Source: Clostridiales bacterium
GTDB taxonomy: Bacteria > Bacillota > Clostridia > Christensenellales > Borkfalkiaceae
DNA: 64,000 bases
Assembly: GCA_015069285.1 (NCBI GenBank)
Contig: SVIX01000003.1
Coordinates: 1 to 64,000 of the forward strand
Direction of reading: 5' to 3'
Part shown: positions 1-64,000 of the stretch, one piece after another
How the letters are laid out: the number at the start of each line of letters is the position of its first letter
Numbering within the stretch: the stretch's first letter is position 1
Notes under the pieces: generated by a model
The model's input: the letters and a program-made list of their open reading frames with translations, nothing else
Told to the model about the DNA's origin: nothing
Database searches by the model: none
Program-made: the position numbers and the translations under genes

Positions 1-131
1 TTAATCTTCTACCCAGACAATCTCAGATTGTCTATTTTGTCTCGCCAATTTTTACTCTCTTTACATTTTTCTAAAAATTTTTGAAACAGTGCCTATTTTC
101 GCTTGACTATTTAATAGTTAGCTCCTTTCGT

Positions 132-1655
132 TTACAAGAACGAAATAATCTGCTCGTCGTCTTTTTCCAAAATCCGTTTCATAGCAAGCTGTTCGCGCAA
201 GCGACGCGAAGTAACCGCTTTAAAGCCGAGCGTTTGAATAGTAATAAGCGGGGTCATCGCAACCATTGCCACAAGCCCGAACGCGTCTAATAAAACCGCG
301 CTTTCGCCTTGTAAGATAGCGCATACGCCTACTACGAAAGGCAGGATAAAGGTGGAAGTGAGCGGTCCGCTCGCCACTCCGCCCGAATCGAAGGCGATAG
401 CCGTATACAGTTTAGGCACGAAAAAGGATAACCCCAAAGAGAGGAAGTACCCCGGAATGAGGTAGTACAAAACGCTGAAATCGAAGATAACGCGAATAAC
501 GGATAAAGCGATTGCCGTACCCACGCCAATCGATAAGGCGATAAGCATAGAACGCTTGCTCACCGCGCCACCCGTGACGTTTTCCACCTGTTTGTTTAAA
601 ACGTGGATAGCGGGTTCTGCCAAAACGACGGTAAGCCCTAAAACGAACGCGAAGAGCACCAAAATCCACGGCGCTTGTTCGGCAAGTTGCGTACCCATTT
701 TATAGCCGAGGGGCATAAACCCGACGGTAACGGCGGAAAGGAAAATTACCAAGCCGAAAAGGGTGTAAAAAATACCGACGATAATTTGTAAAATACGCGC
801 TTTGGGTAATTTAAGGAATAAAAATTGTAAGATAAAGAAGAATACCGCAATAGGCAAAAGCGCGACGAGCACTTCGTTGCCCGTATGCAAAAGGGTGGTA
901 AATATTTCCCCTGCGCCAAACTTCATTGTATAATCGGGCAAAGAATATTCTACCGTTCCCGTGGAAAATAACCCTAAGAACAAAACGGCGAGGATAGGTC
1001 CTATCGAACAAAGCGCGATAAACCCGAAACTGCTTTCTCTGTCCCGTTTATCGCCGAGCGCGGCGGAAACGCCGACGCCGAGGGACATAATAAAAGGAAC
1101 GGTGATAGGTCCCGTCGTTACACCGCCCGAATCAAACGAAAGGGGCAAGAAGTTACCGTTGCCGTTTTCGAGGATAAGGGAGGCAAGCGCAAAGAGCAAT
1201 AAATAGAAAAAGGTCATCAAATGCGCCAAGTTCAGTCGGAACACGATACGCAAGATACCCAGCACGAGAAAGACGCCCACGCCGATGCCGATAGAGCACA
1301 CGAGCATCGTGGAGTTGATAACGTCCTTTACCTGCGTGGCAAGAACGGATAAATCGGGTTCGGCAATCGTGACGAACACGCCCATTGCGAAACAAACGAT
1401 AAGCAAAGTTTTAAATTTTCCCGATTTGGGAAGTCCCGCGCCGACCTGTTCGCCCATTGGCGTCATCGCCATATCCGCGCCGAGGTTAAATAGCGCCATA
1501 CCGATAATCAGCGCTACCGCGCAAAAACAAAACACCGCCGTTTCTTGCGTGGTAAAGCGAACGAGCGGTGTAAAATTGAGCAAAAGCACGATAAGTGCTA
1601 CGGGAATGACGGATACGGCGGATTCTTGCAATTTTTTAAGTAATGCTTTGAACAT
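132..1655 (-). CDS. DUF1538-family multi-pass membrane protein (putative transporter)
   Basis: 507-aa ORF with two internally similar halves, each with a hydrophobic core and FDSGGVTTGP / FDSGGVASGP motifs plus AEPDLSVLA / AEPAIHVLN motifs typical of DUF1538. Confidence 0.8.
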   Translation of the reverse strand: MFKALLKKLQESAVSVIPVALIVLLLNFTPLVRFTTQETAVFCFCAVALIIGMALFNLGADMAMTPMGEQVGAGLPKSGKFKTLLIVCFAMGVFVTIAEPDLSVLATQVKDVINSTMLVCSIGIGVGVFLVLGILRIVFRLNLAHLMTFFYLLLFALASLILENGNGNFLPLSFDSGGVTTGPITVPFIMSLGVGVSAALGDKRDRESSFGFIALCSIGPILAVLFLGLFSTGTVEYSLPDYTMKFGAGEIFTTLLHTGNEVLVALLPIAVFFFILQFLFLKLPKARILQIIVGIFYTLFGLVIFLSAVTVGFMPLGYKMGTQLAEQAPWILVLFAFVLGLTVVLAEPAIHVLNKQVENVTGGAVSKRSMLIALSIGVGTAIALSVIRVIFDFSVLYYLIPGYFLSLGLSFFVPKLYTAIAFDSGGVASGPLTSTFILPFVVGVCAILQGESAVLLDAFGLVAMVAMTPLITIQTLGFKAVTSRRLREQLAMKRILEKDDEQIISFL

Positions 1656-1681
1656 TCGTCTTTTTTCCCCTAAGTTTTTTA

Positions 1682-1863
1682 GGCTCTGTCACGTCACTTG
1701 GTTGATTTTTTACGGAAAAATCCTACGAAATACTTCGTATTTTGCTCGCTTTCGTACAAGTCAAGTACGCGCGCTCACAAAATATTTGTCTTTCTTGTAT
1801 TTTTCTCGTAAAAACACAGAAAAATAGATTTTTTGTTAATCAACCATTCTCTGTGACATAGCC
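1682..1863. repeat. MITE-like dispersed repeat, family A, full-length copy 1 (182 bp)
   Basis: GGCTCTGTCACGTCACTTGGTTGATTTTTTAC...GTTAATCAACCATTCTCTGTGACATAGCC; imperfect terminal inverted repeats; differs at about 4 positions from 20203-20384. Confidence 0.85.
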
Positions 1864-1951
1864 TTATCTTATTATAAAATATTTCCGCGCGTTTGTCAAT
1901 CTTAAAAGAGGACGAACGCGCGGGTGTTTTATGAAATTTTATCGAAAAATC

Positions 1952-2983
1952 TTATTTTACTACCGAGAATTTATATACCGTCGTTTCGTTATATTTTTCT
2001 CCCGCCTTTAACGTGGTGGTAGGATATTGAGGGCAGTTGGGGGAGTTGGGATAGCATTGCGTTTCCAAGCAAAGCGCGCAATGGTTGACGTAGTTCTTTT
2101 TGCCCTTGAATCCGCCCGTGGAGCAAGCGGTGTAAAGCTGTACGCCGGGAAGGGTGGTATAGCAATCCATTTTAATGCCCGATTCTCTATCGTATACGTA
2201 CGCAAAATGTTCCAAACCGTCGCCTTCTCTTTCCAAGCAATAGTTAAAATCGTAACCGTTGCATTGTTTGATAAACTTCGCGTTAGAGAACATATCCTTG
2301 CCCAAAAGCTTTCCTTCGTAGAAACTGTACGGCGTACCGTCGATATCCATAAATTCGCCGTGGGTAATCAGTTCGTCGTCTACGGGCGTCATTTGACGGG
2401 ATTTAATCATAAGTTCGTGGTCAAGCACCGTGTCTTGGCGACCTACGCAGAAATAGGAGTGGTTGGTAAGGTTGCATACCGTATCTTTATCCGAAACCGC
2501 GGCGTATTCGATAACGAGCGCGTTTTCGTCGGTCATCGTAAAGAATACCGATACGTCGAGCTTACCGGGGAAACCGCTTTCGCCGTCGGGGGAGGTATGG
2601 GACAATACGAGCGTTTCTCCGCGTACTTCCGCTTTCCAGCATTTTGCGTTAAACGCGCCTTGAATACCGCCGTGTAAGGTATTGCCTTTTTCGTTCGTTT
2701 CAATAGGGTAATACGTACCGTTCAAGGTAAAACCGCCGCCGCCGATACGGTTGCCGTATCTGCCGATGGTCGCGCCGAAATAAGGATTTTCTTCAAAATA
2801 ATCTTCGTAGCGTTTGCAACCTACGATAACGTCGAGAAGGTCGCCGTTTTTATCGGGAACGCAAAGGCTATGAAGACGACCGCCGTAGGTGAGAATTTCC
2901 GCGTATGCGCCTTGCGCGTTTTGCAATTTGTATACGTCGTAGGCTTGTCCGTCTTTTTCGTAAGAATAAATTTTCGTAATCAT
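1952..2983 (-). CDS. galM: aldose 1-epimerase
   Basis: 343 aa; GRYGNRIGGG, LHGG, TNHSYFC and TQCYPNSPN motifs of galactose mutarotase. Confidence 0.9.
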   Translation of the reverse strand: MITKIYSYEKDGQAYDVYKLQNAQGAYAEILTYGGRLHSLCVPDKNGDLLDVIVGCKRYEDYFEENPYFGATIGRYGNRIGGGGFTLNGTYYPIETNEKGNTLHGGIQGAFNAKCWKAEVRGETLVLSHTSPDGESGFPGKLDVSVFFTMTDENALVIEYAAVSDKDTVCNLTNHSYFCVGRQDTVLDHELMIKSRQMTPVDDELITHGEFMDIDGTPYSFYEGKLLGKDMFSNAKFIKQCNGYDFNYCLEREGDGLEHFAYVYDRESGIKMDCYTTLPGVQLYTACSTGGFKGKKNYVNHCALCLETQCYPNSPNCPQYPTTTLKAGEKYNETTVYKFSVVK

Positions 2984-3431
2984 AAAAAAAACTCCGTGTG
3001 AATTGAATTTGTAAATTTATTATACCATTTATTTTTCAAAAAAGCTACCGTTTGAAGAAAAAAACTTCCCGCTTTTAGGGAAAAAACAAGGAATTTTTAA
3101 GCGTCGCGTTCGTCGAAAAGAGAAAATTTTCAAAAAGACTTGGGAAAGCGTTGACAATTTTTTTTACGCTATTCTATTTGCGCCCTTCTCTTTATTTTGC
3201 TCGGTTCGTTTTTCAAAAACGATTTGGTGTGGGAACTCACCGACTTTTTTAATTACCGTCGCGTTGTTTGCGCTGACGAAAACGGTAACGAGAGAACTGA
3301 AAGGAAACGGAATAAAAACGGGAAAACCGCTATACGAGGAAAGCGCGAAAGCAAGCGAACCCTCCGCGCAAACGCCCAACGAAAAAGAATAAAATTTTTC
3401 AAGAAAAAATGCAATTTTTATGGAAAATCCG

Positions 3432-3460
3432 TTGACTTAACCGATTGGGTGTGCTATTAT
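3432..3460 (+). promoter_or_regulatory. putative sigma-A promoter of ilvE
   Basis: TTGACT - 17 bp - TATTAT upstream of the ilvE start at 3535. Confidence 0.6.
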
Positions 3461-3534
3461 ATTGTATAATCATATAATATAATTGATTTCGTTTATTCAA
3501 TTTGTTTTTTGAATGGAAACGGGGAGGTTGATTT

Positions 3535-4596
3535 ATGGAAATTAAAATCACGAAAACGACGTCGCCGTCGACGATGCCGGCGGAAGATAAATTAGGGTTC
3601 GGGAAGGTATTTACCGACCATATGTTTATTATGGATTACGAAGAAGGCAAGGGATGGTACGACGCAAGAATCGTGCCGTTTGCAAGAATTTCTTTACATC
3701 CTGCGTCCACCGTTTTGCATTACGGCGCGGAAATTTTCGAAGGGTTAAAAGCGTACAGAAGGGCAGACGGAGGCGTACAGCTTTTCCGTCCGATGGAAAA
3801 TATCAAGCGTATGAATAACTCTGCCGAGCGTATGAGTTTGCCCCTTTTAAACGAAGAGGACGCGCTTGAAATTTTGACGACCTTCGTAAAATTAGAGGAA
3901 CGGTTCGTGCCCAAGTCTTTCGGTACTTCCCTGTATTTGCGTCCGTTTATGTTCGGAAACGACGAGGCTTTGGGGGTACACGCCGTAAAAAACGCGACCT
4001 TTATGTTGATTGCCTCGCCGAGCGGAAGTTATTACAAAGAAGGCATCAATCCCGTCAAGATTATGATAGAAAACGAGGACGTTCGTACGGTACGGGGCGG
4101 TACGGGATACGCCAAGTGTGGCGGTAACTACGCCGCGAGTACGCGCGCAGGCGAACGGGCGGCGAAAAAAGGGTATTCCCAAGTGCTTTGGTTGGACGGG
4201 GTCGAGCGTAAATATATCGAAGAAGTGGGCGCGATGAACGTTATGTTTAAAATCGACGGCGAAATCGTAACGCCGATGCTTACCGGTTCGATATTGCCCG
4301 GCATTACGAGAAAGAGTTGTATTGAAGTACTGAAAAAACTCGGCTACGCGGTAAGCGAACGGTTGCTTTCGGTGGACGAACTTGTAAACGCGATGAAAAC
4401 GGGCAAATTAGAAGAGGCTTGGGGTTGCGGAACGGCGGCGGTCGTTTCCCCGATTGGCGCGCTTGCCTACGGGGACGAAGAATATCAAATCAACGACGGA
4501 AAAATCGGCGAAGTGACCCAAAAACTTTACGATATTCTTACGGGAATACAATGGGGAAAATTGCCCGATGAATTTAATTGGGTATACAAAATTTAA
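3535..4596 (+). CDS. ilvE: branched-chain amino acid aminotransferase
   Basis: 353 aa; class IV aminotransferase (HYGAEIFEGLKAYR, GGNYAASTRAGERAAKKGYSQVLWLDG, GSILPGITRKS). Confidence 0.93.
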   Translation: MEIKITKTTSPSTMPAEDKLGFGKVFTDHMFIMDYEEGKGWYDARIVPFARISLHPASTVLHYGAEIFEGLKAYRRADGGVQLFRPMENIKRMNNSAERMSLPLLNEEDALEILTTFVKLEERFVPKSFGTSLYLRPFMFGNDEALGVHAVKNATFMLIASPSGSYYKEGINPVKIMIENEDVRTVRGGTGYAKCGGNYAASTRAGERAAKKGYSQVLWLDGVERKYIEEVGAMNVMFKIDGEIVTPMLTGSILPGITRKSCIEVLKKLGYAVSERLLSVDELVNAMKTGKLEEAWGCGTAAVVSPIGALAYGDEEYQINDGKIGEVTQKLYDILTGIQWGKLPDEFNWVYKI

Positions 4597-4638
4597 GCAA
4601 ATTTGCAATATTTTCCTTGCGAAAGGGTAAACAGGTTG

Positions 4639-4667
4639 TTGACAAAACGGAAAAAGTAGTATACAAT
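4639..4667 (+). promoter_or_regulatory. putative sigma-A promoter of the leu-ilv operon
   Basis: TTGACA - 17 bp - TACAAT immediately upstream of the T-box leader. Confidence 0.75.
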
Positions 4668-4724
4668 ATATATAATCTAAATTTTATAAAGGCAACGACG
4701 GGAAAAAATCCGTAAAATCCGAAA

Positions 4725-4962
4725 AATAAGCAGAGAGCCGACGGTAGGTGCGAGTGGGCGCGGAATACGGAATATAGCTCATCCCCGAGCCTCCGAGAGA
4801 ACGGCGGAAACGCTAAGTAGATTCGGACGGATATCCACCGTTATAGGGATAGTCTTTCAAAGGACACGAGCGGACGGGAAACCGTCAAATAGAGTGGTAC
4901 CGCGGAGCGTCAAAACTTCGTCTCTTTGCGTGCGTTTTTAACGCGCGGAAAGAGATTTTTTT
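4725..4962 (+). ncRNA. T-box leader (tRNA-sensing riboswitch), probably tRNA-Leu
   Basis: Stem I AGAGAG/GGTAGGTGCGAG features, CATCCCCGAGCCTCC candidate specifier region (CTC=Leu), the conserved T-box AGAGTGGTACCGCGG, and a terminator TCTCTTTGCGTGCGTT..AACGCGCGGAAAGAGATTTTTTT (4921-4962) upstream of leuA. Confidence 0.9.
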
Positions 4963-4976
4963 ATAGGGAACGAATT

Positions 4977-6635
4977 ATGAAAAACAGTCAAAAATACGTA
5001 AAACAATATTTTGCGCCACAAGGCGTGACGATGGATTGGACGAAAAAGACGTCCATCGATAAACCGCCCGTTTGGTGTAGCGTCGATTTACGCGACGGCA
5101 ACCAAGCGTTGATTATTCCGATGAGTTTGGAAGAAAAGTTGGAGTTTTTTACTCTGCTTTGTAAAATCGGATTTAAGGAAATCGAAGTGGGATTTCCCGC
5201 CGCGAGCGAAACGGAATACGAGTTTTGTCGCGCGCTTATCGAACGGGAACTTATTCCGGACGACGTGACGATACAGGTGTTGACGCAAGCGCGCGAGCAT
5301 ATTATCGCCAAAACCTTCCAAGCCTTGAAAGGCGCGAAAAACGCTATCGTGCACGTGTATAATTCCACTTCCGTTGCGCAACGTGAACAGGTATTCCGCC
5401 GTTCTAAGGAACAAATCGTGGAGATTGCGGTTGCGGGGGCAAAGCTTTGTAAAGAGTACGCCGATAGCGCGGACGCGAATATCCGTTTGGAATATTCCCC
5501 CGAAAGCTTTACGGGTACGGAACCTGAGTTTGCCGTGGAAATTTGCAACGCCGTGTTAGACGTTTGGAAACCCACGAAAGAGAAGAAGGCGATTATCAAT
5601 TTACCCGTGACGGTGGAAAATTCTATGCCACACGTATACGCCAATCAAGTGGAATATATGTGTAAAAACTTGCGCTATCGAGAAAACGTCGTCGTATCCT
5701 TGCACCCGCATAACGATAGAGGTTGCGCGGTTGCCGACAGCGAACTTGGTTTGCTTGCAGGGGGCGATAGAATCGAAGGAACGCTGTTTGGAAACGGCGA
5801 ACGCACGGGAAACGTCGATATCGTAACGCTCGCTTTGAATATGTACTCGCAAGGGATTGACCCCCTGCTTGATTTTTCCGATTTACCGACGATTACAGCC
5901 GTGTACGAAAGGGTGACGAGAATGAAGGTAAGCGAAAGACAGCCTTACAGCGGACAGCTCGTATTCGCGGCGTTTTCGGGGTCGCACCAAGACGCGATTG
6001 CAAAAGGTATGAAATATAGGGTAGAACGGAACGCAGATACTTGGACGGTACCGTATTTACCCCTCGACCCTGCCGACGTAGGCAGAGTGTACGAGGCGGA
6101 CGTTATCCGCATCAATTCGCAATCGGGTAAGGGCGGTATCGGATATATCCTTGAAACGCAGTTTCATTTTATTTTACCGCCGAAAATGCGTGAAAAATTC
6201 GGCTATCACGTCAAGAGCATTTCCGACCACGAGCATAGAGAGCTTGCACCGCAAGAGGTGTACGATATTTTCGTAAGAGATTTCGTCAATTTAACGGAAA
6301 AGCTCAACGTCTTGGAGGCTGGCTACGACGACGTGTCCGCCGAACGGATAAAGGGGAAAATCGTTATCGAATACGCAGGCAAAGCAACCACCGTCGAAAC
6401 GGAGGGTAACGGTAGATTGGATTGCGTAAGCCAAGCGATAAAATCGGTAACAGGCAGAGAATACACCCTTGAAAATTACGTCGAACACGCCTTGGAAGAA
6501 AAATCTACTTCGCAGGCGGCGTCGTATATTTGTATCGCGGAGAAGGGCAACACCTATTGGGGCGTAGGTATCCATACGGATATTATGACCTCGTCGGTAA
6601 AGGCGTTGGTGTCCGCGGTGAACAGAATGTTATAA
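4977..6635 (+). CDS. leuA: 2-isopropylmalate synthase
   Basis: start moved from 4926 (TTG inside the T-box terminator) to ATG 4977; WCSVDLRDGNQAL, LHPHNDRGCAVA, LFGNGERTGNVD motifs. Confidence 0.93.
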   Translation: MKNSQKYVKQYFAPQGVTMDWTKKTSIDKPPVWCSVDLRDGNQALIIPMSLEEKLEFFTLLCKIGFKEIEVGFPAASETEYEFCRALIERELIPDDVTIQVLTQAREHIIAKTFQALKGAKNAIVHVYNSTSVAQREQVFRRSKEQIVEIAVAGAKLCKEYADSADANIRLEYSPESFTGTEPEFAVEICNAVLDVWKPTKEKKAIINLPVTVENSMPHVYANQVEYMCKNLRYRENVVVSLHPHNDRGCAVADSELGLLAGGDRIEGTLFGNGERTGNVDIVTLALNMYSQGIDPLLDFSDLPTITAVYERVTRMKVSERQPYSGQLVFAAFSGSHQDAIAKGMKYRVERNADTWTVPYLPLDPADVGRVYEADVIRINSQSGKGGIGYILETQFHFILPPKMREKFGYHVKSISDHEHRELAPQEVYDIFVRDFVNLTEKLNVLEAGYDDVSAERIKGKIVIEYAGKATTVETEGNGRLDCVSQAIKSVTGREYTLENYVEHALEEKSTSQAASYICIAEKGNTYWGVGIHTDIMTSSVKALVSAVNRML

Positions 6636-6656
6636 AAGAAGGAGTACGAAAAGGAT

Positions 6657-8333
6657 ATGAAATTAACAGGCGCGAAAATTTTAATTCAAACGCTCATCGA
6701 ACAGGGCGTAACCGACGTATTCGGTTATCCCGGTGGGCAAGTTATCAATATTTACGACGCGTTATACGAATATAAAGACAAAATCAACCATATTTTAACG
6801 GCGCACGAGCAGGGCGCGTCACACGCGGCGGACGGGTATTCCCGCGCGACGGGAAAGGTGGGCGTTTGTATCGCAACGAGCGGTCCGGGCGCAACCAACC
6901 TCGTTACGGGTATAGCGACGGCAATGCTGGACTCTATTCCTATGGTGGCGATTACGGGCAACGTACCCTGTTCGCTTATCGGAAAGGACAGTTTCCAAGA
7001 AATCGATATTACGGGCGTGACTTTGCCTATCACCAAACATAACTATTTCGTGAACAAAATAGAGGACTTAGCAGATACCTTGCGCGAGGCGTTTTTGGTG
7101 GCGAAGTCGGGAAGACCGGGTCCCGTGCTCGTCGATATTCCCAAAGACGTACAAGTAGCTACTTACGAATACGAACCAAAGCCCGCGGTGGAAAAAACGC
7201 CTTTACCGAAGGTGGATGAGAAAACCATCGACGAGGCGGTACGCCTTATCGCTGAGGCGAAACGCCCGTATATTTATATCGGCGGTGGCGCGGCGGGACT
7301 TGGACTTGGCGAAGAAATAGAGGCGTTTGCCAAGAAAATAGACGGCGTTATCGGTTGCTCGTTTATGGGCTTGTCCGCAATCCCTACGAAAAACGATAGA
7401 TTTTTGGGTATGCAAGGTATGCACGGTCATTACGCGTCTTCTATGTCGCAAAACGAATCCGATTTGATTTTAGCCGTCGGCGTTCGTTTTTCGGACAGAG
7501 CGACGGGGAACGTGGCGAAGTTTGCAAAACAAAGTAAAATTATTCAACTTGACCCCGATTGCGCGGAAATCAATAAAAACGTACGCGTGGATTTGGGAAT
7601 CGTGGGCGACGTTGCCGATTCCTTCCGCCGTATCGCGAAAAAATGCGCAGATAAGAGCAATCCCGAATGGCTTGCGCGCGTTCGCGTTTTGAGGGAGGAG
7701 GAACGCGCCTTTGAAGAGCAAATCGCAAAGGAAAATACCGCTCCGCTTACCCCCAAACAAGTATTTGAAACCATCAACGCCGAAAAGCCCGAAGGAACGA
7801 TTATCGCTACCGACGTAGGACAGCATCAAATGTGGGCGGCGCAATATATCGAGTTCGACAAACCCAGAACGATTGTTTCCAGCGGTGGATTGGGTACGAT
7901 GGGATTTGGGTTAGGCGCGTCAATCGGCGCGTATACGGCTACCAAAAAACCTACCTTGCTCGTTACGGGCGACGGTAGTTTCGGTATGAATTTGAACGAA
8001 CTCGCCACGGCGGTTACCTATAAAATCCCCGTCGTCATCGTGCTTTTGAATAACGGCGTATTGGGTATGGTCCGTCAATGGCAAACGTTGTTTTTCGGGA
8101 AGAGATATTCCAATACGGTTTTGGACAGAAAGACGGATTTCGTCGCGCTCGCCAAAGCGTTCGGCGCGGACGCGTATTTAGCGGAAACGCCCGTGGAATT
8201 TAAAAAGGCGTTGAAAACGGCGTTTACGGCAGGTAAACCCGTCGTTATCGATACGAGAATTGATAAAGACGAAATGGTGTTGCCGATGTTGCCTCCGGGT
8301 GGCGCGATTAGCGACATTATTACGAAAGTATAG
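6657..8333 (+). CDS. ilvB: acetolactate synthase large subunit
   Basis: 558 aa ThDP enzyme; VFGYPGGQVINIYDAL, GDGSFGMNLNELATA, VLLNNGVLGMVRQWQ. Confidence 0.95.
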   Translation: MKLTGAKILIQTLIEQGVTDVFGYPGGQVINIYDALYEYKDKINHILTAHEQGASHAADGYSRATGKVGVCIATSGPGATNLVTGIATAMLDSIPMVAITGNVPCSLIGKDSFQEIDITGVTLPITKHNYFVNKIEDLADTLREAFLVAKSGRPGPVLVDIPKDVQVATYEYEPKPAVEKTPLPKVDEKTIDEAVRLIAEAKRPYIYIGGGAAGLGLGEEIEAFAKKIDGVIGCSFMGLSAIPTKNDRFLGMQGMHGHYASSMSQNESDLILAVGVRFSDRATGNVAKFAKQSKIIQLDPDCAEINKNVRVDLGIVGDVADSFRRIAKKCADKSNPEWLARVRVLREEERAFEEQIAKENTAPLTPKQVFETINAEKPEGTIIATDVGQHQMWAAQYIEFDKPRTIVSSGGLGTMGFGLGASIGAYTATKKPTLLVTGDGSFGMNLNELATAVTYKIPVVIVLLNNGVLGMVRQWQTLFFGKRYSNTVLDRKTDFVALAKAFGADAYLAETPVEFKKALKTAFTAGKPVVIDTRIDKDEMVLPMLPPGGAISDIITKV

Positions 8334-8353
8334 AAAGGGAGGAAAATAGAAAA

Positions 8354-8851
8354 ATGGAAAATAACTTTATTATTGCGGTATACGTGGAGAATAAATCGGG
8401 CGTTTTGACGAGAGTGACGGGTATGTTCACACGACGCGGATTTAATATTGACACGCTTACCGTGGGAGAAACGGAACGCAAAGAATACTCCCGTATCACG
8501 ATTTGTATGCGCGGGGACGCGTACGCAAAAGAACAGCTCGTCAATCAGTTGAAAAAGCTCGTGGTAGTAAAAAAAGTAGAGGTCTTGGAGGACGAACCGA
8601 TTAAACGGGAGCTTATGCTTATCAAAGTCAACAACGACAGCGCCAACCGTAGTGAAATTATGACGGCGGTAGACGTATTTCGGGCGAGCGTTATCGACTA
8701 TTCCCCCGAAAGTATGTGTATAGAAGTGACGGGCAACCCCTCGAAGATAGACGCGTTCGTAAAATTGATGCAACCGTTCGGGATTTTGGAAATGTGCCGT
8801 ACGGGCGTCGTAGCGTTGGATAGAGGCACGGAAACGCTTTTTTCTAAATAA
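8354..8851 (+). CDS. ilvN: acetolactate synthase small (regulatory) subunit
   Basis: 165 aa; ACT domain VENKSGVLTRVTGMFTRRGFNIDTLTVGETE. Confidence 0.93.
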   Translation: MENNFIIAVYVENKSGVLTRVTGMFTRRGFNIDTLTVGETERKEYSRITICMRGDAYAKEQLVNQLKKLVVVKKVEVLEDEPIKRELMLIKVNNDSANRSEIMTAVDVFRASVIDYSPESMCIEVTGNPSKIDAFVKLMQPFGILEMCRTGVVALDRGTETLFSK

Positions 8852-8856
8852 AAAAA

Positions 8857-9979
<1,123 letters not shown>

Positions 9980-10105
9980 TAAAACGCGTATAGCACGGCG
10001 TCTTATCGGCAAAAACGGAACGCACCCTCGGTTACGTACTCTATGTACGCGCCCGTCGGGTGCAACCCGTCTTTTGTAGCAATCTGCCGTACTCTCCGCG
10101 TTTTA
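9980..10105. repeat. Family C element (TAAAACGCG...CGCGTTTTA), copy 1
   Basis: perfect 9-bp terminal inverted repeat, starts right after the ilvC stop codon; internal GCACCCTCGGTTACGTACTCTATGTACGCGCCCGTCGGGTGC hairpin. Confidence 0.7.
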
Positions 10106-10129
10106 GAAGAAACGGAACGAGGAAAAATT

Positions 10130-11791
10130 ATGATTAAAGACACGATAGTAGAAGGATTCCACAACGCGCCTCACCGCTCGTTGTATCACGCATTAGGACT
10201 TACCGAAGAAGAACAAAGACGCCCGCTTATCGGCGTCGTTTGCTCGTATAACGAAATCGTACCCGGGCATATCAATTTAGATAAAATCGCCCAAGCGGTA
10301 AAATTAGGGGTTGCGATGGCGGGCGGTACGCCTATTATGTTCCCTGCTATTACCGTTTGCGACGGTATCGCGATGGGGCATACGGGTATGAAATATTCGC
10401 TCGTTACGCGTGATTTGATAGCCGATTCCACCGAAGCGATGACGCTTGCGCACGGTTTTGACGGGCTCGTAATGATTCCCAACTGTGATAAGAACGTACC
10501 CGGACTTTTGATGGCGGCGGCGCGGTTGAATATACCTACCGTGTTCGTTAGCGGTGGTCCTATGCTTGCAGGAAGAGTGAACGGTAAAAAGCGTTCGCTT
10601 TCGAGTATGTTCGAGGCAGTCGGCGCGTACAACGCAGGCAAAATCAACGAGGAACAACTCACCGAATTTGAACGCAAAGTATGTCCTACCTGCGGTTCGT
10701 GTTCGGGTATGTATACGGCGAATTCTATGAACTGCTTGACGGAAGTTTTGGGTATGGGCTTAAAAGGCAACGGCACGATTCCCGCCGTGTATTCCGCGCG
10801 TATCGAGCTTGCCAAACACGCGGGTATGCAAGTAATGGAACTCGTCAAAAAGAATATCCGTCCGCGCGATATTATGACGGCGAGCGCGATTAAAAACGCA
10901 ATTACGGCGGATATGGCGCTCGGTTGTTCGACGAACAGTATGTTGCATTTACCGGCTATCGCCAACGAATGTGGCGTGCCGTTTGATTTGGACGAGGTCA
11001 ACGCAATCAGCGAAAGAACGCCTAATTTATGTCATCTTGCGCCGGCTGGTCCTACTTATATGGAGGACTTGAACGAGGCGGGCGGGGTTCACGCCGTACT
11101 TAAAGAATTGGAAAAACTCGGCTTGTTGGATACTTCCGTTTTAACCTGTACGGGCAAAACGCTGAAAGAAAATTTAGAGGGCGTGGAAAATTTGGACGAG
11201 GAAGTTATCCGAAAACCCGAAAACGCGTTTGGCAAAACGGGCGGTATCGCCGTATTAAAGGGCAATCTTGCGCCTGACGGATGCGTGGTAAAACGCGCGG
11301 CGGTGGCAAGCGAAATGCTCGTCCACGAAGGCCCTGCCAAAGTATTCGAAAGCGAAGAGGAATGTATTTCCGCAATTTACGGCGGTAAAATCGTCAAAGG
11401 CGACGTAGTGGTAATACGCTACGAAGGACCTGCAGGCGGACCGGGTATGCGTGAAATGCTCTCCCCCACCTCCGCGATTGCGGGTATGGGTTTGGATAAA
11501 GACGTCGCGCTCATTACCGACGGTAGATTTTCGGGCGCAACGAGAGGCGCGTCTATCGGACACGTTTCCCCCGAAGCGGTATCGGGCGGGGTGATTGCGT
11601 ACGTGAAAGACGGGGATAGAATTGCTATTGATATTCCTAATTATAAAATCGAATTGAAAGTATCCGACGAAGAACTCGCAAAACGCAAGGCGGAAATGCC
11701 GATAAAGAAAAAGCAAGTTACGGGGTATTTAAAACGTTACGCTGAGCAAGTGAGTTCGGCGGACAAAGGCGCGATTATCAATCGAAATTAA
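10130..11791 (+). CDS. ilvD: dihydroxy-acid dehydratase
   Basis: start moved to ATG 10130; [49 protein letters not shown]. Confidence 0.95.
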
Positions 11792-11797
11792 AAGAAA

Positions 11798-11871
11798 GGC
11801 GTCACATCACTTGGTTGATTTTTTACGGAAAAACACAAAAAAAAATAGATTTTTCGTTCATCAACCATTGC
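11798..11871. repeat. Family A MITE-like repeat, partial copy (right terminus missing)
   Basis: GGCGTCACATCACTTGGTTGATTTTTTACGG...AATAGATTTTTCGTTCATCAACCATTGC; left terminus present, TGTGACATAGCC end replaced. Confidence 0.7.
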
Positions 11872-11889
11872 AAAAAGAAGGAAGAAAAG

Positions 11890-14175
11890 ATGGAGATATT
11901 TAAAAGCGCGAATTGGATTACTTGCGCATTGGCAAACGAAGGTTCGGCGATAGCTTTTTATCGTAATTTGTCCTTTTCAGGAAAGGTTAAAATGGCGGAT
12001 TTATACGTATCCGCCGTCGGCGTATACGATTTGTTTATCAATGGAAAAAAGATAGACGAAAACTATATGAAACCGGGGTTTACGAGCTATAAAAACCGTT
12101 TACAGTATCAGCATTTTTCCGTGGCCGAGCATTTGAACGGAAACGCCGAAATTCGCATAGAGGCAGGAGCGGGTTGGGCGGTAGGTCATCATATGCATCA
12201 AATAAACGGCGTATCGCCGAAAAACCTGTTTTCCAAAGAAATTGCCGTTATTGCTACGCTTACGGGCGAATACGAAGACGGCAGAACGTTCGTTTTTCAA
12301 ACGGACGGGGATTGGAACGCGCGTTCGACGGAGGTGCTTTTCTCGGATATATACGAAGGTGAAACGGTAGATTTTACTAAGCCCGTCGTAGAGTACGGAA
12401 AGGCGCAAATCACGCAAATACAAACCAATCTCGTCGCGCAAATCGGGGAGGGCGTAGTGGAAAACGAACGCCTTACTCCGATAGCGGTTATTACCACGCC
12501 CAAAGGAGAAACGGTTCTTGATTTCGGACAAAACTTAACGGGCGTCGTGGAAATGGTCGTCAAAGGGAAGGAAGGGGATAAAATTTCCTTTTCCTGCGCG
12601 GAAGTTTTGGATAAGGACGGGAATTTTTATAACGACAATTACCGTTCGGCAAAAAATCAAATGACGTACGTAGTAGACGGAAATTTGCGTACGTTAAAGC
12701 CTAAATTCAGCTTTCAAGGTTTTCGCTATATTCGTTTGGACGAAAAACCTGAAGATTTTTTTGAAAAACTGCAAAGCGTTTGCGCGATTGTATTGCATAC
12801 GAAAATGAAACGTACGGGATACTTTGTCTGCGGAAACGAAAAGATAAATCAATTATACCACAATATCATTTGGGGTCAAAAAAGCAATTATTTGGATATC
12901 CCCACCGATTGTCCGCAACGGGACGAACGGCTTGGCTGGACGGGCGACGCGCAGGTATTTTGTCGTACGGCGTCCTATAATTTCGACGTGCGGAATTTCT
13001 TTAAAAAATGGCTTGGCGACGTTCGTCTTGAACAAACGGAAGACGGAGAAGTCCTCGGCGTCGTTCCGCAGTTAATCGACCGTAAATTATTTTCCACGCG
13101 TATAAGCGCGGGTTGGGGGGATTGTATTACGATAATTCCCTACGAGTTATACCGCGTATACGGGGATAAATCGTTTTTGTCGGAAAATTTCGACGCGATG
13201 CAAAAATGGGTGGAATATATCCGTCGTACGGGCGATAATGAATATTTATGGCTTACGGGTTACCATTACGGCGATTGGCTCGCAATGGACGAGGGAATGG
13301 AAGACTCGTACGTGGGCGCAACGTCTAACGATTTGGTTGCCTCCGCCTTTTACGCGTACTCGGTGGAATTGTTGGTGAAAGCAGGGAAAGCGTTAGGCAA
13401 AGATATGCGCGAATACGAGCAATTACGTCAAAATATTAAAAAGGAATTTTGCGCGTACTTTATGCCCGAGGGCGAACTTTTAGAAGAGTATCCTTACACG
13501 GAAAAAATTCCTAAAGGGAAAAAATCGGGGTGTGACGCGGTGAGAAAGGGCTTAACGCAAACTGCGGTGACGCTGATATTACAATTCGCGCTTTATAAAG
13601 ACGAAACGCAAAAAACGGCGCTTGCGAAAAAATTGGACGAACTTATCGAGGCGAACGGCGGTAAAATGACGACGGGATTTTTAGGTACGCCCTATCTTTT
13701 ACACGCTTTGACGGAAACGGGTTACGTTAAACGCGCGTACGACGTCTTTTTCCGTGAAGACAATCCGTCTTGGCTGTATTCGGTCAATCACGGCGCAACG
13801 ACGATGTGGGAGCATTGGAACGGCATAAAAGAGGACGGGTCGTTTTGGAGTACGGATATGAATTCGTTCAATCACTACGCGTACGGCGCGGTAGGCGATT
13901 GGATGTACGAAACCGTTGCGGGGATAAAGATAAAAGAGGGAGGAGAAGGTTTTGAAAAAATTTATCTCGCGCCCCATCCCGATAAACGGCTTGGTTTCGT
14001 CGATTGTTCGATTGATAGCGTAAAGGGCAAAATCGAAAGCAAGTGGCGTTATATAGACGACGGTATAAAATTTGAATTTAACGTACCTTACGGGGTAGAC
14101 GCGGAAATCCGTTTGCCTGACGGACAAAGTGAACGGGTAACGGGTGGAAACTATACGTATTTTGTGAAAAATTAA
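11890..14175 (+). CDS. alpha-L-rhamnosidase-like glycoside hydrolase (GH78)
   Basis: start moved to ATG 11890 after AAGGAAGAAAAG; DIPTDCPQRDERLGWTGDAQVFCRTASYN and MWEHWNG motifs of bacterial alpha-L-rhamnosidases. Confidence 0.88.
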   Translation: MEIFKSANWITCALANEGSAIAFYRNLSFSGKVKMADLYVSAVGVYDLFINGKKIDENYMKPGFTSYKNRLQYQHFSVAEHLNGNAEIRIEAGAGWAVGHHMHQINGVSPKNLFSKEIAVIATLTGEYEDGRTFVFQTDGDWNARSTEVLFSDIYEGETVDFTKPVVEYGKAQITQIQTNLVAQIGEGVVENERLTPIAVITTPKGETVLDFGQNLTGVVEMVVKGKEGDKISFSCAEVLDKDGNFYNDNYRSAKNQMTYVVDGNLRTLKPKFSFQGFRYIRLDEKPEDFFEKLQSVCAIVLHTKMKRTGYFVCGNEKINQLYHNIIWGQKSNYLDIPTDCPQRDERLGWTGDAQVFCRTASYNFDVRNFFKKWLGDVRLEQTEDGEVLGVVPQLIDRKLFSTRISAGWGDCITIIPYELYRVYGDKSFLSENFDAMQKWVEYIRRTGDNEYLWLTGYHYGDWLAMDEGMEDSYVGATSNDLVASAFYAYSVELLVKAGKALGKDMREYEQLRQNIKKEFCAYFMPEGELLEEYPYTEKIPKGKKSGCDAVRKGLTQTAVTLILQFALYKDETQKTALAKKLDELIEANGGKMTTGFLGTPYLLHALTETGYVKRAYDVFFREDNPSWLYSVNHGATTMWEHWNGIKEDGSFWSTDMNSFNHYAYGAVGDWMYETVAGIKIKEGGEGFEKIYLAPHPDKRLGFVDCSIDSVKGKIESKWRYIDDGIKFEFNVPYGVDAEIRLPDGQSERVTGGNYTYFVKN

Positions 14176-14190
14176 AAGGAAGAAAGTATT

Positions 14191-15456
14191 ATGGGAATGA
14201 CAATGACGCAAAAAATTCTTGCAAAACACGCAGGATTGGAAAAGGTCGAGGCAGGACAACTCGTACTTGTTAATTTGGATAGAGTATTGGGCAACGATAT
14301 TACCTCGCCCGTAGCGATAAAAGAATTTGAGCGTATCGGCGCGAAAAAGGTGTTCGATAAAGAAAAAGTAACGATGGTAATGGACCATTTTGCGCCCAAT
14401 AAAGATATAAAAGCGGCGACGCAATGTAAAATGTGTCGCGATTTTTGCGACGAACATCAAGTTACGCATTTTTACGACGTGGGCAGAATGGGTATAGAGC
14501 ACGCGCTCTTACCCGAAAAAGGCTTGGTGTTACCGGGCGACGTCGTTATCGGCGCGGACTCGCATACTTGCACGTACGGCGCGCTCGGCGCGTTTTCGAC
14601 GGGCGTAGGGTCGACGGATATGGCTTGCGGAATGGCGACGGGCAAGGCTTGGTTTAAAGTGCCGTCGGCGTTGAAGTTCACGCTGAAAGGTAAGTTAAAT
14701 AAATACGTATCCGGGAAAGACGTGATTTTGCATATTATCGGTAAAATCGGCGTGGACGGCGCGTTGTATAAATCTATGGAATTCGTTGGCGAGGGCGTTC
14801 AATCGCTCACCGTTTACGATAGACTTACTATTTCTAATATGGCGATAGAGGCAGGCGCGAAAAACGGTATTTTCGAGGTGGACGAGCAAACGGTGGCGTA
14901 CGTCAAAGAGCGTTCGGATAGAGAATTTACAATTTATCAAGCGGACGCGGACGCCGTATACGACGAAACGTACGAAATTGATTTAAGTCAAATCAAACCG
15001 ACGGTGGCGTTCCCGCATTTGCCCGAAAACACGAGAACCTTTGATGAAATCGGGGAAATTGCAATCGACCAAGTCGTGATTGGGTCTTGCACCAACGGGC
15101 ATTATAAAGATTTAGCCGAGGCGGCGGAAATTTTTAAAGGAAGAAAGGTAGCAAAGCGCGTCCGCGCGATTATCATTCCTGCGACGCAGGATATTTATCT
15201 TAAAGCGGTGGAAAACGGGCTTGTGAAAATTTTCATCGAGGCAGGCTGTATCGTATCCACGCCCACTTGCGGACCTTGTTTAGGCGGATATATGGGTATT
15301 TTAGCGTCCGGCGAACGGGCGGTTGCGACGACGAACAGAAACTTCGTCGGGCGTATGGGACACGTGGATAGCGAAGTGTATCTTGCTTCGCCTGCGGTGG
15401 CGGCGGCGAGCGCGATTTTAGGAAAAATCGCGCAACCTACGGAGGTGATAAAATGA
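14191..15456 (+). CDS. leuC: 3-isopropylmalate dehydratase large subunit
   Basis: 421 aa aconitase-family; [37 protein letters not shown]. Confidence 0.95.
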
Positions 15457-15947
15457 TTTTTAACGGAAAAGTGATTAAATACGGCGATAACGTGGATACG
15501 GACGTTATTATTCCCGCTCGGTATTTGAATACGATTGATAAAAAGGAACTTGCGTCCCATTGTATGGAGGACTTGGACAAAACGTTTATCAAGCGCGTAC
15601 AGGTTGGGGATATTATGGTAGCGGGCTATAACTTCGGTTGCGGTTCTTCGCGTGAACACGCGCCGATAGCCATTAAAGAAAGCGGTATTTCTCTCGTGAT
15701 TGCCAAAAGTTTTGCGCGTATTTTTTACCGCAATTCTATCAATATCGGTTTGGCGATTGTCGAATGTGCCGAAGCGGTGGATAAAATAGAGGAAGGCGAC
15801 GAAATCGAGGCGGATTTGGATAACGGCGTTATCTATAACCGCACGAAAGGGGAAAGTTATCAAACGCAACCTTTCCCTGCGTTCATTCAAAATATTATCG
15901 TCAACGGCGGTTTGATAGCCTCTATCCAGAAAGGCGAAATAAAATAA
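15453..15947 (+). CDS. leuD: 3-isopropylmalate dehydratase small subunit
   Basis: 164 aa; [32 protein letters not shown]; 4-nt overlap with leuC. Confidence 0.95.
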
Positions 15948-15960
15948 GAGGTAGAAAAAA

Positions 15961-17037
15961 ATGATAAAAAAATACGATATAGCCTTACTTCGTGGCGACG
16001 GGATTGGACCTGAAATCGTCGATAGCGCCGTACGCGTTTTGGAGGCGGTGGGTGAAAAATACAATCTTGCGTTTACCTTTACTCCATACCTTATCGGCGG
16101 TTCGGCGATTGACGCGGTGGGCGAACCGTTGCCCAAGGAAACGGTGGAGGGTTGCTTAAACGCCGATTCGGTATTACTCGGCGCGGTAGGCGGTCCGAAA
16201 TGGGATTCTTTGCCTGGACATTTACGCCCGGAAAAAGCGCTTTTAGGGATTCGCTCGGCGATGGAATTGTTTACCAATCTCCGCCCTGCTAAGTTATACC
16301 CTGCGTTAAAGGGTGAATGTCCTTTGCGCGCGGATATCGTAGAGAACGGTTTTGATATTATGATTGTGCGCGAACTTACGGGCGGTATCTATTTCGGTGA
16401 ACGGGGATATCGCGAAGGAAAGTACGGTCAAGAAGCGTTTGATACGGAAAGTTATAGCGAAATGGAAATTGAACGGATTGCGCGCGTAGCCTTTGAAACG
16501 GCGAGAAAACGCCGTAAAAAGTTGACGAGCATCGACAAAGCCAACGTTTTGGAAACTTCCCGTTTATGGCGGAAAATCGTGCACGAAATTGCTAAGGAAT
16601 ACCCCGACGTGGAAGTAAACGATATGCTCGTAGACAACGCGGCGATGCAACTCGTGAGAAACCCGTCGCAATTCGACGTTATCGTTACGAGCAATATGTT
16701 CGGGGATATACTCTCCGACGAAGCGTCGCAAATTACGGGGTCTATCGGTATGTTGCCCTCGGCGTCGCTTGGGAATACTTCGCGCGGATTGTACGAACCT
16801 ATCCACGGCTCTGCGCCCGATATAGCGGGGCAAAACAAAGCGAACCCGATTGCGACTATTTTATCGGCGTCGATGATGTTATTGTACGCCTTCAACGAAA
16901 AGGAAGCGAGCGACGCAATCGTATCGGCGGTGGATAAAGCGTTGAACGAAGGTTTGCGTACGGCGGATTTGGCGCGAGGGGATACGGTTGCTTTGACGAC
17001 CTCGCAAATGACGGACGAAATTATCAAACGGTTATAA
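15961..17037 (+). CDS. leuB: 3-isopropylmalate dehydrogenase
   Basis: 358 aa; [46 protein letters not shown]. Confidence 0.95.
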
Positions 17038-18227
17038 TGGGTATGAAAGACGGTAAACTTGAAAAATTATACGAAAGGCTTTGTCTTACGAGCGTTTTTA
17101 TCGGCGTAACGGAAAAACCGCTCTATAAAGCCTTTTCGGCGTATATAAACGCAGGCGACGGCTACGAAAAAAGAAAGGCGTACGCCTCTTTCGTCGCGCG
17201 CGTATATCAAAACGGCGGAAATCTCTTTGCTTGCGTGCAGAAAGAAATATTCGAAGACGAAAACGCGTATATCAAAGCGGTGGCGCATAAAAAGACGACG
17301 CCTGCTTGCGTGGAGCAATCGGTAAAACGCGAGCTGTCCGCGTTTTCTGCGTTCGCCTCGCTAACCGTCAAAGACTTTGCGGAAGATTTAGGAGTTTTAG
17401 AAGAAGAACTGCCCTCTTTCGACAGTTTTGACGACGATTTATACGAGCGTTATCAAGCCCGCTTGCGCGGAATTGATAAATACGGGTACGGTATTTTCTC
17501 CTCTCAAGGTATGTTCCGTCTTTCCGACGATAAACAAATAGAACCAATCGTAAGCGCGGATAAAATCGGAATGGATAATTTTATCGGCTACGAAGACGAG
17601 CGCGCTAAGGTGGTGGCGAATACCAAAGCGTTCGTAGAGGGAAGACCTGCCGCGAATACCCTTCTTTGCGGGGACGCGGGTACGGGAAAATCCTCCACCG
17701 TCAAAGCGGTGGCAAACGCCTTTTTCGATAAGGGCGTACGCTTGATAGAACTGCGCAAAGATCAGCTTGCGCTTTTACCGCTCGTAATGGGAAAAATTAG
17801 CGGGAATCCGCTTAAATTTATCATTTTTATCGACGATTTGTCCTTTAATCAAAACGACGATAATTTCAGTATGTTGAAGGCGGCGTTGGAGGGCTCGGCA
17901 AGCGCGAAAGCGGAAAACGCCGTTATTTACGCGACGAGCAACCGTCGGCATATCGTTAAAGAGAGTTTTGCCGACAGAGAGGGCGACGACGTGCATATCA
18001 ACGATACCTTGCAAGAAACGCTTTCCCTTTCCGAACGGTTTGGCTTGGTCGTATCCTTCTCCAAACCGAGCAAAGCGTTGTACTTAGAAATCGTCAAGCA
18101 ATTAGCGGAAAAATACGGCGTAAAAACGGACGAAACGCAGTTGTTTATACAGGCGGAAGCCTTCGCTTTAAAAAAGGGTAGCCGTTCGGCGCGTTGCGCG
18201 GAGCAGTTTATCGACAGTTTATTATAA
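17037..18227 (+). CDS. DUF815-type AAA ATP-binding protein
   Basis: 396 aa; Walker A LLCGDAGTGKSSTVKAVAN, Walker B KFIIFIDDLSF, YATSNRRHIVKE; overlaps the leuB stop. Confidence 0.85.
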   Translation: MGMKDGKLEKLYERLCLTSVFIGVTEKPLYKAFSAYINAGDGYEKRKAYASFVARVYQNGGNLFACVQKEIFEDENAYIKAVAHKKTTPACVEQSVKRELSAFSAFASLTVKDFAEDLGVLEEELPSFDSFDDDLYERYQARLRGIDKYGYGIFSSQGMFRLSDDKQIEPIVSADKIGMDNFIGYEDERAKVVANTKAFVEGRPAANTLLCGDAGTGKSSTVKAVANAFFDKGVRLIELRKDQLALLPLVMGKISGNPLKFIIFIDDLSFNQNDDNFSMLKAALEGSASAKAENAVIYATSNRRHIVKESFADREGDDVHINDTLQETLSLSERFGLVVSFSKPSKALYLEIVKQLAEKYGVKTDETQLFIQAEAFALKKGSRSARCAEQFIDSLL

Positions 18228-18250
18228 CGAAACAGGAGGAAGAAAAAATT

Positions 18251-19444
18251 ATGCTTACCATAGAAAACGTATACCGTGCTAGCCAAGCGCTCAAAGGCGT
18301 CGCGCGCAAAACGGACGTGTTATACGCGCCGAAATTGGCGGAAGGCGTGGATTTATATTTAAAGACGGAAAACCTGCAAGTGACGGGTTCGTTTAAGGTG
18401 CGCGGAGCGTACTATAAAATGTCGAGGCTTTCCGAAGCGGAAAAGGCGCGCGGTGTTATCGCTTGTTCCGCGGGCAATCACGCGCAAGGCGTTGCGCTTG
18501 CGGCGCAAAAGAACGGTATTAAAGCGGTGATTTGCTTGCCCGACGGCGCGCCGATATCCAAAGTGGAGGCGACCAAAAGCTACGGCGCGGAAGTGTGTTT
18601 GGTAAAAGGCGTGTACGACGACGCTTACCAAAAAGCGTTACAACTCCGCGATGAAAAGGGATATACCTTTTTGCACCCCTTTAACGACGAGGACGTTATC
18701 GCAGGTCAAGGTACGATTGCCTTAGAACTCGCCGAGCAAATCCCCGATTTAGACGCCGTACTCGTGCCTATCGGAGGCGGTGGTTTAATTTCGGGCATAG
18801 CGTATACGATAAAAACGCTCAATCCCCACGTAAAAGTCTACGGCGTGCAAGCGTCGGGCGCGCCGTCCATGAAAAATTCCGTGGAGAACGGCGAAATTCA
18901 AACGCTTGCAGGCGTTTCGACGATTGCCGACGGTATCGCCGTGAAACAACCGGGGGATTTGACTTTCGAGCTTTGCAATAAATACGTAGACGAAATCGTG
19001 ACGGTAACGGACGACGAAATATCCGCGGCGATTTTAGCGCTTATGGAAAAACATAAACTCGTCACCGAAGGCGCGGGCGCAGTACCCGTTGCGGCGGCGA
19101 TGTTTAATAAAGTGGATTTAAAAGGCAAAAAAGCGGTGTGCGTGCTTTCGGGCGGGAATATCGACGTTACCATTCTTTCCCGAGTAATTAAACGCGGACT
19201 TTTAATGTCGGGCAGAAGTTGTCAACTGATGATAGAATTGATGGACAAGCCCGGACAATTAGAAGGCGTAGCGAAAGTGATTGCAACGAACGGCGGAAAC
19301 GTAACTTCCGTGTTGCACGAACGCGCGAACGCAGGCTCGGACGTAAACGGCTGTTATTTGCGCATCGAGTTGGAAACGAGAAACTTCGAACATATCGCGC
19401 AAATCCGCAAAGCTTTGACGGAATCGGGATTTAAATTGATATAA
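18251..19444 (+). CDS. ilvA: threonine ammonia-lyase (threonine dehydratase)
   Basis: start moved to ATG 18251; TGSFKVRGAYYKM, ACSAGNHAQGVA, GGGGLISGIA, C-terminal ACT-like domain. Confidence 0.93.
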   Translation: MLTIENVYRASQALKGVARKTDVLYAPKLAEGVDLYLKTENLQVTGSFKVRGAYYKMSRLSEAEKARGVIACSAGNHAQGVALAAQKNGIKAVICLPDGAPISKVEATKSYGAEVCLVKGVYDDAYQKALQLRDEKGYTFLHPFNDEDVIAGQGTIALELAEQIPDLDAVLVPIGGGGLISGIAYTIKTLNPHVKVYGVQASGAPSMKNSVENGEIQTLAGVSTIADGIAVKQPGDLTFELCNKYVDEIVTVTDDEISAAILALMEKHKLVTEGAGAVPVAAAMFNKVDLKGKKAVCVLSGGNIDVTILSRVIKRGLLMSGRSCQLMIELMDKPGQLEGVAKVIATNGGNVTSVLHERANAGSDVNGCYLRIELETRNFEHIAQIRKALTESGFKLI

Positions 19445-19462
19445 CGTATTGGCGTAAAAAGG

Positions 19463-19496
19463 ACCGTCCGAGCGAAAGGGGCTTCGCTCGGACGGT
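19463..19496. terminator. bidirectional intrinsic terminator between convergent ilvA and rubrerythrin
   Basis: ACCGTCCGAGCGAA-AGGGGC-TTCGCTCGGACGGT perfect 14-bp stem. Confidence 0.85.
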
Positions 19497-19537
19497 TATT
19501 ATATTATATTTTTCCCCTTAAAAAAGGGGTGGAGGTA

Positions 19538-20179
19538 TCAATAGTTTTCCGCTCTTACTTGGAAATAAGCTTGAGGGTGCGCGCAAATCGGGCAAACTTC
19601 AGGAGCGCGTTTGCCAACTACGATATGTCCGCAGTTAGAGCATTGCCATACCGCGTCGCCGTCCTTGGAGAATACCAAATCGCCTTTTACGTTTGCAAGC
19701 AATTTTCTATATCTTTCTTCGTGTTCTTTTTCAATCGCCGCAACGCCTTCGAAAAGGGTAGCAATATCGTCGAACCCTTCTTCGTGAGCAACTTTCGCAA
19801 ATTCCGCGTACATATCCGTCCATTCGTAGTTTTCGCCTTCCGCCGCCTCAAGTAAGTTCTCCGCCGTGGAGGAAATTTCTCCGCCGTTTAAAAGCTTGAA
19901 CCAAATTTTAGCGTGTTCTTGTTCGTTTTTCGCCGTTTCTTCGAAAATGGAAGCGATTTGTACGAATCCTTCCTTTCTTGCTTTGCTTGCGAAATAGGTG
20001 TATTTATTTCTCGCTTGCGATTCGCCTGCAAACGCCGCTTGTAAATTCGCTTCCGTCTTAGAACCTTTCAACGCGGGCTTTTCTTCAAATTTACCGCTTT
20101 GCTTGCATACGGGGCATACTTCAGGCGCTTTATCGCCTTCTGCAATATAGTGACATACCGAACATTCAAATTTTTTCAT
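19538..20179 (-). CDS. rbr: rubrerythrin
   Basis: 213 aa; ferritin-like [13 protein letters not shown]... plus rubredoxin-type CxxC pairs ([10 protein letters not shown]...CPIC) and an N-terminal zinc ribbon. Confidence 0.9.
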
Positions 20180-20202
20180 AACCTTTTACCTCTTTTTTTA
20201 TT

Positions 20203-20384
20203 GGCTCTGTCACGTCACTTGGTTGATTTTTTACGGAAAAATCCCACGAAATACGGCGTATTTTGCTCGCTTTCGTACAAGTCAAGTACGCGCGCTCACA
20301 AAATATTTGTCTTTCTTGCATTTTTCTCGTAAAAACACAGAAAAATAGATTTTTTGTTAATCAACCATTCTCTGTGACATAGCC
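20203..20384. repeat. MITE-like dispersed repeat, family A, full-length copy 2 (182 bp)
   Basis: about 4 mismatches to 1682-1863; flanked both sides by TTTTTATT (possible target-site duplication in low-complexity sequence). Confidence 0.85.
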
Positions 20385-20637
20385 TTTTTATTTATTTAGA
20401 TTTAGTCTTATTAGGACTAAGTTTCATTAAGTAATTATAGTATAATATAAAAAAAAGGATTTGTCAATAGAAATTATGCAAAAAAATAGAAAAATATTAA
20501 AAAAAAGAAAAGTTTACGAAAAGTTTACGAAAATTTCATATAATTGTAATATAGCAGGGATATACTCGAAGGGAGAGCAAGAAGTTGACAATCGCGAAAA
20601 GAAAGGTTATAATATATAATATAGTAGAGGCGAAAGA

Positions 20638-22221
20638 ATGAGGAAGTTAAGCGATAGAAAGAAAAAGTGGATAGAGCGCACGGCAAAAAACGACCGTAGT
20701 TATAAACTGTTTTTGTATAACAGGTTGTTTATGTTTTTATTGTCGGTGCTTTTACAGCTAATAGGTTACGCGTTGCTTTTGTTGGCGTTTGCGTACGATT
20801 CTTCCTTCGGTTTTTTCGTGCAAGTTACGGTCGGCGTGCTTGCCGTGGTGTTCGTGTTAAGGATAATCAACAAAAACGAACGCGCGTCTTCCAAATTGAG
20901 CTGGATAATTATTATTTTGATATTCCCCGTATTCGGCGTGCCGATGTATTTAATGAACGGTAGCGGTAGACCGACGCGTAGAATGAAAAAACGCATTACG
21001 CAAGCGAAAGCGGAAAACGAAAAACGGCTTGGGAAAACGCTCGTACCGACGCAAACGACGCGCCGTAACGCAATAACGCATTATATAGCGAAAAGCGGTA
21101 ATTATCCTGCTTTTTACGACGGGGAGGTTACTTATTATAAAGCGGGGGAAGAGGTGTTCCCCGTGATGATAGAGGAATTAGAAAAAGCGGAAAAATTTAT
21201 TTTGGTGGAATATTTCATTATCGCGCACGGAAAAATGTGGGAGCAAGTTTTAAAAAGGTTATTGGAAAAAGCTTCGCAAGGCGTGCAGGTGCGTATTATT
21301 TACGACGATTTCGGGTGTATGGTGACTTTACCGCCCCGTTACGACGAATATTTGGAAAGTCTTTCGCCGAATATAAAATGCCTTGCGTTTAATACCGTCG
21401 TGCCTTTATTTGCCGTTCGAATGAACAACCGCGACCACCGTAAAATGCTCGTAATAGACGGCAAGGTGGCGTTTACGGGCGGGGTCAACCTCGCGGACGA
21501 ATATATCGGTGAAAAGAGGCGGTTCGGGTATTGGAAAGACTCCGCCGTTAAAATTACGGGTAACGCGGTGCGTTCCTTTGCGCAGTCCTTCTTTTATATA
21601 TGGAACGCGTTCCGTAAAGATAAAGAGGACGTTTGCGAGTTCGTTGCGCCCGTACGGGAGGGCGAGGATAAGGCGGGGTTGATAATACAGCCTTACGACG
21701 ATTGTCCGTTAGACAATATCAGCGTAGGCGAAACGGTGTACGTCGATACGATAGACCGCGCCGAAAAATACGTTTGGATTTTTACGCCGTATCTGATTTT
21801 GGACGACTATATGCGCGCGTCTTTGTGCCAAGCGTCCCTCCGTGGCGTGGACGTACGAATCGTAACGCCCGCTATTCCCGATAAGAAAACGGTGTACCGT
21901 CTAACGCGCGCCAATTACGAAATTTTGCTAAAAGCGGGCGTAAAAATTTACGAGTATACCCCCGGATTTATCCATTCCAAAAGTATGGTGTGCGACGATG
22001 ATTGCGCGGTGGTGGGAACGATTAATCTCGATTATCGCAGTCTGTACCACCATTTTGAAAACGCCGTGTATTTTTCAGGTTGCGACGCGGTAAACGAGGT
22101 CAAACGCGATTGCGAAGAAACGTTTGCCGTAAGCAAACTTTGTACTTTGGAAAACGTCAAACGCGGAGTCGTCGGACGGCTTATCGATTCCGTTCTTCGC
22201 GTATTCGAAACGCTAATGTGA
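20638..22221 (+). CDS. cls: cardiolipin synthase (phospholipase D family)
   Basis: 527 aa; two HxK motifs (NRDHRKMLVIDGKVAFTGG; FIHSKSMVCDDDCAVVGTINLDYRS), N-terminal TM segments. Confidence 0.92.
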   Translation: MRKLSDRKKKWIERTAKNDRSYKLFLYNRLFMFLLSVLLQLIGYALLLLAFAYDSSFGFFVQVTVGVLAVVFVLRIINKNERASSKLSWIIIILIFPVFGVPMYLMNGSGRPTRRMKKRITQAKAENEKRLGKTLVPTQTTRRNAITHYIAKSGNYPAFYDGEVTYYKAGEEVFPVMIEELEKAEKFILVEYFIIAHGKMWEQVLKRLLEKASQGVQVRIIYDDFGCMVTLPPRYDEYLESLSPNIKCLAFNTVVPLFAVRMNNRDHRKMLVIDGKVAFTGGVNLADEYIGEKRRFGYWKDSAVKITGNAVRSFAQSFFYIWNAFRKDKEDVCEFVAPVREGEDKAGLIIQPYDDCPLDNISVGETVYVDTIDRAEKYVWIFTPYLILDDYMRASLCQASLRGVDVRIVTPAIPDKKTVYRLTRANYEILLKAGVKIYEYTPGFIHSKSMVCDDDCAVVGTINLDYRSLYHHFENAVYFSGCDAVNEVKRDCEETFAVSKLCTLENVKRGVVGRLIDSVLRVFETLM

Positions 22222-22240
22222 GAAAAGAGGTAATAAAAAA

Positions 22241-22573
22241 ATGAGCAAACAAACGAGAAGGGAAAAACGAGAAAAGGAAGCGCGCATTTTGGCGGAAATA
22301 GACGAGGCGATGCAATCCAAACAAACCAATCAAGAGGTGGAAAGTACCCCCGATACCACCCCGACCCCTTCGGTTTACGACGCGACGATGCCGAGCGAAG
22401 TGCATTGTAAAAAATGCAAAACGCTAATGGAAAAGGGCGTTTGTCCTGCCTGCGGATTTAAAATTTACGTGCCGATGAACGCCGAAAAACGCAATAAAAT
22501 CAAATTGATAACGACGATAATAGGGTTCGTGGTGTTTTTCGTAATATTTATCATTTTGCAATATAAAAAATAA
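22241..22573 (+). CDS. small zinc-ribbon membrane protein, function unknown
   Basis: 110 aa; CKKCKTLMEKGVCPACG then a C-terminal TM helix; SD AAAAGAGG. Confidence 0.6.
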   Translation: MSKQTRREKREKEARILAEIDEAMQSKQTNQEVESTPDTTPTPSVYDATMPSEVHCKKCKTLMEKGVCPACGFKIYVPMNAEKRNKIKLITTIIGFVVFFVIFIILQYKK

Positions 22574-22601
22574 TAATAATAAAGATTTGGAAAAAATTGA
22601 G

Positions 22602-22643
22602 AAAAGTCCTCTTGCGCGTTGTTTAATAAGCAAGAGGACTTTT
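22602..22643 (+). terminator. intrinsic terminator
   Basis: AAAAGTCCTCTTGC-GCGTTGTTTAATAA-GCAAGAGGACTTTT. Confidence 0.8.
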
Positions 22644-22709
22644 GTCACAAGAAAAAATGATTATTGTCATAAATTCTTATGATATTTTTTAAAAAATAGG
22701 TGTTGTTTG

Positions 22710-22739
22710 ATTGTTTTTAACGCGTAGGTGTGGTATAAT
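22710..22739 (+). promoter_or_regulatory. putative sigma-A promoter with predicted TSS at the start codon
   Basis: TTGTTT(22711-22716) - 17 bp - TATAAT(22734-22739); ATG begins 7 nt after the -10 end, no SD. Confidence 0.5.
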
Positions 22740-22745
22740 TACGGT

Positions 22746-23609
22746 ATGAAGATAGCATTTTTCAATTTTTGGTATTTTTTTTGGATAGTCTTTTTCACAG
22801 GCGTTTTTTTCGGCTTGTATTTTTTGCTTAGAAACAAAAGCGAAAAAACGAAAAAGGCGGTACTGTTTTCCATTCTTTTGGCGATGCTTGCTTTGCATTT
22901 TTTAAAGTGTTTATTCCCGCCTTATTCTACGGATACGGACAGGCTGTACCGCGATATATTTTTTATCAATATTTGCGCCGCGAATATTTTCCTGTTCCCC
23001 TTTTTCTTTTTATCCAAAAACGACGCGGTAAAAGATTATATGTTTTATATCGGCGTAATCAGCGGAGTTTTGTCTATGCTTTTACCCTTAGAGCCTATGA
23101 AAAAATCCGACCAAGCGGGGGAATGGCTGGATATTATCCGTTTCTACGTGCATCACGCCTTTTTGTGGATAGTTCCTCTGTTGATGGTGACTTTAAAATT
23201 ACACAAATTGGATTATAGACGGGTTTGGAAAGTGCCGGGGTGCTTGTTGTTGGTGATGCTCTTTATCATGATAAACCAAATTTTCCAAAGCGAATTGGGG
23301 TTCGTGCCCTTACGCGACGACAATTTCCTTGACCCAAACTATAAAAACTCGTCGTATATTTGGGGCGCGGACGATGAAATCGGGGAGTTTTTTGCGATAT
23401 TTTGTCCGAAACTTTTCAAAACCGTACCCGTGGGCGAATTTGCCGGTCAAACGAAGTATTGGCCGTTGGTATGGCTTATCGTACCTGCGTACCTATTGTT
23501 GACGCCGATTGTGTTTGGAATTTCGCTTATTTTTGATTATAAGGCGTTTAAAAAAGACTTAGACGCATTTTTCGATAAAATAAAAGAAAAAAGGAGAAGA
23601 AAGGAATGA
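22746..23609 (+). CDS. YwaF/TMEM164-like integral membrane protein
   Basis: ~287 aa from ATG 22746; multiple TM segments; paralogous in layout to the downstream ORF. Confidence 0.55.
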   Translation: MKIAFFNFWYFFWIVFFTGVFFGLYFLLRNKSEKTKKAVLFSILLAMLALHFLKCLFPPYSTDTDRLYRDIFFINICAANIFLFPFFFLSKNDAVKDYMFYIGVISGVLSMLLPLEPMKKSDQAGEWLDIIRFYVHHAFLWIVPLLMVTLKLHKLDYRRVWKVPGCLLLVMLFIMINQIFQSELGFVPLRDDNFLDPNYKNSSYIWGADDEIGEFFAIFCPKLFKTVPVGEFAGQTKYWPLVWLIVPAYLLLTPIVFGISLIFDYKAFKKDLDAFFDKIKEKRRRKE

Positions 23610-24367
23610 GTTTTCGGGACTGGTTATTTTCAAATATGCCGGAGGGTTCGGAGGTAAACGGTGCGTGGAAATTACCGCATATTTTAACGCTCGTAGGCTG
23701 TATCGCCGTGATTATCCTTTTCGCGTTCGTGTTCCGTAAAAAGGAAGAAAGAACGAGAAAAATCGTCGTGCGTATTCTCATCGGCTTGATTTTGTTTTTT
23801 GAAATAGCAAGACGGGTTATCAATTTTATCCGCGGTTCGCACGTGACGCTTAACGATTATTTGTATACGCTGTTGCCTCGGCCTTGGTGCGCGATTTCCT
23901 GTTGGGCGATGATTGTCGCAATGTTTGCCAATAAGAAATTTTTATGGAATTTTGCGTGTACGACGTCTTTCTTGTGCGCGCTTATCTTTTTCGCCTACCC
24001 CGAAGCGGGTTTTACCAATAAATACGTGGCGTTCGAGCATTTGTATTCCATCGGTACGCACTCGTTGCTCCTCGTGGGGTCTATTACGCTCATCACTTTA
24101 AAATTTACCGATTTCGATTATAAAACGGCGTGGAAAGAGGGGATTTGTTTGGCGGTGATTTACGCATACGCCTTTCTGGAAATTTATCTGTTGGATATTG
24201 CCAGCGACCCCTTATACTTTATGCCAAACGGCGACGTGGCGAAAGTGCTCGGCAATATGCCGTACGGATTGTACTTACCCTTGTACCTCGTTTTCGTTAG
24301 CGTGTATTTTTCCGCGTTCTATTTTATTACCTATCTCGCGCGTAAAAAACGAGCGAAACAACCGTAA
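23606..24367 (+). CDS. YwaF/TMEM164-like integral membrane protein
   Basis: 253 aa, multi-TM, overlaps the upstream paralog by 4 nt; SD AAGGAATG. Confidence 0.6.
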   Translation: MSFRDWLFSNMPEGSEVNGAWKLPHILTLVGCIAVIILFAFVFRKKEERTRKIVVRILIGLILFFEIARRVINFIRGSHVTLNDYLYTLLPRPWCAISCWAMIVAMFANKKFLWNFACTTSFLCALIFFAYPEAGFTNKYVAFEHLYSIGTHSLLLVGSITLITLKFTDFDYKTAWKEGICLAVIYAYAFLEIYLLDIASDPLYFMPNGDVAKVLGNMPYGLYLPLYLVFVSVYFSAFYFITYLARKKRAKQP

Positions 24368-24378
24368 AACCGTAAACG

Positions 24379-24808
24379 AAAAAAACACCGCTCCTTTAGA
24401 GTGATACTCTTAACGGAGTATCACTCTAACTCTATTCGCCTTCGGCGAGTTCTATTGCTACGCAGTGATATTCGGCTTACGCCGAGTGATATTTGCTACG
24501 CAAGTTTAGGGCGAATAGAATATCACTGAAGCCACAAGGCTTCAATATCACTGTCGCTGTGCGACAATATCACTCTTTGCGTCAGCAAAGAATATCACTT
24601 TATAACAACAGAAAAAGAGATAACGTTTCGACAAACACGATTTGTTATCTCTTTCTGTCGTTATAAGAACCTGCTACGCAGAACCTTGTTATTTGCTTCG
24701 CCTTAGCCCATTTGTATTTGACCGGTCAAATGCGATGCTCGCACTTAGTAGAGTTTTCAAATTCTCCGCTAAGAACATCAGCCCTTTTCCAAAAGAGCGG
24801 TGTTTTTT
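24379..24808. repeat. Family B hairpin-array element, copy 1, bounded by an outer terminator-like inverted repeat
   Basis: outer AAAAAACACCGCTC / GAGCGGTGTTTTTT; inside, many small hairpins with AGTGATATT (left arm) and AATATCACT (right arm) linkers; fills a convergent junction. Confidence 0.85.
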
Positions 24809-24824
24809 GGTATTCGTTTCGCTA

Positions 24825-26111
24825 TTACCGTATAACGATTCCGCCTTCCTCAAAAAGCAGGTCGGAGGAGTAAAAGGCGGTGATACCGTTACACATTTCC
24901 GTGTAATCGTTTTTTGCGAAACATTCGCAAGCGGAATGCATCGCAAGTTGCGGAAGTCCGATGTCCGCGCCGTTCACGCCGAAACGGGCGAGGGACGCCA
25001 TTGCCAAAGTCGAACCGCTTCTTGCGTCCGAACGGTTGAAAAAGCTTTGATATTTTACGCCCGCCTTTTCAAATACCGTCTTCACGACGGCGGAAGAAAG
25101 CGCGTCCGTTGCGTACGCGCCGTTCGCGTGCGACTTGATAGCAACGCCTGCGCCGAGCTTGGTTTTGTTGGTCACGTCGCTCTTTTCAGGGTGGTTAGGG
25201 TGCGTTGCGTGCGCGTTATCTACCGATAATAAGAAGGAGGAAAGGAGCGCTTTGTAGTATTCGTTGTCGTCGAAACGGAGCGCGTACGCAATTCTACGCA
25301 AGGTATTTTCCAAAAAATCCCCGCACGCGCCTTGAGGGGTACGGCTACCGATTTCTTCGTGGTTAAAAAGCGTCGCAACGCAAACGCCGTCGCTTTCCGC
25401 GTGCGTGATTAGACCTTCTATCGACGCGCAAACGCTCGTCAAATTGTCAATTCTCGGCGAGGCGATAAACTCGTCGTTTACGCCGAAGGTATAGGGGGAT
25501 TGCGCGCTTACCGCGAATAAATCGTAAGAAATTACCCGTCCTTCGCCCGAAATGGAAGAAAGGAATTTCTCTTCCGCGTTTTCAAAATCCAAAGACAATA
25601 ACGGCAATAAATCCACTTGCGGATTGACGGCAAAGCTTTCGTTGACGGTGCGGTTAATATGCACGGCTTGCGAAGGGACGGTTACGAAAAAGGGGGATTG
25701 CACGAGTTCTTTGACGAGCTTTCCGTTTTCGTTTTTAATTACCTGTCCCGCAATCGTTAAAGGTCGGTCGAAAAAGGAATACCAAATTCCTCCGCCGTAC
25801 GTTTCGACGTTTAAGCTTAAGCAACCCGCCGATTTTACGATAGGGTTTTCTTTTAATTTTAACATAGGCGAATCCAAATGCGACGCGACGATTTTATAGT
25901 GGAAGTTGTCCAAACCCCCGACGGTGAACGCCACCAAACTTGCTCCGCGCGTAACGAAATATTTTCCGCCTTCTGAAATTTCCCAATCCTCCGCTTCGGA
26001 TAAAGCGGTAAAGCCGTTGTCGCGTAAAATACGCTCTGCGTTTTGCATAGCGTGGTACGCGGTGAGCGAAGATTGTAAAAATTCCGTCAATTTTTGTAAC
26101 GATTCATTCAT
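24825..26111 (-). CDS. apeB: M18 family aminopeptidase
   Basis: start moved to ATG 26111; IVASHLDSPMLKLK, SPRIDNLTSV, LFNHEEIGSRTPQGA, DNAHATHPNHPEKSD. Confidence 0.92.
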   Translation of the reverse strand: MNESLQKLTEFLQSSLTAYHAMQNAERILRDNGFTALSEAEDWEISEGGKYFVTRGASLVAFTVGGLDNFHYKIVASHLDSPMLKLKENPIVKSAGCLSLNVETYGGGIWYSFFDRPLTIAGQVIKNENGKLVKELVQSPFFVTVPSQAVHINRTVNESFAVNPQVDLLPLLSLDFENAEEKFLSSISGEGRVISYDLFAVSAQSPYTFGVNDEFIASPRIDNLTSVCASIEGLITHAESDGVCVATLFNHEEIGSRTPQGACGDFLENTLRRIAYALRFDDNEYYKALLSSFLLSVDNAHATHPNHPEKSDVTNKTKLGAGVAIKSHANGAYATDALSSAVVKTVFEKAGVKYQSFFNRSDARSGSTLAMASLARFGVNGADIGLPQLAMHSACECFAKNDYTEMCNGITAFYSSDLLFEEGGIVIR

Positions 26112-26333
26112 AAGTATATACTCCTTTATAGTTATTATTGTAGCATTTTTATCGGCGTTTGACAAGTCTTTGCAATAAGAAATTCGTCGGAATTCGTCGG
26201 AATTTGTGTTAAGCGCAAAACAAAAATGAAAAAATCGTGAAATAGCCGATTTTATATTGTTAGGCGCTTGACAAAGCGTACAAAAGGTTTATAATAAAAA
26301 GCGTAGAATAAACACGAAGGAGAATAGATTAAG

Positions 26334-26801
26334 ATGACGCAAAAACAAAAAAAGGACTATCTTGCAAAATTATTTAAACTTATGCGCTTGCAAAGCAATA
26401 TGAAACTGATTACCAACGGTAAATCACGCTTTTCTGAAACGGAACTTCGGTTGCTTGGCGAAATTTTAACGGCGAGTTACGAAGGTAGGCAGTTAATCGC
26501 CAGCCGTCTTGCCGAATTGCTCGGCATTACCCGTTCGGCGGTTTCTCAAATCGTCAATAAGTTGGAAAAGGAAGGCGTCGTGTGCAGAACTCCTAGCGAT
26601 TCGGATAAAAAAATCGCGTACGTAAAAATATCCGACGAGGCGTTGGAAACTTATAACGAAGACCTCCAAAACAGCATGGAGTGCGTTGGCAGGCTCGTTT
26701 CCGAATTTGGGGAAGAAAAATTCAAACAAATGTATAAAATGATTGAAGAATTCGTGCAGTTAGCGCAAAACAACTGCAAAACGAAAAAAGTAGGAAAGTA
26801 A
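26334..26801 (+). CDS. MarR-family transcriptional regulator
   Basis: 155 aa winged helix; ASRLAELLGITRSAVSQIVNKLEKEGVVCRTPSDSDKK. Confidence 0.85.
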   Translation: MTQKQKKDYLAKLFKLMRLQSNMKLITNGKSRFSETELRLLGEILTASYEGRQLIASRLAELLGITRSAVSQIVNKLEKEGVVCRTPSDSDKKIAYVKISDEALETYNEDLQNSMECVGRLVSEFGEEKFKQMYKMIEEFVQLAQNNCKTKKVGK

Positions 26802-26819
26802 GAGGTTAATAAAGAAAGT

Positions 26820-29552
26820 ATGTTGCAGTTAAAGGACGTAAAAAAAGACTATCTTTCGGGTAGCAATACCGTACACGCGCTCAAAGGCGTAACGCTTAAT
26901 TTTCGCGCCAACGAATTCGTGTCCATTTTAGGCGCGAGCGGTTGCGGAAAAACGACGCTACTCAATATTATCGGCGGACTCGACCACTATACGTCGGGGG
27001 ATTTGGTGATTTGCGGTAAATCGACCAAAGATTATAAAGACCGCGATTGGGACGTATACAGAAATCACAGAATCGGATTCGTTTTTCAATCGTATAATTT
27101 AATTCCGCATCAAACGGTTTTAGGCAACGTAGAACTTGCCTTAACGATTGCGGGCGTTTCAAAAACCGAACGCCGTCAACGCGCGATGGAGGCGCTTTGC
27201 AAAGTGGGCTTGGAGACGGAAATGCACAAACGCCCCAACCAACTTTCGGGCGGTCAAATGCAAAGGGTGGCGATTGCCCGCGCGCTCGTCAATAATCCCG
27301 AAATTTTGCTCGCCGACGAACCGACGGGCGCGTTGGATACGACGACGAGTATACAAATTATGGAGCTTATCCGCGAAATTGCGGGAGAACGGCTCGTGAT
27401 TATGGTTACGCATAACCCTGAAATTGCCGAGCAGTATTCCACGCGTATCGTTCGTCTTCAAGACGGGCTCGTTCTGTCGGATAGCAATCCCTACGAAGGG
27501 GAAGAGCGTTCCGCTCCGCTCGTAGAACAAACGCCGATAAAGGAAGAAAACGAGGCGCGTCGCGCGAAAAGAAAGACGGAAAGAAAACGCCGTGAGAAAT
27601 CGTCGATGTCTTTTATTACGTCGCTTGGGCTTTCCTCTCGTAATTTATTGACGAAAAAGGGCAGAACGGCGGTGACCTCCGTGGCGGGCAGTATCGGCAT
27701 TATCAGCGTTTGTTTGGTGCTTGCGCTTTCCAACGGGTTCAACGGATATATTCAAAAAACGCAGGAGGATATGCTCTCGTCCAATCCTTTGGAAATTACC
27801 GAAACGACGGTGAACGTGGACGCGATTATGTCGGGAATGATGTCGGCGGGCGATATGCCCGATTTGTCGCAAATAGGCGATAGGGTATACGTAAATTCCT
27901 TTTTGACGAATATCGCGCAAGGAATGACGGTAAACAACGATTTGTCCGACGAATACCTTTCTTATATCGAAAGTATGGACGAGGAATTGTATACGGCGAT
28001 TGTGTATAGTAGCGGTATGCAAGTGAATAATAACCTTTATACCGAAGTAGAAATCGACGTGAACGGCGAAACGACGAAAACGGTTATGTCGTTATCCGCG
28101 TTGAAAGCGTACTATACGCTCAAACTCACGCAACAGGAAGAAAAATACGCCTCGCTTGCTTACCTCGTCGATTACTTGGGTAGCATTTACGGAAAAATGC
28201 CGGGTACGGCGGACGTTAGCGACGATAAATTCGGGGCATACGTGCAAGAACAGTACGACGTAATCAAAGGACGTTTCCCCCAAACCCCCAACGAGGCGGT
28301 GCTCGTTATCGGCGGAAATAACGATATGACCGATTTAACGCTTGCGCAACTTGGATTTATCGGTGAAAAGGAATTTTTAGCGCTCTTCCCGCAAGAAGGC
28401 GAAGCGGTAGAAGATAGTGAAAAATATCAAACGATGATTGATTTTTCTACCATTCTCGGCAAATCGTTTATGCTTAATTATAACGACGCCGTGTATACGA
28501 AAGCGGAGAATACGAGCGAGTATTTATACGATTATCAAGGTTCGAGAAAGGAACTAGGAACGGCAAGCCAAGACTACGGCGTGGAGGTAAAAATTTCGGG
28601 AATTTTAAGGCTCAAAGATTCGTATAATTACGGGTGTTTGGGTAGCGGATTATATTTAACCGAACAGCTCTTAAACGAATATCAAGCGGTAAATATAAAT
28701 TCCAATCTCGCCAAAACCTTGCGTATGCAAGCGGAAAAATCGACGGCGTTCGGCGCGCTTACGGGCGCGCTTGCGCAGTTGCCTGCGGGTTCGGACGAAT
28801 ACAACGCAAAAATGCAAGAAATTCAGCAATTTATGTATGAAAATATGCCAACGGGCTCGTTTAAATGCGCCGCGGAGAACCTGTCTTCGTACTATATGTC
28901 GGGCGAATCGGTCAGCGAAGGCGAGGGAATGAAAGGAATGTTCTTCCTCTACGGCGATTCGGCGATTCGCGCGGTCGGCGGTAAGGATAAAGTCAATTCC
29001 ATTGAAATTTATACGGACAATTTCGAACACAAAGACGCCGTGCTTGCCCATCTTGATAAATGGAACGATACGCACGAAACGGATCAGCAGGTAAAATACA
29101 CGGATACGGTAGGAATGATGATGGCGATGGTGGAAACGATGCTCAACGCCATAACCTACGTGCTTGTAGCCTTTACCGCCATTTCGCTCGTCGTATCCTC
29201 CGTAATGATAGGGATAATCACCTACGTATCGGTAGTGGAACGCACCAAAGAAATCGGGGTATTGCGTTCGCTTGGCGCAAGAAAAAGGGACATCAAAAAT
29301 CTGTTTAACGCCGAAACGTTTATCATCGGTTTAACCTCGGGTGTATTCGGCGTAGCCGTTACCTATTTATTATCCGTAGGCATCAACGCGTTGCTTGGGC
29401 ATTTGACGGGTATCACCACGCTTGCAAGCTTGCCCTTTACCTCAGCGTTTATTATGGTATGCGTCAGCGTTGCGCTTACGCTTATCAGCGGTTTAATCCC
29501 TGCCAACGCGGCGGCGAAGAAGGACCCGGTGATTGCCCTTAGAACAGAGTAA
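26820..29552 (+). CDS. ABC transporter, fused ATPase-permease (MacB/FtsX type)
   Basis: 910 aa; GASGCGKTTLLNIIGGLD, LSGGQMQRVAIARALVNNPEILLADEPTGALD, C-terminal FtsX domain. Confidence 0.9.
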   Translation: MLQLKDVKKDYLSGSNTVHALKGVTLNFRANEFVSILGASGCGKTTLLNIIGGLDHYTSGDLVICGKSTKDYKDRDWDVYRNHRIGFVFQSYNLIPHQTVLGNVELALTIAGVSKTERRQRAMEALCKVGLETEMHKRPNQLSGGQMQRVAIARALVNNPEILLADEPTGALDTTTSIQIMELIREIAGERLVIMVTHNPEIAEQYSTRIVRLQDGLVLSDSNPYEGEERSAPLVEQTPIKEENEARRAKRKTERKRREKSSMSFITSLGLSSRNLLTKKGRTAVTSVAGSIGIISVCLVLALSNGFNGYIQKTQEDMLSSNPLEITETTVNVDAIMSGMMSAGDMPDLSQIGDRVYVNSFLTNIAQGMTVNNDLSDEYLSYIESMDEELYTAIVYSSGMQVNNNLYTEVEIDVNGETTKTVMSLSALKAYYTLKLTQQEEKYASLAYLVDYLGSIYGKMPGTADVSDDKFGAYVQEQYDVIKGRFPQTPNEAVLVIGGNNDMTDLTLAQLGFIGEKEFLALFPQEGEAVEDSEKYQTMIDFSTILGKSFMLNYNDAVYTKAENTSEYLYDYQGSRKELGTASQDYGVEVKISGILRLKDSYNYGCLGSGLYLTEQLLNEYQAVNINSNLAKTLRMQAEKSTAFGALTGALAQLPAGSDEYNAKMQEIQQFMYENMPTGSFKCAAENLSSYYMSGESVSEGEGMKGMFFLYGDSAIRAVGGKDKVNSIEIYTDNFEHKDAVLAHLDKWNDTHETDQQVKYTDTVGMMMAMVETMLNAITYVLVAFTAISLVVSSVMIGIITYVSVVERTKEIGVLRSLGARKRDIKNLFNAETFIIGLTSGVFGVAVTYLLSVGINALLGHLTGITTLASLPFTSAFIMVCVSVALTLISGLIPANAAAKKDPVIALRTE

Positions 29553-30114
29553 AATACGTATATGCGTCGCATTTCAGCGTTGCGCTGTGGCAACCCTCGG
29601 TCATTTACGCAAAAGTAAACTCCCTCGGGTTATCCTCGCGCGCCTTGAACTGCTCGCATCTCCGCGTTTTACGGCGAGCGGAAACCCGTGGAAAACTTTC
29701 CCTGCTCGTTTACGGAAAGTAAAGTCGCGTCGGCGAACCTTCCGTGTTCGGCGCAAATCTGCAACCCTTCTCCGCATTTTACGGCGAACGGAAACCCAAA
29801 GCAAAAGGTCGAGGACGAGCTACCCGTAAAGCAAAGCATTGATAATGCTTTGTAGGGGCGAGATGAGTGAGCGCATATGTTTCGCGCGAACGGTGACCGA
29901 GCGCAAGGTTTACCTTGCCTTGCGCGAGAACTTATTTCCTCGCGGAGTGCAGAGGCAGAGCCTTTGCGCCCCGATGGCAATCGCCGTCGTAAGACGGAAC
30001 AAGCCTTCCGAAAAGCAACCGCAGGTTGCGCAACCAACGCGTAAGCGTTTTTGTACGAAGTACATTATTGCAATTCATGGCGTAGCCAATTCATGCGCAA
30101 CGCGCAATCCATGA
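29550..30114. repeat. Family C composite element, copy 2
   Basis: TAAAATACGTATATGCGTCGCA start overlaps the TAA stop codon at 29550; internal CGCGTTTTACGGC and CGCATTTTACGGC module ends; tail GTACGAAGTACATTATTGCAATTCATG shared with 38180-38222. Confidence 0.75.
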
Positions 30115-30128
30115 AAAAAGGAGTTACG

Positions 30129-31043
30129 ATGCAATCCCAAACTTTCATTTTACAATCGGAATTTGATAATTTATCCCTGCATTTGCTCGTAATCGAACCA
30201 CAGGGCGAAAGAAAAGGCGTTTTGCAAATTTTATGCGGTATGTGCGAATTTAAGGAACGCTACCAACCGTTTATGCGTTTTTTTGCCGAATACGGTTACG
30301 TCGTAGCCTGTCACGACCATCGCGGTCACGGCGATAGCGTAAAACAAGAGAGTGATTTGGGGTATTTCTACGATAATAGCGCAACCGCTATCGTGGAAGA
30401 CAGCGCGCAAATTACCCGTTTTTTAAAAGAGCGTTATCCTAATTTACCCGTAACGCTTTTTGGGCACAGTATGGGTTCTATGGTGGCGCGCTGTTATTTA
30501 CAAAAACACGACGAACTTATCGACAAGGTGGTCGTTTGCGGTTCGCCAAGTAAAAATCCGCTCGTCGGCGTAGCGATAGCGTTGGCGAAAACCGTTCGCT
30601 TTTTCCGTGGCGAAAAGCACCGTAGCAAATTACTTGCCTATCTGTCCACGGGCAAAGGGGATAAACGCTTTAAAGGAGAAGGCAAAGGCGCTTGGCTGTC
30701 GCACAACCGTGAAAGCATCGAAAGCTTTTATAAGCACCCGAAAGGCAGGTTTTCTTTTACCTGTAACGGGTTTGAAAATTTATTCAAATTGATGAAGTAT
30801 ACCTATCAACAAAAACGCTACGAGGTGAAAAATCCCGACCTTCCCGTCCTTTTTATTTCAGGTAGCGAAGACGCGGTGATGGGCAACGAACTCAAATGGT
30901 TTCGCGCAATAGAAAATTTGCGTGAGGCAGGCTATCAAAAGGTAACGGGCAAGCTCTACGAGGGGCAACGCCACGAAATTTTCCACGACGAGAAAAAGGA
31001 CGAAGTCCTTCAAGATTTGCTTTTCTTTTTGCAAACTCCGTAA
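30129..31043 (+). CDS. alpha/beta hydrolase (lysophospholipase / monoacylglycerol lipase-like, S33)
   Basis: start moved to ATG 30129 after AAAAGGAG; GHSMGSMVAR nucleophile elbow, CHDHRGHGDS. Confidence 0.85.
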   Translation: MQSQTFILQSEFDNLSLHLLVIEPQGERKGVLQILCGMCEFKERYQPFMRFFAEYGYVVACHDHRGHGDSVKQESDLGYFYDNSATAIVEDSAQITRFLKERYPNLPVTLFGHSMGSMVARCYLQKHDELIDKVVVCGSPSKNPLVGVAIALAKTVRFFRGEKHRSKLLAYLSTGKGDKRFKGEGKGAWLSHNRESIESFYKHPKGRFSFTCNGFENLFKLMKYTYQQKRYEVKNPDLPVLFISGSEDAVMGNELKWFRAIENLREAGYQKVTGKLYEGQRHEIFHDEKKDEVLQDLLFFLQTP

Positions 31044-31103
31044 TTTCTTTTCCTGCATAAAAAGAAAAAAAGGGTAGCATACTGCTATCAGGAGGGAAAA
31101 GCT

Positions 31104-31334
31104 ATGCGTATTGCGAATATAATTTCTTATATTTTAGTCATTCTCGGCGCGCTTAATTGGGGTTTGTTCGGGTTGTTCGATTTCAACCTCGTCGGCTCGA
31201 TTTTTGCAGGCGCGAGAGCGGTCGGTTCGGTTATCGTATACTCGTTAATCGCGCTTTCCGCGCTTTGGCTCATTCTTTCGCCGATTATTACCAACGGCGT
31301 TTTGTGGCTTAAAAGCAGACGCGCCGAGGACTAA
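31104..31334 (+). CDS. DUF378 family small membrane protein
   Basis: 76 aa; ILVILGALNWGLFGLFDFNLV signature. Confidence 0.85.
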   Translation: MRIANIISYILVILGALNWGLFGLFDFNLVGSIFAGARAVGSVIVYSLIALSALWLILSPIITNGVLWLKSRRAED

Positions 31335-31352
31335 TCCACGGCAAATAAAAAA

Positions 31353-31392
31353 GCGGACCTAATTCCCCGAGGGGGCGTAGGTTCGTTTTTTT
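31353..31392 (+). terminator. intrinsic terminator
   Basis: CGGACCTAATTCCCCGAGGGGGCGTAGGTTCG followed by a T-run. Confidence 0.65.
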
Positions 31393-31518
31393 TCGTATAG
31401 AAAAATTACCCGTTCGTCCGCGCTCTATCCCTTCGTAAATTTTTTTTACGAATAGTTTAAAATTTAAAAAAACGGTTTACAAATAAAACGAGAATACAAA
31501 GAAGGAGCGGAAAAAATT

Positions 31519-34110
31519 ATGGATATGAGAAATTGTACGGAAAAGACGAGAAGCGCGCTTGTGAACGCGCAAGCTTTGGCGCGCGAATACGGCAATCAAG
31601 AAATTACGCAAGCGCATTTATTGCACGCGTTAATTGCGGACAACGACGGGTTAATCGCAGGACTTTTGACTAAGTTAGGAAAAAACGTGGACGGCTTGCG
31701 TTACGCTACGCTGGAAGTCGTTCAAAAATTACCCAAGGTAAGCGGTGGAGAGAATTTCTTTTCGGCGGAAGTAGCGAAAGCCGTCGAGGCGGGCGAAAAG
31801 CAAGCCAAGGCGATGGGGGACGAATATTTATCCGTCGAGCATCTCTTTTTCGGGTTGACGGAACAGGCGGATAAAACGCTGAAAAAGCTTTTTGCCGATT
31901 TTTCCGTTACGCAAAACGAATTTATGCAAGCGCTTGCAAGCGTTCGTGGGAATAAGCGCGTGAACAGCGAAAACCCCGAAGACACTTACGACGCGTTGAA
32001 TAAATACGGTGTGGATTTAGTGGAAAAAGCGCGCGCGCAAAAGATAGACCCTGTTATAGGTCGCGACGAAGAAATTCGTAACGTGGTGCGTATTTTATCG
32101 CGCAAAACGAAGAACAACCCCGTCTTAATCGGCGAGGCAGGCGTGGGGAAAACGGCGATAGCCGAGGGACTGGCTATCCGCATCATGAAGGGCGACGTAC
32201 CCGATTCGCTCAAAGAACGCAAGGTGTATTCCTTAGATATCGGCGCGTTGATTGCGGGCGCGAAATTTCGCGGTGAATTTGAAGAACGCTTAAAGGCGGT
32301 GCTTGGTGAAGTCAAACAAAGCGAGGGCGGTATTATTCTGTTCATCGACGAACTGCACACCATCGTCGGCGCAGGTAAGACGGACGGCGCGATGGACGCG
32401 GGCAATTTATTAAAGCCTATGTTAGCGCGCGGGGAGTTGCATTGTATCGGCGCAACCACTTTGGACGAATATCGTAAATATATCGAAAAAGACCCTGCGC
32501 TGGAACGGCGTTTTCAACCTGTGTTGGTGCAAGAACCGACGGTGGAAGATACCATTTCCATTTTACGCGGTTTAAAAGAACGCTACGAGGTATATCACGG
32601 CGTAAAAATTCAAGATTCGGCGATTATCGCCTCTGCAACGCTTTCCAATCGTTATATTACGGACAGATTTTTGCCCGATAAAGCGATTGACTTGGTGGAC
32701 GAGGCGTGCGCACTTATCAAAACGGAAATGCAATCTATGCCCTCGGAAATGGACGAAATTTCCCGTAAAATTATGCAACTTGAAATAGAAGAAAACGCGC
32801 TTAAAAAGGAAACGGACGAACTGTCCAAAGCGCACCTTTTAGAGATAGAAAAGGAACTTCGTGCAAACCGCGAAACGTACGCCGAAATGAAAACCAAGTG
32901 GGAAAACGAGCGCGATTCTATCGGAAAAGGTCAAAAATTGCGCGAAGAATTGGAAACGGCAAACGCGCGGTTGGAACGCGCGCAAAGAGAGTACGATTTG
33001 GAAACGGCGTCCAAATTGCAATACGGTAAAATCCCCGAACTCAAAAAGCAAATCGAGGAAATTGAAAAGCAAGCATCGGTTAAAAAACACGCACAAAACA
33101 ACCTGCTTCGCGATAAAGTTACCGAGGAAGAAATTGCGCGCATCGTGGCGCGTTGGACGGGTATCCCCGTCGCTAAACTGATGGAGGGCGAGCGTGAAAA
33201 ATTGCTCCGTTTGGAGGAGGTTTTACACGAACGCGTCATCGGTCAAAACGAGGCGGTTTCGGCGGTAGCCAACGCGATTTTGCGTTCGCGCGCAGGGATT
33301 GCCGACCCTAGCCGTCCGATAGGTTCGTTCCTCTTTTTAGGACCGACGGGCGTGGGGAAAACGGAGCTTGCCAAAACGCTTGCAAAGGCGCTTTTCGACG
33401 ACGAAAAGAATATGACGAGAATTGATATGAGCGAGTATATGGAAAAGCACACCGTATCCCGTTTAATCGGCGCGCCTCCGGGATATGTCGGCTACGACGA
33501 GGGCGGACAGCTCACCGAGGCGGTTCGAAGAAGTCCGTATAGCGTCGTCCTTTTCGACGAAGTAGAAAAGGCGCACCCCGACGTGTTTAACGTGTTGTTG
33601 CAGGTTTTGGACGACGGAAGAATTACCGACGGGCAGGGCAGAACGGTGGATTTTAAAAATACCGTGATTATTCTCACCTCCAACCTCGGCTCGTCCGTCA
33701 TTTTAGAGGGTATCGACTACGCAGGCGAACTGAAAGAAGAGGCGAAAGCGGAGGTAGAAACGCTCTTAAAGCGTTCGTTTAGACCTGAATTTTTGAATAG
33801 ATTAGACGAAACGGTATTCTTTAAACCGCTCGATAAAACGCAAATCGGCGCAATCGTGCGCTTGCTGACCGCCGATTTATCCAAGCGTTTAAAGGAAAAG
33901 CAGTTGACCCTTACCGTAACGGATAGCGCGGTAGCGTACGTAACCGAACACGGGTACGACGCGAGCTTTGGCGCAAGACCGTTAAAACGGTTTTTACAGC
34001 ATAAATTGGAAACGGAAATCGCCAAACGAATACTTGCCGGCGCGTTTACGGCAGGGGACGAAGTTTTGGTGGACGCCGACGAAAACGGGCTTACCGTGAA
34101 AAAAGCGTAA
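31519..34110 (+). CDS. clpB: ATP-dependent chaperone ClpB
   Basis: 863 aa; two AAA+ modules ([30 protein letters not shown]), middle coiled-coil, Clp N domain. Confidence 0.95.
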
Positions 34111-34566
34111 AAAAATAACGCCTCCCTGATATGCGTGATACTCTTAACGGAGTATCACGCATAACTCTATTCGCCTGCGGCGAGTTCTATTGCTACGCAG
34201 TTATATTCGGCTTACGCCGAGTGATATTCGCTACGCGAGTTTTTAGGCGAATAGAATATCACTGCGAGGCGAAGCCCTGCAATATCACTTCCCGTCAGGG
34301 AAATATCACTCTTCGCGTCAGCGAAGAATATCATTTTTAGTACTAACAGAAAAAGAGATAACATTTCGGCGAATAACCGATTTGTTATCTCTTTCTGTCG
34401 TTATAAGAACCTGCTACGCAGAACCTTGTTATTTGCTTCGCTCATAATAAGGGTTTGGGCTTAGCCCGTTTGCGTTTGACTAGTCAAATGCGATGCTCGC
34501 ACTTAGCGGTGTTGTTCAAATTCTCCGCTAAGAACATCGCCCATAAAAGGGAGGCGTTGTTTTTTT
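34109..34566. repeat. Family B hairpin-array element, copy 2
   Basis: outer AAAAAAATAACGCCTCCCT / AGGGAGGCGTTGTTTTTTT; internal array alignable with copy 1; convergent clpB/yitT junction. Confidence 0.85.
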
Positions 34567-34577
34567 GCGGTAGGCCG

Positions 34578-35474
34578 TTATACTTCTTCGCTATAAAAGC
34601 CCAAGCCCAATACTTGCGATACGTTGCCCATTACGGCGAAGGAATTGGGGTCAACCCGTTTGATGATACGCTTTAAGGTGGCTACCTGTCTGCGGTGAAT
34701 AACGCAGATAATCATGGTATGTTCCTTATTCGTATACATACCTTTGGCGGGTTGCGCCGTTGCGCCACGGTTTAACTCCGACATAAGCGCGGTTGCCATT
34801 TCTTCGGGTTTGTCCGTAATGATACGGAACTCGATAGCCGATTGAAAACCGTTGGTGACCGCCTCGTTGGTTTTTCCCGCTACGTATAAAGCGAACGCGG
34901 AAGTCATAATCGGCAACAGCGTAAGCGCGGGCGTTTCGCCTTGGAAGACGAAAATAGAACAACCCACGATGATAAAATTGACGGTAAAAATCATCCAAGC
35001 AATACTGTTTGCGCCTACTTTACGACCGATAATAACGGCAAGAATATCCACGCCACCCGTGCTACCGCCGATTTTGAAAGCCAAGGCGAGCGCAACGCCG
35101 ATACAAAGCCCCGTGGCAATCGCCGCGAAAATTTTGTCGGCGTTTCCGTCGAACTTAATTTGAAAGTCGGGGAAAAGGTTTTCCCAACCGAAAAGCCAAA
35201 CGGATTGTAAGGAGGTATGTACGCAGGAAAGTATTGCAAATTTCTTTTTTACGAAAAAGAATCCCAATACCACCAACGGGAAATTCAAACAAAACAGCGT
35301 AACGCTTTGCGGAAGGGAAAAAGCCGCGTTCAAAAGTACGGCAATTCCGCTTGCGCCCCCAACGGTAAATTCGTTCGGCGCGATAAGGGTGTACGCCGCA
35401 AAGGAAATAAGAAAAGTGGAAACGAGCATACAAATTGCCGTTTTCGTCCAATATAATATTTTTTCTTTATTCAT
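34578..35474 (-). CDS. YitT family membrane protein (DUF2179 C-terminal domain)
   Basis: ~298 aa; N-terminal TM region, VTNGFQSAIEFRIITDKPEEMATALMSELNRGATAQPAKGMYT. Confidence 0.85.
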   Translation of the reverse strand: MNKEKILYWTKTAICMLVSTFLISFAAYTLIAPNEFTVGGASGIAVLLNAAFSLPQSVTLFCLNFPLVVLGFFFVKKKFAILSCVHTSLQSVWLFGWENLFPDFQIKFDGNADKIFAAIATGLCIGVALALAFKIGGSTGGVDILAVIIGRKVGANSIAWMIFTVNFIIVGCSIFVFQGETPALTLLPIMTSAFALYVAGKTNEAVTNGFQSAIEFRIITDKPEEMATALMSELNRGATAQPAKGMYTNKEHTMIICVIHRRQVATLKRIIKRVDPNSFAVMGNVSQVLGLGFYSEEV

Positions 35475-35507
35475 AATTCGTGTAAAATTCAAAAATTTAT
35501 CCTTCGT

Positions 35508-35948
35508 TTATTGCGCGGTAACGGTAACGGTAATTTTCGCCGTTACGCCTTCCATAAGACGGATTTCGGCGCTATACGAACCTACCGTTTTTACTGCGTC
35601 CATTTTAATTTTCTTTTTATCGATATCAAAACCGAGTTCGCTTAAAGCGGTAGCGACGTGCGCGGGAGTGACGCTCCCGAACGTTTTGCCGTTTTCGCCC
35701 GTTTTAATGGCAACGGTTACGCTTTTCCCGTTGAGTTGTTCGGCAAGCGCTTTCAACGCCTTTACCTCTTCCGCTTTATGAAACTGTGCGGATTCTTTTT
35801 GTTGTTGCGCTTGGTGTACGTTCGCAGGGGTAGCAACGAGCGCCAAACCTTTTTTGATAAGGAAATTTCTACCGTAACCGTCGGCGACTTCTACCACGTC
35901 GCCCTTTTTTCCCGTACCTTTAACGTCGGCGGTGAGTAATACTTTCAT
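35508..35948 (-). CDS. rplI: 50S ribosomal protein L9
   Basis: start moved to ATG 35948; [36 protein letters not shown]. Confidence 0.95.
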
Positions 35949-36077
35949 AAATAACCTCCAAGATTTTGTGTTTTTTTTAGTTTGCAATACTATTTTACAG
36001 GAAATTTTTGAAAATGTCAATAATCTTTGCACTATTTACGCATACTGCTTTTACCGAAATAAGGAGGATTTTTCGAT

Positions 36078-36248
36078 ATGATGCACGAAAACGGTCAAGA
36101 AGTAAATACTTGTATCGGTTGTGGCGTGACGGAATGTAAGTATAACCGTTCTGGCGATTACTGTACGCTTCGTAAAATTCACGTAGGCAACGCGTGCAAC
36201 ACGGCGGCGGACTGCGCTACCTGTTGCGATAGCTTTGAAAGAAAATAA
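36078..36248 (+). CDS. DUF1540-like cysteine-rich small protein
   Basis: 56 aa (below ORF-track cutoff): MMHENGQEVNTCIGCGVTECKYNRSGDYCTLRKIHVGNACNTAADCATCCDSFERK; SD AAGGAGG. Confidence 0.75.
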   Translation: MMHENGQEVNTCIGCGVTECKYNRSGDYCTLRKIHVGNACNTAADCATCCDSFERK

Positions 36249-36267
36249 GTTCTTTTTAAAGCAAACC

Positions 36268-36306
36268 CCGTCCGATTTTCCAAACGGAAAAATCGGACGG
36301 TTTTTT
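36268..36306 (+). terminator. intrinsic terminator
   Basis: CCGTCCGATTTT-CCAAACGGA-AAAATCGGACGG-TTTTTT. Confidence 0.85.
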
Positions 36307-36395
36307 CGTTTTTCTTTTTCAAACGCTTGCGTTTTAAAAAAAATAGGAGTATAATATTACCAAAATTTATATACTTTTGGAGGTAAAAATTTTTT

Positions 36396-37556
36396 ATGGA
36401 AGAAATTTTGCAAGAAAACGAAACGCAAAAACCGAGCGTAAAGGCGAAACTGCTTGCCTATCTCAAAGCTTTGCCCAAACGCTATTTTATAACGGCGTTT
36501 TCAGGTATGGCGCAAGGCTTGTTCGTCACCTTAATCGCAGGTACGATTTTAGAGCAAATTGCAGGCTGGATTGGCGATAATTATATCGGTAACACCCTTT
36601 TATACATAGCGAATATCGCCAAATCGCTTATGGGCGCGGGCATCGGCGTAGGAATTGCGCACGCGCTTGGAAAAAATAAACTACTCGTTTTTTCGTCGGC
36701 GGTCGTCGGAATGGTCGGCGCGTTTGCGGGCGGTTTGGTTTTTGGGGGAACGCCTACGGCGATTGCTTTAACGTCAGGCGCGCCCGGTAACCCTATCGGC
36801 GCGTACGTGGTAACGATGTTCGTAATAGAAATCGTAAGCTTATACGCAGGAAAGACCAAACTCGATATTATTTTAATCCCGCTCGGCGCGATGCTTTTGG
36901 CGGTAGCAGGCGTATACGTGGCTTGGCCGTTTATCCAATTAATCGACTTATTGGCAAAACTGTTGGTAATCACCATCAACGCAGGCGAGGCGGTAAAGAT
37001 TATCGTCGGCGTTTTGATTGCGGTCGTTATGGGTATTCTGCTTACGATGCCTACCTCGTCGGCGGCGATTTGGATTGCAATCGCCCGTTCGGAAACGGCG
37101 CTTTCCAACCCCGAAGTATTTGCGATTGCCGGCGGTGCGGCGGTAGCTGGTTGCGCGGCGCACATGATAGGCTTTGCCGTAGCTACCTTTAAAGAAAATA
37201 AAGTAAGCGGTTTAATATCCCAAGGCATCGGAACGAGTATGTTGCAAATCCCTAACATTATGAAAAAACCGATTATTATGTTGCCGGAAATTATCGCAAG
37301 CGCAATTTCCGGTTTAGTGGCGGTCTTGCTCAATATCCGTTGCACGGACGTTGGCGGTGGTATGGGTACGAGCGGACTCGTCGGACTGTTCGGTGTAATT
37401 GACGCGTGCTCGGCGTACAGCATACCCGTAGTGAACACCGTACTTGGTATCGTCCTTTGTCTATTCGTGATTCCTGCGGTGGTATCCTTCTTCGCAAGTG
37501 AATTTATGCGTAAGAAGGGGTGGATTAAGGAAGGGGATATGTTACTTCCCGATTAA
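36396..37556 (+). CDS. PTS sugar transporter subunit IIC-like membrane protein
   Basis: 386 aa; FSGMAQGLFVTLIAGTILEQI, CTDVGGGMGTSGLVG; PTS_EIIC_2-like. Confidence 0.75.
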   Translation: MEEILQENETQKPSVKAKLLAYLKALPKRYFITAFSGMAQGLFVTLIAGTILEQIAGWIGDNYIGNTLLYIANIAKSLMGAGIGVGIAHALGKNKLLVFSSAVVGMVGAFAGGLVFGGTPTAIALTSGAPGNPIGAYVVTMFVIEIVSLYAGKTKLDIILIPLGAMLLAVAGVYVAWPFIQLIDLLAKLLVITINAGEAVKIIVGVLIAVVMGILLTMPTSSAAIWIAIARSETALSNPEVFAIAGGAAVAGCAAHMIGFAVATFKENKVSGLISQGIGTSMLQIPNIMKKPIIMLPEIIASAISGLVAVLLNIRCTDVGGGMGTSGLVGLFGVIDACSAYSIPVVNTVLGIVLCLFVIPAVVSFFASEFMRKKGWIKEGDMLLPD

Positions 37557-37558
37557 TG

Positions 37559-38222
37559 TAAAATACGTATATGCGTCGCAATACGTCGTCAAACTTGCGT
37601 TTTTTCTCGGTCACGTACGCATAAGTACGCTCCCATCGAAAAATCCGCGTTTTCCTTGTCTTGCTCGCATCTCCGCATTTTACGGCGTGCGAAAAATCTT
37701 GCGCTGTGGCAACCCTCGCTCGTTTACGCCAAAGTAAAGTCGCGTCGGCGAACCTTCCGTGTTCGGCGCAAATCTGCAACCCTTCTCCGCGTTTTACGGC
37801 GTACGGAAAATCTTGCGCTGTGGCAACCCTCGGTCATTTACGCAAAAGTAAACTCCCTCGGGTTATCCTCGCGCGCCTTGAACTGCTCGCATCTCCGCAT
37901 TTTACGGCGAACGGAAAACCAAGTCAAAGGGTCAAGGGGATTATCCCCTTGCGGGAGGTTGAGGGCAGAGCCCTCGCAAAAACAAAGCCTTCTAACAAGC
38001 AACCAAAGGTTGCGTAACCAACGCGCAAGCGTTCCTCGCCGACCGTGTCGGCGTGCGGAAAACCAAGTCAAAGGGTCAAGGGGATTATCCCCTTGCGGGA
38101 GGTTGAGGGCAGAGCCCTCGCAAAAACAAGCCTTCCCAAAAGCAACCGCAGGTTGCGCTACCAACGCGCAAGCGTTTTTGTACGAAGTACATTATTGCAA
38201 TTCATGCGCAACGTGCAATTCA
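37559..38222. repeat. Family C composite element, copy 3
   Basis: TAAAATACGTATATGCGTCGCAATACG start 2 nt after the stop; multiple CGYRTTTTACGGC modules; 74-bp perfect direct duplication (37912-37985 = 38056-38129). Confidence 0.8.
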
Positions 38223-38239
38223 TTTCCCCTCAAAAAGCC

Positions 38240-38268
38240 TTGCTTTTTTTCGCAAAGAATGGTATAAT
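38240..38268 (+). promoter_or_regulatory. putative sigma-A promoter with predicted TSS at the start codon
   Basis: TTGCTT - 17 bp - TATAAT; ATG at 38275, no SD. Confidence 0.6.
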
Positions 38269-38274
38269 CAAAAT

Positions 38275-38970
38275 ATGAATATTTACGCGATTAGCGATTT
38301 GCACCTTTCCTTTTCAGCGAACAAACCGATGGACGTATTCGGCGGAAATTGGGAGGGGCATTTCGAAAAAATCAAAACGGAATGGTTAAACACGGTAAAA
38401 GAGGAGGACGTCGTTCTCATCGCGGGCGATATTAGCTGGGCGATGAAACTTTGCGACGCGCAAGCCGATTTAGAGGCGCTTAAAATCCTGCCCGGCAAAA
38501 AAGTATTTATCCGCGGTAATCACGATTATTGGTGGAACGGTATTTCCAAAGTCCGCGCAAGCGCCCCCGACGATAGCTTTATCTTTTTGCAAACGGGCGC
38601 GGTGAAAATCGGACAATACGTTATCGTTGGTTCTCGCGGTTGGACTTGCCCTGGAAGTCCCGATTTTACCGAACAAGACCAAAAATTATACCTTCGCGAG
38701 GCGGAGCGGTTTCGTTTGGCGTTTGCGGAGGCGAACGCGTTGTGCCAAGAGGGCGATAAAAAGATAGCGATGATACATTATCCGCCCTTTACGCTAAAAA
38801 ACGAAGATACGCTTTTTACCGAGTTGTTTGAGAAAAACGGCGTGGATAAAGCGGTGTTCGGGCATATTCACGGGGTAGTGTATTTCCCTTTAAAGAGCGT
38901 GAAAAACGGAATTGAATATTATATGACTTCGTGTGATAAACTTGCGTTTAAGTTGGTGAAAATTTATTGA
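38275..38970 (+). CDS. metallophosphoesterase
   Basis: 231 aa; AISDLHLSF, AGDISWAM, RGNHDYWW, FGHIHG. Confidence 0.88.
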   Translation: MNIYAISDLHLSFSANKPMDVFGGNWEGHFEKIKTEWLNTVKEEDVVLIAGDISWAMKLCDAQADLEALKILPGKKVFIRGNHDYWWNGISKVRASAPDDSFIFLQTGAVKIGQYVIVGSRGWTCPGSPDFTEQDQKLYLREAERFRLAFAEANALCQEGDKKIAMIHYPPFTLKNEDTLFTELFEKNGVDKAVFGHIHGVVYFPLKSVKNGIEYYMTSCDKLAFKLVKIY

Positions 38971-39017
38971 TTTTTATTAAAAAATCAAAGCAGTTTTCAA
39001 AAGTAGTGTTTTTATCC

Positions 39018-39046
39018 TTTACAACGGCTAAAAAAAATGGTATAAT
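39018..39046 (+). promoter_or_regulatory. putative sigma-A promoter of the pyr operon
   Basis: TTTACA - 17 bp - TATAAT. Confidence 0.7.
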
Positions 39047-39077
39047 AATAGCCGAAAAACGAAACACACGGAAATTC

Positions 39078-39114
39078 TGCGTCTTGGGCGTTTCGTTCCA
39101 AGACGCATTTTTTT
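39078..39114 (+). terminator. intrinsic terminator in the pyrB leader (candidate attenuator)
   Basis: TGCGTCTTGG-GCGTTTCGTT-CCAAGACGCA-TTTTTTT between the promoter and pyrB. Confidence 0.8.
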
Positions 39115-39143
39115 ACGGCAAAAAGTATTACGGAGAGAAAGTT

Positions 39144-40073
39144 ATGCTCAAAAGAAAAGACCTTGTGGGGCTCATCGACGCGACGAAAGAAGAAATTACC
39201 GAAATTCTTGACGTTGCGTCGCAAATGAAAAAGCACCTCAAAGCAGGAGAAAAGCAGTTGCCTTACCTCAAAGGCAAAACCGCTACCATTCTTTTTTACG
39301 AGAATTCGACGAGAACACGGACGAGTTTTGAATTGGCGGCGAAATATCTCGGCGCAACCGTTGTGAACATTTCCGCGAGTTCTTCCTCAGTCGCCAAGGG
39401 CGAAACGCTCGTGGATACGGGAAAAACGCTGGACGCTCAACTCAACGACTTTTTAATTATGCGCCATCCTATGGGCGGTGCGCCCTATCTTCTTGCGCAG
39501 GTAGCAAAGGCGAGCGTATTAAACGCGGGCGACGGTATGAACGAACACCCCACCCAAGCGCTTTTGGATATGCTCACGATGCGTGAATATTTCGGTGGTT
39601 TGGAAGGGTTAAAGGTCGCTATCGTCGGGGACATCAAACACTCGCGCGTGGCAAAATCCAACCTGTTCGGCTTGAACGCGATGGGCGCAAAAGTATATAT
39701 GTACGCGCCGAAAACGCTTATCCCGAAAGGTATCGATAAATTGGGCGCGACGCTTTGCGAAAGCAGGGAAGAGGCGCTCAAAGACGCCGACGTCGTTATG
39801 GGACTCCGTATCCAACTCGAACGCCAACAAGCAGGGAATTTCCCTTCGCTCAACGAGTACGCGGAATTTTACGGCGTAGACGGCAAGGCGTTAAAGCTTG
39901 CCAAACCGAACGCGATTGTTATGCACCCCGGTCCCGTCAACCGCGGAGTGGAATTGACGGGTAAGGTTATCGACCACGAGCGAAGTTATATTGAAGAACA
40001 GGTATTCTCGGGGATTGCCGTGCGTATGGCGAGTCTTAAACTGTTGAACGATTACAGAGAATTACAAAAATAA
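39144..40073 (+). CDS. pyrB: aspartate carbamoyltransferase catalytic subunit
   Basis: start moved to ATG 39144; FYENSTRTRTSFELAAKYLGA, MHPGPVNRGVE. Confidence 0.95.
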   Translation: MLKRKDLVGLIDATKEEITEILDVASQMKKHLKAGEKQLPYLKGKTATILFYENSTRTRTSFELAAKYLGATVVNISASSSSVAKGETLVDTGKTLDAQLNDFLIMRHPMGGAPYLLAQVAKASVLNAGDGMNEHPTQALLDMLTMREYFGGLEGLKVAIVGDIKHSRVAKSNLFGLNAMGAKVYMYAPKTLIPKGIDKLGATLCESREEALKDADVVMGLRIQLERQQAGNFPSLNEYAEFYGVDGKALKLAKPNAIVMHPGPVNRGVELTGKVIDHERSYIEEQVFSGIAVRMASLKLLNDYRELQK

Positions 40074-40088
40074 GCGAGGAGAAAAGAT

Positions 40089-41351
40089 ATGATTATCAGA
40101 AACGGTAACTTGGTATTGAAAGATTCCGTTATCAAAGCGGATATTTTGGTGAAAGAGGGAAAAATCGTAAAGATTGCGGAAAATATCGCAAGCGGGAACG
40201 AAATGGAAATCGACGCGACGGGGAAACACGTTTTTCCCGGTTTGATTGATATGCACGTGCATTTGCGCGACCCCGGTTACGAACATAAAGAAGATATCGA
40301 AAGCGGTAGTAAAGCGGCGGTGAAAGGCGGATTTACGCAAATTTGCTGTATGCCCAATACCAACCCGATTATGGACAACAAAGTAGTGGTAAGCTACGTA
40401 AAACATAAAGCGCAAGAAGTAGGGCTTTGCAAAGTACACCCTATCGGCGCAATTACCAAAGGCGAAAAGGGCGAACAGCTCGCGGAAATAGGCGAGATGA
40501 AAAAGGCGGGCGCGGTTGCCATTTCCGACGACGGCGTTTCGGTGAAAAATTCTCGGCTTATGCGTCTTGCAATGGAATACGCAAGCGGTTTTAATATCAA
40601 ATGCCTTTGCCATTGTGAAGACAAAGACCTCGTAGACGGTGGCGTCGTCAACGAAGGCGTAAGCTCGACGATTGCAGGATTAAAGGGAATACCCCGCGCG
40701 GCGGAAGATATCGTGATTGCAAGAGATATCGCGCTTGCGGAAAGCTTGGACGTTCCCGTGCATATCTGCCACGTGTCTACTTATAGCGGTGTACGCTTAA
40801 TCCGCGACGCGAAAAAAGCGGGAGTGAAAGTTACGGCGGAAACTTGTCCGCATTACTTTGCCGTTACCGACGAAGTGATTACGAGTTTTGATACGAATAC
40901 CAAAGTAAATCCGCCCATTCGCGAAGAGATAGACAAACAGGCGATTTTAGAGGGCTTGAAGGACGGTACGCTCGATTGTATCGTAACCGACCACGCTCCG
41001 CACCATACCAACGATAAACACGTGGAATACAACACGGCGTCGTTCGGAATCAGCGGTATTGAAACTTCGTTCGGGTTTGCCATTACCTATCTTTATAAAG
41101 CAGGGGTATTGAGCTTGCCTGAGATTGCAAACCGTATGTCCTACGCGCCTGCAAAAATTTTGGGCTTGGAGGGCGGTGAGATTAAAGAAGGCGGTGTTGC
41201 CGATTTGACGATTGCCGATTTAAACGAAAGCTTTATCGTAGACCCTAAAAATTTCGTCAGCAAGGGCAAGAACAGTCCTTTTGGCGGTTATGAACTTAGC
41301 GGCGTTGTAAAATACACGATAGTCGACGGCGAAATTAAATATCAAGCGTAA
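40089..41351 (+). CDS. pyrC: dihydroorotase
   Basis: 420 aa; GLIDMHVHLRDPGYEHKEDI, CMPNTNP, TDHAPHH. Confidence 0.95.
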   Translation: MIIRNGNLVLKDSVIKADILVKEGKIVKIAENIASGNEMEIDATGKHVFPGLIDMHVHLRDPGYEHKEDIESGSKAAVKGGFTQICCMPNTNPIMDNKVVVSYVKHKAQEVGLCKVHPIGAITKGEKGEQLAEIGEMKKAGAVAISDDGVSVKNSRLMRLAMEYASGFNIKCLCHCEDKDLVDGGVVNEGVSSTIAGLKGIPRAAEDIVIARDIALAESLDVPVHICHVSTYSGVRLIRDAKKAGVKVTAETCPHYFAVTDEVITSFDTNTKVNPPIREEIDKQAILEGLKDGTLDCIVTDHAPHHTNDKHVEYNTASFGISGIETSFGFAITYLYKAGVLSLPEIANRMSYAPAKILGLEGGEIKEGGVADLTIADLNESFIVDPKNFVSKGKNSPFGGYELSGVVKYTIVDGEIKYQA

Positions 41352-41365
41352 AAGGAGAAAAAACG

Positions 41366-42199
41366 ATGAAAAGAGAAGAAATAAGAATTCGCGACCCGTT
41401 TATCTACGCGGATAAAAAAACGAAGACGTATTATATGTACGGAACGATAAACGGAGGCGCAAGCGACTCGAAATTTTACGCATATACCTCCAAAGATTTG
41501 GAAGAATTTGAAGGTCCGTTCGTGATTTTTGACGGCAAAAAAGAAAATTTTTGGGCTACGAACGACTATTGGGCGCCCGAAATGCACGAATATCAAGGCA
41601 AATATTATTTATTTGCAAGCGTGAGGGCGGAAAACAAAAATCGCGCGACGCAAATTTTCGTTTGCGATACGCCAATCGGGGAATTTAAGCCCGTATCGGA
41701 AAAGCCTGCAACGCCCGAAGAATGGTGGTGTTTGGACGGTACGCTTTGCATAGAAAACGGAAAACCGTATATCGTATTTTGTCACGAGTGGGTACAATGC
41801 CAAAACGGCGAAATGTGCGCGCAGGAACTTTCAAGCGATTTATCTACGCCGATAGGAGAACCCTTCGTGCTCTTTACGGCGAAGGATAATCCGCACGTGA
41901 GTTGTCTTGGCGATGAGAATTCAGGTAATTACGTGACGGACGGACCGTTTTTATGGAGAAAAGAGGGCAAATGGAAGATGATTTGGTCAAGTTTTCAAAA
42001 CGGTAAGTACGCGGTGTTCGGCGCAACGGCGGAAAGTATTCGCGGGGAATGGGAACACACGGACAACTTGGTGGACTTCGACGGAGGACACGGAATGTTG
42101 TTTGAATCGTTTGACGGGGTACGAAAGTTTGCGTTACACTCACCCAACGTTCCCCCTAAAGAACGGGCGAAATTTATAGATTGGAAAGATAGATTTTAA
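41366..42199 (+). CDS. glycoside hydrolase family 43-like protein
   Basis: 277 aa; five-bladed propeller features RIRDPFIYAD, YWAPEMHEYQGKYYLF, VTDGPFLWRKEGKWKMIWSS. Confidence 0.85.
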   Translation: MKREEIRIRDPFIYADKKTKTYYMYGTINGGASDSKFYAYTSKDLEEFEGPFVIFDGKKENFWATNDYWAPEMHEYQGKYYLFASVRAENKNRATQIFVCDTPIGEFKPVSEKPATPEEWWCLDGTLCIENGKPYIVFCHEWVQCQNGEMCAQELSSDLSTPIGEPFVLFTAKDNPHVSCLGDENSGNYVTDGPFLWRKEGKWKMIWSSFQNGKYAVFGATAESIRGEWEHTDNLVDFDGGHGMLFESFDGVRKFALHSPNVPPKERAKFIDWKDRF

Positions 42200-42211
42200 G
42201 GAGAAAAAACG

Positions 42212-43120
42212 ATGATTACGGATAGATTGATTGAAGGCATTATCGATATGCAAAACCCTACTTGCGTAGGACTTGATACGCTATTTGATTATTTGCCCGA
42301 CGAAATGAAAGCGGGCGTTACGACCTTTGAAGGCGTAGCCGAACGCGTATTTGAATTTAATAAAAAGCTTATCGACACGCTTTACGGTATCGTACCGAGC
42401 GTAAAAGTACAAATCGCGTATTACGAAATGTACGGCGTGGCGGGTATGAAAGCGTACGAAGAAACGCTGAAATACGCTACGGAAAAGGGTATGGTCGTTA
42501 TTGCCGACGCAAAGCGCAACGACATCGGTTCGACGGCGTCTTGCTATGCGAAAACCTTCTTGGGCGAAACGCAAGTCAACGGCGTTTCTAAAAAGGCGTT
42601 CCCTGCCGATTACGTCACCGTAAACGGATATTTAGGTACGGACGGTATTGCGCCGTTCGTGGAAGAATGTGAAAGCAAGGACAAGGGTATTTTCGTTTTG
42701 GTAAAAACCTCCAATCCTTCCAGCGGTGAACTGCAAAACCTCGTTTTGGAAAACGGTAAACCCGTGTACGAATATATGGGTGGTTTGGTGGAAAAATGGG
42801 GCGAAAGCACGATTGGCAAATACGGTTATTCGGCAGTCGGCGCGGTCGTGGGCGCAACCCATCCCACGGAGGCGGAAAGACTTCGCAAAGTGTTACCGCA
42901 TACCTTTTTCCTTATCCCCGGTTACGGGGCGCAGGGCGGTAACGCGCAAATGCTCAAAAGCTGTTTCTCCGAAAACGGTTTGGGTGGCGTCGTCAACAAT
43001 TCGCGCGGAATTTTGTGCGCGTATAAAAAGAACGGCGGAACGTACTACGAAGCGGCGAAAAACGCTTGTATCGCGATGCAAAAAGATTTGTCCGAAGTTA
43101 TCGGAAAAATGGGAAGATAA
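42212..43120 (+). CDS. pyrF: orotidine-5'-phosphate decarboxylase
   Basis: 302 aa; CVGLDT, VIADAKRNDIGSTA, FLIPGYGAQGG. Confidence 0.93.
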   Translation: MITDRLIEGIIDMQNPTCVGLDTLFDYLPDEMKAGVTTFEGVAERVFEFNKKLIDTLYGIVPSVKVQIAYYEMYGVAGMKAYEETLKYATEKGMVVIADAKRNDIGSTASCYAKTFLGETQVNGVSKKAFPADYVTVNGYLGTDGIAPFVEECESKDKGIFVLVKTSNPSSGELQNLVLENGKPVYEYMGGLVEKWGESTIGKYGYSAVGAVVGATHPTEAERLRKVLPHTFFLIPGYGAQGGNAQMLKSCFSENGLGGVVNNSRGILCAYKKNGGTYYEAAKNACIAMQKDLSEVIGKMGR

Positions 43121-43123
43121 TAT

Positions 43124-43879
43124 ATGAAAGATTATATAGCAACGATTGTAAAAAACGAACGGATTGCTGAAAATATTTACGCGGTAACCTTTGATTTAGG
43201 AGAAATTCCTACCGTCCGTGCAGGGCAGTTTGGGGATATCTTGGTGGGCGGAACGCATCTTTTGCGCCGTCCTATCGCCGTTTGTAAAACGGAAGGAAGT
43301 CAAGTGACCTTTTGTTACCAAATCAAAGGCGAAGGCACGAAAATGCTCAAAACGATGGGGACAGGTACTACCTTAAACGTACTTATGCCTCTCGGAAACG
43401 GATTTTTCGTGGAGGAAACGGAAAAGAAAGTGGCGCTCGTCGGCGGTGGCGTGGGCGTTTTTCCGCTCATTTCCGTTTTGCGCGCGTACGGGCAAGAAAA
43501 AGAAATTTCCGCGTATATAGGGTATAGAAACAAAGACGCCGTATGCGGTGTGGAAGAATTTGAAAAAGCGAAAAAGTTCGTCGCCGTTACCGACGACGGA
43601 AGTTACGGCGAGAAGATGAACGCGGTGCAAGCGTTCGTAAAAGATTTAAAGGCGGGCAATACGTTCGACGTGGTGCTTGCGTGCGGACCTACGCCTATGC
43701 TCCGCGCGTTGAAAGCGGTAGTCGAGGAAGAAAATTTGCCCTGCTACGTATCGCTTGAAGAGAGAATGGGTTGCGGAATCGGCGCGTGCCTCGTTTGCGT
43801 TTGCGATTTGACGAACGGTAAAAAAGCAAGGGTGTGCAAAGACGGACCCGTATTTAACGCAAGCGAAGTCGTTTTATAA
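43124..43879 (+). CDS. pyrK: dihydroorotate dehydrogenase B electron transfer subunit
   Basis: 251 aa; LLRRPIAVC, CGPTPMLRALK, SLEERMGCGIGACLVCVC. Confidence 0.93.
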   Translation: MKDYIATIVKNERIAENIYAVTFDLGEIPTVRAGQFGDILVGGTHLLRRPIAVCKTEGSQVTFCYQIKGEGTKMLKTMGTGTTLNVLMPLGNGFFVEETEKKVALVGGGVGVFPLISVLRAYGQEKEISAYIGYRNKDAVCGVEEFEKAKKFVAVTDDGSYGEKMNAVQAFVKDLKAGNTFDVVLACGPTPMLRALKAVVEEENLPCYVSLEERMGCGIGACLVCVCDLTNGKKARVCKDGPVFNASEVVL

Positions 43880-43999
43880 AACGCGGATATATTTCACAAT
43901 ACGGCGTTGAACTTGCGTTTTGCCTTGGTCGTTTACGGATAGTAAACTTCCTACGGCAAATCTGCGTTCGCCTTGTCTTGTTTGCATCTACGCGTTTTA
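43877..43999. repeat. Family C element, copy 4
   Basis: TAAAACGCG (containing the pyrK TAA stop) ... CGCGTTTTA; internal TTGCCTTGGTCGTTTACGGATAGTAAACTTCCTACGGCAA hairpin. Confidence 0.75.
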
Positions 44000-44027
44000 A
44001 CGGGCGGTATTTATTAAGGAGAAAAAA

Positions 44028-44945
44028 ATGGCAAATTTATCAGTAAAAATTTGTGGAGTAGAGTTAAAAAACCCCGTCATTGGGGCAAGCGGAACGTTTG
44101 GGTTTGGTCGTGAATTTAACGAATTGTACGATATCGGCGCAATCGGCGGTGTATCCACGAAGGGTTTGACGAACGAACCGCGTCTTGGCAATCCCGTTCC
44201 GCGTATTGCGGAGAGCAGAGGGGTAATTCTTAACGCCGTAGGCTTGCAAAACCCCGGGGTGGAGCATTTTATAAAGTACGATTTAGATTGGTTGAAAGCG
44301 ACGGGTACTTGCGTAATAGCCAACGTGGCGGGCAAAACGCTGGAGGACTATAAAACCATCTGCGAAAAATTGGACGGCAAGGTGGATATGATTGAATTGA
44401 ATATCTCTTGTCCGAACGTAAAAAGCGGAGGTATGGCGTTTGGGATTAAACCCCAAACGGTGGAGGAAGTCACGCGCGTTGCGAAATCGGGCGCGAAAAA
44501 TACTCCGCTTATCGTCAAACTTTCCCCCAACGTGGAAAGTATCGCGGAAAACGCGAAATCGGCGGAACGCGGTGGCGCGGATTGTATTTCGCTTATCAAT
44601 ACTTTAACGGGTATGGCAATCGATATTGAAAGAAGAAGACCGATTATTGCCAACAATACGGGTGGCGTATCGGGCGCAGGGATAAAACCGATTGCGGTGC
44701 GTATGGTGTACGAAGCGTCGCAGGCGGTAAAAATTCCCGTGATAGGTATGGGCGGTATTACCTGCGCCGAGGACGCGATTGAATTTTTAATGGCGGGCGC
44801 AACGGCGGTGCAGGTGGGTACGGCAAACTTTACCGACCCCTTGGCGATGCCTAAAATTATCCAAGGCTTAAACGATTGGTGCGACAGACACGGCGTTGAA
44901 AATATAAGCGAACTTACGGGTACGTTGCAGTTAAACGGAAAATAA
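44028..44945 (+). CDS. pyrD: dihydroorotate dehydrogenase B catalytic subunit
   Basis: 305 aa; GASGTFGFGREF, NISCPNVKSGG, GMGGITCAEDAIEFLMAGATAVQVGT. Confidence 0.95.
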   Translation: MANLSVKICGVELKNPVIGASGTFGFGREFNELYDIGAIGGVSTKGLTNEPRLGNPVPRIAESRGVILNAVGLQNPGVEHFIKYDLDWLKATGTCVIANVAGKTLEDYKTICEKLDGKVDMIELNISCPNVKSGGMAFGIKPQTVEEVTRVAKSGAKNTPLIVKLSPNVESIAENAKSAERGGADCISLINTLTGMAIDIERRRPIIANNTGGVSGAGIKPIAVRMVYEASQAVKIPVIGMGGITCAEDAIEFLMAGATAVQVGTANFTDPLAMPKIIQGLNDWCDRHGVENISELTGTLQLNGK

Positions 44946-44963
44946 TTTAGGAGAAAGAAAAAA

Positions 44964-45626
44964 ATGGAATATACCTACAAAGAAAATTTTATCAAATTTA
45001 TGGTGGAAAGCGGTGTGTTGAAGTTTGGCGAATTTACCTTAAAAAGCGGTAGAATTGCGCCCTATTTCATCAATACGGGTAACTATAAAACGGGCAAACA
45101 GCTCGCTAAACTCGGCGAATATTACGCGGCGTGTATTGCGGAAAACGGTTTGGAGGCGGATACGATGGTCGGACCTGCGTATAAAGGTATCCCCCTTTCG
45201 GTAACGACGGCAATCGCGTTATATAATAAGTACGGAAAAGAAGTCAATTACTGTTTTGACAGAAAAGAAGAAAAAGACCACGGCGAAGGCGGTCTGTTCG
45301 TTGGAAAACAGTTGACGGACGGTGAAAAAGTAATTATCATCGAAGACGTAATGACCTCGGGAAAGGCGCTCCGTGAAATTTTACCCAAATTAAAGGCTAC
45401 GGCAAAAATCAATATCGTCGGTATGATTATTTCGGTAGACCGCAGAGAAAAGGCGCTTGGTAGCGAGTTATCGGCAGTCGCCGAGGCAAAAAAGGAGTTC
45501 GGCGTGGACGTATATTCCGTCGTGACGATGGACGATATTATTCAAGCGATTGAAAAGGGCGTTATCGAAGGGAAAGAACATCTTCCCGCGATGTACGCGT
45601 ACCGTGAACTTTACGGCGCAAAATGA
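44964..45626 (+). CDS. pyrE: orotate phosphoribosyltransferase
   Basis: 220 aa; PRPP motif VIIIEDVMTSGKALRE. Confidence 0.94.
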   Translation: MEYTYKENFIKFMVESGVLKFGEFTLKSGRIAPYFINTGNYKTGKQLAKLGEYYAACIAENGLEADTMVGPAYKGIPLSVTTAIALYNKYGKEVNYCFDRKEEKDHGEGGLFVGKQLTDGEKVIIIEDVMTSGKALREILPKLKATAKINIVGMIISVDRREKALGSELSAVAEAKKEFGVDVYSVVTMDDIIQAIEKGVIEGKEHLPAMYAYRELYGAK

Positions 45627-45805
45627 GGAAAAGTCATCACCCGTAAAAATACGGGTTTGGTGAGGTGGACTTGATGCGTTTGCGTAGAGAGAATAAAAAG
45701 CGCAATCGCGCAAATAAACAACAAAGCGGTGACGCATAAAAATACTCGTTTCATAAAATCAGTATGCGTAATCCGTTCGGCGTGTATTCAAAAAAAGGAA
45801 GAATT

Positions 45806-46849
45806 ATGAAAAAGATTATTTTAACGGGTGACAGACCCACGGGGAAATTGCATATCGGACACTACGTCGGTTCGCTCAAACGGCGTGTGGAATTGCAAAA
45901 CAGCGGTAAGTTTGACGAAATTTACATTATGATAGCCGACGCGCAAGCGCTTACCGATAATTTTGATAATCCCGATAAGGTACGGGCAAATATTACGGAG
46001 GTTGCGCTCGATTATTTGGCGTGCGGATTAGACCCCGAAAAATCGACGATTTTCGTGCAATCGCACGTGGAACAACTTACCGAACTTACCTTTTATTATA
46101 TGAACCTTGTCACTTTGTCGAGATTGGAGCGTAATCCGACGGTGAAAGCGGAATTAAAAATGCGTAAATTTGAACAGTCCATTCCGATGGGATTTTTAAC
46201 CTATCCCGTATCGCAAACAGCGGATATTACGGCGTTCAAGGCGACGACCGTGCCCGTCGGCGAGGACCAGTTGCCAATGATTGAGCAAGCGCGAGAAATC
46301 GTAAGAAGTTTCAACGGGTTATACGGAGAAACGCTCGTCGAACCCAAAGCGGTCCTTCCCGAAAATCAATCCTGTTTGCGTTTGCCGGGTACGGACGGTA
46401 TGGCGAAGATGAGTAAATCGCTTGGGAACTGTATCTATTTATCGGATAGCGCGGACGAGATTAAACGCAAGGTCATGGGAATGTATACCGACCCCAACCA
46501 TATTAAAGTCACCGACCCCGGCGATACCAAAAACAACCCCACCTTCATTTATTTGGACGCGTTTGCAACGGACGAGCATTTTGCAAGATATTTGCCCGAA
46601 TACGCTTGCTTGGACGAATTGCGCGCGCATTACGAGCGTGGCGGTCTTGGGGATATGAAGGTGAAAAAATTGCTCAACGCGGTAATGCAGGAAATCTTAG
46701 AACCTATCCGTTTGCGCAGAGAGGAATTGGCGAAAGATATTCCCGCCGTTTGGGCGACGTTGAAAGCGGGGAGCGATAAGGCGCGCGCGGTCGCGGCGCA
46801 AACGCTTGCCGAAGTAAAACGGGCGATGAAAATCAATTATTTCGAATAA
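45806..46849 (+). CDS. trpS: tryptophanyl-tRNA synthetase
   Basis: start moved to ATG 45806; [29 protein letters not shown]. Confidence 0.95.
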
Positions 46850-46854
46850 GTACA

Positions 46855-46891
46855 AAAAAATCCGACGCTTGTCCAAGCGTCGGATTTTTTT
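46855..46891. terminator. bidirectional intrinsic terminator between convergent trpS and hup
   Basis: AAAAAAATCCGACGCTTG-TC-CAAGCGTCGGATTTTTTT. Confidence 0.9.
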
Positions 46892-46906
46892 GTTTTTTGT
46901 TGACGA

Positions 46907-47179
46907 TTAGTTGAAAAGTTCTTTGTAAGCGTTACCGAACTTCATAACGGGTTTTTTGCAAGCCGGAATTTCAACTTTTTCTTGCGTCTTGGGGTTGATG
47001 CCCGTCTTCGCCGCAACGTCCTTTACTTCAAAAGAACCAAAACCTGCGAGTTGTACCTTTTCCCCTGCTTTCAAAGCTTCGGTAATTACGTCAACGAACG
47101 CTTCGTAAGCCGTAGCCGCGTCCTTGTTGGTAAAACCTGCTTTGTCTGCCATTGCCTTAATTAATTCGCCTTTGTTCAT
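46907..47179 (-). CDS. hup: HU-family DNA-binding protein
   Basis: 90 aa; MNKGELIKAMADKAGFTNKDA, VQLAGFGSFEVKDVAAKTGINPKT. Confidence 0.95.
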   Translation of the reverse strand: MNKGELIKAMADKAGFTNKDAATAYEAFVDVITEALKAGEKVQLAGFGSFEVKDVAAKTGINPKTQEKVEIPACKKPVMKFGNAYKELFN

Positions 47180-47380
47180 AAGAGTGTTCCCCTTTAATTA
47201 AATTCTTGAAATCCAATTTAGAATATTCAAGTAATTTTATTATACAGTATCGTAGGGGTGTTTGTCAAGCGTCAAACGGAGAAAAATCACGAAAAAGCTT
47301 GAAATATAAAGCTTTTTTTGCTTTTTTAGCGTATAAAAAGACGAAAAAAGGGGAAGAGCGGTAATCGCCGTTTTTTTTGT

Positions 47381-47410
47381 GTATAAAACGCTTTGTGCTT
47401 GCGCATACTC
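47381..47410 (+). promoter_or_regulatory. putative sigma-F/sigma-G-type sporulation promoter of sigG
   Basis: GTATA - 15 bp - GCGCATACTC, near-match to the forespore sigma consensus. Confidence 0.45.
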
Positions 47411-47461
47411 AATGCGTGTCCCGTTTGCTTTTTTACATACCGGAAAGGAGGGTTTGAAAGT

Positions 47462-48229
47462 ATGCAAAAAGTAGTCATTTGCGGTGTGGACACGACGGGG
47501 TTACCCCGTTTATCAGCGAAAGAAAACGAGGAATTGATGTGCAGGTTAAAAAACGGGGACAAAAGAGCGCGCGACGAGTTTATCGTGGGGAATATGCGAC
47601 TCGTATTATCGCTCGTCAAACGCTTTCGCATTAAAAATTTAGGCGTGGACGACGTGTTTCAAGCCGGTTGCGTGGGTTTGATAAAAGCAATCGACGGGTT
47701 TGATATTAGCGTGGGCGTAAAATTTTCCACCTACGCCGTGCCGATGATTGTCGGTGAAATAAAGCGTTATCTTCGCGACGGAAATTCGTTGCGCGTTTCT
47801 CGGTCTATCCGCGATACGGCGTATCGTGCGCTTAAAGCAAGAGAGGCGATAGAAAGCCGTGACGAGGAGGCGACGATTGCAAAAATCGCCGAGGAAATGC
47901 AGGTCGCTGAACGCGAAGTAGTGTACGCGCTCGACGCTATTTCCGACCCCGTTTCCATTTACGAACCCGTATACAATAAGTCGGGCGATACGCTACTACT
48001 CATGGACCAGCTTTGCGACGAAAAGAACACGGACGAAATTTGGACGGAGCACGTCGCTTTAAGCGAGGCGATAGGAAAACTTGGGGAGCGGGAGAGGAAA
48101 ATTTTATATCTTCGTTATTATCAAGGCAAAACGCAAACGGAAATCTCCGAGGAAGTGGGGATAAGCCAAGCGCAAGTATCCAGATTGGAAAAAAACGCGT
48201 TGACGAATATCCGACAAAATATTTCTTAA
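47462..48229 (+). CDS. sigG: RNA polymerase sporulation sigma factor SigG
   Basis: start moved to ATG 47462; MQKVVICGVDTTGLPRLSAKENEELM, GCVGLIKAIDGFDISVGVKFSTYAVPMIVGEIKRYLRDG. Confidence 0.9.
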   Translation: MQKVVICGVDTTGLPRLSAKENEELMCRLKNGDKRARDEFIVGNMRLVLSLVKRFRIKNLGVDDVFQAGCVGLIKAIDGFDISVGVKFSTYAVPMIVGEIKRYLRDGNSLRVSRSIRDTAYRALKAREAIESRDEEATIAKIAEEMQVAEREVVYALDAISDPVSIYEPVYNKSGDTLLLMDQLCDEKNTDEIWTEHVALSEAIGKLGERERKILYLRYYQGKTQTEISEEVGISQAQVSRLEKNALTNIRQNIS

Positions 48230-48237
48230 AAATAAAG

Positions 48238-48628
48238 AAAAACGGCTTGGGCAAGCCGAGTCCCTGCAAGGGATTCGGCAACTAAATAAATCCGTGGACG
48301 GATTTGTGATATTTGTCTAAAGACAAGTGATATTGCTACGCAGTTATATTCGCCTTACGGCAGTTATATTGCCTTACGGCAGTTATATTCGCCATATGGC
48401 GAGTTAAGGATTTATTTAATATAACTTTGACTGCAAGTCGCAATCTAACGCAAAACTTGTTTTGCATATCACTTTTAGCCACAAGGCTAAAAATATAACT
48501 CATATATGTTTAATCTTTTGTGGATATGAAAAGCACACTACATTTCACTTTTAGTGAAGTATAGTGTGCTATACTTTTATTATGAACAAAAATTCCTTAA
48601 TAGGAACTGCCTAAACCAAGCCGTTTTT
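48238..48628. repeat. Family B hairpin-array element, copy 3 (diverged)
   Basis: outer AAAAACGGCTTGG / CCAAGCCGTTTTT; inner AAATAAATCC/GGATTTATTT; AGTTATATT and ATATAACT/ATATCACT-linked hairpins; convergent sigG/araC junction. Confidence 0.75.
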
Positions 48629-48642
48629 GCGTGCGTAAAGTT

Positions 48643-49437
48643 CTATTTTCGTAAAGAAGACGGGTTCACGTTTGCGAGCGTTAAAAAGGTACGGTTAAAG
48701 GAACGGACGCTTTGGAAACCGCTTTCCATTGCAATTTCCAAAAAGGTTTTTTTCGTCGTTTTTATTAAATGGCTTGCAAACTCTAAACGGTATTGGTTGA
48801 CGAACGTTTTAAAATTGACGTGAAAGGCTTTATTAAATACACGCGAAAGGTGCTCGTGACAATATCCCAAATCTTTAGCCGTCGAGCGTAAGGTGATATT
48901 CTTTTGGAAATTTTTTTCCACGTAGAGAATTAACTCGCTGATAAGAGAATATTTTCTCGGCGAAGGGATGAGTTCGTTCTGCTTTAAAAAATCGTCGCAG
49001 AGGGCGTATAGACAGGCTTTTAAAGGAAGTTCGTCGGGCATTTTTACAGAAACGGAAACGGGGTAGGTCGGTTGCGTTAAGAAGGTTTTTTTGATAAACG
49101 CTTGCGTTTCTGCGCTAGGCAATAGCTTAGCGGATAATGCTTTTTTATCCTTTACGATATTCGCAAACGACGAGATAAACGAATCGGAGAAAACGATGAT
49201 AAGACATAAACAGGTTGCGTCTGCTTGATAGGAGTGCAACTGATAAGGAAAAAGTAATAAAGCCTCTCCGTTTGTTAAATTGTATTCCGTATCGTCGACT
49301 TTCGCGTTTAGCGTTCCCTCTAAAACGAAAGTAAATTCGTATCCCTTATGGATATGCGTGTCGTAAAAAATCGAACGGTAAACGCAGGCGTTAAAAATGT
49401 TGTTTCCGATTGTATTGTGCGGTTGATGAAAGAACAT
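48643..49437 (-). CDS. AraC-family transcriptional regulator
   Basis: cupin N-terminal domain plus C-terminal HTH (DLGYCHEHLSRVFNKAFHVNFKTFVNQYRLEFA...ESGFQSVRSFNRTF). Confidence 0.85.
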   Translation of the reverse strand: MFFHQPHNTIGNNIFNACVYRSIFYDTHIHKGYEFTFVLEGTLNAKVDDTEYNLTNGEALLLFPYQLHSYQADATCLCLIIVFSDSFISSFANIVKDKKALSAKLLPSAETQAFIKKTFLTQPTYPVSVSVKMPDELPLKACLYALCDDFLKQNELIPSPRKYSLISELILYVEKNFQKNITLRSTAKDLGYCHEHLSRVFNKAFHVNFKTFVNQYRLEFASHLIKTTKKTFLEIAMESGFQSVRSFNRTFLTLANVNPSSLRK

Positions 49438-49537
49438 AGCGCTCCCCTCTAAAAAAATCAATTTATGGCTAATATTATACAATTTATTGCGAGAAAAGTC
49501 AAATAAAAAATGCTATAATAAAGAAAAGGAGTAAGAA

Positions 49538-50383
49538 ATGTTGGGGAAAGTTTTTTCGATAGAAGAATTTGCGACCTTTGACGGACCGGGGATACGCACG
49601 ACGGTATTTTTAAAAGGTTGTCCGTTAAAATGTACGTGGTGTCACAATCCCGAAGGGCAAAGCTTTCAAACGGAATACATAAGAAGTCCGAACGGTTGTA
49701 TAGGTTGCAAAGCTTGCGAACGGGCGGGAACGAAGAAGGACGGAAAAGTCGTTTTGACGGCGGACAGTATCGCCGTTTGTCCGAGAAATTTGGTACGCCA
49801 ATGCGGAGAGGATTATACGGCGGAGGCGTTGGCGAAAAAGCTGTTGAAAAACGAGGAATTTATGCGTTCGTCGGGAGGAGGGGTTACCTTTTCGGGCGGT
49901 GAACCGCTTTCACACGCGGAGTTTATTATAGAGTGTATTTCCAAATTAAACGGTTTGTCTACGGCGTTACAAACGAGCGGATTTTCCAGCGGGGAAACGT
50001 TCGAACGGGTGTTAAACGCGGTGGATTACGTTTTGTACGATTTGAAAATTATCGACGAAGAAAGACATAAAAAATATTGTGGCGTCAGCAACCGTTCTAT
50101 TTTGGAAAATTACGCTACGCTGGCGCGTAGCGGTAAAAAGTTCGTGACGAGGATTCCGCTTATTCCAAGCGTAACGGACACGGACGAGAATTTGGAGGCA
50201 ATCGCGAAGTTTATGCAAAAAAATGGCGTAAACTACGTAGAGCTTTTGCCGTATAACCGTTTTGCGGGTAGTAAATATGCGTCCGTTTTGCGGGAATACG
50301 TAGTGGATTTTGACGAAAGTCAAGAAGTGAATAAAGGCGAAAAGATATTTGAAAAATATAATATAAATTATAAAATTATGTAA
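49538..50383 (+). CDS. glycyl-radical enzyme activating protein (radical SAM)
   Basis: 281 aa; FDGPGIRTTVFLKGCPLKCTWCHNPEGQ, reduced ferredoxin-like insert CIGCKAC...CPR. Confidence 0.88.
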   Translation: MLGKVFSIEEFATFDGPGIRTTVFLKGCPLKCTWCHNPEGQSFQTEYIRSPNGCIGCKACERAGTKKDGKVVLTADSIAVCPRNLVRQCGEDYTAEALAKKLLKNEEFMRSSGGGVTFSGGEPLSHAEFIIECISKLNGLSTALQTSGFSSGETFERVLNAVDYVLYDLKIIDEERHKKYCGVSNRSILENYATLARSGKKFVTRIPLIPSVTDTDENLEAIAKFMQKNGVNYVELLPYNRFAGSKYASVLREYVVDFDESQEVNKGEKIFEKYNINYKIM

Positions 50384-50394
50384 GGAGAATTCAG

Positions 50395-52410
50395 ATGACG
50401 GAACGTGTAAAAAAACAATTAGAACTTCTTAAAAAAAGAGAATACAGAAAACTTAGAAGCGAGTTGCCCGCAACGACTGCAACGGAGCAAAAGGGCGAAC
50501 TTTCCGATATGGAATATTTTACCTTTTATTTTGAAACGGTTTTGGGGGAAGAAACTCCGCGTTTTTACGGCGACGATATATTCGGGTTTTACCGTAGCAA
50601 AAGTAAATTGCCACGCTTCGTAGGCGTGCACGTCGGAGGGAACGTGACGGTAGATTACAAAACCTTCCTTGAAGTTGGGCTTTCGGGGATTCGTGAAAAG
50701 ATTATGCAGTACGCGCCGAACGCAAAAGACGACGAGGCGAAAGAGTTTTATGCGTGCGGGTTGCGTTGCTTGGACGCAATGGAAGGAATTGCGGTAAAAT
50801 ACCGCGACGAGGCGAAGAAAACGGGAAACCAAAAATTATACGACGCGCTTTGTCAAGTGCCTTTTAAGGGGGCGAGAGATTATTACGAAGCGCTCGTCGG
50901 CGTAAAATTTTTAAACTACGTTTTGCGTGTCCCTGCGTTTCATATTACCTTTGGACGCTTTGATAATTATATGCGTCCGTATTACCGCGCCTCCCTTCAA
51001 AAGGGTGTGACGGAAGAAGAAATTTTAGAGCTTACCCAGCTTTTCTTTATCTCTTTGAATTTTGATTCGGATTTGTATAGCGCCGTGCAACTTGGCGACA
51101 ACGGAATGAGTATGCTCGTCGGCGGTTACGATAAGCAGGGCAACGAAACGTTTGACGAGTTGTCGGAAATTTGTTTGACTGCGTCTGAATCGCTTTGCTT
51201 AATCGACCCGAAAATCAATATCCGTGTAAATAAAAATACACCCCTTTCGCTGTACGAGAGAGGTGCGAAATTGACAAAACAAGGTTTGGGTTTCCCGCAG
51301 TATTGTAACGACGACGTCGTTATTGAAGGACTTGTGGCGCTTGGGTACGACTTGGAAGACGCACGAGATTATTCGGTGGCGGCTTGCTGGGAATTTATTC
51401 CCTCTGGTTGCGGGGCGGAAACGCCGAACGCCGGGCATATGAATTTTCCGTTAATGGTAGACCGCGCGCTCAAAACGGGCTTGGTGTATTCGGAAACGTT
51501 TGAGGATTTTATGAAACGGGTAAAGCGGGAAATTCGCTTACAAGGAGCAGGATTACGCGACTCTGTGAATCAGGGCTTGGTTAATCCTCCTAGGATGTGT
51601 AACGTTGCGTTATCCCTTTTCATCTCGCCTTGTATAGAACGCGGACGAGGGCTTTATGACGGTGGAGCAAAGTACAACAATTACGGATTCCACGGCGCGG
51701 GTATTGCTATTGCGGCAGATGCGTTGGAGGCGATAGAACGCGCGGTGTATATTGATAAAATCGTCACGAAAGAAGAATTGATCCGCGCATTGAACGCCAA
51801 TTTCGAGGGCTACGAACCGCTCCGTCAAAAGCTTATCGCATATCCGAAAATGGGCAACAACGAGGAGAGCGTAGATAAGAAGGCGATAGAACTTATAGAT
51901 TGCTACGCGAAAGATATGAGCGGTAAATATTGTACGAGTGGCGGTATTTTCCGCGCCGGGACGGGAAGCGCGCAGGCGTATATTTCGGCAGGAAAAGAAG
52001 TAGGCGCAACCGCCGACGGCAGAAAGGCGTTTGAACCGTTGCCGTGCAGTTACGCGCCTTCGCTTACCGCGCGTTTGAACGGACCGCTTTCCGCCGTGCA
52101 ATCGTTTACCAAATACGATTTAAAAAATATTATCAACGGCGGACCGTTTACTATCGAAATTCACGATACCGTGTTCCGCAACGAAGAGGGAGAAAAGAAG
52201 GTCGCGATGCTCGTAAAATCGTTTATAGACAGAGGCGGTCATCAAATGCAAATCAACGCGATTAACCGTGACAGACTTTTAGACGCACAGGCGAACCCCG
52301 AAAACTATCCGAACTTAATCGTTCGTGTTTGGGGTTGGAGCGGATATTTCACGGAATTGGATAAAGCGTACCAAGACCAAATTATAAAGCGTACGGAATT
52401 TTCCGTCTAA
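50395..52410 (+). CDS. PFL-family glycyl radical enzyme, substrate unknown
   Basis: 671 aa; candidate thiyl site SVAACWEF and atypical glycyl loop RVWGWSGYFTELD. Confidence 0.85.
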   Translation: MTERVKKQLELLKKREYRKLRSELPATTATEQKGELSDMEYFTFYFETVLGEETPRFYGDDIFGFYRSKSKLPRFVGVHVGGNVTVDYKTFLEVGLSGIREKIMQYAPNAKDDEAKEFYACGLRCLDAMEGIAVKYRDEAKKTGNQKLYDALCQVPFKGARDYYEALVGVKFLNYVLRVPAFHITFGRFDNYMRPYYRASLQKGVTEEEILELTQLFFISLNFDSDLYSAVQLGDNGMSMLVGGYDKQGNETFDELSEICLTASESLCLIDPKINIRVNKNTPLSLYERGAKLTKQGLGFPQYCNDDVVIEGLVALGYDLEDARDYSVAACWEFIPSGCGAETPNAGHMNFPLMVDRALKTGLVYSETFEDFMKRVKREIRLQGAGLRDSVNQGLVNPPRMCNVALSLFISPCIERGRGLYDGGAKYNNYGFHGAGIAIAADALEAIERAVYIDKIVTKEELIRALNANFEGYEPLRQKLIAYPKMGNNEESVDKKAIELIDCYAKDMSGKYCTSGGIFRAGTGSAQAYISAGKEVGATADGRKAFEPLPCSYAPSLTARLNGPLSAVQSFTKYDLKNIINGGPFTIEIHDTVFRNEEGEKKVAMLVKSFIDRGGHQMQINAINRDRLLDAQANPENYPNLIVRVWGWSGYFTELDKAYQDQIIKRTEFSV

Positions 52411-52535
52411 TAAAAGTTACGCCGTGTGGAACGCCACACGGCGTAACGTTTTATTGCGTGCGGTTAGGCTATACGGAAAAGTAAAATACTTGATAGCGGA
52501 TAGTTGTTAAAAGGGTTGACTTTTTCGGCGAAACG

Positions 52536-53066
52536 GTGTATACTGTAAAGAAAAAAGCAGGGAATAAAAAAGAAATGGGTGCGCAAACGAAAAAACAGAT
52601 TTTTATGGAAATTATCCGTTTTTTGCTCGTCGGAGGACTTGCAACGCTCGTGGATTATGTTACCTTTTGGTTGTTCGACGCCCTGTTGTTCCCCCGTATA
52701 TTGCCAACGCAAATACGAGCTTGGGAAACGGTCGCGCTTATTTTTTCGACGGCAATAGGCTTTTGCGTGGGGCTGACGGTGAATTGGATATTGTCGGTAC
52801 GCTTCGTTTTCCGCGAGGTGAGAAACGAGGAGGAGGCAAAGTCTAAAAAATCTTTCGCCGTATTTGCGCTTATCGGACTGTTAGGGCTTGCTTTGACGGA
52901 AATCGGCGTCGTAACGCTCGTTGCCCTTCTTCCGGATATAACCTTTTTAGGGAAAACGGCGTTTTTTGGAACGGCGTGGAAAAAATGGATAGCCAAAGCC
53001 GTGATGACGGGCGTGGTGCTCGTTTTCAATTATTTAGGCAGGAAGGTATTTATTTTTAAATCGTAA
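52536..53066 (+). CDS. GtrA-like membrane protein
   Basis: ~164-176 aa; FLLVGGLATLVDYVTFWLF, NYLGRKVFIFKS. Confidence 0.8.
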   Translation: MYTVKKKAGNKKEMGAQTKKQIFMEIIRFLLVGGLATLVDYVTFWLFDALLFPRILPTQIRAWETVALIFSTAIGFCVGLTVNWILSVRFVFREVRNEEEAKSKKSFAVFALIGLLGLALTEIGVVTLVALLPDITFLGKTAFFGTAWKKWIAKAVMTGVVLVFNYLGRKVFIFKS

Positions 53067-53204
53067 AAAATATTTTGTAAAAAACGCCTTTAAATTATTG
53101 AAATTTCTTTGCGTTTGGTTTATAATAAAGATAGGCGTTTATATATAAATATATAAAGCGTTTTATAGAGGAAAAAATTGTCGCGTAATTTTTTGCCGAA
53201 AGGC

Positions 53205-53233
53205 TTGACAAATTTGGACGTACCTGTTATAAT
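53205..53233 (+). promoter_or_regulatory. putative sigma-A promoter of the pfl locus
   Basis: TTGACA - 17 bp - TATAAT. Confidence 0.7.
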
Positions 53234-53348
53234 AGTGTCGGACTAAAGGGGCGTCGCGCGGTAGTATGCGTGTCGCTTTTTTTGGAGAAAAGCCTTCCGT
53301 CTATAAAATATAGAGAAATACCGTTTATCAAATAAGGAGGAAAGAGAG

Positions 53349-54083
53349 ATGACGGGTCGTATACATTCTTTCGAATCCTTTGGTACGGTGGACGGACCGG
53401 GTATCCGTTTCGTCGTGTTTTTACAAGGCTGTCCTCTTCGTTGTAAATATTGCCATAACCCCGATACTTGGGGAAAGGGCGGACAAGAATATTCGGTAGA
53501 GGAAGTAGTCAATCGGGTATTGCGCTATAAAAACTATTTTGGCGAGAAGGGCGGAATTACCGTTTCGGGCGGAGAACCGCTTTTGCAGATAGAGTTCGTA
53601 ACGGAGTTATTTACCGCGTTAAAAGCCAAAGGGGTTCACACCTGCGTAGATACTTCGGGCGTCACCTTTGACGAAAACAACGCCGACTCGGTAGAAAAAC
53701 ATAAAAAATTACTTGCCGTCACCGATTTATTCTTGCTCGATATCAAACATATCGACGATAAAGCTTGTAAAGAATTAACGGGGCAAGGCAACGGAAAGAC
53801 TTTGGCGTTCGCGAAGTTTTTGAGCGAGAACGGCAAAGTGATATGGATACGGCAGGTGCTCGTGCCCAATATCACGGACGACGACGAGAGCTTGAAACGA
53901 ACGAGAGCCTTTTTGGATACGCTCAAAACGGTGGAAAGGGTGGAAGTATTGCCCTATCATACCTTGGGGGTTGTGAAATACGAAAAGCTCGGTTTAGAAT
54001 ATCCGTTAAAAGAGGTAGAACCGCCTAAAAAGGAACGGGTACAAAACGCAAAACGGATTTTATTTGGAGAGAATTATGACTGA
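53349..54083 (+). CDS. pflA: pyruvate formate-lyase activating enzyme
   Basis: 244 aa; FGTVDGPGIRFVVFLQGCPLRCKYCHNPDTW, no ferredoxin insert. Confidence 0.93.
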   Translation: MTGRIHSFESFGTVDGPGIRFVVFLQGCPLRCKYCHNPDTWGKGGQEYSVEEVVNRVLRYKNYFGEKGGITVSGGEPLLQIEFVTELFTALKAKGVHTCVDTSGVTFDENNADSVEKHKKLLAVTDLFLLDIKHIDDKACKELTGQGNGKTLAFAKFLSENGKVIWIRQVLVPNITDDDESLKRTRAFLDTLKTVERVEVLPYHTLGVVKYEKLGLEYPLKEVEPPKKERVQNAKRILFGENYD

Positions 54084-54390
54084 GGAATTGAAAGCAAAGT
54101 TAAAGGGTCTTTGTTGCGTGGAAGTAAGCGGTGAATCTTGTGCGAATTGCTTGACTTTGATGCCTTTGTTGGATAAGCTCGTCGGCGCGCGCGAGGATAT
54201 AAAGCTCGTGCACGTGGAGGCGGATTATTCGACGACGGCGTTGATGGAAGAGTGGGACGTAGCGAAAGTGCCTACGATTTTGCTTATGAACGACGGGGAA
54301 ATATTTGCCCGTTGCACGGGTTTTCAACCCGAAGAAATTTTAGAGCTTTGGTTGGACGCAAAGATAGAAGAATTTAAATCGTCCAAATGA
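54076..54390 (+). CDS. thioredoxin-like protein
   Basis: ~104 aa from ATG 54076; SCANCLTLMPLLDKL (CxxC) and KVPTILLMNDGE cis-Pro region. Confidence 0.75.
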   Translation: MTEELKAKLKGLCCVEVSGESCANCLTLMPLLDKLVGAREDIKLVHVEADYSTTALMEEWDVAKVPTILLMNDGEIFARCTGFQPEEILELWLDAKIEEFKSSK

Positions 54391-54471
54391 TTACGGCAAT
54401 TATTTACGCTTTTAAAAGGAGCGTAAATAGAAATAAATAAAGAACAAAAAATTATTTTTAGGAGTACTGAT

Positions 54472-56505
54472 ATGATGCAATACAAAGGTTGGGAAGGATT
54501 CGTTCCCGGTAAATGGTGCGACGACGAAGTAAACGTTCGCGATTTCATTCAGCGTAACTATACGCCTTACGAAGGGGACGCAAGCTTCCTCGCTCCGGCA
54601 ACGGACGCAACGAAAAAGCTTTGGCAAATCGTTTGTGATTTGACCAAAAAAGAACTCGCAAACGGCGGTGTTTTAAACGCGGATACGAAAATTATTTCGA
54701 CGCTTACCTCGCACGGCGCGGGTTATTTGGATAAGGACCTCGAAAAAATCGTAGGTTTGCAAACGGACGAACCGTTCAAGCGTGCGTTACAACCCTTCGG
54801 CGGTATCCGTATGTCGGAAGGCGCGTTGGAAATGTACGGTTATAAATTGGACGAAAACGTAAAAGAAATTTTCACGAAATACCGCAAGACGCACAACGAA
54901 GGTGTGTTCGACGTATATACGCCTGAAATGAGAGCGGCGCGTTCGGCGCACATTTTGACGGGTTTACCCGACGCGTACGGCCGTGGTAGAATTATCGGCG
55001 ACTATCGTCGTGTTGCCCTTTACGGCGTAGATTATCTTATCCAAAAGAAGGAAGAAGATAAACTTGCAATGAGCGGGGATATGACTCCCGATAAGGTAAG
55101 AAACCGTGAAGAAGTAGCGGACCAAGTAAAAGCGCTCAAAGCGTTAAAGCAAATGGCTGCTATCTACGGTTGCGATATTTCCAAGCCCGCTGAAACGGCG
55201 CAACAAGCTATCCAAGCTTTGTATTTTGGTTACCTTGCGGCGGTAAAAGACCAAAACGGTGCGGCGATGTCCATCGGTAGAAATACTACCTTCCTTGATA
55301 TTTATATTCAACGCGACCTTGAAAAAGGAATTATTACGGAAGAACAAGCGCAAGAATTTATCGACCATTTCGTTATGAAACTCCGTATCGTGAAGTTTAT
55401 GAGAACGAAAGAATACAACGAATTGTTCTCGGGCGACCCTACTTGGGTTACCGAATCTATCGGCGGTATGGGCGTAGACGGTCGTTCGCTCGTCACCAAG
55501 ACGTCGTTTCGTATCTTGCACACGCTTGACAACCTCGGTCCTGCACCCGAACCTAACCTTACGGTGCTTTGGTCGAAGAGATTGCCCGTAGCGTTCAAGA
55601 GATATTGCGCGGATATTTCCATTCGTACCTCCTCCATTCAATACGAAAGCGACGATTTGATGCGTCCTGAAATGGGCGACGATTACGCAATCGCTTGTTG
55701 CGTAAGCTGTATGCAAGTCGGTAAAGATATGCAATTCTTCGGCGCGAGAGCGAACCTTGCAAAATGCTTGTTGTACGCTATTAACGGCGGTAAAGACGAG
55801 CTTATGAAGGATAAAGTGACGGGCAAGCCCATGCAGGTTTCCCCTGAATTTATGCCTATCTTCGGCAACGACGCGCTCAACTACGAAGAAGTTATCGCGA
55901 AGTTCGATAACATGATGACGTGGCTTGCGGACTTGTACGTAAACACGCTCAACCTTATCCATTATATGCACGATAAGTACAGCTACGAAGCGTTGGAGAT
56001 GGCTTTGCACGACACCAAAGTTCGTCGTTTCTTCGCAACGGGTATCGCAGGTCTTTCCTGCGCGGCTGACTCCTTGTCTGCAATCAAGTACGCGAAGGTA
56101 TATCCTATCCGTAACGAGGACGGTATCGTAGTAGATTACCGTATTGAAGGGGAGTATCCTAAGTACGGTAACAACGACGATAGAGCGGACGAAATTGCCG
56201 TTTGGATTTTGAAGACGTTTATGAAGAAGGTTAAGAGCCACTACACCTATCGTGACAGCGTGCCCACGACTTCTATCTTGACGATTACTTCCAACGTCGT
56301 TTACGGTAAAAAGACGGGTAACACGCCTGACGGAAGAAGAGGCGGAACGCCCCTTGCGCCCGGTGCGAACCCGATGCACGGCAGAGATTGCAACGGCGCG
56401 TTGGCGTCGCTTGAGTCGGTGGCAAAACTGCCTTACGAATATTCGAGAGACGGTATTTCCAACACCTTCTCGATTACCCCGCAATCCCTTGGTAAAGAGG
56501 ACTAA
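54472..56505 (+). CDS. pflB: pyruvate formate-lyase catalytic subunit lacking the C-terminal glycyl-radical domain
   Basis: 677 aa; catalytic ACCVSCM (Cys-Cys at 55696-55701), [17 protein letters not shown]-stop where single-chain PFL would continue. Confidence 0.92.
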
Positions 56506-56557
56506 TTGCAAAAGTGCTATTTTATAGCATAAAATAAATAAAAAAGGAGAAATTATT

Positions 56558-56791
56558 ATGTCGACCAGAGTTGATAATCTTGTAAATATGTTAGACGGCT
56601 ACGTCGGTGACGGCGGTTACCATTTGAACGTAAACGTGTTCAACCGCGAAACGTTGTTGGACGCGCAAGCGCATCCTGAAAAATATCCCCAACTTACCAT
56701 TCGTGTATCGGGATATGCCGTAAACTTTATTAAGCTTACGAAGGAGCAACAAGACGACGTTATTTCGAGAACGATTCACGAATCTATGTAA
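56558..56791 (+). CDS. stand-alone glycyl radical domain protein (GrcA/YfiD-like)
   Basis: 77 aa; [49 protein letters not shown]; own SD AAAAAGGAG. Confidence 0.93.
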
Positions 56792-56825
56792 CCTCGTTTA
56801 AAGTTCAAATAAAAGTATAAAAGGC

Positions 56826-56863
56826 AAAAAACCGCCGTCGCGTTAAACACGACGGCGGTTTTT
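56826..56863 (+). terminator. intrinsic terminator
   Basis: AAAAAACCGCCGTCG-CGTTAAACA-CGACGGCGGTTTTT. Confidence 0.9.
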
Positions 56864-56869
56864 AAAAAA

Positions 56870-56922
56870 GGCTCTGTCAAAAATAGATTTTTTGTTAATC
56901 AATCATTCTTTGTGATATAGCC
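56870..56922. repeat. Family A MITE-like repeat, short internally deleted copy
   Basis: GGCTCTGTCAAAAATAGATTTTTTGTTAATCAATCATTCTTTGTGATATAGCC. Confidence 0.75.
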
Positions 56923-56942
56923 TTACAAAAAAAGGAGGAATT

Positions 56943-57305
56943 ATGTTTATTTTATACGCATGGAACAACGAAAAATGGACGGAATTTTGTTCTTTCGCCG
57001 ATACGCGCGGTTACGCCGAGCAAGTAAAAACTGCCGTTACGCGTAAAAAAAGTTCGGCAAATGAAGAAATGAAAAATTCCGCAATCGTTATGGAAGGGTT
57101 TGTTTTTGGTAAGAAATTTTACGGCAAACAATACGGAAAGCTCGTTATGCGCGCCTTGCGCCATTTTGACGAGGTGGGCTTGTCCAACGATATACAATCT
57201 TCGTTGGAGGAACTTTTAGACGAAGGGTATACCAAATTCGCGCTCGTTGCCCCTAACGAGAGCATAGAAGAATATACGGAGGGCGGATTTGAAGTCCGTA
57301 TTTAA
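56943..57305 (+). CDS. hypothetical protein
   Basis: 120 aa ORF with SD AAAGGAGGAA. Confidence 0.55.
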   Translation: MFILYAWNNEKWTEFCSFADTRGYAEQVKTAVTRKKSSANEEMKNSAIVMEGFVFGKKFYGKQYGKLVMRALRHFDEVGLSNDIQSSLEELLDEGYTKFALVAPNESIEEYTEGGFEVRI

Positions 57306-57317
57306 AGGAAAGGTATT

Positions 57318-58469
57318 ATGAAAATAGTTAAAAAAATAAAAGCGTTGGTATGTCTTGTATGCGTAACCTTCGTATGCGCGCTTTTTCCTGCGTGCGATAT
57401 TCAGGAATTTTTCAATGAATTTTTGGGAGATTCCTCCTCGTCCTCGTCTGACCCTATGGACGTCGGCTCGTACGGCGGTGCGTTTACGGAAGAAGATATT
57501 TCCACCATTAAGAGTAGCGATTTAAGTATCCACTTCCCCGAACTCGGTAATAAATATACGGGGGATTGCACCCTGATTAAAGTGGGGGAAACGGAAATTT
57601 TGATAGACGCGGGTTCACGCAAAGGCTCGTCGGCTACGCTCGTACCCTATATAAGACAATTTTGTACGGACGGCGTGCTTGAATACGTGATTGCCACGCA
57701 CGCGCATCAAGACCATATTGCAGGGTTTATCGGCACGAATAGCGCAGACGGAATTTTTGAAAGTTTCGAATGTAAAACGATTATCGATTATCCTTTGAGT
57801 GACGCGACTTCGCAAGTCCGCGAGGACTACGAGGCCCTTCGCGACGCGGAAGTGGCGTCGGGAGCGAAACATTATACGGCGCTGGAATGTTGGAATAACG
57901 AGAACGGCGCGCAAAGAAGTTATACGCTTGCGGACGGGATTACGATGAATTTCCTGTATCAAAAATTTTACGAGGAAGAAACGAGCGACGAGAACGATTA
58001 TTCCGTTTGTATGTTGTTGACGGAAGGCGAAAACAATTATTTGTTTACGGGCGACCTTGAACACGAGGGCGAGCAGTCTTTGGTAGAGAGTAACGATTTG
58101 CCCAAATGCGTACTTTTCAAAGGCGGACATCACGGCAGTCCTACTTCGAACACGCAGGCGCTTTTGGAAAAAATCGACCCTGAAATCGTTTGCGTGTGTT
58201 GTTGTTGCGGTAGCGACGAATATACGGAAAACGTAGCGAATATGTTTCCTTCGCAAGCGTTCGTAGACCGCGTTGCGCCGTATACGGATAAGGTTTACGT
58301 AACGACTATCGTTTCGGATAACGAGGACGAATTTGAATCGATGAACGGGGATATCGTGGTCATGGTGAAGGACGGCGTCGTTTCCGTGCGGTGTTCTAAT
58401 AACGCAACGCTGTTTAAAGACACCGATTGGTTTAAAGAGAATCGAGTTTGTCCAAACGCTTGGAAGTAA
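57318..58469 (+). CDS. secreted/lipoprotein metallo-beta-lactamase-fold hydrolase (ComEC C-terminal-like)
   Basis: 383 aa; N-terminal signal with Cys, THAHQDHIAGF, LFTGDLEHEGEQ, KGGHHGSPTSN. Confidence 0.85.
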   Translation: MKIVKKIKALVCLVCVTFVCALFPACDIQEFFNEFLGDSSSSSSDPMDVGSYGGAFTEEDISTIKSSDLSIHFPELGNKYTGDCTLIKVGETEILIDAGSRKGSSATLVPYIRQFCTDGVLEYVIATHAHQDHIAGFIGTNSADGIFESFECKTIIDYPLSDATSQVREDYEALRDAEVASGAKHYTALECWNNENGAQRSYTLADGITMNFLYQKFYEEETSDENDYSVCMLLTEGENNYLFTGDLEHEGEQSLVESNDLPKCVLFKGGHHGSPTSNTQALLEKIDPEIVCVCCCCGSDEYTENVANMFPSQAFVDRVAPYTDKVYVTTIVSDNEDEFESMNGDIVVMVKDGVVSVRCSNNATLFKDTDWFKENRVCPNAWK

Positions 58470-58519
58470 AAGCGTAGGGGCAGGTATGCGTTGAAATAAA
58501 AAAACGGGAGAAAAAAGCG

Positions 58520-59209
58520 GTGTTTTCAAGGACGGCGACCCTTCTCGGGAACGAGGCGATGGAAAAATTAAAAAATGCGCGCGTGGCGGTGTTCGGCGTC
58601 GGTGGCGTCGGTAGTTACGCCGTCGAGGCGTTGGCGCGGAGCGGAATCGGGACGCTTTATTTGATTGATAAAGACGTCGTGAGTACGAGCAATATAAACC
58701 GTCAAATTATCGCGTTGCAATCGACGGTGGGAAAATACAAAACGGAAGTCGCAAAGGCGCGGATTGCGGATATAAACCCCGCGTGCGTCGTATATACGCA
58801 TAATCTTTTCTTTTTACCCGATACGGCGGACGCATTCGATTTTTCCGCGTTCGATTATATTATCGACGCGATTGATACGGTAAGCGGTAAACTCGCGCTT
58901 ATTCAAAAAGCGAAAGAGAACGGCGTACCGATTATTTCGGCGATGGGCGCAGGGAATAAATTAGACCCGACGGCGTTTGAAGTGGCGGATATTTCTCAAA
59001 CGAGCGTATGCCCGTTGGCGAGAATTATGCGTAAGGAATTAAAAAAACGGGGAATAGACCGTTTAAAAGTGGTGTATTCCAAAGAAAGCCCAATCATAGT
59101 CGAACGACAAGAAGAGTCGGAAAAAAACGCGCCTTCGAGTATTGCGTTCGTACCGTCGGTGGCGGGATTGATTTTAGCGGGCGAAGTAATCAAAGATATT
59201 ATCAAGTAA
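58520..59209 (+). CDS. tcdA: tRNA threonylcarbamoyladenosine dehydratase-like (ThiF/HesA/TcdA family)
   Basis: 229 aa; VFGVGGVGSYAVEALARSGIG, YIIDAIDTVSGKLALI. Confidence 0.88.
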   Translation: MFSRTATLLGNEAMEKLKNARVAVFGVGGVGSYAVEALARSGIGTLYLIDKDVVSTSNINRQIIALQSTVGKYKTEVAKARIADINPACVVYTHNLFFLPDTADAFDFSAFDYIIDAIDTVSGKLALIQKAKENGVPIISAMGAGNKLDPTAFEVADISQTSVCPLARIMRKELKKRGIDRLKVVYSKESPIIVERQEESEKNAPSSIAFVPSVAGLILAGEVIKDIIK

Positions 59210-59224
59210 AGCAGAGCGAAAAGT

Positions 59225-59380
59225 ATGGATTTAAGTCGTTTTGATAAAAAGTTAAAAGAATATTGCGACAAAGAGCAGATAAGCGGAACGCTTAGAATAA
59301 CGGTAAAAGATAAGATAGTATACCAATCGCATTTTGGATATGCAAACGATGAAAGCAAAACGGGTTTTGACGAAAAATAG
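59225..59380 (+). pseudogene. possible N-terminal remnant of a beta-lactamase-like serine hydrolase
   Basis: MDLSRFDKKLKEYCDKEQISGTLRITVKDKIVYQSHFGYANDESKTGFDEK-stop resembles the N-terminus of serine beta-lactamase-like proteins; no catalytic motif downstream. Confidence 0.5.
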
Positions 59381-59502
59381 GATAATTATTTTTGAGAAAA
59401 ATACAACGTTGATTAAAGGCATAAAAGCTGATAATAATTACCAAGTGGAAGAGTATATTACGAAGGCGGAATTTGAAAAAGTATTTAAGGAGATACAAGA
59501 GT

Positions 59503-59753
59503 ATGGTAGGAGTGGCAAAGTCAAGTCCGTATCGGGGAAGCGTTGATTTCATTGATAAACTCAATAAACAAGGTTATTCCCTTAAAGGAAAAAAATCAAG
59601 TTCTCTTGGTTAACCTCATTCGTTATTTTGAATGATTATCAATATGATTACGACAGGTGTGGACTGACGGATTATTTTGTTAAAACGGACGCGTACGACG
59701 GCGGTTTAACCGAACAACTTGCCCAAAGGGCAATTCAAATCATAAACGCATAA
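59503..59753 (+). pseudogene. small ORF interrupted by a one-base frameshift at an A7 tract
   Basis: MVGVAKSSPYRGSVDFIDKLNKQGYSLKGK/KIKFSWLTSFVILNDYQYDYDRCGLTDYFVKTDAYDGGLTEQLAQRAIQIINA; A7 at 59589-59595. Confidence 0.45.
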
Positions 59754-59760
59754 ACTGAAC

Positions 59761-59794
59761 GCAAAAACGGCTATTGAAAAATAGCCGTTTTTGC
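59761..59794. terminator. bidirectional intrinsic terminator
   Basis: GCAAAAACGGCTATT-GAAA-AATAGCCGTTTTTGC perfect 15-bp stem. Confidence 0.85.
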
Positions 59795-59926
59795 GTGCAG
59801 AGAAAAAATAGAACAAAAAAGAAAATTTTTTTCAAAAAACTATTGAAGAAATTGGGAAATTATGTTACAATATATATAATCACGGGGATAGCCAGCGTGA
59901 ACGATACGAAAAAGGAGGGAAAATAC

Positions 59927-61741
59927 TTGAAAGACGAGTTTTATACACCGAAAGAATATAATTCTACTTCCGAATATAAATACATCCCCCCCGAACCGTA
60001 TACAAAAAGGATAGAGGAAAACCAAACGGGGAACGAACAAGCCGACTTGGGTAAAGAGGTTACGACGACGCAAAAACCCTCCCTTAGGCAAAAACGGAGC
60101 GACGGGAAACTTTTGGACAAACTGTTCCAGTCCGTAAAGGGCGTTGCAACGGCGACGACTGTGGCAACGGTGGCTATCGTCGGTGCGACCGTCGTGGCGA
60201 CGACACCACCTACCGTCAAACTCAACGAGTTGTCCCTTGGTGGTGATTACGTAACCTACGAAATTACCGTGGACGGCTTGGAAAGCGAGGTGGATTATTC
60301 CATCGTCATAAGCACTTCCAACGCATCGGACGTTACGTTTGACGTGGACGAAGATGGCGTGTACAAAAATACGGTGGAGGGATTAAAGCCAGAGTGGGAA
60401 TACGTCATATCGTTCGTACAGACGGACGAGTACTTGGGTAGGATAAGCCATTTTGAAAAGCGTTTTCAAACGACCAAAGTGCAACCGCCCCAAACTCCAC
60501 CCGTAGAAGAACCGCGACCGCCTCAAACTCCACCCGTAGAAGAATCGCAACCGCCTCAAACCCCACCCGTAGAAGAACCGCAACCGCCCGCTCCGCAGTT
60601 GGCGGTGAGCCAAGTGGCGATAAGTGGTATCAACGAAGTCAAAATAGATTTTACGTACGAGCATTTTACCGAGGGGTGTAACGTAGCGTTCACCTTGGAC
60701 TACGGGAACGGTGTAAGCGAAACGACCTTGCCCCTTAGTGCGAGGGAATTGAAAAATGGTTACGCTTACGTGCGCGTATCGCAAAACGCGCAGGCTTTGA
60801 CGGTGATACCCGTGATTCACGAAGTGAACGAAAACGAACCGATTACTTGCGCGCCGTACGAGGCGAACGTACAAAACTCTTTCTCTACGGACGTGAAAGT
60901 GCGCTTGCAAACGGGCGAGAAACGGTTTTATCTCAAAGGCATAACGGGCAACGCTACGCACGTCAAAATCGTGAATGCGGAAACGGACGAGGAGTTGTAT
61001 TTTTACGAGTGTGACTGGACGATACCCTACGATTACGTGGCGAGCGTGTACGACGATTTGGAGAAAGGTATTTATAAAATCGCCTTAACGGACGAATACG
61101 GCGCGAGCGTATCCAACGAATACACGGTTGCCGTGGATGCGACGAACGTAGTGGAGTATGAGTATAATATACACTACGTAAACCCCGGTGAGGTGGGCGT
61201 AACCTACAACGACGACGGCACGGTGAATTTGTATATCAAAACGAATTTTGAAACGCAAGAAGAAACGTTGTATTATAGCGTGGACTTGAACGAACGCGCG
61301 TATAAATCACAGGATAGCGTTTTTGAGGCGACGGGACTTGTCGCCCAGACCTATACGTTGCAATACGACGTTTGTTACGACGTGGACGGGGTTACGTACG
61401 CGATTGCTAGCAATTTCCCGTCGGGTGCGATAAACGAGGCGTCGGTGGAAAGTTATATTTGGGCTACGGTTAGCGAAAATACGGTGAACGTTAGCGCAAG
61501 TGATACGTTTTTAGAGATTCTCAAGGAGGATTTTATCCGTCTCGTAAGTTCCACGGGCGAAGAAATCGTCGTTACGAGATCGGAAATAGAGGCTATTGAT
61601 TTTGCCGTAACCTTTACGCAACCGTTCGAGTACGTAGACTTGTATGCGACGTGCGCGTTGTACGAATATCAAATGGACGGCATTGCCGAACACGAAGGCG
61701 TGCTCGACAAAACTTGGCAAATAAGAATAGAAAAAACATAG
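59927..61741 (+). CDS. hypothetical protein, membrane-anchored with a Pro-rich repeat and Ig/Fn3-like segments
   Basis: TTG start at 59927 preceded by AAGGAGGG; TM segment TATTVATVAIVGATVVATTPP; three PPQTPPVEE(P/S)(R/Q) units. Confidence 0.6.
   Translation: MKDEFYTPKEYNSTSEYKYIPPEPYTKRIEENQTGNEQADLGKEVTTTQKPSLRQKRSDGKLLDKLFQSVKGVATATTVATVAIVGATVVATTPPTVKLNELSLGGDYVTYEITVDGLESEVDYSIVISTSNASDVTFDVDEDGVYKNTVEGLKPEWEYVISFVQTDEYLGRISHFEKRFQTTKVQPPQTPPVEEPRPPQTPPVEESQPPQTPPVEEPQPPAPQLAVSQVAISGINEVKIDFTYEHFTEGCNVAFTLDYGNGVSETTLPLSARELKNGYAYVRVSQNAQALTVIPVIHEVNENEPITCAPYEANVQNSFSTDVKVRLQTGEKRFYLKGITGNATHVKIVNAETDEELYFYECDWTIPYDYVASVYDDLEKGIYKIALTDEYGASVSNEYTVAVDATNVVEYEYNIHYVNPGEVGVTYNDDGTVNLYIKTNFETQEETLYYSVDLNERAYKSQDSVFEATGLVAQTYTLQYDVCYDVDGVTYAIASNFPSGAINEASVESYIWATVSENTVNVSASDTFLEILKEDFIRLVSSTGEEIVVTRSEIEAIDFAVTFTQPFEYVDLYATCALYEYQMDGIAEHEGVLDKTWQIRIEKT
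60485..60583 (+). repeat. in-frame 33-bp tandem repeat x3 (PPQTPPVEE-x-x)
   Basis: CCGCCYCAAACYCCACCCGTAGAAGAAYCGCRA repeated three times. Confidence 0.9.
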
Positions 61742-61752
61742 GAGAAAGAAAA

Positions 61753-62796
61753 ATGGAAGGTAACGAAAGAAAGAAAAAAGTGTGGTTCATCGTAGAAATA
61801 ATCGTGTTATCGTTATTTCTCGCGCTGTTTATCGCATGTCTTGTGATACAGTTGTCCGCACCCGACGGGGCTTTGTCTAGGTGGATGAAAGAAAACGTTT
61901 GGGACATCAAAAAGACGGTGATTTCCTTAAAATCGCACGTGCCTACGCTTATCAACAGTTTGATTTATATCATTCTCGTGTACGCGGTATGCAAAGTTTT
62001 GCGTTTGATTTTTAGTGCGAAAATGCAAAAAAGTCCACGTTCCAAGACGATTTGTTCGCTCTTGGACGGGTTTGTGAAATACGCTTGCGCGATTGCGATT
62101 ATCATCTTAATTCTCAAAGCGTGCGGGGTAAACACGACGGCGTTGGTTGCGTCAATCGGTGTGTTGACGTTGGTCGTAGGTCTTGGCGCGCAACCGCTTA
62201 TTGCCGATATTATCGCAGGGATTTTCATTATTTTTGAAGACGAATATCACGTGGGCGAAATCGTGACGATAAACGACTTCCGCGGTACGGTTATGGAAAT
62301 CGGTATCCGTTCGACAAAACTTCTCGATGCCGCAGGCAATATCAAAATTATCAACAACAGCGCGATCGGCGACGTAATCAATTTGTCAAGGGAACTTTCT
62401 CTTGCTATCGTCGATTGCGATTTCCCTTACGACGTGCCCATCGAGTTTGTGGAAAATATCTTGCAAGAGAATTTTGAGAAGATTGCGGAAAACATTCCTC
62501 AAATCAAAGAAGGCCCGTACTATAAAGGCGTGTGTATGTATAAAGATTCCAACGTGACGATTAAAATCGTGGCGAAGTGCTTGGAGGAGGACCGTTTCCA
62601 AGTGGAACGCGACCTCAACCGCGAATACCGCAGAATTATCACGGAAAACGGCATTGATATTGCCTATCCGCAAGTGGTTGTCAATTATCCCTCTGAAAAG
62701 GCGATTAAAGTGACGAAGAAAGAAAAGCAGGCCGCAAAAGCGTTTTCGGAAGAGCAAGGAAAAATTTCTAAAAATATAGAAGAGCAACAATTATAA
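61753..62796 (+). CDS. small-conductance mechanosensitive channel (MscS family)
   Basis: start moved to ATG 61753; ASIGVLTLVVGLGAQPLIADIIAGIFIIFEDEYHVGEIVTINDFRGTVMEIGIRSTKLLD. Confidence 0.92.
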   Translation: MEGNERKKKVWFIVEIIVLSLFLALFIACLVIQLSAPDGALSRWMKENVWDIKKTVISLKSHVPTLINSLIYIILVYAVCKVLRLIFSAKMQKSPRSKTICSLLDGFVKYACAIAIIILILKACGVNTTALVASIGVLTLVVGLGAQPLIADIIAGIFIIFEDEYHVGEIVTINDFRGTVMEIGIRSTKLLDAAGNIKIINNSAIGDVINLSRELSLAIVDCDFPYDVPIEFVENILQENFEKIAENIPQIKEGPYYKGVCMYKDSNVTIKIVAKCLEEDRFQVERDLNREYRRIITENGIDIAYPQVVVNYPSEKAIKVTKKEKQAAKAFSEEQGKISKNIEEQQL

Positions 62797-62803
62797 TCGT
62801 GCG

Positions 62804-62826
62804 CCGACCGTTTTTACGGTCGGTTT
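62804..62826 (+). terminator. intrinsic terminator
   Basis: CCGACCGTTTTTACGGTCGGTTTT. Confidence 0.7.
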
Positions 62827-62845
62827 TCCGTTTGGAAAAGTTTGT

Positions 62846-63042
62846 ATGGAGCAAGGTATGAAAGTCGTTGTGGCGCGACCACCGCGACAAGAATAAGGCG
62901 TTTGGACGAAAGCGCGGAAATCATCGTTTTTGAGCGTTCGGGTTATATTTCCTACGCAAATTGTGGTGATGGAAGATTATCCAAATCTTCGTTCGCCGAT
63001 GACGAAAATCGTGCTCACCCATTACGAAGCGAAAAAGGGTAG
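62846..63042 (+). pseudogene. remnant of a CoA-disulfide/pyridine nucleotide-disulfide oxidoreductase N-terminus
   Basis: frame pieces MKVVV..., GATTATRIRRLDESAEIIVFERSGYISYANCG then frameshifted; matches the FAD-binding N-terminus of Cdr/Nox-type enzymes. Confidence 0.65.
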
Positions 63043-63098
63043 CGCACTACCCAATCAACAAAAATCGGGTAAAAATCCGAAGAAGTTTACCCGAAATT

Positions 63099-63153
63099 TG
63101 GTGCCGCTGGCCGGACTTGAACCGGCACGAACTCTCGTTCGAGGGATTTTAAG
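63099..63153 (-). tRNA. partial tRNA-Leu(UAA) 3' fragment (anticodon loop to CCA); candidate attachment-site scar
   Basis: reverse strand CTTAAAATCCCTCGAACGAGAGTTCGTGCCGGTTCAAGTCCGGCCAGCGGCACCA: anticodon loop, long variable arm, TpsiC arm, 3' acceptor strand and CCA; no matching 5' half. Confidence 0.85.
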
Positions 63154-63279
63154 GCAAGGACAGCAAATTTCAAGCAAATTTACGAGGCGGTAAAAAGTGC
63201 AAAAACGGGGCGATTTTGCACGAAAACTATATCAAAAAGCCCAAAAATATACAATCCGCGCGCAACCCTGATTTTGCTC

Positions 63280-63367
63280 AAAAATCACACTTTCCCCCGA
63301 TTTCCCCACGATAAAATCACGCTTTTTAAGAGCTTTTTTAGAAGTTTCTCAAAAAAGTGTGATTTTT
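63280..63367. repeat. 14-bp inverted repeat AAAAATCACACTTT / AAAGTGTGATTTTT
   Basis: 63280-63293 and 63354-63367. Confidence 0.65.
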
Positions 63368-63514
63368 ATTACTGTTATCAATCGTTTTATATTTTTAAAT
63401 CAACCGTAATTCGGTTTGACCTGTTTTACAAAATAATATCATAAAGCGTATTTACAAATGTACCAAATTGGGGGCATCAGAAATGATAAAATTGCATTAA
63501 GACTCTTTAAGAAG

Positions 63515-63543
63515 TTGCCTAATAAGCTCAAAAATGATATAAT
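63515..63543 (+). promoter_or_regulatory. putative sigma-A promoter of the WYL-like gene
   Basis: TTGCCT - 17 bp - TATAAT. Confidence 0.6.
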
Positions 63544-63566
63544 AGAAAAAATGGAGCTTTATATCT

Positions 63567-64000
63567 ATGGCTGAAGAAAATAAAAAACTTGCATTATTGC
63601 GTATTTTACATATTTTAGAAAAGTATAGCGATGAGGCGCATCCTTTGACACAGGATGATATCGTAAACCGTTTGGAAAAGGATTACGGTATTGAGTTGGA
63701 GCGAAAGGCAGTTGCTCGTCAACTTTCTTTATTAAAAGAAGCGTACGATTATCCCGATTCGCCTATCGTTATTGAATCGGATAGAAGAAAGGGCACGTAT
63801 ATACAAGAGCGTGGCTTTGAAGATGCGGAACTCCGTATGCTGATAGACGGCGTGCTTTCCAGTAAATATATTACGGCTGGACACTCCAAACGTTTGATAG
63901 AAAAGCTTTGTGGGCTTTCTAATAAATACTTTCGTTCGCACGTGAAGAATATCTATTCGGTAAATGAATGGGAAAAGACGGATAACGTGGCGTTATTTTT
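63567..64000 (+). CDS. WYL-domain-type HTH regulator, truncated by window end
   Basis: open frame to the end of the window: MAEENKKLALLRILHILEKYSDEAHPLTQDDIVNRLEKDYGIELERKAVARQLSLLKEAYDYPDSPIVIESDRRKGTYIQERGFEDAELRMLIDGVLSSKYIT... Confidence 0.8.
   Translation, partial: MAEENKKLALLRILHILEKYSDEAHPLTQDDIVNRLEKDYGIELERKAVARQLSLLKEAYDYPDSPIVIESDRRKGTYIQERGFEDAELRMLIDGVLSSKYITAGHSKRLIEKLCGLSNKYFRSHVKNIYSVNEWEKTDNVALF

Follow-up and report, generated by a model that had tools for sequence, protein, structure and literature searches.

The locus under study lies in a 64,000-nucleotide stretch of DNA (hereafter the window) from a 1.41-Mb genome assembly of 77 contigs that is 76%-complete. It follows sigG, a sporulation sigma factor gene on the forward strand (47462-48229; NCBIfam SigG model, E 1.5e-111, just above the cut-off), and precedes an AraC-family regulator gene on the reverse strand (48643-49482; AraC-family NCBIfam matches, all below the cut-off). 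The 391 bp at 48238-48628 comprise a gene-less element of about 361 bp (48255-48615) and two outer arms that are, as described below, the halves of the sigG terminator; since the AraC-family gene is convergent with sigG, this split terminator sits between converging genes. We refer to the elements related to the copy at 48255-48615 as family B, and to the sister elements at 24.4 and 34.1 kb of the window as family A. The latter occupy 24394-24794, in the terminator AAAAACACCGCTC/GAGCGGTGTTTTT, and 34130-34543, in the terminator AACGCCTCCCT/AGGGAGGCGTT, both on the forward strand. The window also contains a T-box leader match (4686-4928), whose 86.8 bits fall a little short of the gathering score of 93.

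All the pieces named in the preliminary description were recovered (outer arms of 13 bp with perfect complementarity, an inner frame, hairpins, and AGTKATATT/AATATMACT linkers), and they are ordered on the forward strand as follows. The left half of the split terminator, an A-tract and stem of sequence AAAAACGGCTTGG (48238-48250), is followed by GC (48251-48252), which formed the left side of the terminator loop before insertion, and by AA (48253-48254), the probable left copy of the crossover dinucleotide, which is matched by AA on the other side (48614-48615, with 48613-48614 equally possible). The element starts with a subterminal hairpin, GCCGAGTCCCTGCAAGGGATTCGGC (48255-48281), kept across copies, and continues with a hairpin-linker array matching the Rfam family Gut-1 (48279-48354; RF01706, 44.1 bits against a gathering score of 50, E 1.6e-7). 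The inner frame has its left arm, AAATAAATCC, at 48284-48293, visible in the sequence and kept in the copies, and its right arm, GGATTTATTT, at 48408-48417, likewise visible; between 48326 and 48399 are the linker AGTGATATT and three AGTTATATT linkers with hairpins between them, the number of units differing among copies. The right array (48418-48501) contains the inverted linkers AATATAACT, ATATCACT and again AATATAACT, with their hairpins. Further along, a long hairpin AGCACACTA...TAGTGTGCT flanked by A and T tracts (48530-48579) forms part of the predicted fold and is a possible internal bidirectional terminator; a simple scan for terminators did not pick it up. The right end of the element, ATTCCTTAATAGGAACTGCCTA (48590-48613), repeats the left end imperfectly and in inverted orientation and is also kept across copies, and the right half of the terminator, CCAAGCCGTTTTT (48616-48628), closes the locus.

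The linker motif AGTKATATT occurs 19 times in the window, where 0.9 occurrences would be expected, and 75 times in the whole genome (the reversed pattern, used as a control, 31 times). As 59 of the 75 matches fall within 11 tight clusters, random occurrence can be discarded, and the proposed association of the linker with hairpin arrays holds. The proposal that the region folds also stood up, since the segment 48230-48632 is far more stable than its shuffled versions (z = -9.4; 0 of 100 shuffles as stable). A DNA search of the same genome detected relatives of the interior on contigs C2 (94% identity over the aligned parts), C77 (84%) and C53 (78% and 74%), together with a fragment located where a contig ends. 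The element had been taken for the third copy of the family at 24.4 and 34.1 kb; this assignment is incorrect, because the ends differ and the element has its own relatives elsewhere in the genome. Both families display the traits of MITEs (short length, absence of genes, several copies and sharp common ends), with terminal inverted repeats that are clear and of about 20 bp in family A and imperfect in family B. Another hairpin-linker array with AGTTATATT is found at a contig end (G000:C40:27325-27478), with ends unlike those of either family.

When the family B copies are placed side by side, the interior is common to them and the outer inverted repeat is not: the arms are AAAAACGGCTTGG/CCAAGCCGTTTTT here, AAAACCACCGATT/AATCGGTGGTTTT at C2 and AAAAAGAAAGGAAATCG/CGATTTCCTTTCTTTTT at C77. 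In each of these three they consist of an A-tract, a stem and a T-tract, that is, an intrinsic terminator opened at its loop. Among 13 family B insertions from several genomes, the arms are complementary (score of at least 8) in 10, versus 8 of 156 pairings obtained by permuting the same flanks. Further, deleting the element and one AA in silico restores a 13-bp stem with a GCAA loop. Since the arms differ by copy and excision rebuilds the terminator, we rejected the outer frame as a part of the element, and it is close to certain that the window copy was inserted into a terminator. The preliminary description was thus right in seeing a terminator-like frame and wrong in seeing a conserved part of the element, as the frame is a pre-existing host terminator. 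The local alternative hairpin that it noticed in the left outer arm, CGGCTTGGGCAAGCCG, does exist, because the conserved left end of the element (GCCGAG) happens to complement the terminator arm of the window.

The sigG orthologs of the same genus provide a comparison at the target itself. Many of them end in plain terminators; these come from different species, not from strains of the host, and are therefore orthologous terminators and not strain-level empty sites. In genome G032, directly after the sigG stop codon, we found AACGGCTTGGC-AATAGT-GCCAAGCCGTT followed by T, with a stem nearly that of the window copy. The sigG ortholog region of G014 has the plain terminator AAAAACGACTTGG-AAAAT-CCAAGTCGTTTTT, and sigG of G013 has AAAAAAGCTTGG-TTTTAG-CCAAGCTTTTTT. 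At three other insertion points, most of the regions fetched from relatives contained hairpins accompanied by A and T tracts (L395 and L404; L402; L406-L408), while regions L400, L401 and L403 had none. A different and divergent element, with linker GTGAAATT, is located in the sigG terminator of another species (L115, G036:C31), which could mean that the site is a hot spot or that the insertion is old. At one other locus (L084, G045:C3:49551), a truncated element has the target sequence ACACCTTATCTATTA on both sides, an odd rearrangement of the terminator.

Gut-1 was published as a noncoding RNA of no known function, known only from human gut sequences (PMC2864571), and is made of three hairpins joined by GUGAAAU-type linkers (Rfam RF01706; PMC2864571). 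Judged from model matches, the hairpin-linker array is the Gut-1 motif of Rfam. It was detected in 19 of the 20 family B loci examined, three of which exceed the gathering score, and in 7 of the 8 family A loci, one of which does, the sister elements that exceed 50 bits being L369 (59.8), L351 (56.0), L044 (51.7) and L102 (51.0). The five Gut-1 matches of the 64-kb window all fall within its three elements, which also have in common the hairpin-linker architecture reported for them. In family A, including both window copies, the two arms of the element match Gut-1, on opposite strands.

Family A allowed us to define the target more precisely. Its ends are (T)AGCGTGATACTCTTAACGGAG... and ...CTCCGCTAAGAACATCRCCC, and a scan of contigs with this end yielded 80 readable loci, all of them in Clostridia, Oscillospiraceae or Ruminococcus MAGs, mostly from gut. 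The flanks of 41 distinct insertions follow a common register. Counted from the repeat, an A/T core occupies positions 5-6, its distance to each end being constant; a GC-rich stem spans about 8-16; and an A-tract (A in 37-38 of 41 at positions 20-21) is mirrored by a T-tract on the opposite side, both some 15 bp away from the core. Of the 41, 28 have outer arms with a score of 10 or more, versus 0.05% of permuted pairs. Serine recombinases leave a 2-bp duplication at the crossover. In 37 of the 41 family A insertions the two sides carry an identical core dinucleotide, with 17.4 expected from composition, and as read from these alignments it is a 2-bp duplication; it can be TT, AA, AT or TA, with no restriction to TA. 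For family B, the best core offset gave 7 of 13 identical pairs where about 2 would be expected; this offset was chosen post hoc as the best of 49, and the duplication is therefore only suggestive.

The linkers of family A vary in a coordinated manner. In 19 of the 22 elements with repeated linkers, which fall into three types (AGTGATAT, AGTGAAGT and AGTGATGT), the left linker is the reverse complement of the right one, which shows that the entire array changes in concert. In addition, the linker AGTGATGTT is similar to the beginning of the terminal repeat, GTGATGTTC, which gives the array the look of a series of partial recombinase half-sites. The concerted change may reflect binding sites, selection at the RNA level or palindrome-templated correction. 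The second of these possibilities would give the array a role visible to the host beyond mobility, selection on the RNA keeping the split terminator working, and the position of the element just downstream of a stop codon is in line with it. It would also agree with the predicted pairing of the outer arms around the array, with a probability of about 0.95; however, shuffled interiors leave this pairing just as likely (0.94), so that folding alone does not need the array, and we discarded the idea that the array is needed to bring the terminator arms together. Given that palindrome-templated correction could also explain the concert, we regard such a host role as rather unlikely. A purely RNA reading is weakened by the opposite-strand Gut-1 matches of family A as well as by the indifference of arm pairing to shuffling.

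Candidates for the enzyme were found next to family A-type ends. A 686-bp family A-ended version in G005 retains, beside its end, the C-terminal part of a large serine recombinase (DUF4368), and a search based on this remnant led to a complete element of about 11.7 kb in G141:C52 (L296, L292). Both of its family A-type ends lie in a split stem, GCCCCGAC/GTCGGGGC; a 556-aa recombinase is encoded at one of them, and type III restriction-modification genes are found at the opposite one. No other autonomous element had its two ends on a single contig. Immediately downstream of their genes, related recombinases of G035, G018, G024, G066 and G095 also show a family A-type end, in most cases followed by a T-rich half-terminator; in total, seven recombinases or remnants of this clade adjoin such an end, while homologs at 40-47% identity have none at that place. 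The proteins of G141, G095 and G024, all from family A-type elements, contain Resolvase, Recombinase, Zn-ribbon and DUF4368 domains. Type I restriction-modification genes are present in the serine-recombinase element of G095:C5 (L350), and this element and that of G141:C52 are, by their gene content and ends, what may be called terminator-inserted defence islands. Longer family A-ended loci carry other cargo, encoding DMP19-like, HAD phosphatase and GNAT plus DUF559 proteins and an unknown 125-aa protein; the single-cargo relatives (L137:1704-2623, L191:2349-3439, L213:722-2058 and L147), of which L137 and L191 are clearly in split terminators, look like cassettes without a recombinase of their own. 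From these associations, we infer that family A is quite likely mobilised in trans by this clade of DUF4368 recombinases.

The extension of this mechanism to family B, which we favour with less assurance, would be by likeness of target, structure and core. Among the recombinase loci fetched, none had family B ends, and the serine recombinases of G000, G013, G018, G036, G048 and G116 had neither family A nor family B ends in the loci fetched. No partner recombinase for family B was found; in G045, a 94% complete genome with many family B copies, PF07508 proteins are absent. We also considered as a partner a 13.9-kb element of G061 that has a TCCCTATGG end, and rejected it: what looks like its left arm is located within an ORF, and the resemblance is thus due to chance. 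These negative results with family B ends would also fit a different mover, be it an IS630/Tc1-type enzyme that duplicates TA, a Y1/REP-type enzyme acting on the hairpins or an unknown one, in which case the serine-recombinase elements would merely share the landing site. The hairpin arrays do recall REP/BIME units, and one RAYT-like gene lies within a family A-ended element, but no RAYT gene bordered by these hairpins was found. DDE_3 proteins are absent from all ten carriers examined (0/10) and the family A core is not strictly TA, which led us to reject the IS630/Tc1-type; the resident Y1 transposase gene of G000 is of the IS200-type, without these ends, and was rejected too. Since, moreover, the ends are common to family A and to the DUF4368 recombinase elements, we consider another mover improbable. 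The RAYT-like gene and its remnant occur within family A-ended elements (L150, L194) that have REP-like GTAGGGGCGAAC palindromes. Finally, that the whole 391 bp with its outer arms would be one structured RNA or regulatory unit, with an outer stem covarying among copies, is very improbable: its very stable fold, the paired outer arms of the predicted ensemble and the publication of Gut-1 as a probable RNA are in its favour, but the outer arms are unrelated in sequence and length among copies, Gut-1 matches occur on opposite strands of family A, and the existence of orthologous arms without the element, as plain terminators at the same gene, largely refutes it.

Altogether, the locus probably contains a gene-less, MITE-like mobile element that entered the loop of the sigG terminator and would be mobilised in trans by a serine recombinase. 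In the mechanism that we propose, the terminator would offer a natural dyad (A-tract, stem, WW core, stem, T-tract) used as an attB site; large serine recombinases with DUF4368 would mobilise small elements in trans; and insertion at the centre of the loop would have split the terminator, whose arms, A and T tracts included, now form the outer frame. Such an insertion would be tolerated because it falls outside genes and because the arms could still pair around the folded array. For family B the recombinase step is extended by analogy and designates a candidate enzyme class only. More broadly, and with a moderate degree of confidence, terminators could be the natural attB class of a multi-targeting DUF4368 clade that moves restriction-modification islands, cassettes of one gene and a numerous population of mini-elements among gut Clostridia, the orphan Gut-1 RNA being a piece of those elements and no independent RNA gene. 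If true, this would account for an RNA family left orphan since 2010, give a biological meaning to the A-rich/core/T-rich motif of multi-targeting serine recombinases, now tools for genome engineering, and provide a serine recombinase with miniature partners mobilised in trans. Terminators are abundant, dyad-symmetric and extragenic sites, and landing in them would be a safe-haven strategy in which host terminators become reservoirs of mobile DNA, with restriction-modification as full-size cargo.

How do these elements compare with known systems? The DUF4368 domain marks a clade of multi-targeting large serine recombinases (Durrant et al., PMC10083194), and the target motif of one of them, Cp36, runs from an A-rich 5' part through an AA core to a T-rich 3' part (PMC10083194). 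Compared at the level of motif, this layout is that observed here; the proteins of G141, G095 and G024 share the domain set of the Cp36/TndX-like clade, which likewise uses many target sites, although the recombinases described here form a distinct clade with its own ends. We predict, by analogy, that the attB sites of Cp36 are terminators. The word 'terminator' is absent from the main text of both PMC10083194 and PMC13137831, miniature derivatives are not described in PMC10083194, and our search for literature on terminator-targeting elements, with subscription journals mostly outside its coverage, returned nothing on point. IME_Rho_tet and comparable elements (PMC12904643) also have a serine recombinase near one end and terminal inverted repeats of about 21 bp, but this family integrates mostly in small MAFF2 genes, not in terminators, and carries relaxase and tet genes.

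Group IIC introns, which are retroelement ribozymes, insert beside a terminator hairpin and also have intrinsic terminators as landing sites; we obtained no Rfam intron match here. With REP/BIME units and their RAYT transposases, our elements share arrays of small palindromes with linkers, yet in ours it is the stems that vary, the linkers being constant, and the array enters terminator loops as one unit whose ends are conserved. MITEs (reviewed in PMC10969869) are also short, gene-less, multicopy and intergenic, with terminal inverted repeats; the present elements differ in a partner that is probably a serine recombinase and not a DDE transposase, in their landing site in the terminator loop and in the long hairpin-linker array of their interior. 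As to Gut-1, full-length model matches occur in nearly every element of both families, but what was published as a stand-alone RNA restricted to the human gut is here one arm of a mobile element lodged in terminators, extends to ruminant gut Clostridia and, in family A, lies on both strands. The new points here are the targeting of terminator loops, the likely serine-recombinase partner of family A and the identity of the array with Gut-1.
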